Source of the DNA: a virus
IMG/VR virus record: IMGVR_UViG_3300023243_000606
Location: 1-23,164 of that record
Strand: one strand, 5' to 3'
DNA length: 23,164 bases
The first letter of the stretch is position 1. Each line of letters begins with the position of its first letter. Positions 1 through 23,164 of the stretch are shown in pieces. A program made the position numbers and the translations under genes. The notes under the pieces are model-generated. The model was not told the DNA's origin. It saw nothing but the letters and a program-made list of their open reading frames with translations, and did no database searches.

Positions 1-2
1 CA

Positions 3-548
3 TTACACAGCTACATATCTTAATGAACATCCTATATATCCAACTGGTCTATACTCTTCAGGATTATCCAATACTTTTTCTAACATATCACGAATCATTT
101 GTTTATCATCTTCATATGTTCTTTGTGGGGCATCAATATCTTGAGGGAAATCAGGTGACCAAGTTAGAGTAATACTTTGTTTAGGTTCATATGTTTCTGG
201 ATTGTAAGTGGTGGGGGCAAATACACATCCATCTTTTACGGGGTCATGCATGGTACCCGACTTATACCTTTTTGGAGTAAACATTAAAGTATAGATGTAT
301 CCTACTTTATGTTTATAAGTTGGGTTATCTGTATCTGATATTTTTATTGATTTTACAACAATTGGGGTTGTGTTATCTTCTGCTAACCCACTCGGATGTT
401 CCATCCAAACAATTTTATCGAACTCAAAGTGTTTAATAAATTCTACCTCTACCTGTGTAATTTGTTCACTTGTTAAGTTGTTAATACCCAATGCGTCCAT
501 AGAGTGACCGCAAATGTCTAGTAGTTTTTCTGTTAAATTTGATTTCAT
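3..548 (-). CDS. Hypothetical phage protein, 181 aa
   Basis: I do not recognise this protein. It is complete: the start is at 548 and the TAA stop is at the window edge (3-5). It is soluble-looking and acidic, with no membrane segment and no signal peptide. The N-terminal third looks helical; the middle (about residues 60-130) alternates hydrophobic and polar residues as in a beta-rich fold and contains several proline/threonine stretches. It follows queE and has its own promoter just upstream (570-598), so it can be transcribed apart from the queuosine-type genes. The leader between promoter and start is a TTTATT-rich run with no Shine-Dalgarno site. No function can be assigned. Confidence 0.8.
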   Translation of the reverse strand: MKSNLTEKLLDICGHSMDALGINNLTSEQITQVEVEFIKHFEFDKIVWMEHPSGLAEDNTTPIVVKSIKISDTDNPTYKHKVGYIYTLMFTPKRYKSGTMHDPVKDGCVFAPTTYNPETYEPKQSITLTWSPDFPQDIDAPQRTYEDDKQMIRDMLEKVLDNPEEYRPVGYIGCSLRYVAV

Positions 549-569
549 GATTTTATTTATTTATACCGT

Positions 570-598
570 AATATACGAACATTATTTACAAAGCCCAA
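570..598 (-). promoter_or_regulatory. Promoter P1 (TTGG-N15-TTCGTATATT)
   Basis: On the minus strand TTGG (598-595) is followed by exactly 15 bases and then TTCGTATATT (579-570). This is one of twelve matching sites in the window. It lies 21 bases upstream of the 181-aa gene start at 548. Confidence 0.75.
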
Positions 599-684
599 AC
601 TGAGGGTAAATTTCTGTTGTATCCTTTTTCATCATTACATCCGTAACCGATTATCCATTCATCTTTAAACGTTATCACACACAT
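586..684 (-). CDS. Possible small ORF, 32 aa
   Basis: A 32-codon frame starts at ATG 684-682, overlapping the last bases of queE in another frame, and ends at TAA 588-586. The product begins MCVITFKDEWIIGYG and ends in SVWAL. It looks protein-like (aromatic and charged residues mixed, no low complexity) and would be translationally coupled to queE. Its 3' end runs through the -35 TTGG of promoter P1. There is no homology support, so it may be chance. Confidence 0.3.
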   Translation of the reverse strand: MCVITFKDEWIIGYGCNDEKGYNRNLPSVWAL

Positions 685-1463
685 CTCTCTTGCTCAAATC
701 CTATAATGTGAGGTCGCCAAGTCATACGATACCCGTTATCCCTCACCCAATTAAATACTAAGGGGTATGATTGGAATAATCCTTCCCTTGTATCACCACT
801 AGGCATAAACCATACTTTATCTTGAGGTACCTCCATAATTTTAATAAAATCTAAAATTTCAGCTAAAGCACCCTCATCTTGTCCCCCCCATACTGGTTTT
901 ATGTGGTAATCTGAATGGTATTCTATTGATTTTTTTATTGCTTCATAATTGAGTCTAAGTTTATTATGCTGTTTCACCATCCTTTCATCAGTAATCCCAC
1001 CTTGTGGTGTTTCTACACCAACGACTGGAACAGAATTGCTAAACTTAGGAGAAATAGATAACAAATTAATAGGATAGTCCGTGGGGAGAAAATGACTTCC
1101 TTCAGTTTCGATAGTAATAAATATATTATTTTCATGCGCAAAGTGAGTTAATTCATTTACTAAGGTAGGGTGAAGTGTAGGTGAACCACCCGTTAACATC
1201 ATCTCTTTAATGTGGGGGTTTGATTTGTACATGGCAATAATATCATTAAAGGTATGTGTTCCTTTTTCAGGATGGATTGAAGTATAGAAAGAATCACACC
1301 ATCCCCCTTCACGGAAAAAACACCTGTGAGAACATCCTGTAGTTCTGACTACTACTGTTGGATAACCAGCTCTACTTCCTTCACTCTGTACCGCTGTGTA
1401 AACTTCTACAATAGGTAAAACCTTATCATAGTCTGGTAGTCGTTTTAATTGTTTGTGTTCCAT
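675..1463 (-). CDS. queE: QueE-like 7-carboxy-7-deazaguanine synthase (radical SAM), 262 aa
   Basis: A radical SAM enzyme that converts 6-carboxy-tetrahydropterin to 7-carboxy-7-deazaguanine (CDG), the third step toward preQ0. Visible family marks are the N-terminal substrate loop AVQSEGSRAGYPTVVVRTTGC (its core is QSEGSRAG, residues 26-33), iron-sulfur cysteines C44, C48 and C56, WCDS at 55-58, a TGGSP motif at 91-95 (GGEP in most radical SAM proteins), ETEG at 119-122 and SISPKFSNS at 136-144. The cysteine spacing is CX3CX7C rather than the usual CX3CX2C: five extra residues (FREGG region) sit before the last cysteine. The length is slightly above that of bacterial QueE. It lies 41 bases after queD, probably in one operon with thioredoxin and queD. 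The family call is firm; the precise product depends on the partners. Confidence 0.92.
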   Translation of the reverse strand: MEHKQLKRLPDYDKVLPIVEVYTAVQSEGSRAGYPTVVVRTTGCSHRCFFREGGWCDSFYTSIHPEKGTHTFNDIIAMYKSNPHIKEMMLTGGSPTLHPTLVNELTHFAHENNIFITIETEGSHFLPTDYPINLLSISPKFSNSVPVVGVETPQGGITDERMVKQHNKLRLNYEAIKKSIEYHSDYHIKPVWGGQDEGALAEILDFIKIMEVPQDKVWFMPSGDTREGLFQSYPLVFNWVRDNGYRMTWRPHIIGFEQERCV

Positions 1464-1504
1464 AATTTTTTAATGTGATTATTTCACTTTATTTATTACC
1501 TAAT

Positions 1505-1945
1505 CTATTCACCATAATACGCTGCATTTTTTCCGTGTTCCATAAATTTAACCTTAGTTACTCTAACTCTACCATTAGTCTCTTCTAATACGAAGGGGTT
1601 AACCTTATTAAAAATGAATTCAGCAAATTTCTCAGCTCCTGTAGCTTCAATAACTCTTAACTGGATTACACCTAAATCATTCATTGTTTTCCAACCACCC
1701 ATTCCAGGATCATCTTCAGCAACAATAACTGTGTGGTCAAATATATAATCCATCCACTCCTTGGGTTGTTTACCATCAATTAAGGTTTTAGCACGTTTAG
1801 CCATCCCAAAATCCATAACCCAATTTTTTTCATCTAATTCCCCTTCAAAATATATTTTGAATGAAATGCCGTAGCCATGTAGGAATCTACGGTCAGCAAT
1901 GGGTTCCCTCGGCTCGCCATTGGCGAAAAACCGTGGAGAACCCAT
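1505..1945 (-). CDS. queD: QueD-like 6-carboxy-tetrahydropterin synthase, body of a frame-split gene
   Basis: QueD makes 6-carboxy-5,6,7,8-tetrahydropterin from dihydroneopterin triphosphate, feeding QueE. In this 146-codon frame I see LHGYG (22-26, matching LHGH), a strand ending FEGELD, VMDFG (43-47), the catalytic-pair DH (70-71) followed by AEDDPGM, ATGAEKFAEF (101-110, the PTxEnxA helix) and MEHGKNAAYY (135-144, the ETxxxAxY end). However, the first 20 residues from the ATG at 1945 do not resemble the family. The expected N-terminus, including the cysteine before LHGY, is in another frame (1976-1893). The natural protein is therefore probably 1976-1505, joined by a +1 shift near 1895. 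Without that, the product lacks the first strand and the catalytic cysteine. Either the gene is broken, the sequence has an error, or the frame change is used. Confidence 0.85.
   Translation of the reverse strand: MGSPRFFANGEPREPIADRRFLHGYGISFKIYFEGELDEKNWVMDFGMAKRAKTLIDGKQPKEWMDYIFDHTVIVAEDDPGMGGWKTMNDLGVIQLRVIEATGAEKFAEFIFNKVNPFVLEETNGRVRVTKVKFMEHGKNAAYYGE
1869..1892 (-). promoter_or_regulatory. Inverted repeat directly after the queD TGA codon
   Basis: CCGTAG (1892-1887) and CTACGG (1874-1869) are perfect complements with a 12-base loop, and the repeat begins at the base after the in-frame TGA. It could act as a structure that helps recoding, or it could mark a hairpin-driven mutation that broke the frame. 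A shorter GTAG-ATTC-CTAC stem is nested at the same place. Confidence 0.4.
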
Positions 1946-1976
1946 CGTATACTTTACTTGATTGAAATTTATTCAT
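1893..1976 (-). CDS. queD: N-terminal segment of queD in another frame, ends TGC TGA C
   Basis: A 27-codon frame from ATG 1976-1974 to TGA 1895-1893. Its product contains YDGFSTVFRQWRAEGTHC. This fits the N-terminus of the QueD-like family (first strand, FS..F/H motif, and a cysteine shortly before LHGY), whereas the overlapping start at 1945 gives an unrelated MGSPRFF sequence. A +1 step at TGC TGA C would read GAC and enter the queD body at residue D18, giving THC-DR-RFLHGYG. Skipping the seven bases 1895-1889 would give the tighter THC-RFLHGY. The family match is from memory and should be tested by alignment. Confidence 0.65.
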   Translation of the reverse strand: MNKFQSSKVYDGFSTVFRQWRAEGTHC

Positions 1977-2024
1977 TTTTAATTAAATTTTAGTTTTTTA
2001 TTATTTATTAGAAATACTTAATAT

Positions 2025-2285
2025 TTATCCATTATACCAGTCTATAATTTGTTGTTTTGATTGCATTCCAACTTTACGACCTAGTTCATTTCCCTGAAGA
2101 TCAGTTAAAATTAAAGTTGGAGTAGATTTAATGTTATATTGTTGTGTTAACATTGTATCATAATCAATATTAACTTTTTTAACCTTAACACCACTACCCT
2201 CTAAACTTTCTATAATTGACCCCAATGTTTTGCAAGGTTGACACCAATTAGATTGGAAGTAGAGAATTCCTCTGTTATTATTCAT
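2025..2285 (-). CDS. Thioredoxin-like protein, 86 aa
   Basis: A small cytoplasmic disulfide reductase of the thioredoxin fold. The active site WCQPC is at 14-18, directly after the first strand (ILYFQSN), and the cis-proline motif STP is at 54-56 before the strand LILTD. At 86 residues it is shorter than bacterial thioredoxin (about 105), lacking the first strand and helix, which is common for phage thioredoxins and glutaredoxins. Its likely partner is the phage class I ribonucleotide reductase (13511-16212), whose NrdA carries a C-terminal CSSC pair that needs a dithiol donor. It sits 19 bases after the 55-aa membrane protein gene and upstream of queD, so it is co-transcribed with the base-modification genes. 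Confidence 0.9.
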   Translation of the reverse strand: MNNNRGILYFQSNWCQPCKTLGSIIESLEGSGVKVKKVNIDYDTMLTQQYNIKSTPTLILTDLQGNELGRKVGMQSKQQIIDWYNG

Positions 2286-2304
2286 AATTTTTAATTTATT
2301 AATT

Positions 2305-2472
2305 TTATACTAATTCTTCGATTATCCCTACTATTTCACTCAATATAAGAACAATTGCTGCAGATTCCAAATTAAAAGGAATGAGAATATATCCTGCAAT
2401 TCTTACTGTTGATTTAGCAAAACTTACGTATTTATGTAGTTTTTGGTTAGGCATGTGTTCAATTTCTTTCAT
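2305..2472 (-). CDS. Small membrane-associated phage protein, 55 aa
   Basis: A 55-codon frame starts at ATG 2472-2470 and ends at TAA 2307-2305. The sequence begins MKEIEHMPNQ, continues KYVSFAKSTVRIAGYILIPF, and ends in a hydrophobic helix with acidic residues (SAAIVLILSEIVGIIEELV). It is placed just after promoter P2 (2490-2518), with a typical A/T-rich leader, and 19 bases before thioredoxin, so it is the first gene of that transcript. The pattern (short soluble start, KSxxRIxGY, then one hydrophobic stretch) looks like small proteins common in tailed phages, but the function is unknown. Coding is likely because promoter, leader and spacing all agree. Confidence 0.7.
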   Translation of the reverse strand: MKEIEHMPNQKLHKYVSFAKSTVRIAGYILIPFNLESAAIVLILSEIVGIIEELV

Positions 2473-2489
2473 ATTTTTATTTCTTATTT

Positions 2490-2518
2490 AATGTACGAAT
2501 TATTTGTTGTTTACCCAA
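2490..2518 (-). promoter_or_regulatory. Promoter P2 (TTGG-N15-TTCGTACATT)
   Basis: TTGG is at 2518-2515, with 15 bases to TTCGTACATT at 2499-2490. It lies 17 bases upstream of the 55-aa gene and would drive that gene, thioredoxin, queD and queE. The -35 overlaps the end of the HNH remnant. Confidence 0.75.
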
Positions 2519-2607
2519 GTGTGTTTTTCCTGGTGATGTAAATCTCTATGACAATTTGAACATATAGGTATACATTTTTTTAATTCTTCTCTATATGATT
2601 CAAGTGT
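2500..2607 (-). pseudogene. C-terminal remnant of an HNH endonuclease
   Basis: An open stretch with no good start reads LKKCIPICSNCHRDLHHQEK and on to HTWVNNK before the TAA at 2502-2500. CxxCH followed by a histidine pair is the typical C-terminal zinc/HNH motif of phage HNH homing endonucleases (CsNCHRxxH). The frame overlaps the 3' end of queC and is closed upstream by a TGA inside queC, so the N-terminal part of the nuclease is gone. It reads as the scar of a former intergenic HNH gene. Confidence 0.6.
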
Positions 2608-3449
2608 TCATCCTCAATTTTTTGGGCGTATTTTTTAACAAACTCCCATGAAACTAAAGTACCATCCTCTTCGGCATATTGTGATGGATCTTCTAATCCT
2701 AGTTTAATAAATGAGATAATACGCTCTATTGAAGACCCACTTTGGTAGTCACTATACCATACTCCGCTTTCTAGATTATCACCCCCATCTAAAATTGGAG
2801 CATAACTAGTCATTGTTCTACTATATATCTCTTTATAATCTAACCCTAATTCTTTACAACATTCAACACCATCTCTTAATACACCTGTTTTGTCAGTTAT
2901 ATTATAGGGGGCATAATAATCTACTTTATCAGAATCCCAATTTCCTATTTTAAATGCATGCTCTAATGCTTCACGAAATTCTTCGGAACAATCAGGGTAT
3001 ATTCCTGTTTTGGTTTTATTGTTAAAATCCCCCATATGTGTTCCTAGAGCTATTTTACATGACTCTCCCGTTCGTTTAGCTATTGATAAAGCTATGGCAT
3101 ATGTAATAGAAGCAAATATGGCATTACGATTGGGAACCACGGTTGTCAAAGCATTTTCGTGAGCATAGTGGCCCTTTTTCATTTCCATAGATCCATTATC
3201 TATCAAACCGCTTACCAGTAGATTAGACAACCCCCCTAATGTTATTATTTGGTGGGTTAATTCAAACCCTTGGTCTTGGAGGTATTTTACTAACGATTGA
3301 GCTCTTTCTAATTCTACTCTGTGTTTTTGGCCGTAATCAAATGAGATACAAACTACGCTTTGATATTCCCCCAAGCACCTTAATAATAGTGTACTTGAAT
3401 CTAATCCCCCACTTAATGAAACTACTACGTGATCTTTTTGTTTTTGCAT
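2580..3449 (-). CDS. queC: QueC-like 7-cyano-7-deazaguanine (preQ0) synthase, 289 aa
   Basis: An ATP-dependent enzyme of the PP-loop superfamily. QueC normally converts CDG plus ammonia to preQ0 through an amide intermediate. Visible motifs are SGGLDS (13-18, pyrophosphate-binding loop), DYGQKH (38-43), VPNRNAIF (105-112) and YPDCSEEF (151-158), all typical of QueC. The C-terminal zinc site, normally SCY followed by CGxCxxC, reads TSYAPILDGG (214-223) and ESGVWYSDYQSGSS (227-240): all four cysteines are absent although the surrounding pattern through LGLEDPSQY (250-258) remains. There is also a tail of about 30 residues after the usual end. It lies in the transcript that starts at P3 (FkbM gene and neighbours), apart from queD and queE. 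The family is firm; activity and end product are open. Confidence 0.88.
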   Translation of the reverse strand: MQKQKDHVVVSLSGGLDSSTLLLRCLGEYQSVVCISFDYGQKHRVELERAQSLVKYLQDQGFELTHQIITLGGLSNLLVSGLIDNGSMEMKKGHYAHENALTTVVPNRNAIFASITYAIALSIAKRTGESCKIALGTHMGDFNNKTKTGIYPDCSEEFREALEHAFKIGNWDSDKVDYYAPYNITDKTGVLRDGVECCKELGLDYKEIYSRTMTSYAPILDGGDNLESGVWYSDYQSGSSIERIISFIKLGLEDPSQYAEEDGTLVSWEFVKKYAQKIEDEHLNHIEKN

Positions 3450-3460
3450 TGTTAGTATAA

Positions 3461-3523
3461 TTTATAAATGCCCGGTATTAATAGGATATAGGCTAATCCT
3501 GTTTTTAATTATTTATATTTTAG
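3461..3523 (-). repeat. Intergenic direct repeat, copy A
   Basis: This stretch between the 175-aa gene and queC is nearly repeated at 4053-4107. The shared core on the minus strand is AAACAGGATTAGCCTAT, followed by ATTAAT, a short variable part and ATTTATAAA. Copy A has seven more bases in its centre, which create an AGGAT...ATCCT inverted repeat. It spans the last codons of one gene and the leader of the next. Confidence 0.7.
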
Positions 3524-4040
3524 GTGATATTGCTAATCCATCTACATTTATAAATTTAGCAGGACCACTTATGTACCCCTTGGGTAAGTTTTGACTTATT
3601 ATACTTTTATATAGTAAACTCTTTTGACCTTTAGCAAAGGATAAGGATTCATCCTTATTTTCTTCAAATATCAAGATACAAATTAATTCTTTACCTTCCA
3701 AAAAATCTTTAACAACCTCCATTAGAGTAGCCATTATTTTTAGTAGTTCTCGGGTATTACTAAATTTTGCCTGGGTGGATATTCCTTTAATAGAATATCC
3801 CAAATTATAGAATCCTTTCAATTGAGATTTTTTAAAAATAGGAGCTAAGTCAATATTTTCTACTTCAGACTTTCCGATTTTACTAAAAATAACATCTACT
3901 ATATTATCATCTTCAATTTCAAATTTATATCTAGTATCCCCCCTGTTATTTATATTGTAAGGAGTTATATTTTTTAAATCTCCAATCTCTAATAAATGCT
4001 CTTCTAAAAGAGATGTTAATTTTATAACATTTATACTCAT
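3513..4040 (-). CDS. Hypothetical phage protein, 175 aa
   Basis: I do not recognise this protein. It is soluble-looking, with a helical start (VIKLTSLLEEHLLEIGDL), then a strand-rich part with DTRYKFEIEDDNIVDVIFSKIG (about residues 35-56) and a C-terminal half with one long hydrophobic helix (RELLKIMATLMEVVKDFLEG) followed by a strand (ELICILIFEE). No transmembrane segment is certain and no catalytic motif stands out. The mixed alpha/beta pattern and the phrase SLLYKSIISQNLPKGY near the end suggest one compact domain. It lies between two copies of the same intergenic repeat (3461-3523 and 4053-4107) and is probably read from P3 together with the FkbM gene upstream and queC downstream. Confidence 0.75.
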   Translation of the reverse strand: MSINVIKLTSLLEEHLLEIGDLKNITPYNINNRGDTRYKFEIEDDNIVDVIFSKIGKSEVENIDLAPIFKKSQLKGFYNLGYSIKGISTQAKFSNTRELLKIMATLMEVVKDFLEGKELICILIFEENKDESLSFAKGQKSLLYKSIISQNLPKGYISGPAKFINVDGLAISPKI

Positions 4041-4052
4041 ATTTTATTTATT

Positions 4053-4107
4053 TTTATAAATACCTGACATTAATAGGCTAATCCTGTTTTTAAGTATTTA
4101 CATTTTA
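4053..4107 (-). repeat. Intergenic direct repeat, copy B
   Basis: Second copy of the block at 3461-3523, between the 89-aa gene and the 175-aa gene. It has the same AAACAGGATTAGCCTAT core but lacks the seven-base central insert, so the AGGAT/ATCCT pairing of copy A is absent. It could be a weak promoter, an mRNA processing or stability element, or a scar of gene insertion. Confidence 0.7.
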
Positions 4108-4374
4108 GAATGTTCTCTCCCCAGGTAATATTAGGGGTTTTATTGGGCGATTCCCTTTAGAATCTAGATCACTTCTTTCATCTAATATAACTTTAAACTC
4201 AACACCATTAACTTTAAAAATACCTCCTTGTTTTAGCATTTTCCTAAAGAAATTTTCCTGTATCTCGTTCCAATCTTCACTAAGAGAAATAATTTCTTCT
4301 TTATCTGATGGGTTTTTATTTCTATCTATGTAGATTTTATGATTAAACCTTATTGTTTGTTTTTTTAATGCCAT
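4105..4374 (-). CDS. Hypothetical phage protein, 89 aa
   Basis: I do not recognise this protein. It is small, highly charged and soluble: it starts MALKKQTIRFNHKIYIDRNK, has a central helix (EDWNEIQENFFRKMLKQGG) and a short strand pair (IFKVNGVEFKVIL). Its start codon overlaps the stop of the FkbM methyltransferase gene by one base (TAATG), so the two are translationally coupled and probably made together. That makes a role with the methyltransferase possible, but nothing in the sequence shows it. Confidence 0.75.
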   Translation of the reverse strand: MALKKQTIRFNHKIYIDRNKNPSDKEEIISLSEDWNEIQENFFRKMLKQGGIFKVNGVEFKVILDERSDLDSKGNRPIKPLILPGERTF

Positions 4375-5039
4375 TATAATTCTAATTTATGTTTTAGTTT
4401 GTTATCATTAATAAATAAGAAATCTGATTGGTTTAATTTACCGTTCCAGTAATTTAAGCTTCCTATATCAAACACTTTAAATCCTAAAGGATTTAGGAAC
4501 GATATTATATCCCCTATTAATGGGGCACCTTCATTATATTTAAGTATAGATAATTCTAACTGCAAAAAAGAACTATTTAATATCGTATGCAACCCCCCCT
4601 TAATTACATCTAATTCAGCTCCCTGTACATCGATTTTAATATAATCATATACGGTTGTTGGGTTTACAATTGAATCTAAAGTAGTTGTTTTGATTTTTAC
4701 CTCATGGGGGTTTTTGTAAAATGGGGTTGTTTCTTTATAAATCGAGGAACCACCACATACACTATTATTACCTTCCGAGGTTTGGGTGTAGAAAGATACT
4801 TCTTTTTCTGTATCTAACAACATACACATTTTATAATTAGGGTTTACAATTTTTAGGAATTCCTCACATTTAGGATTACCTTCAATACTTAATATTTCTA
4901 TGTTGGGGAATATATTGGTGAAGGAATTGTAGAATTGACCCAAATTAGCCCCTATATCTAATACTCTTTTAGGTAAGTAATTAACATTTGATAATGCTCT
5001 TATCCTTTCATCCATAAAATCATTCCACAGGTGCGACAT
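4374..5039 (-). CDS. FkbM-family methyltransferase, 221 aa
   Basis: A SAM-dependent methyltransferase of the FkbM family, which usually methylates sugar hydroxyls in polysaccharides or glycosylated metabolites. The SAM-binding motif RVLDIGANLGQF is at 25-36, with the acidic residue ending strand 2 in LSIEGNP (50-56). The family hallmark YDYIKIDVQGAELDVIKGG is at 131-149, followed by QLELSILKYNEG. The length is right for a single-domain FkbM. There is no glycosyltransferase nearby. In a phage it could modify host surface glycans, phage glycans or another target; the sequence does not decide. It is coupled downstream to the 89-aa gene (one-base overlap) and lies one base after the 129-aa gene, all from promoter P3. 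Confidence 0.88.
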   Translation of the reverse strand: MSHLWNDFMDERIRALSNVNYLPKRVLDIGANLGQFYNSFTNIFPNIEILSIEGNPKCEEFLKIVNPNYKMCMLLDTEKEVSFYTQTSEGNNSVCGGSSIYKETTPFYKNPHEVKIKTTTLDSIVNPTTVYDYIKIDVQGAELDVIKGGLHTILNSSFLQLELSILKYNEGAPLIGDIISFLNPLGFKVFDIGSLNYWNGKLNQSDFLFINDNKLKHKLEL

Positions 5040-5040
5040 T

Positions 5041-5430
5041 TTAATTGTTTTTAAAATATTTATCTAAAAATTCCCTACGGTAAGCATGTACATTACCCTC
5101 ATATTTAGGGTTTGAAATAGGTATTTCTTTTATTAATTCTCCTAATTTAACAGCTTCAATACAAACTACTCTACCTAATTCTTTACCTGAGGCTTTACCT
5201 AAATAGTTGTAAAGTGTTAAAAATTCATTTTCTATTTTATTTACTTCAAAAAACTCGTGTAGAAATTCTCTAGTATATAAGAATACTTTACCTTTATAAG
5301 TTGGTAAATCTAATTCCCTTTGTTTAAATGGTTGTTTTCTAAGTATTGAATATGCGTGAACTTTTAACCCCATCCCATTCTCATCTTTTTTTCCGGTGTA
5401 GTCATAAAGTGACATCATTGTATTTTCCAT
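5041..5430 (-). CDS. Hypothetical phage protein with an internal duplication, 129 aa
   Basis: The protein is two copies of a domain of about 60 residues. Copy 1 runs from LYDYTGKK (8-15) through PTYKGKVFLYTREFLHEFF; copy 2 runs from LYNYLGKASG (about 73-82) through NPKYEGNVHAYRREFLDKYF at the end. Shared features are LYxYxGK, a lysine/valine strand, xYxGxVxxYxREFLxxxF and a short acidic or polar tail. The second half resembles a small hypothetical protein often seen in tailed phages. There is no catalytic motif. It is the first gene after promoter P3 and precedes the FkbM gene by one base. Function is unknown. Confidence 0.8.
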   Translation of the reverse strand: MENTMMSLYDYTGKKDENGMGLKVHAYSILRKQPFKQRELDLPTYKGKVFLYTREFLHEFFEVNKIENEFLTLYNYLGKASGKELGRVVCIEAVKLGELIKEIPISNPKYEGNVHAYRREFLDKYFKNN

Positions 5431-5478
5431 GTTTGTTTATTTTAAATTATTAATCATTATTAACCTTATTTATATGTA

Positions 5479-5510
5479 AATATACGAATAGTATATGATG
5501 GGTGGGTTAA
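5479..5510 (-). promoter_or_regulatory. Promoter P3 (TTCGTATATT, weak -35)
   Basis: TTCGTATATT is at 5488-5479, 48 bases upstream of the 129-aa gene start. The -35 position holds TTAACCC (5510-5504) rather than TTGG or TTAGG, and the spacing is two bases long, so this is the weakest match upstream. It would drive the 129-aa, FkbM, 89-aa, 175-aa and queC genes. Confidence 0.55.
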
Positions 5511-5521
5511 TTTAATCGTAG

Positions 5522-5887
5522 TTATACTTTAGTTAATTTATATTTAACACCATCAATCTCTACAACCTTACCTTCACAGGTTTTAGTTCTACTATTAAAT
5601 TCTTCTTCGGTTAAATTGACACCATTAATATAGTAAGCTTTATATCCATTTTTATATTCAATAGCAGGACCATCTTCTCTATGAAGTTTACCATTAATGT
5701 AGAAATATTTATCTCCGTTTGCAAGCTCTACAGCAGGTCCATCTTCTCTATGAAATTTACCATTAAGGTAGTAATATTTATCTCCACCTTTATACTCTAT
5801 AGCAGGTCCATCTTCCCTATGAAGTTTACCTTCTAAGTTGTACCATCTTGTAATATCTTCTATTACTATTACTTCATATTCTGTCAT
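5522..5887 (-). CDS. HREDGPA-repeat protein, 3 repeats, 121 aa
   Basis: The protein has an exact three-part build: an N-terminal cap of 22 residues (MTEYEVIVIEDITRWYNLEG), three 23-residue repeats (residues 23-91) of the form HREDGPAxExxxGDKYYYxNGKx, and a C-terminal cap of 30 residues beginning LTEEEFN and ending GVKYKLTKV. The repeats alternate a charged turn with an aromatic strand and resemble MORN/YwqK-type beta repeats, though I cannot name the family with certainty. It is soluble, without a signal peptide. The same caps enclose nine repeats in the gene at 6278-7054 and one in the gene at 7060-7287. It is the last gene of the array, five bases after the 126-aa gene. Function is unknown. 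Confidence 0.85.
   Translation of the reverse strand: MTEYEVIVIEDITRWYNLEGKLHREDGPAIEYKGGDKYYYLNGKFHREDGPAVELANGDKYFYINGKLHREDGPAIEYKNGYKAYYINGVNLTEEEFNSRTKTCEGKVVEIDGVKYKLTKV
5615..5821 (-). repeat. Three tandem 69-bp coding repeats
   Basis: Three 69-bp units, each coding one 23-residue HREDGPA repeat, inside the 121-aa gene. They are related to the nine units at 6371-6988 and the single unit at 7153-7221. Confidence 0.85.
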
Positions 5888-5892
5888 AATCT

Positions 5893-6273
5893 CTATTTTA
5901 TTTTATTATTTTGAAATATATTGATTTTCACTTTTTTGTTTAAAATTAAATCCTGTACCATAGACGATTCTTTGTAGTTTTTACAATCCGTTACATCTAC
6001 ATTAATATGTATTCCTAACTCCTTTAATTGTTCAGGTGTTAATGGTCTTACGAGTGAGGGTTGATGTGGTTTAGGGTATTCTCTTTTTAGTGGATCTTTC
6101 TTAAAAAAATATCCTGTTGTATCCACATAACGGAGAAGTTCTTTATCTCCCTCTATGGTGATATTTCCTGATTTTGCTTTAAGCATTACAATCTTAAATC
6201 CTAATTTGTTTGTAAGCCATTTAATAAATACTATATGTATTTTATGCATAACTTTTACTTTGTATTCTTTCAT
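5893..6273 (-). CDS. Hypothetical protein in the repeat-gene array, 126 aa
   Basis: I do not recognise this protein. It starts MKEYKVKVMHKIHIVF, and the first eight residues match the start of its neighbours (MKEYKVIV, MIEYKVKV), but the HREDGPA repeats and the 30-residue cap are missing. Instead there is a short basic helical segment, a strand pair (KAKSGNITIEGDKELLRYVDTTGYFF), a proline-rich stretch (YPKPHQPSLVRPLTPEQLKELGIHINVDV) and a polar C-terminus. It lies four and five bases from the repeat genes on either side, so all are on one transcript. The shared start suggests that this gene arose by replacing the body of a repeat gene, or that an old 5' end was reused. Confidence 0.7.
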   Translation of the reverse strand: MKEYKVKVMHKIHIVFIKWLTNKLGFKIVMLKAKSGNITIEGDKELLRYVDTTGYFFKKDPLKREYPKPHQPSLVRPLTPEQLKELGIHINVDVTDCKNYKESSMVQDLILNKKVKINIFQNNKIK

Positions 6274-6277
6274 AACT

Positions 6278-7054
6278 CTATACCTTAGATAGTTTATATT
6301 TAACTCCTTCTATATCTACAATCTTACCTTCACAGGCTTTAGTTCTATTATTGAATTCTTCTTCGGTTAATTCCTTACCCTTAATGTAGTAATATTTATT
6401 CCCATCTGTATATTCAATAGCAGGCCCATCTTCTCTATGACGTTTATCATTAATATAGTAAGATTTATATCCATTTGTATACTCCACAGCAGGCCCATCT
6501 TCTCTATGGAATTTACCCTTAATGTAATACCATTTATCTCCATTTGCATTCTCAACAGCAGGACCATCTTCTCTATGGAATTTACCTTTAATGTAATAAT
6601 AATTATCTCCATTTGCATATTCAATAGCGGGCCCGGCTTCTCTATGAAGTTTACCCTTAATGTAGTAAGCTTTATATCCATTTTCCCTCTCAATAGCTGG
6701 ACCATCTTCTCTGTGACATTTACCGTTAATGTAGTAAGCTTTATTTCCATCTGCATATTCAATAGCAGGCCCATCTTCTCTATGACATTTGCCATTAATG
6801 TAATACCATTTATCTCCATTGTTATATTTTATAGCTGGACCATCTTCTCTATGAAGTTCATCATTAATGTAGTAAAATTTATCACCATCGGCAAATACGG
6901 CTGGACCATCCTCTCTATGTCTTTTACCGTTAATGTAGTAAACTTTATCTCCATTTGCATTCTCAACAGCAGGACCATCTTCTCTATGTAACTGGTCTTT
7001 TGAATTAAACCATGTTGTACTATTTTCTGTTACTATTACTTTGTATTCTTTCAT
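6278..7054 (-). CDS. HREDGPA-repeat protein, 9 repeats, 258 aa
   Basis: Residues 1-22 form the N-terminal cap (MKEYKVIVTENSTTWFN...), 23-228 are nine tandem repeats of the HREDGPAxExxNGDKxYYIxGKx type (eight of 23 residues and one of 22, whose second repeat reads HREDGPAVFADGDK), and 229-258 are the C-terminal cap (LTEEEFNNRTKACEGK through KYKLSKV). One repeat reads HREAGPA. The fold is probably an elongated beta solenoid or MORN-like ladder. It is cytoplasmic as far as can be seen: no signal peptide and no membrane segment. The tandem DNA also opens long spurious frames on both strands. Repeat number differs sharply from the sister genes, as expected from slippage or unequal recombination. 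Function is unknown. Confidence 0.88.
   Translation of the reverse strand: MKEYKVIVTENSTTWFNSKDQLHREDGPAVENANGDKVYYINGKRHREDGPAVFADGDKFYYINDELHREDGPAIKYNNGDKWYYINGKCHREDGPAIEYADGNKAYYINGKCHREDGPAIERENGYKAYYIKGKLHREAGPAIEYANGDNYYYIKGKFHREDGPAVENANGDKWYYIKGKFHREDGPAVEYTNGYKSYYINDKRHREDGPAIEYTDGNKYYYIKGKELTEEEFNNRTKACEGKIVDIEGVKYKLSKV
6371..6988 (-). repeat. Nine tandem 69-bp coding repeats
   Basis: Nine near-identical 69-bp units (one of 66 bp) encode the HREDGPA repeats of the 258-aa protein. Most differences between units fall in the variable xExxNGxK positions, and the HREDGPA codons are almost constant. Confidence 0.9.
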
Positions 7055-7059
7055 AATTT

Positions 7060-7287
7060 TTATACTTTAGATAATTTATACTTCACACCTTCAATCTCTA
7101 CAATCTTACCTTCGCAAGTTTTAGTCCTATTATTAAATTCTTCTTCGGTTAAGTTTCTACCCTTAATATAGTAAGATTTATATCCATTTGTATACTCCAC
7201 AGCAGGACCATCTTCTCTATGAAGTTTACCTTCTAAGTTGAACCATGTTGTACTATTTTCTGTAACCTTTACTTTATATTCTATCAT
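7060..7287 (-). CDS. HREDGPA-repeat protein, 1 repeat, 75 aa
   Basis: This is the minimal form of the family: a cap of 22 residues (MIEYKVKVTENSTTWFNLEG...), one repeat (23-45, HREDGPAVEYTNGYKSYYIK) and a cap of 30 residues (46-75, LTEEEFNNRTKTCEGK through KYKLSKV). It is the first gene of the array after promoter P4, with an AAAGGTTATG start context shared with the ligase and 112-aa genes. It could be a contracted copy or the ancestral unit from which the larger ones expanded. Function is unknown, but the exact cap lengths show that it is an intact gene and not a fragment. Confidence 0.82.
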   Translation of the reverse strand: MIEYKVKVTENSTTWFNLEGKLHREDGPAVEYTNGYKSYYIKGRNLTEEEFNNRTKTCEGKIVEIEGVKYKLSKV

Positions 7288-7334
7288 AACCTTTATTTTA
7301 TAACCGGATCAACATTAACCCCATTTACCCCGTA

Positions 7335-7364
7335 AATATACGAACATTTGGCTGGGGAGCCTAA
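7335..7364 (-). promoter_or_regulatory. Promoter P4 (TTAGG-N15-TTCGTATATT)
   Basis: TTAGG (7364-7360), 15 bases, TTCGTATATT (7344-7335). It drives the repeat-gene array starting at 7287. The leader down to the start is closely similar to that of P6, including TTAATGTTGA and AAAGGTTATG. Confidence 0.8.
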
Positions 7365-7381
7365 TTTATTGCGCATTACTT

Positions 7382-8179
7382 TTAAAGGTTGTTTATTTTT
7401 CTAAATTTCTTTACATTATAACTAACCATATTGTAATCAAGCTCACCATATTCCATATCAAAATGGTCGTTCATATTAGCTTTTGGTTTGGAATTTAAAC
7501 CGTGTTCTTTATATTTAATTCCTTCTAGGGCCGCCATTACTGGGTTTGAAGTATCAATTGATTCAATTTGGGGGTGGTTATCATACCAACCAAATTCTGA
7601 TGGGATGGTACATCCTAATAAATGTAATTTCAAACCTTTTAAATGTTTAAGTTGGAGTAAATCCTGTACAAACCGTACTCTACCTAATGCCTTCCCCATG
7701 TCCACGTTACTATGTGGGAAGAAATCATTATACCAAGTAGCACCGTAAGATACACATAATTTGTTATAACCTAAACCATATAATAAATCAGCACATAAGT
7801 ACGCTTCGTGTTCATTATGTCCTTGAATTACTGTTATTGGTTTTGTGTTTGTGGGGTATGGATACTGTTTCCAATATTTAGCTTGTGCTACGGTTTTGGG
7901 GCAATCCATCCAAACATCAGGTACTATGAATTCATTAGGTTCTAATTCGTTAATCCAATATCTTAAACGATCATGGTTATAACCATGTCCCCCATTTATA
8001 TCTTTTAATTCATGTAGGGAGTTGTCCATAACAATATAGCGTCCTTGTTCCTTTGCCCATTTAAAATAGGACAAATAATCTTTATCTTGATCTAATAAGT
8101 GAGGTAAGCAAAAATCATACTCATTAAATTCAGGTGATACCTTTAACAAGCATCTAGGTACTTCATGGTTTACAATCAT
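7382..8179 (-). CDS. dpdA: DpdA-like TGT-family protein, likely 7-deazaguanine DNA transglycosylase, 265 aa
   Basis: A homologue of tRNA-guanine transglycosylase. In phages, DpdA exchanges guanine in DNA for a 7-deazaguanine base such as preQ0. Motifs follow the TGT barrel in order: YIVMDNSLHEL (48-58, the strand with the catalytic-type Asp D52), FIVPDVWMDCP (84-94), ITVIQGHNEHE (115-125), LHLLGCTIP (185-193) and ESIDTSNP (206-213, with the nucleophile-type Asp D209). It is shorter than bacterial TGT (about 370 residues), and I see no CxCxxC...H zinc site. QueD, QueE and QueC in the same window support a base-modification role over a tRNA role. It has its own weaker promoter (8201-8230). An archaeosine-type or tRNA-directed activity is the main alternative. 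Confidence 0.85.
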   Translation of the reverse strand: MIVNHEVPRCLLKVSPEFNEYDFCLPHLLDQDKDYLSYFKWAKEQGRYIVMDNSLHELKDINGGHGYNHDRLRYWINELEPNEFIVPDVWMDCPKTVAQAKYWKQYPYPTNTKPITVIQGHNEHEAYLCADLLYGLGYNKLCVSYGATWYNDFFPHSNVDMGKALGRVRFVQDLLQLKHLKGLKLHLLGCTIPSEFGWYDNHPQIESIDTSNPVMAALEGIKYKEHGLNSKPKANMNDHFDMEYGELDYNMVSYNVKKFRKINNL

Positions 8180-8200
8180 ATAACTATTTTTATTTATTTT

Positions 8201-8230
8201 AATATAATAACTTATTTTTAATTAGCCTAA
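8201..8230 (-). promoter_or_regulatory. Promoter P12 (TTAGG-N15-TTATTATATT)
   Basis: TTAGG (8230-8226) and 15 bases match the other sites exactly; the -10 part is TTATTATATT (8210-8201), keeping TT..TA.ATT but losing the CG. It lies between the 160-aa gene stop and the dpdA start at 8179. Confidence 0.5.
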
Positions 8231-8231
8231 T

Positions 8232-8714
8232 TTATTTAATTATCATTTTCTTTTTATAAACCATAACACAATGGTTATATAACTCCGATAGCGTGCCCCC
8301 AAATAATTCTACTTCTCTATCATAATCTTCACAAGTCATGTAGAATTCTTTAGGAAATTGTTTTCTAATATAGGCTAATTTCCCTTTTTCGTCTTTTTCA
8401 AAATCTTCATATAAGCGTTTTCTACGAGCGCGGTCAATAGTAGTGGCTTCAACCCAATGGTTTGAATCCATCGTTATTTGCTTTTTACTATTCATCTCCA
8501 TTTCAGTATATTTGGCCTGCCACCAATAGTGAGAAAATGCTAAATCTCCATTCTTGATTTTATTTAATAGGGGGGATTTTGGATCCAGTTGTGTTTTTTT
8601 TGGGGTAAATCTTCTCCACCATGTAAACCTATTATAATTGGTAGATCTTAATTTAGATATTTCCTTCAATACAATCTCTTCATTTTCAACTACATATTCA
8701 TGGTTTTCTATCAT
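8232..8714 (-). CDS. Hypothetical phage protein, 160 aa
   Basis: I do not recognise this protein by function. It is soluble and strongly charged, with a tryptophan-rich patch (FTWWRRFTP, about residues 30-38), the stretch SPLLNKIKNGDLAFSHYWWQAKY (about 47-69), then a long helical region rich in Arg, Lys and Glu (IDRARRKRLYEDFEKDEKG) and a C-terminal part with CEDYDREVELFGGTLSELYNHC. Small proteins with the SPLLNKI.NGD pattern are, from memory, common in tailed phages. It lies 40 bases after the DNA ligase gene and just before dpdA, so a link to DNA modification or repair is possible but rests only on position. Confidence 0.75.
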   Translation of the reverse strand: MIENHEYVVENEEIVLKEISKLRSTNYNRFTWWRRFTPKKTQLDPKSPLLNKIKNGDLAFSHYWWQAKYTEMEMNSKKQITMDSNHWVEATTIDRARRKRLYEDFEKDEKGKLAYIRKQFPKEFYMTCEDYDREVELFGGTLSELYNHCVMVYKKKMIIK

Positions 8715-8754
8715 AAGTTTATTATTGTATTTAATTTAATCACCTTTTCATATG

Positions 8755-10023
8755 TTATATATCTCTTTTACCCTCATAAACGTATTTTAATGTTGGGAAT
8801 CTTAAACTTATCCCACCTTTGTCATTGTAAGTTTCACTGAAGTATTGGATGCAAACTGTTTTACCAACAATTGAACCATCCATATATTGTAAACGTTGTT
8901 CTTGGGTAAAACCACTTCCAACCTTTACCTTGTGACCTTTATGTTCAATATAAACTTGAGCTAACATTTGCATTGTAACAGATTTTCCATCTCTAACAAC
9001 TTCATGGTTGTCAACATCAAAACCAACAACCTTATATTCAGCGTCGAAGAATTTCTTAACTTTAACTAAGTTTTTAGTACGTTTACCTTCATACCCAACA
9101 TTCTTACGTAACATAACACCCTCCCATTTATTATCCGAAGCTATTTTAACCCACTCCTGTAAATGATCATCCCCAGTTATCCTATATTGTTGGGTATAAC
9201 GTAAGATATTATTGTTAATAAAACCACCACCACACCAACTTCTTAAAGTATGTAATCTTTTTTCTAAAATCTCATTTCCTTTGGCATTATCAAAATCTTT
9301 ATTATCAAGCATATCAAATATCATATATGCTGGGTTGGCTATTTGGTGATCTTTACGTCTCAACTGCTTCATGACACCTTGAAAATCTTCATTCCCTTTA
9401 GCATCAACTAAACAAATCTCACCATCAAATGTAACGTTAATTATACCTGTCGCTTCAATTGCTTCTTTTACTTTATTTAATGTGGTGAATTCTTTACCTG
9501 TTCTGCTAAATAGTGTACATTTCCCCTCAGTATTAACTCTGGCTAAACACCTAACACCATCTAATTTTCTAGATGTATACCACCCCTCACCCCATTTATA
9601 CTTCCCATCTTCAAATTCTTTTGCTAATGCAACGGAAAATGTTGGGATTAAACCTGGAACACCTTTATTAATACCTTTAGCACCAATTCTAATATCTAAA
9701 TCTTTATCAATGATTTTATAAATCAAATCCCAATCAATATTAGATTGAGCAAATCTATTTACCAATTTTATTGCATCATGTCCTGTTACTTCCCGAGTAT
9801 TTAACATTTTCAATAGTGAAAGTAATGGAGTAGTATTACCATAAGCTACCAATTCACTATTTTTTAAACATGTTTTACTAGTGGTATGATATTGTTTGTA
9901 GGGGTTATATGTTGCTTCGAGTACATCGTGTATAAACGTTGAACTACGCGCAATAATCGCAGATTTCTCAGTGGCACTGCTTGTTGATCTCATCTCTTCG
10001 ATGAATATTTTTAATTCTGTCAT
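8755..10023 (-). CDS. ATP-dependent DNA ligase, 422 aa
   Basis: Seals nicks with ATP during replication and repair; a replisome component. Family motifs: motif I SRKLDGVR (151-158) with the adenylated lysine K153, a strand pair LFSRTGKEF (171-179), motif III FDGEICL (199-205), motif IV EGVMLRK (301-307) and motif V KNLVKVKKF (317-325). The C-terminal OB-fold carries KVVGFDVD and VKVGSGFT. The helical N-terminal domain of about 140 residues contains DLDIRIGAKGINK (108-120), as in T4/T7-like and archaeal-type ligases. Length is normal for a phage ligase. It has its own promoter P5 and an AAAGGTTATG start context, and is followed by the 160-aa gene. Confidence 0.93.
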   Translation of the reverse strand: MTELKIFIEEMRSTSSATEKSAIIARSSTFIHDVLEATYNPYKQYHTTSKTCLKNSELVAYGNTTPLLSLLKMLNTREVTGHDAIKLVNRFAQSNIDWDLIYKIIDKDLDIRIGAKGINKGVPGLIPTFSVALAKEFEDGKYKWGEGWYTSRKLDGVRCLARVNTEGKCTLFSRTGKEFTTLNKVKEAIEATGIINVTFDGEICLVDAKGNEDFQGVMKQLRRKDHQIANPAYMIFDMLDNKDFDNAKGNEILEKRLHTLRSWCGGGFINNNILRYTQQYRITGDDHLQEWVKIASDNKWEGVMLRKNVGYEGKRTKNLVKVKKFFDAEYKVVGFDVDNHEVVRDGKSVTMQMLAQVYIEHKGHKVKVGSGFTQEQRLQYMDGSIVGKTVCIQYFSETYNDKGGISLRFPTLKYVYEGKRDI

Positions 10024-10064
10024 AACCTTTATTTATTAATATTCGCAACCTTGCTTACACCGTA

Positions 10065-10094
10065 AATATACGAACAATATTTGGGGATTCCTAA
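10065..10094 (-). promoter_or_regulatory. Promoter P5 (TTAGG-N15-TTCGTATATT)
   Basis: TTAGG (10094-10090), 15 bases, TTCGTATATT (10074-10065), 41 bases upstream of the ligase start at 10023. Confidence 0.8.
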
Positions 10095-10116
10095 TTTTTG
10101 TGTGGGTGTTTTTTAT

Positions 10117-10455
10117 TTACGTACAAGAATTTCTGTACTCCTCTGTACTAGGAACTTCAATTGATTTATGTATTGGATAGTTTATATTACCATCAATATA
10201 TTTAGATTTTACTTTCCATTCTTTCTTTGCTCTCCCATCACAACCCCATGATTCATCTGTAAATGGGATATTTTTACTAAGTAAGAGTTTTTCCAAAAAC
10301 CTCCAATTGGCTCTAGCGGTACCATCTTTTAATGTCCATTTAGCTACAAAACGCAAATCACCACTTGGGTTTGGATCATTAGCACCATCAACTATTGGTT
10401 GGAGGTGGAAGTTTTTACTAAATAGTACATCAACATTTTCTTGAGATAAATTCAT
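10117..10455 (-). CDS. Hypothetical phage protein, 112 aa
   Basis: I do not recognise this protein. It is a small soluble protein with an N-terminal SQENVDVLFSKNFHLQPIVDG stretch, then PNPSGDLRFVAKWTLKDGTARANWRFLEKLLLSKNIPF, which suggests a strand followed by an amphipathic helix, and a cysteine at DESWGCDGRAKKEW. No catalytic or binding motif is clear. It is a single-gene transcript unit: it has its own promoter P6 and is followed, after a gap, by the ligase promoter P5. The start context AAAGGTTATG matches that of the ligase gene over 20 identical bases. Confidence 0.75.
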   Translation of the reverse strand: MNLSQENVDVLFSKNFHLQPIVDGANDPNPSGDLRFVAKWTLKDGTARANWRFLEKLLLSKNIPFTDESWGCDGRAKKEWKVKSKYIDGNINYPIHKSIEVPSTEEYRNSCT

Positions 10456-10503
10456 AACCTTTATTTATTAATAGGGTCAACATTAACCCTTTATTACCCC
10501 GTG

Positions 10504-10533
10504 AATATACGAATAATTGGTTGGGGAGTCTAA
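10504..10533 (-). promoter_or_regulatory. Promoter P6 (TTAGA-N15-TTCGTATATT)
   Basis: TTAGA (10533-10529), 15 bases, TTCGTATATT (10513-10504). It drives the 112-aa gene. The promoter and leader are closely similar to those at P4 and related to P5. Confidence 0.75.
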
Positions 10534-10550
10534 TATTTACACGGGAGTCT

Positions 10551-11639
10551 TTAATTATACTTTATAGTAAGATCATCATCTTTCTTCTTCCCTTTTAACT
10601 TTTCCAACCTATTAGTAAGTGTCTTCCACCCCATAGGACCGTATTTATTGGTTTTAGGTATTTCATTTAACTTTCCCTCTAATTCGTTTATTTTATAATC
10701 TAGTGGGGCTTGAACCAATTCTTCATTAGGTAATTCATGTTCTTCTAACCCATCTATATCTTCCTCTAAATCCCATACTGTTACTTTCTCAACTACTGGT
10801 ATACTTTCACCATAAATATTTTCCTTGGTTTTTATTTTTAATTTATCAAAAGCAAAATTTGCTGATATGACTAGGGCAATAGCTAGTGGGTCGAATACAA
10901 ATATAATAGTTAATAATAGATAATTAATAATTTCATCCATAGGTGTACCTGTTAACCCTGATAAATACTTTAAGGGGCCTAATTCCCCAGCTACATCGTT
11001 GTTAGTTGATCTTTCTATTATTTCTGTTTCATATTCAAATAATTTAATATTTAAACTATCTACTCTGTCATTAATTGTAGTTTGTCTATCAACTGCTTGA
11101 TCTAGTTGTTTTTCTAATGCTCTTCTTGTAGAGGATGATGTAGTAGTTACTAATACACCTTCAGCGTTTGTATATTGTATAACATTGTTAGCTAAACCAG
11201 AACGTAAATCAGTTACGGCCTTATTAATATTTTCCTTCTCATTAGCATATATGCTAAGTTGTTCTTTAGTATTATCTCTCCGGGTTTCAATTAAAACTAT
11301 TTGTGAATTAATACTCTCAGCTTTAGATGCTGTTTCTTGGTAGGATGAAGAAAGAAAACCATATATCCCCATACTTGTAATTAATATTAATACAAAACAT
11401 GATAGGGAAAGATAAATTTTTAGTAATAATGGGAGTGATTTTCTATATTGATATAAAAGAGATGCAATTACTAACTTAGCTATCTCTAAAGAGGAGGCCA
11501 TTAATCCTACTGCAAAAGCTGTTCCTGCAAATAGTTTCATTAAACCGCTAACAGAATAGAATGCGGCTGATACTGATACGGATAAAGCAGAAAAGGCTAT
11601 AATGAAAGGAAATATTCTTTCTTGTATTTTTTTAATCAT
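10551..11639 (-). CDS. Membrane protein with four predicted TM segments and a coiled coil, 362 aa
   Basis: An inner-membrane protein with no recognised enzyme domain. Hydrophobic segments lie at about 10-29, 35-62, 72-96 and 238-262. Between the third and fourth is a long polar, coiled-coil-like region (about 98-215) rich in Gln, Glu, Lys and Thr, with a serine/threonine run (TTTSSSTRRALEKQ). After the last segment comes a cytosolic-looking tail (263-362) that is acidic and then lysine-rich (KLKGKKKDDD). The topology suggests that the coiled coil and the tail lie on opposite or adjoining faces of the membrane. It follows the lysis cassette but has its own promoter P7, so it may be expressed separately. 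Possible roles are host takeover, superinfection exclusion or membrane anchoring; the sequence does not choose. Confidence 0.8.
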   Translation of the reverse strand: MIKKIQERIFPFIIAFSALSVSVSAAFYSVSGLMKLFAGTAFAVGLMASSLEIAKLVIASLLYQYRKSLPLLLKIYLSLSCFVLILITSMGIYGFLSSSYQETASKAESINSQIVLIETRRDNTKEQLSIYANEKENINKAVTDLRSGLANNVIQYTNAEGVLVTTTSSSTRRALEKQLDQAVDRQTTINDRVDSLNIKLFEYETEIIERSTNNDVAGELGPLKYLSGLTGTPMDEIINYLLLTIIFVFDPLAIALVISANFAFDKLKIKTKENIYGESIPVVEKVTVWDLEEDIDGLEEHELPNEELVQAPLDYKINELEGKLNEIPKTNKYGPMGWKTLTNRLEKLKGKKKDDDLTIKYN

Positions 11640-11685
11640 ATCTTATTATTTTTGGTAGGTTTGGTTAACCCCACAATAATATATA

Positions 11686-11714
11686 TAGATACGAACGAGG
11701 GGTGGAAGAACCAA
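11686..11714 (-). promoter_or_regulatory. Promoter P7 (TTGG-N15-TTCGTATCTA)
   Basis: TTGG (11714-11711), 15 bases, TTCGTATCTA (11695-11686), followed by TATATA. The -10 differs from the consensus at its last bases. It lies between the holin-like gene and the 362-aa gene and reads toward the latter. Confidence 0.6.
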
Positions 11715-11722
11715 GAGATTTG

Positions 11723-12148
11723 TTACTTCTCCCTTAATCCTTTATGTTTATCTATTTTATCTAAGATGATATTTAATAGTTCATTTTTAATAAAACCTGC
11801 CATAGATGCATTTTTTAATGCTGATATTAATTGGAATGCAATAAAAGGTGCAATAATTGTTTCACTTAACCACCATGTACCCATAAATCCTTTTTCCACC
11901 ATTAAGATAGCTGTAAGAATTAATTCCCAAGTTGTTATAGACTTTAAAACTCTTAAAGATTTATAGGTTTTAAAGCCTTCTTTCTTTGTTCCTGCTATTA
12001 TTCCAAAAAATCCATCTAACAATAATACAGCGGCTATTGCCAAATATTGTTCAACATTTTCCATTGTTAATTGTAGAAAATAAGAGCAAAGAAAACCTAC
12101 CCCTGCTATGCTTGCTATTGTTATTTTCATATATGTTATCCTAATCAA
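11723..12148 (-). CDS. Holin-like membrane protein, 141 aa
   Basis: A small multi-pass membrane protein that resembles phage holins of the toxin-secretion/lysis type, which open the inner membrane at the end of infection. Hydrophobic segments are at about 8-25, 36-52, 74-91 and 97-113. Between segments 2 and 3 is DGFFGIIAGTKKEGFKTYKSLR (about 45-66), where holins of this family have a DxxxGxxxG turn and a basic loop; then WLSETIIAPFIAFQLIS and ALKNASMAG, followed by a charged C-terminal tail ending KIDKHKGLREK. It overlaps the preceding 87-aa gene by eight bases and is the last gene of the cassette after the wall enzyme. The family call is from pattern recognition. Confidence 0.75.
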   Translation of the reverse strand: MIRITYMKITIASIAGVGFLCSYFLQLTMENVEQYLAIAAVLLLDGFFGIIAGTKKEGFKTYKSLRVLKSITTWELILTAILMVEKGFMGTWWLSETIIAPFIAFQLISALKNASMAGFIKNELLNIILDKIDKHKGLREK

Positions 12149-12404
12149 TTTTAATTCTATTTTTTGCTACGTGTAATATTCTTTCTTCTAATTTAGATAC
12201 CCTACTTGTTAGTTCTAATATAGTTTTATTTGCACTTTTTAAATCATCTTCTAACTCTTCAATTCTTTTTTGCTTGTAATTACTTTGTTTTGAGGATACA
12301 GAGTGGTTTATATCCATCTTCTTTTTTATAATAATCCAAACCTCTTTAATCCCAAAAGCTCCAGCTAAACCAGTTATTACAAATATAAGAGTTTCATTAT
12401 CCAT
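12141..12404 (-). CDS. Small membrane/coiled-coil protein, spanin-like, 87 aa
   Basis: One N-terminal transmembrane segment (about residues 5-28, LIFVITGLAGAFGIKEVWIII), a basic stretch KKK, and then a coiled-coil-like region (about 45-80: RIEELEDDLKSANKTILELTSRVSKLEER). This is the layout of an inner-membrane spanin (Rz type), which joins the membranes during lysis in Gram-negative hosts. No lipobox-bearing outer-membrane partner is seen in or next to it. It overlaps the holin-like gene and follows the wall enzyme, so it belongs to the lysis cassette. A role as a holin regulator would fit equally. Confidence 0.65.
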   Translation of the reverse strand: MDNETLIFVITGLAGAFGIKEVWIIIKKKMDINHSVSSKQSNYKQKRIEELEDDLKSANKTILELTSRVSKLEERILHVAKNRIKID

Positions 12405-12489
12405 TATTTATTTATTTAAATATTTCAACCAAGGAGAATATCCATTTTACACAATGTTGTAATTTTTTCTACAATTTATTCTTAAGTAT

Positions 12490-13095
12490 TTATATATCTT
12501 TAGACTCAATTAAAGTATAAGTAAATGAATTACCCCAAATTTCTCTTGAGGTTTGACATATATCTAAAAACTCATGCCAATCATCATTATTAGCTATAAC
12601 TTGACAACCTGCTGACCATTTATCTATCTGGGTGGATGATCTACCAACATTACTAGTTGCTCTGTGAATATTAATTCCAAATAAACCTTCCTCTAAATTT
12701 TCTTCTAACAGATCATATTTATCATCTCTATCATTATCTCTATATACTTGGACTGGTTTTTGTTGACCCAGTGCTAGATATTTACCTTGATGGAGTCTTA
12801 GTTTATGTGAACTTCTATATTGTCCGGGTTTAAGAATAGCTACTCCTTTATCATTTAGTAGATTTTTTACCCAATGTGTTCCAGGGTCTGTGGTGCATTT
12901 GTAACAGTGAAATTTCCATTCACCTTCAACCTTATATGATAGTGTAATATAATCGTCAAACTTATTTGTTACCTTTCCATCTGTATCAGAGTTTCTAATT
13001 CCAATTATATTAACATCATAATCGCCCCCAGTAAAATATTTATATTTTTTGTTGTGCATTACAACCTCAATTTCTTCTCTTGTATAGCAATTCAT
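12490..13095 (-). CDS. Putative peptidoglycan-active enzyme, L,D-transpeptidase-like (endolysin candidate), 201 aa
   Basis: The C-terminal third carries GLFGINIHRATSN (137-149) and IDKWSAGCQVI (157-167). A histidine followed by S-x-G-C is the catalytic signature of YkuD-type L,D-transpeptidases (HG...SxGCxRM), here H144, S161 and C164. A beta-rich N-terminal part contains GIRNSD, LSYKVEGEWKFHCYKCTTDPG and LRLHQGKYLALG. There is no signal peptide, so it would need a holin to reach the wall, which fits its position between two membrane proteins. It directly follows the 87-aa gene at 13096-13359 with no gap. A hydrolase or carboxypeptidase activity on the peptide stem is likely; I cannot tell cleavage from transfer. 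Confidence 0.7.
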   Translation of the reverse strand: MNCYTREEIEVVMHNKKYKYFTGGDYDVNIIGIRNSDTDGKVTNKFDDYITLSYKVEGEWKFHCYKCTTDPGTHWVKNLLNDKGVAILKPGQYRSSHKLRLHQGKYLALGQQKPVQVYRDNDRDDKYDLLEENLEEGLFGINIHRATSNVGRSSTQIDKWSAGCQVIANNDDWHEFLDICQTSREIWGNSFTYTLIESKDI

Positions 13096-13359
13096 CTATT
13101 TATTTTTTTCTTTAGAAGAAAATATTTTAGTAATACCATCAATCCCAAATGATCCTAAGGTAATCATTACAAATGAATTAAAAATTGTATCAGTAATTAA
13201 CAATTCTTTTCCAAATATTCCGGTGGAAATATCAGCAATTGCAAATATAGTCATAATGGCGAAAGATGCAAATCCTACAATGTTTTTTTCATTAAGATCA
13301 TTACTATCTTTAAAAATGTTTGAAAAGGTCATAATTTTATTTTTTATATAATTTATCAT
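13096..13359 (-). CDS. Small membrane protein of the lysis cassette, 87 aa
   Basis: Two hydrophobic segments, about residues 28-46 (IVGFASFAIMTIFAIADIS) and 58-76 (TIFNSFVMITLGSFGIDGI), joined by a short loop, with a basic C-terminal tail (KIFSSKEKNK). This is the size and topology of a small holin or antiholin. Its stop abuts the start of the wall enzyme gene, so the two are co-translated. With the 141-aa holin-like gene downstream, the cassette would hold two candidate membrane-permeabilising proteins. No clear promoter of the window's common type precedes it; a degenerate TTGTTATATT occurs in the leader. Confidence 0.7.
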   Translation of the reverse strand: MINYIKNKIMTFSNIFKDSNDLNEKNIVGFASFAIMTIFAIADISTGIFGKELLITDTIFNSFVMITLGSFGIDGITKIFSSKEKNK

Positions 13360-13395
13360 AATATAACAATCTTTATTGAAACGTTTTGTTTATAA

Positions 13396-13428
13396 ATATA
13401 AAAAAGAGGGGTGTTATTACACCCCCCT
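13396..13428 (-). terminator. Rho-independent terminator after nrdA
   Basis: On the minus strand GGGGTGT (13425-13419) pairs with ACACCCC (13414-13408) around an AATA loop, followed by a T-rich run (13405-13396 read as CTTTTTTATA). It lies 83 bases past the nrdA stop and closes the replication transcript before the lysis genes. The rest of 13429-13510 shows only a weak ATCCT/AGGAT stem. Confidence 0.8.
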
Positions 13429-13510
13429 TAAGAAATTTTTGTAAACTGTTTATCCTAGTTTAAGGATTTTAGTTCACTGCAATATATATGAAAAATATTC
13501 AAGGCACCGC

Positions 13511-15226
13511 CTATCCTTCACAACTCGAACACTCTGAAGATGTTCTAGAACCTAAATCCCCTTTAATTACAGAGTCGGTTCTTAGGTAGTATAGAGTTTT
13601 TATTCCTAATTGATGAGCTGTAATATGAACTTGATTAATCCATTTAGGAGAATCAGTTGGGTCAAAAGCAACATTTAAAGATTGAGTTTGATCTATATAT
13701 TTTTGACGTATTGCAGCCTGTTGGATTAACCCTAATTGGTTAATTTCAGGAAATGTTAAAAATATTTCTTTTTCATCCTCAGATAATACTTCGTTAGGTA
13801 AATTTGATACTGACCCATTATCTACTAGTATCTGATCCCAATATTTGCTTTGATTTTTTCCCTTTTCATTAAGAAGTTTTTCTAATTCTGGGTTTTTTAC
13901 TATAAATGTTCCCTTAGCCCCATTAAACACATAAACATTTGCGGGTTGGGGTTCGATACCTGCTGAGCAATTATTAATACGTGAGTTTGATACTGTGGGG
14001 GCGATAGCCATTATATGAGTATTTCTCATTCCTGTTCCCTTACACCAAAGAGGTTCACCATATTCTTTAGCCATCTGTCTAGAGGCTGCTTCTGCCTTTT
14101 GTCTAATATCACTAAAAATAGTATGAGTCCAAGCTGTTGATGCTAGTGAATTAAATGGTAAACCCTTTTGTTGGAGGAATGTGTGCCATCCCATCACACC
14201 TAAACCTAAGGCTCTTCCTTTTCTAGCGGATCTGTGTGAACGTTCCATTGAATCTTTACCATTAGTTTTAACAATAAATTCTTCCATAACTCCATCTAAA
14301 AAGTAAGTAGCTACTTCAACTACATCTGTGTTCTTCCACTCATCATATTTAGCTAAATTTAAAGAACTTAAACAACAAATAAATGAATGTTCCTCATCTG
14401 TGTGTAAACAGATCTCAGAACAAATATTTGTCATTGATACATCTAAATTATTCATCCTATATGCTAGAGGGTTGTCTTTATTGACGTTGTCCTTGAACAT
14501 TATATAGGGTTCACCAGTTTCTACACGTGATTTAAGTATTTCTAACCATAATGACATAGCCTCACTATCACGATCAGTTAATCGCTTCATAAAAGCATCA
14601 TCTACAACTACACATTGGTGTAAATTTAAACATTGTCTATTAGCATCACCTTTGGGTCTACGAATTTGTAAAAATTCTCTAATATCTATATGGTTAATAT
14701 CCAAATTAACTGATGCTGCACCTCTACGGACTGAGCCTTGGTTAGTAGCAATAATGGTTGAATCATAAATCTTGGCCCAAGGAACAATACCTTCACTCTG
14801 ACCATTTCCTGTAATTTCAAATCCACTACCTCTAATTCTACTAAGTGAAATACCAACCCCCCCACCATAAGAAGTAAGACGCATTAGTTCGGCATTTGTA
14901 AGACCAATACCACGTATTGAATCTGGGGTGTCAATTCCAAAGCAACTAATTGGTAAACCTCTATCTGTACCTGTATTACTAAGTACAGGGGATGCTAAAC
15001 CAATCCACCCATTCCAAATGTATTTAAAAAATTTACTTTCTAAATCTGGACGATTTAAACGCATTGCCACAGCATGGGCTACTCTTTTATAGGCTTTGCG
15101 AGGTGTTTCTCCTGGGATGAGGTAACCTTTTGAAATTGTTGATAATGATACATTATCAAAAAATTCAGGAAAATCTTTCCCACGCTCCCATTGTGTGTAA
15201 TCTTCTACTATATTTACTTTCTCCAT
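13511..15226 (-). CDS. nrdA: Class I ribonucleotide reductase, large subunit, 571 aa
   Basis: Reduces ribonucleoside diphosphates to deoxyribonucleotides with NrdB. Visible features: LPISCFG (91-97) with one redox cysteine, C95; a GGGVGISLSRIRGSG substrate loop (121-135); MTNICSEI (265-272) with the catalytic N267, C269 and E271; ICCLSSLNL (283-291) with the second redox cysteine; the SAGIEPQPANVYVFNGAKG region; TLYYLRT near the end with the paired radical-transfer tyrosines; and a C-terminal CSSC (566-569) for thioredoxin. It starts directly in the catalytic domain, so the N-terminal ATP-cone (about 90-100 residues in cellular enzymes) is missing and allosteric shut-off by dATP is probably absent. 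It lies two bases after nrdB. Confidence 0.95.
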   Translation of the reverse strand: MEKVNIVEDYTQWERGKDFPEFFDNVSLSTISKGYLIPGETPRKAYKRVAHAVAMRLNRPDLESKFFKYIWNGWIGLASPVLSNTGTDRGLPISCFGIDTPDSIRGIGLTNAELMRLTSYGGGVGISLSRIRGSGFEITGNGQSEGIVPWAKIYDSTIIATNQGSVRRGAASVNLDINHIDIREFLQIRRPKGDANRQCLNLHQCVVVDDAFMKRLTDRDSEAMSLWLEILKSRVETGEPYIMFKDNVNKDNPLAYRMNNLDVSMTNICSEICLHTDEEHSFICCLSSLNLAKYDEWKNTDVVEVATYFLDGVMEEFIVKTNGKDSMERSHRSARKGRALGLGVMGWHTFLQQKGLPFNSLASTAWTHTIFSDIRQKAEAASRQMAKEYGEPLWCKGTGMRNTHIMAIAPTVSNSRINNCSAGIEPQPANVYVFNGAKGTFIVKNPELEKLLNEKGKNQSKYWDQILVDNGSVSNLPNEVLSEDEKEIFLTFPEINQLGLIQQAAIRQKYIDQTQSLNVAFDPTDSPKWINQVHITAHQLGIKTLYYLRTDSVIKGDLGSRTSSECSSCEG

Positions 15227-15228
15227 AA

Positions 15229-16212
15229 TTAAAATATTGATTCATCCCATGCCATAGTTCCCTTAGAGTAATTAGTTACTCTAGTGGAGAAGAAATCGGA
15301 ATGTTGTTTACCTGCTGATAAATGGTCGAACCATTTCATTCTTTCAACGGCTGTCATGTCAATGTTAGTAATAATTCCTTTATAACCTAAATCACCTAAC
15401 TTTGTGTTAATTCTATTTTTAATAAAATGTTTTAGGTCATATTGTGAGCAACCTTCTAAATCACCTAATTTATAAACATTATCTATATAATCTAGTTCTA
15501 GTTTTAAGGATAATAGTGCTGCTTCATTTATTGCTGCCTCAAGTTCTGGGGTTTTTATTTCAGGGTTCTCTTCGAGTAATGTTCTAAATAACCAACACCC
15601 AGCTTCGGAGTGGAGAGATTCATCTCTAATACTCCACTCTACGATCTGCCCAACACCTTTTAACTTATTTCTCATCTTGAAAGATAAGAGGATGGCAAAT
15701 GAAGAGAACAAATTAACCCCCTCGGTGAATGCTGAAAATATAGCAAGTGATTTAGCAATTTCATAGACATCTTTCTCACCATTAAAACTATCCCTAACAG
15801 TAGTAAGACTTTGAATTTTAGCCATTGTAGTCTCATCTTCCATAAATTCATCAAAATTTTCAAGACCAAGTGTTTCATTTAATAATGAATATGCTTCGGC
15901 ATGGATTGTTTCAAATGCACCAAATGTTGTAGCCATCATAATAACTTCGGGTTTTCTAAACCATTTTGTTACTAGTCCGGACCAATAATCATTAACTATT
16001 GTTTCAGTTTGTGCAAATCCCTTTAAAATAGAACCAATGATATTTTTTTCGGTTTCATTTAAATTTGATTTCCAATCTGCTAAATCTGACATCATGGGTA
16101 CTTCTGTGTGTATCCAATGGGCTTGTTGTTGTTGTAACCAATAATCTGCAGCTTTTTGATATTCAAAAGGCTTATAGACAATTCTCTCCTCTAGTAGGTT
16201 TCTTCTTTTCAT
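15229..16212 (-). CDS. nrdB: Class I ribonucleotide reductase, small subunit, 327 aa
   Basis: The R2 subunit, which holds the di-iron centre and tyrosyl radical used by NrdA. Metal ligands and radical site are all present: E70 (in QTETIVNDYW), E101 and H104 in FETIHAEAY (100-108), Y108 at the radical position, E164 in FTEGVNLF and E198/H201 in RDESLHSEAG (196-205). Length is normal for phage R2. A C-terminal tail (WDESIF) is the usual peptide that docks on NrdA. It is in one transcript with dnaB upstream (six-base gap) and nrdA downstream (two-base gap). The intact Y108 argues for a conventional radical class, with Fe or Mn not decidable from sequence. Confidence 0.95.
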   Translation of the reverse strand: MKRRNLLEERIVYKPFEYQKAADYWLQQQQAHWIHTEVPMMSDLADWKSNLNETEKNIIGSILKGFAQTETIVNDYWSGLVTKWFRKPEVIMMATTFGAFETIHAEAYSLLNETLGLENFDEFMEDETTMAKIQSLTTVRDSFNGEKDVYEIAKSLAIFSAFTEGVNLFSSFAILLSFKMRNKLKGVGQIVEWSIRDESLHSEAGCWLFRTLLEENPEIKTPELEAAINEAALLSLKLELDYIDNVYKLGDLEGCSQYDLKHFIKNRINTKLGDLGYKGIITNIDMTAVERMKWFDHLSAGKQHSDFFSTRVTNYSKGTMAWDESIF

Positions 16213-16218
16213 TTCTTT

Positions 16219-17583
16219 TTATCCATTTAATTCAAAAAATTTACTTTTTAACATTTTCTTATCGAACTGATCAATACCACCTCCAAAGTTATTTTGTTGT
16301 TGTGGTTCATCTTTCTCATAATCATCTTCATTATATTCATGTACCTCAAAATGACCAGTTGAAGTATCAGCTTTAACACCATAAGTTAAACCATCCATTC
16401 CATATCTATTTTTCATAATATGAAATCTACCTGTTCCATTTACCTTATCTTGTTTTTTTCTTGAAAGAGACATACAGAAGTCAGTTATCATTATTTTATC
16501 ATATGAACCTGCTGCTTTATCTCCCTCAATAACATCATCCTTAGCACCTGCTCTATTTACTTGAGAAACTGACCAAATTGGTACATTTAATTCACGAGCA
16601 AGTCCCTTAGTGCTGATATAAATATCATCTATTTCTCCTTTTCGATCTGCTGTTCGTTTTTTGGTTGAAAGTAAATCTACATAATCTATTATAATCAAAT
16701 CAGCTTTAATTCCTAAATCTTCTACCTTACGAATATGTGATTCTATCGTAGATATTGTTGCTCTACCCGTTGGAAATTCTTTAATTATTAACTGTCCAGG
16801 TAGTTCAGGGAGTATGCCTTCGATTTTTTCCCTATTTTGTAGTATCTGATCAACAGGGATTTTAGAGAAGAAGGCATCATATCTCCTACCAACATATTGT
16901 TCACCTAGCTCAAGTGTGTAATGAAGAACATTAAATCCCATTCTTACAGCATAACCTCCTAATGCTACTAATGACCAAGATTTTCCACCTCCGGGGTTGC
17001 CAAATATAAGACCAAAATCCCCATTTCCGAGACCCCCTTGAAGTATCTCATTAACCTGATTCCAGGGGGTTGCAATAGTTACTCTTGCATCTTCTCTAAA
17101 ACGTGACTCAATATCTTTATTATATTCATGCCCCACATTTTTATCATTTCCGGCTTTTAATGCTGATTCTACTAAATGTTTAATACCATCAAAATCCCCA
17201 GCTTTAAGTAGATCAACACTATTAAGTAGTGCTTTTTTTAGTTGTTGGTTTTTACAAAATGTTGAAAATTCCTCCTGAACATATTCTAAATCTTCATCTG
17301 AGGATTGGTATGCTGATTTTAATTGCTCTCTAATTGAAAGTCTTAATACTTCATTATCTAGCTTTTGTAGTTCTACTTTAAGAACATCCATTGAGGGAGT
17401 ACAATGATACTTATCATAATATTTAAGTATTTCATTAATAATCCACTGATGTGCTTGATTATCAAAATATTCCTCACTAAGAATATCATGTATATTTATT
17501 AAAAACTCTTTATGAGTTAATAATGAGGATAATACTTTTACTTGAAAGTGACTCCCGTAGGAGTTAAGCTTTTGCAAGGTCAT
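16219..17583 (-). CDS. DnaB-type replicative DNA helicase, 454 aa
   Basis: A hexameric 5'-3' helicase that opens the fork, with a RecA-fold motor. The N-terminal domain (about 1-110, SHFQVKVLSSLLTHKEF and HQWIINEILKYYDKY) matches the DnaB/gp41 helical domain. The motor has Walker A GNPGGGKS (195-202), the strand LIIIDYVDLL with the Walker B acid (about 295-305), and SQVNRAG (about 340) as the H3-type motif; LELGEQYVGRR is the usual H1a segment. No primase domain is fused, so priming must come from another gene not in this window. It starts with an ATAAATAAAAGTTATG leader nine bases from the exonuclease gene. Confidence 0.92.
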   Translation of the reverse strand: MTLQKLNSYGSHFQVKVLSSLLTHKEFLINIHDILSEEYFDNQAHQWIINEILKYYDKYHCTPSMDVLKVELQKLDNEVLRLSIREQLKSAYQSSDEDLEYVQEEFSTFCKNQQLKKALLNSVDLLKAGDFDGIKHLVESALKAGNDKNVGHEYNKDIESRFREDARVTIATPWNQVNEILQGGLGNGDFGLIFGNPGGGKSWSLVALGGYAVRMGFNVLHYTLELGEQYVGRRYDAFFSKIPVDQILQNREKIEGILPELPGQLIIKEFPTGRATISTIESHIRKVEDLGIKADLIIIDYVDLLSTKKRTADRKGEIDDIYISTKGLARELNVPIWSVSQVNRAGAKDDVIEGDKAAGSYDKIMITDFCMSLSRKKQDKVNGTGRFHIMKNRYGMDGLTYGVKADTSTGHFEVHEYNEDDYEKDEPQQQNNFGGGIDQFDKKMLKSKFFELNG

Positions 17584-17592
17584 AACTTTTAT

Positions 17593-18621
17593 TTATTTAA
17601 TTTGTAAGGATTCAAAACAATCTTTTATCCAATATTCTACATTTCTAATTATTCCACCTAATTGGTCTACATTATACATTGATATGAATTGATCAGGGAG
17701 ATAATGAAGATCTTTGGATGCTATAAGTTTATCTAAAAATATTTCATCATTCTTATCAATCATGGGTTTAGACAAATCCATAATCTTATAATTAGTTTTA
17801 AGTGATTCGAAGTTTTGAATTATTCGAGCATATATTACATTTTCTTTTAATTTTTCAACTGAGATATTGTAGATATCATCTAATGTCATTTCTTGTGTTG
17901 ATAATTCGGGGAATAATTTATATAGTTTCTTTTCACCTAACCCTTTTACACCTACTACCTTATCCGAATTATCTCCCATTAAGGTTTTATATAATATAAA
18001 ATTATTTGGGGACATTTTAAACTTTTCTACCACAGTACTCGTTGTATAATACTCCTTCTCCATAGGACGATACACAATAACATTTTCGTTTATTAGTTGT
18101 AAGAAATCCTTATCTGATGAAACTATAAAGACTTTATCTTCTTTCTTTGCAGGAATAACTTGACTTAAATAAGCAATAATATCATCTGCTTCAACCTTAT
18201 CTATTGTTACAGTTTTAACAGGGAGTGTTTTTAGATATTGGATTATTCTTACCATTTGATCTACTTTGGCATCATCCTCATCATCTTTATCATCAAAAGC
18301 ATCCCAGTTTGTAATACGTTGAAGGTCTCTACCGGATTTATATTCGGGGAGCAAATTCTTCCTATTATTGGAAGAACCTGCCCCATCGAAAACTACATAA
18401 ACTTGTGTTGGGCTCATTTGGCGTATCATTGCACCTAATGAACGGAAGAATCCACCTAAACCTCCAATATGAACACCATCAGGATTAACCATATTAAGAA
18501 TTGCAAAATTCCTAAAAAATAGATTTAAACCATCAAAAATTAATATTCTCTCTCCTTCTACAGTCTCTTCCCCATGCTCATCGACGCTGTCGAGGAGTTG
18601 TAATAATTCTTCCTTTTTCAT
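17593..18621 (-). CDS. 5'-3' exonuclease / RNase H-type flap nuclease, 342 aa
   Basis: A FEN/PIN-fold nuclease like T4 RNase H or the Pol I 5' nuclease domain, which removes RNA primers and flaps. Acidic metal-site motifs occur in order: LIFDGLNLFFRNF (about 27-39), YVVFDGAGSSNNR (about 74-86) with a basic LLPEYKSGR (about 89-97), EADDIIAYL (about 143-151), VSSDKDFLQL (about 167-176) and GDNSDKVVGVKGLGEKK (about 214-230), the helix-hairpin-helix part. An acidic insert DDKDDEDDAK sits near 109-118. The polymerase of this phage is a separate gene. It is the first gene after promoter P8. Confidence 0.9.
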   Translation of the reverse strand: MKKEELLQLLDSVDEHGEETVEGERILIFDGLNLFFRNFAILNMVNPDGVHIGGLGGFFRSLGAMIRQMSPTQVYVVFDGAGSSNNRKNLLPEYKSGRDLQRITNWDAFDDKDDEDDAKVDQMVRIIQYLKTLPVKTVTIDKVEADDIIAYLSQVIPAKKEDKVFIVSSDKDFLQLINENVIVYRPMEKEYYTTSTVVEKFKMSPNNFILYKTLMGDNSDKVVGVKGLGEKKLYKLFPELSTQEMTLDDIYNISVEKLKENVIYARIIQNFESLKTNYKIMDLSKPMIDKNDEIFLDKLIASKDLHYLPDQFISMYNVDQLGGIIRNVEYWIKDCFESLQIK

Positions 18622-18640
18622 GTATTTTTATTTATATGGA

Positions 18641-18670
18641 AATGTACGAAAATTCCCCCCAATAATCTAA
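18641..18670 (-). promoter_or_regulatory. Promoter P8 (TTAGA-N15-TTCGTACATT)
   Basis: TTAGA (18670-18666), 15 bases, TTCGTACATT (18650-18641), 19 bases upstream of the exonuclease start. It would drive exonuclease, helicase and both reductase genes down to the terminator at 13396-13428. Confidence 0.72.
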
Positions 18671-18671
18671 C

Positions 18672-19748
18672 CTATTTAGGTTCATCTGAGTAACTTGTAA
18701 TGTCTGTATAGGATTCATCTTCTTCAGCAATTATGAATTCACCACCCCCTAGGATCTTAGCCCATGCCTCAGCATGTTCCTCTTTATACACTTTTAAAGC
18801 TTTTTCATCATCAAGAACAAATCCATGAGGAGTCATAATAATTTTCCCCCTAGTAGTAATCCCATTGATGTGATTTTTATCAATTTGAAGATTAGTACGT
18901 TTAGCAAATTCTACATGCTTTCCATCTTTAATTGCTTTAATTTTAGAAGTTCCGGCTGACATAACATTACCAAATGTAATTACAAATGTTGAATCGAACC
19001 ACATAGCATATCCACCTTTATTCATCAATTTTGGTTGACCCATAGGATGTTCGGCTTTCAAAGTCCACACTTTATTAATACAGACTAGTGTATTTGTATA
19101 AGGACAACTCTCTTTACGAGACATTACTATCCGTTGATTAACGTTGTTACCGAATTGAGTTGACATTGCACCCGCATTCCACTCATTGTTGTTTTTATTT
19201 GATTTTAACGACATTTCACACGGTACAGACCCAATTGAATCCCAACAGAACATCAAGTCATAAGGTAAATTACCTTTCTTCTGTTCATCAAGTAAATCTA
19301 AAATAAACCCAGCAACATCTTCAATTGAATTTATAGTTTCTCTATCCACATAGATAAAATTACCATTGTAATCTACAACTTCACCAGTTTCTTTATCAAT
19401 AACTTCATTTATTTCAAGTCCCATCATCCTCGCATGCTCCCAAGACCATTTCATCTCTGTAATAATAAATACAGGTAGTATACCTCGTTTTTGGGCGGCT
19501 ACTGCTCCTTCAATCATGGCGGTTGTCTTTCCTGTATCTGAGTGTCCTCGAAGTAATACAATATGACCTTGAGGGATACCGGGTACTGAAGTAACTTCTT
19601 GATATGCTTCAGATAAGGGTATCCAAGTTTGCTCTTTAAATTTTGCTTTTGAGGATAATCCCTTTTTAGTCTTAAATCCATCTAAGTTAAAACTTGCTTT
19701 AATTTCAGAGGAGACTGCCTCCGATAGTGATTTTTTTGTTCTTGCCAT
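18672..19748 (-). CDS. RecA/UvsX-like recombinase, 358 aa
   Basis: An ATP-dependent strand-exchange protein that forms filaments on ssDNA and supports recombination-dependent replication and repair. Motifs: a RecA-type N-terminal lead (WIPLSEAYQEVTSVPGIPQG), Walker A RGHSDTGKT (67-75), PVFIITEMKWSWEHARM (the strand ending in a conserved acidic residue), the Walker B strand DLMFCWDSIGSVP and the DNA-binding loops near STQFGNNVNQRIV. The C-terminal part is acidic (EEDESYTDITSYSDEPK). It is nine bases after the SSB gene, so recombinase and SSB are made together, as uvsX and gene 32 products work together in T4. Confidence 0.92.
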   Translation of the reverse strand: MARTKKSLSEAVSSEIKASFNLDGFKTKKGLSSKAKFKEQTWIPLSEAYQEVTSVPGIPQGHIVLLRGHSDTGKTTAMIEGAVAAQKRGILPVFIITEMKWSWEHARMMGLEINEVIDKETGEVVDYNGNFIYVDRETINSIEDVAGFILDLLDEQKKGNLPYDLMFCWDSIGSVPCEMSLKSNKNNNEWNAGAMSTQFGNNVNQRIVMSRKESCPYTNTLVCINKVWTLKAEHPMGQPKLMNKGGYAMWFDSTFVITFGNVMSAGTSKIKAIKDGKHVEFAKRTNLQIDKNHINGITTRGKIIMTPHGFVLDDEKALKVYKEEHAEAWAKILGGGEFIIAEEDESYTDITSYSDEPK

Positions 19749-19757
19749 TAGAGTTTA

Positions 19758-20600
19758 TTAAAAAGGTAAATCGTCATTTTCATCATCATCATCACTACTA
19801 CCAAATAAATCATCAAATTTATCAGACTTAGTTTGTTTTGATACTTTTGTATTTAGTGAGTAATTTGATTTTTGTGAATCATTATCAAATGAAACTGCAG
19901 GTTCGGATGATATTAAACCTTCTTCCTCCTCACCTTCAGGTGATAACCATTCTTGTAATGCAGCTTTCATCTCATCATAAGGGATTGGTTTAAATACTTT
20001 CATTGGATCCGCTTGGTTTTCCAATAATGATTTAATTGCATCCTCAGTATCAGCTAATGCCGTAAGTTTCAATGATGGTCCTATTGATGTTTTGTTATAT
20101 GGTGTTCCTGTTGACTCTGGTCCTACAGTTGATAATTTAATATCTCTACCTTGAGCAATATCAGTAAAATCACCAATTTCCTCATCAGCCGCCATATTTA
20201 AGAACTCTTGATAAACTTCTTTACCAAACTGCCATAATTTAACTCCTTCACTTTCTTCACCACGAACAATAATAGGTGCAAATGTGCGAACTTTAGCATC
20301 TAATTTTTTAGCTAAACGCCAGTTTTCCTTATCACTTGTACTACGTAGTTTTTTAGCAAACTCCTGTATTGGGTCTTTCTCACCCCAATTAGCAGGGGAA
20401 GCCATCACACGTTTACTACCAATCCCATAATAAAACATCATTTCAGTGAATGGGTTGTCTTTATTATATTTTGAGGGAACAACTCTAATTAACTGTTTAC
20501 CTACTGTTGGTTTCCAGAAGAGGTTTTTATTACCACCTCCTTGGTTACTTGCCTGACTCTGAAAGTCGTTTAGGCGTTTTTTGATTACATCTAAATCCAT
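19758..20600 (-). CDS. gp32-like single-stranded DNA-binding protein, 280 aa
   Basis: Coats ssDNA at the fork and loads partner proteins. The core begins NLFWKPTVGKQLIRVVP (about 26-42), a typical phage gp32 OB-fold lead, and continues YGIGSKRVMASPANWGEKDPIQEFAKKLRS and WQFGKEVYQEFLNMAADEEIG. No cysteine or histidine zinc ribbon of T4 gp32 is present. The last 30 residues become strongly acidic (DDLFGSSDDDDENDDLPF) and end in DLPF, very like the acidic tip of bacterial SSB that binds partner proteins. It follows promoter P9 and precedes recA. Confidence 0.88.
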   Translation of the reverse strand: MDLDVIKKRLNDFQSQASNQGGGNKNLFWKPTVGKQLIRVVPSKYNKDNPFTEMMFYYGIGSKRVMASPANWGEKDPIQEFAKKLRSTSDKENWRLAKKLDAKVRTFAPIIVRGEESEGVKLWQFGKEVYQEFLNMAADEEIGDFTDIAQGRDIKLSTVGPESTGTPYNKTSIGPSLKLTALADTEDAIKSLLENQADPMKVFKPIPYDEMKAALQEWLSPEGEEEEGLISSEPAVSFDNDSQKSNYSLNTKVSKQTKSDKFDDLFGSSDDDDENDDLPF

Positions 20601-20638
20601 GTTTATAACTTTTTATTTTGATTATTTATAACTACATT

Positions 20639-20667
20639 AATATACGAACTCTTATTAAGATATCCAA
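20639..20667 (-). promoter_or_regulatory. Promoter P9 (TTGG-N15-TTCGTATATT)
   Basis: TTGG (20667-20664), 15 bases, TTCGTATATT (20648-20639), 38 bases upstream of the SSB start. It drives SSB and RecA. Confidence 0.8.
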
Positions 20668-20681
20668 GTATCTTTTTATTT

Positions 20682-20879
20682 TTATTTTAAATCGGTTTTT
20701 ATAATTATAGGGCTACCCTCTAAACTATAACTATATTCTTGAGCGGTATTGAAATCATGAAAAACAACTACGTCATTCTCATAAATATCACCCCCACTAG
20801 AATAAAAGGGAATTACAATATATACTTGAGGAAACATTCCTTCATTCAAATATTTTTTAAATATATCTAATTCTTTCAT
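20682..20879 (-). CDS. Hypothetical phage protein, 65 aa
   Basis: I do not recognise this protein. It is small and acidic: a short helix (MKELDIFKKYLNEGMF), then a strand-rich core (PQVYIVIPFYSSGGDIYENDVVVFHD) and a final strand (GSPIIIKTDL), without a transmembrane segment. The start overlaps the stop of the 154-aa gene by one base (TAATG), so the two are coupled and their products may act together. The SSB promoter P9 begins just after its stop. Confidence 0.75.
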   Translation of the reverse strand: MKELDIFKKYLNEGMFPQVYIVIPFYSSGGDIYENDVVVFHDFNTAQEYSYSLEGSPIIIKTDLK

Positions 20880-21343
20880 TATACTTCGATTATTTTGTGT
20901 ATTTTTGTCTTCAACTGCTTCAATTCATCATGTTGAGTTAATAGAATTGTATTTTTATAATGCTGCCAATCAATTGGAAATTTAGTATCAACTACTCCCC
21001 CATTCAACTTTTTAATTAACTCATTTAAGGCATTTATTGAATAAAGAGTATTAGAGTCTTTCTTCCTATGCACCATAATGGTATTTGGGGGGAGGTCTGC
21101 TACATTACCCAGATCTATATTATAAGTACAAACATACTCATCATTACTTTTAATGTGTAAGACAAATATCTTATTATACATTATTGAGTAGCTGGTAGTT
21201 ATATGATTTAGGGTATCATTTAATCCTTCTAAGGTTGTAAATGTACAAAATAATTTGTTACTTGCCATATCTCTTTCTGTGTGATTTCCAGTATCATATA
21301 CCATAGTATACATATGAGAGGGACTTTGTAAAATTGAATTCAT
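20879..21343 (-). CDS. Hypothetical phage protein, 154 aa
   Basis: I do not recognise a function. The N-terminal half is strand-rich (MYTMVYDTGNHTERD, KLFCTFTTLEGLNDTL, KIFVLHIKSNDEYVCTYNIDLG); the C-terminal half reads TLYSINALNELIKKLNGG and FPIDWQHYKNTILLTQHDEL, ending in a basic helix (KQLKTKIHKIIEV). From memory, proteins with this LYSINALNELI...DW..Y.N.LLLT pattern recur in tailed phages next to replication genes. It has its own promoter P10 and is coupled to the 65-aa gene; the start context is AAGGTTATG. Confidence 0.8.
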   Translation of the reverse strand: MNSILQSPSHMYTMVYDTGNHTERDMASNKLFCTFTTLEGLNDTLNHITTSYSIMYNKIFVLHIKSNDEYVCTYNIDLGNVADLPPNTIMVHRKKDSNTLYSINALNELIKKLNGGVVDTKFPIDWQHYKNTILLTQHDELKQLKTKIHKIIEV

Positions 21344-21385
21344 AACCTTATTTTATTTTATATTATAGCTTCTTACTATAGGCAC

Positions 21386-21414
21386 AATGTACGAATATTA
21401 ACTAAAAAACCCAA
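21386..21414 (-). promoter_or_regulatory. Promoter P10 (TTGG-N15-TTCGTACATT)
   Basis: TTGG (21414-21411), 15 bases, TTCGTACATT (21395-21386), 42 bases upstream of the 154-aa gene start. Confidence 0.8.
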
Positions 21415-21443
21415 GTTATAATTTATTTAATTTTATAGATTAA

Positions 21444-22706
21444 CTAAACCATATCATGGTAATTATCCCCACTTACCATTTTAATACGAAGGTCATACTT
21501 CGGGAAGATATCCATAATTTCCTTCATTTTATCTCTCTCGGTTTTATCCACATCAAAGCAAAAACTATCATAAGTATATAAAATCAACTTAGTTTTGGCA
21601 CCTCTTAATATTTTAAACATATCCCACAATATTAATACATTATTTGCAGTTTCTGTTGATTGTAGTATGTAATTCAACAATTTGGGTGGATTCATATCTT
21701 CCAATTCATCTCGCTCAAATCTATAATTTGAAAGAGGACATTCAATAAAACCCTCGGCTTGATAGCGCTCCCACATCTCATCAGTATATACTCCTAACTT
21801 CTTAAAGAATTCCAGATCTTTATATTGATCGAAGGCCCCCCCATACATTTGTCTAAACGTTAGCTCCTTAGCTTTCTTGTAATCCACTTTATACATTTCT
21901 GCAAATGCCATATGGATATCACCACTACCGAAAGTAAAGCCCACCAAATTAGCGAGAAGAGTAGGATGATAAGCGCTAATATCCAACTCAATAAGGAAAT
22001 CATTACGAGGGATAATAACTTTTCTATCCCCATTTTCTTTATTAATTGCGGCATAATTTACTCCTTTAAATCTATTTGAGGGTCTTCCTGTGAGGGTTTT
22101 GAAGTTGAATTGCGTGTGGACGTATTCTCCATCGATATCATGAAAACGCGATTGGAATTCATCTCTATTAACTCGTAAGCCTGCTCTTTCGATGGCGTTG
22201 AATACCACTGTGGCTTTTGTATTAAAAAATTCATTGATTGGCTCATTTATTCTTTTTTTTAGGTCGTTAAAGGTTTGCTCACAATATTCATAGTGTTTTA
22301 CAATCGGAATAATGCGGTTTAAGTCTTTTTTATCACCCATCTTGTTGTAGAAGAAGGAGTGGGTTGTGGTAAATTGTTGTATATATGGAGGGGAATTTAA
22401 TGTTATGTCGTGAAGAGTTTTTAAAATAAAATAATGTAAAAATTCCTTTTTATCCCTAACGTATACATTTTCGAATGTGTTTAATACGTGTTTAACGTCG
22501 TTTATATCGATTAGTAATGTCTCACTATGGCATATGGGTATGATGAATCCTTTAGGCGAATTTAACGGTTGAATATAAACAGCACATACATCATTTTGTG
22601 TTGGGTGAATCCTATTATTATATGGGATTATCTCAACGAATACATTCTTATAATCCTTGTCGTAAAACTCCCTTAATTGTTTTTTGGATTCAACTAACCA
22701 ATACAT
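21444..22706 (-). CDS. Family A DNA polymerase, compact, 420 aa
   Basis: The replicative polymerase candidate. The polymerase part begins with TLTGRPSNRFKGVNYAAIN (204-222, the TxTGRxSS...N segment), motif A LDISAYHPTLLANLVG (241-256) with the metal-binding D242, motif B KAKELTFRQMYGG (278-290) with K280, R285 and Y288, the helix NYILQSTETANNV (345-357) and motif C LYTYDSFCF (376-384), where D380 is kept but the usual HDE reads YDS. The N-terminal region (1-150) occupies the place of a 3'-5' exonuclease, yet I do not see the DxE and later acidic motifs, so proofreading is doubtful. It is short against other family A polymerases (550 or more). It has its own promoter P11. Confidence 0.88.
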   Translation of the reverse strand: MYWLVESKKQLREFYDKDYKNVFVEIIPYNNRIHPTQNDVCAVYIQPLNSPKGFIIPICHSETLLIDINDVKHVLNTFENVYVRDKKEFLHYFILKTLHDITLNSPPYIQQFTTTHSFFYNKMGDKKDLNRIIPIVKHYEYCEQTFNDLKKRINEPINEFFNTKATVVFNAIERAGLRVNRDEFQSRFHDIDGEYVHTQFNFKTLTGRPSNRFKGVNYAAINKENGDRKVIIPRNDFLIELDISAYHPTLLANLVGFTFGSGDIHMAFAEMYKVDYKKAKELTFRQMYGGAFDQYKDLEFFKKLGVYTDEMWERYQAEGFIECPLSNYRFERDELEDMNPPKLLNYILQSTETANNVLILWDMFKILRGAKTKLILYTYDSFCFDVDKTERDKMKEIMDIFPKYDLRIKMVSGDNYHDMV

Positions 22707-22723
22707 AACTTTAATTTTGCACC

Positions 22724-22753
22724 AATCTACGAAGGAATAATACTAAAACCTAA
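22724..22753 (-). promoter_or_regulatory. Promoter P11 (TTAGG-N15-TTCGTAGATT)
   Basis: TTAGG (22753-22749), 15 bases, TTCGTAGATT (22733-22724), 17 bases upstream of the polymerase start. The -35 directly abuts the stop of the gene before it. Confidence 0.78.
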
Positions 22754-23164
22754 TTATTTGTAAAACTTTATATAATTTTCCTTTAAGAATCTCCCCAATC
22801 CCCTTATTTTTCCTCTCTTCTCAGTTAATAATATTACATTTCTGTTTGTGTTGAATACTTCTTTCCTATCTCCTATCAGAGTCCATTGGATAGAAAAAGC
22901 ATTGTAGGGTTCCCATAGGAATTTAATATCTTGGTCTTTTAAGGAAGTATATGTTTCTTTATTTAATTCTAAATAGAGGGGTTGATTTATCTTTACACAA
23001 AAATACCTAGTAAATGAACCTAAAACATAATTTTCGGATGTTGGGTTTGGATAGAATTGGGTTGGGGTAAATTTCCTTGTAGATCCCAATAAATCGATGT
23101 TTTGTAATCTTGAATAATCCACTACCATTTCTTCACTATACCCCGGTGTGTTTATATCATCAAA
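22754..23164 (-). CDS. Conserved-looking phage protein, 5' end cut by the window edge
   Basis: I do not recognise the function. An internal ATG at 23128 gives 124 residues, but the frame stays open upstream of it to the window edge and reads FDDINTPGYSEEM before VVDYSRLQNIDLLG, with the same style, so the true start is probably outside and the CDS is partial. The visible part continues TRKFTPTQFYPNPTSENYVLG, SFTRYFCVKINQPLYLELNK and YNAFSIQWTLIGDRKEVFN and ends in a basic helix RGLGRFLKENYIKFYK. From memory similar small proteins (GSFTRYFxxK) occur in other tailed phages, possibly structural. It directly precedes the polymerase promoter. Confidence 0.7.
   Translation of the reverse strand, partial: FDDINTPGYSEEMVVDYSRLQNIDLLGSTRKFTPTQFYPNPTSENYVLGSFTRYFCVKINQPLYLELNKETYTSLKDQDIKFLWEPYNAFSIQWTLIGDRKEVFNTNRNVILLTEKRGKIRGLGRFLKENYIKFYK

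Follow-up and report, generated by a model that had tools for sequence, protein, structure and literature searches.

A conserved 5′ hairpin in split phage queD genes: a candidate recoding cassette resembling that of T4 gene 60

The DNA analysed here, referred to throughout as the window, is an IMG/VR virus record of 23,164 bases that carries on its minus strand a queD gene in two pieces, with the N-terminus of the enzyme in one reading frame and its body in another. The QueD pathway supplies phages with preQ0 for DNA protection (PMC6884629), and the question raised by this locus is whether one enzyme is still produced from the two pieces and, if so, how the ribosome passes from the first frame to the second.

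The split gene and its relatives

The N-terminal frame (1976–1893, minus strand) comprises 27 codons, from an ATG at 1976–1974 to a TGC at 1898–1896 (the proposed take-off codon), followed by a TGA stop codon at 1895–1893; it translates as MNKFQSSKVYDGFSTVFRQWRAEGTHC (MNKFQ...GTHC). The QueD body (PF01242, phrog_2389), which is under purifying selection, lies in the +1 frame relative to the N-terminal frame and runs from a proposed resume codon, AGA (1888–1886), to its own stop (1888–1505, minus strand). Between them, seven extra bases, TGACCGT (1895–1889, minus strand), make up the stop codon and the proposed gap, with CGT (1891–1889) as the proposed landing codon. Searches of viral contigs returned around 160 intact queD genes that share the same N-terminus, lack these bases and read THC-[R/K/S/Q]F-LHGY unbroken; the spacing from Cys to HGY is exactly three residues in all 121 distinct intact sequences. 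The initial annotation had described a queD gene split over two frames, with a family-like N-terminus on the second frame and a 7-base insertion in the THC-RFLHGY junction, and translation and comparison with the intact relatives bear it out on each of these points.

The minus-strand neighbours of the gene are queC (3449–2580), a thioredoxin-like gene (2285–2025) and queE (1463–675), queD lying between the last two. Among isolated phages, ribonucleotide reductase places the window nearest to the Flavobacterium immuto phages, at 74% identity. Elsewhere on the minus strand, three adjacent ORFs (5522–7287) are built of repeats like LHREDGPAVEYANGDKYYYINGK, and 7382–8179 encodes a phrog_19058 protein of unassigned function, which might insert deazaguanine in the manner of DpdA/TGT; by visual comparison, similar proteins are encoded near the split queD in two other contigs (L082 and L089).

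Nine further IMG/VR contigs have a queD gene split at the same codon as the window. The nearest split relative (L001/L086) has the same break with the insert TGATAGT, and the other eight were retrieved with a pattern (FRQ..A..THC followed by a stop) that did not require the hairpin described below. Seven of these (L082, L087, L088, L089, L092, L095 and L098) read TGT TAG C and one (L096) reads TGT TAA G, so that among the ten genes the insert measures 4, 5 or 7 nt and the stop is TGA, TAG or TAA. The TAG-type insert has the same sequence in all seven and may derive from one event; hence the insert types number only four. Unusual substitutions are present in the body of L096. The body of L095 is broken again at TTTTTTAAA, a T6A3 run around 150–170 nt after the first break, with the C-terminal part in another frame, which may reflect slippage, decay or an assembly error. 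Among bacterial genomes, 15 matches to the pattern were found and none was QueD. QueD occurs in 105 records of isolated phages, and in the five that were opened queD is annotated as one uninterrupted gene each. A search of the literature on queD frameshifting found nothing relevant.

In 45 pairs of split genes, the 376 differences in the 51 nt before the break cause 92 residue changes in the N-terminal frame versus 287 in the +1 frame, and they are dominated by the third codon position (60/74/242). The median pN/pS before the break is 0.13 in the N-terminal frame versus 1.5 in the +1 frame, and the bodies of sampled split pairs give values of 0.11–0.40. Since purifying selection acts on the N-terminal frame and the body and not on the +1 frame upstream of the break, the two parts appear to be retained as one enzyme. 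In profile searches the joined protein matches PF01242 and phrog_2389, and the structure modelled for the +1-joined form (pLDDT 84, pTM 0.82) matches QueD and PTPS structures, such that the joined product would belong to the QueD family (COG0720/PTPS) by profile and by predicted fold.

A conserved hairpin upstream of the break

In all ten split genes a hairpin lies directly 5′ of the break, its stem ending at the G of the Cys codon. In the window it spans 1947–1897 (minus strand), with arms at 1947–1930 and 1913–1897, and the TG of the take-off codon takes part in its final pairs. The minimum free energy of the 54 nt before the break is −25.4 to −31.1 kcal/mol in the ten split genes, compared with a mean of −9.9 kcal/mol (s.d. 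3.0, n = 117) for the same 54 nt in intact genes, only two of which are at −20 or lower. Of 1000 synonymous recodings per gene, none was as stable as the native sequence in any of the ten (z = −4.8 to −7.4). Compensatory changes occur at three pairs of the hairpin (AU/UA, CG/UA and AU/GC), pairing is present in 96% of alignment cells versus 34–56% after the partner has been shifted by one, two or three columns, and none of 500 shuffles reaches the covariation score. A covariance model assigns 75–100 bits to the split genes and at most 63 bits to intact ones.

Covariance searches gave good hairpin matches only at queD and none elsewhere, and the 20-base core, sought as a repeat in the viral collection, matched only L086. 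Two other identities were considered for this element and rejected: a sequence repeated elsewhere, to which these results run counter, and an intrinsic terminator, none being called around the break. A gene-agnostic hairpin pattern gave just four extra hits, three by chance and one in an intact queD. Neither a conserved 3′ structure nor a special nascent peptide was seen, the N-terminal peptide being the family's ordinary one.

This hairpin was missed in the initial annotation, which had looked for the cause of the split in a prfB-like TGC TGA C signal and in a downstream 6-bp inverted repeat with a 12-base loop. The repeat does exist (CCGTAG..CTACGG, 1892–1869, minus strand) but is probably incidental, because it is unconserved in the nearest split relative, where ATAGTC is found. 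The TGC TGA C signal fares no better, as the other split genes read TGC TGA T, TGT TAG C or TGT TAA G. The proposed cause is therefore unsupported; the conserved element is the much stronger hairpin directly upstream of the stop. With it, two features expected of programmed recoding are found at this site, namely a break shared by independent genomes while selection acts on the two parts, and a conserved stimulatory element (10/10). The sequence comparisons suggest that the shared hairpin before the stop probably pushes the ribosome past it.

How the two frames may be joined

We favour, with a probability of roughly 60%, the interpretation that these phage queD genes contain a recoding cassette of the T4 gene 60 kind, in which the ribosome slides over the stop codon. 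The ribosome would read the 27-codon N-terminal part, unwinding the 5′ hairpin, until the Cys codon (UGY) occupied the P site and the stop codon the A site. By then the hairpin's apical part would already be outside and could refold behind the ribosome. The peptidyl-tRNA-Cys would then let go, and zipping of the rest of the stem, including the last pairs that contain the UG of the take-off codon, would pull the mRNA into a forward slide over the stop, by 7 nt in the window and by 4 or 5 nt in its relatives. The landing site of the tRNA would be an NGY codon, two of whose three positions match, and translation would restart at an Arg or Lys codon, yielding a product (THC-RFLHGY) with the length and spacing of intact QueD.

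A slide that restores C-x3-HGY with Arg or Lys after the Cys is available in all ten genes (7 nt in the window and L086, 4 nt in the TAG group and 5 nt in L096) and would always bring CGT, AGT or AGC into the P site. These NGY landing codons match the UGY take-off codon, read by tRNA-Cys, at the G and the pyrimidine in ten of ten cases. A short bypass is preferred to a +1 shift because the slide fits the family spacing, because this two-position match is universal among the split genes and because T4 gene 60 offers a motor model for it. Counting against a bypass is the match at only two of three positions, whereas the gene 60 codons are identical. The favoured interpretation is also weakened by the failure to find a special nascent peptide or conserved 3′ structure, by the possible single origin of the TAG-type inserts, by the HNH gene described below, which is missing beside queD in the window and accompanies an intact queD in L191, and by the second break in L095.

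The main rival is a plain programmed +1 frameshift at the UGY–stop pair, stimulated by the same 5′ hairpin, in which the peptidyl-tRNA would not re-pair, the A site would take GAC, GAT or AGC and one or two extra residues would be placed between Cys and HGY (THC-DRRFLHGY in the window). This is the smallest step and opens nine of the ten split genes, a 5′ stem-loop has been reported as a +1 stimulator in synthetic constructs (PMC5009743) and structure prediction gives the +1-joined protein a QueD fold. It fails, however, in L096, which needs +2 or +5; it alters the Cys–HGY spacing that is fixed in the intact sequences; and, by base-pairing rules, a move from UGY to GUU or GCU would allow almost no re-pairing. 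We regard the +1 shift as possible but rather doubtful. The programmed recoding envisaged in the initial annotation is thus supported by the conserved break, the hairpin and the selection, but the step need not be +1.

The split genes might instead be nulls, in which the cassette has killed queD (e.g. in nuclease escape) and the two parts are remnants. Intact queD genes are indeed far more common, L096 has its unusual body substitutions and L095, with its second frame break, may be at least one split copy that is decaying. Nevertheless, purifying selection on both frames across deeply diverged copies, maintenance of the hairpin through compensatory changes and full-length bodies that reach the conserved C-terminus in seven of the eight copies uncut by a contig end make it improbable that the family as a whole is dead.

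It is very unlikely that the body is made separately, through either a start at an ATG within the hairpin or re-initiation past the stop, with the N-terminal frame as a leader peptide. Each of the ten genes does have a +1-frame ATG where the hairpin begins (1945–1943 in the window, minus strand), and there is a stop with a GAGG-like stretch nearby. The +1 frame before the break is nevertheless unconserved, as its pN/pS shows, and does not join the body in L096, while the body frame near the stop has no ATG, GTG or TTG. The ORF that opens mechanically at ATG 1945 (MGSPRFF) would also begin too late to include the conserved first strand or the Cys, which aligns, albeit weakly, with the HKC of E. 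coli QueD, and it is unlikely to mark the true start of queD.

Finally, although the window is a single metagenomic contig, a sequencing or assembly error in it has a negligible probability given nine other contigs with different inserts at the same site; for the family such error is excluded because these contigs carry nine different sample numbers, and the shared break with selection on both frames likewise refutes the recent private mutation that had been proposed as an alternative.

Spread of the split allele and comparison with known systems

A tree built from QueD bodies shows the split copies to be polyphyletic: seven changes are required, at least five of them forced by supported branches. 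The window groups with intact L002 and L003, and L086 with intact L025. From around −100 to +100 about the break, by contrast, the window is 88–100% identical to L086, and upstream of that the two are around 50% alike; further into the queD body the window matches L003 at 96–100%. By sequence, this pattern is a mosaic of the kind expected from gene conversion.

In L087, L092 and L095 the gene for a 224–226-residue HNH protein (PF13392, phrog_12324) ends around 80–100 nt before the break. Its HNH domain and its N-terminus, which is 61–64% identical to intron-type endonucleases of T4-like phages, identify it as a putative I-TevIII/HNH homing endonuclease. It is directly upstream of queD in three of the eight testable split loci versus none of 155 intact loci (Fisher p = 8 × 10−5). 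A scan of the viral collection added a single close relative, in L191, bringing the number to four; each lies directly upstream of a queD, which in L191 is divergent and intact. No such HNH gene lies beside queD in the window. Neither this link to a homing endonuclease nor the mosaic spread had been foreseen in the initial annotation.

A motif, TTYCAYGGATACGGTACTATTTATA, is conserved upstream of the HNH gene in L087, L092, L095 and L191 and resembles the queD site encoding FLHGYG. I-Tev operators resemble their homing sites. Taken as an operator copied from queD, the motif scores 13.4 of 20, above the 9.8 of shuffled motifs, but is rarely the best match in its own locus, so that such an origin is no more than suggestive. 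As a separate observation, just past the queC stop of the window (2503–2604, minus strand) another frame reads LESYREELKKCIPICSNCHRDLHHQEKHTWVNNK, an HNH-like C-terminus, with similar stretches in L125, L064, L124 and L105; it may be what is left of a further HNH nuclease, or it may mark a second break in the reading frame where queC ends.

Under the favoured bypass interpretation, the cassette would move between phage lineages by recombination, at least partly with the I-TevIII-like HNH homing endonuclease. By analogy with gene 60, its altered DNA would make queD immune to the nuclease, with recoding keeping the enzyme.

Intact phage QueD proteins (phrog_2389, PF01242), such as those of Flavobacterium phage immuto and Cellulophaga phage phiST, share with the split form the enzyme family, N-terminus, body and nearby queC and queE genes; in the split form, however, the reading frame is broken and recoding would be needed. 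The prfB (RF2) +1 frameshift is likewise a forward change of frame at a sense codon before a stop (PMC5009743). Unlike prfB, split queD has no conserved UGA-C, no CUU and no Shine–Dalgarno sequence at the prfB spacing, it possesses a hairpin and one of its forms needs another frame; a prfB-type frameshift, defined by CUU UGA C with an upstream Shine–Dalgarno sequence, was rejected. It would not be an RF2 sensor, because the stop type varies.

The closest parallel is T4 gene 60, whose bypass and homing-endonuclease neighbourhood were compared through published accounts (PMC5009743, PMC2988022, PMC11194080). In gene 60 a 5′ stem-loop is described as a 'motor' and a stop follows the take-off codon (PMC5009743, PMC11194080), and the arrangement is explained by homing-endonuclease insertion and protection from cleavage (PMC5009743). 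Split queD resembles it in having a stop right after the take-off codon (TGA, TAG or TAA in all ten), an upstream 5′ stem-loop that includes bases of the take-off codon, disjoint coding parts that are out of frame with one another, and an interrupted enzyme gene that is tied to a homing endonuclease and is present in some related phages and absent from others. The gap, however, is 4, 5 or 7 nt rather than 50, and the landing codon a two-position match rather than an identical codon. The one 5′ hairpin of split queD is concealed within synonymous codons, and neither the stimulatory nascent peptide, the 3′ structure nor the long noncoding gap of gene 60 was found. The enzyme is also QueD and not a topoisomerase, and the nuclease upstream of the split gene is of the I-TevIII-type HNH class.

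To our knowledge, T4 gene 60 has so far been essentially the only phage gene to link efficient bypassing with a homing endonuclease. There is perhaps an even chance that the split queD genes represent a second family of such cassettes, with a hop of 4–7 nt, re-pairing of two codon positions out of three, one 5′ hairpin as the driver and selfish movement between phage queD genes. The rules of bypassing, as they concern the hairpin, the stop and the take-off and landing codons, could then be tested directly in ten diverse phages, which offer gaps of varying length, controls in the form of intact genes and compensatory mutations of natural origin. Such a family would point to mobile endonucleases as a force in shaping recoding signals, in genes that would otherwise probably be annotated as truncated.
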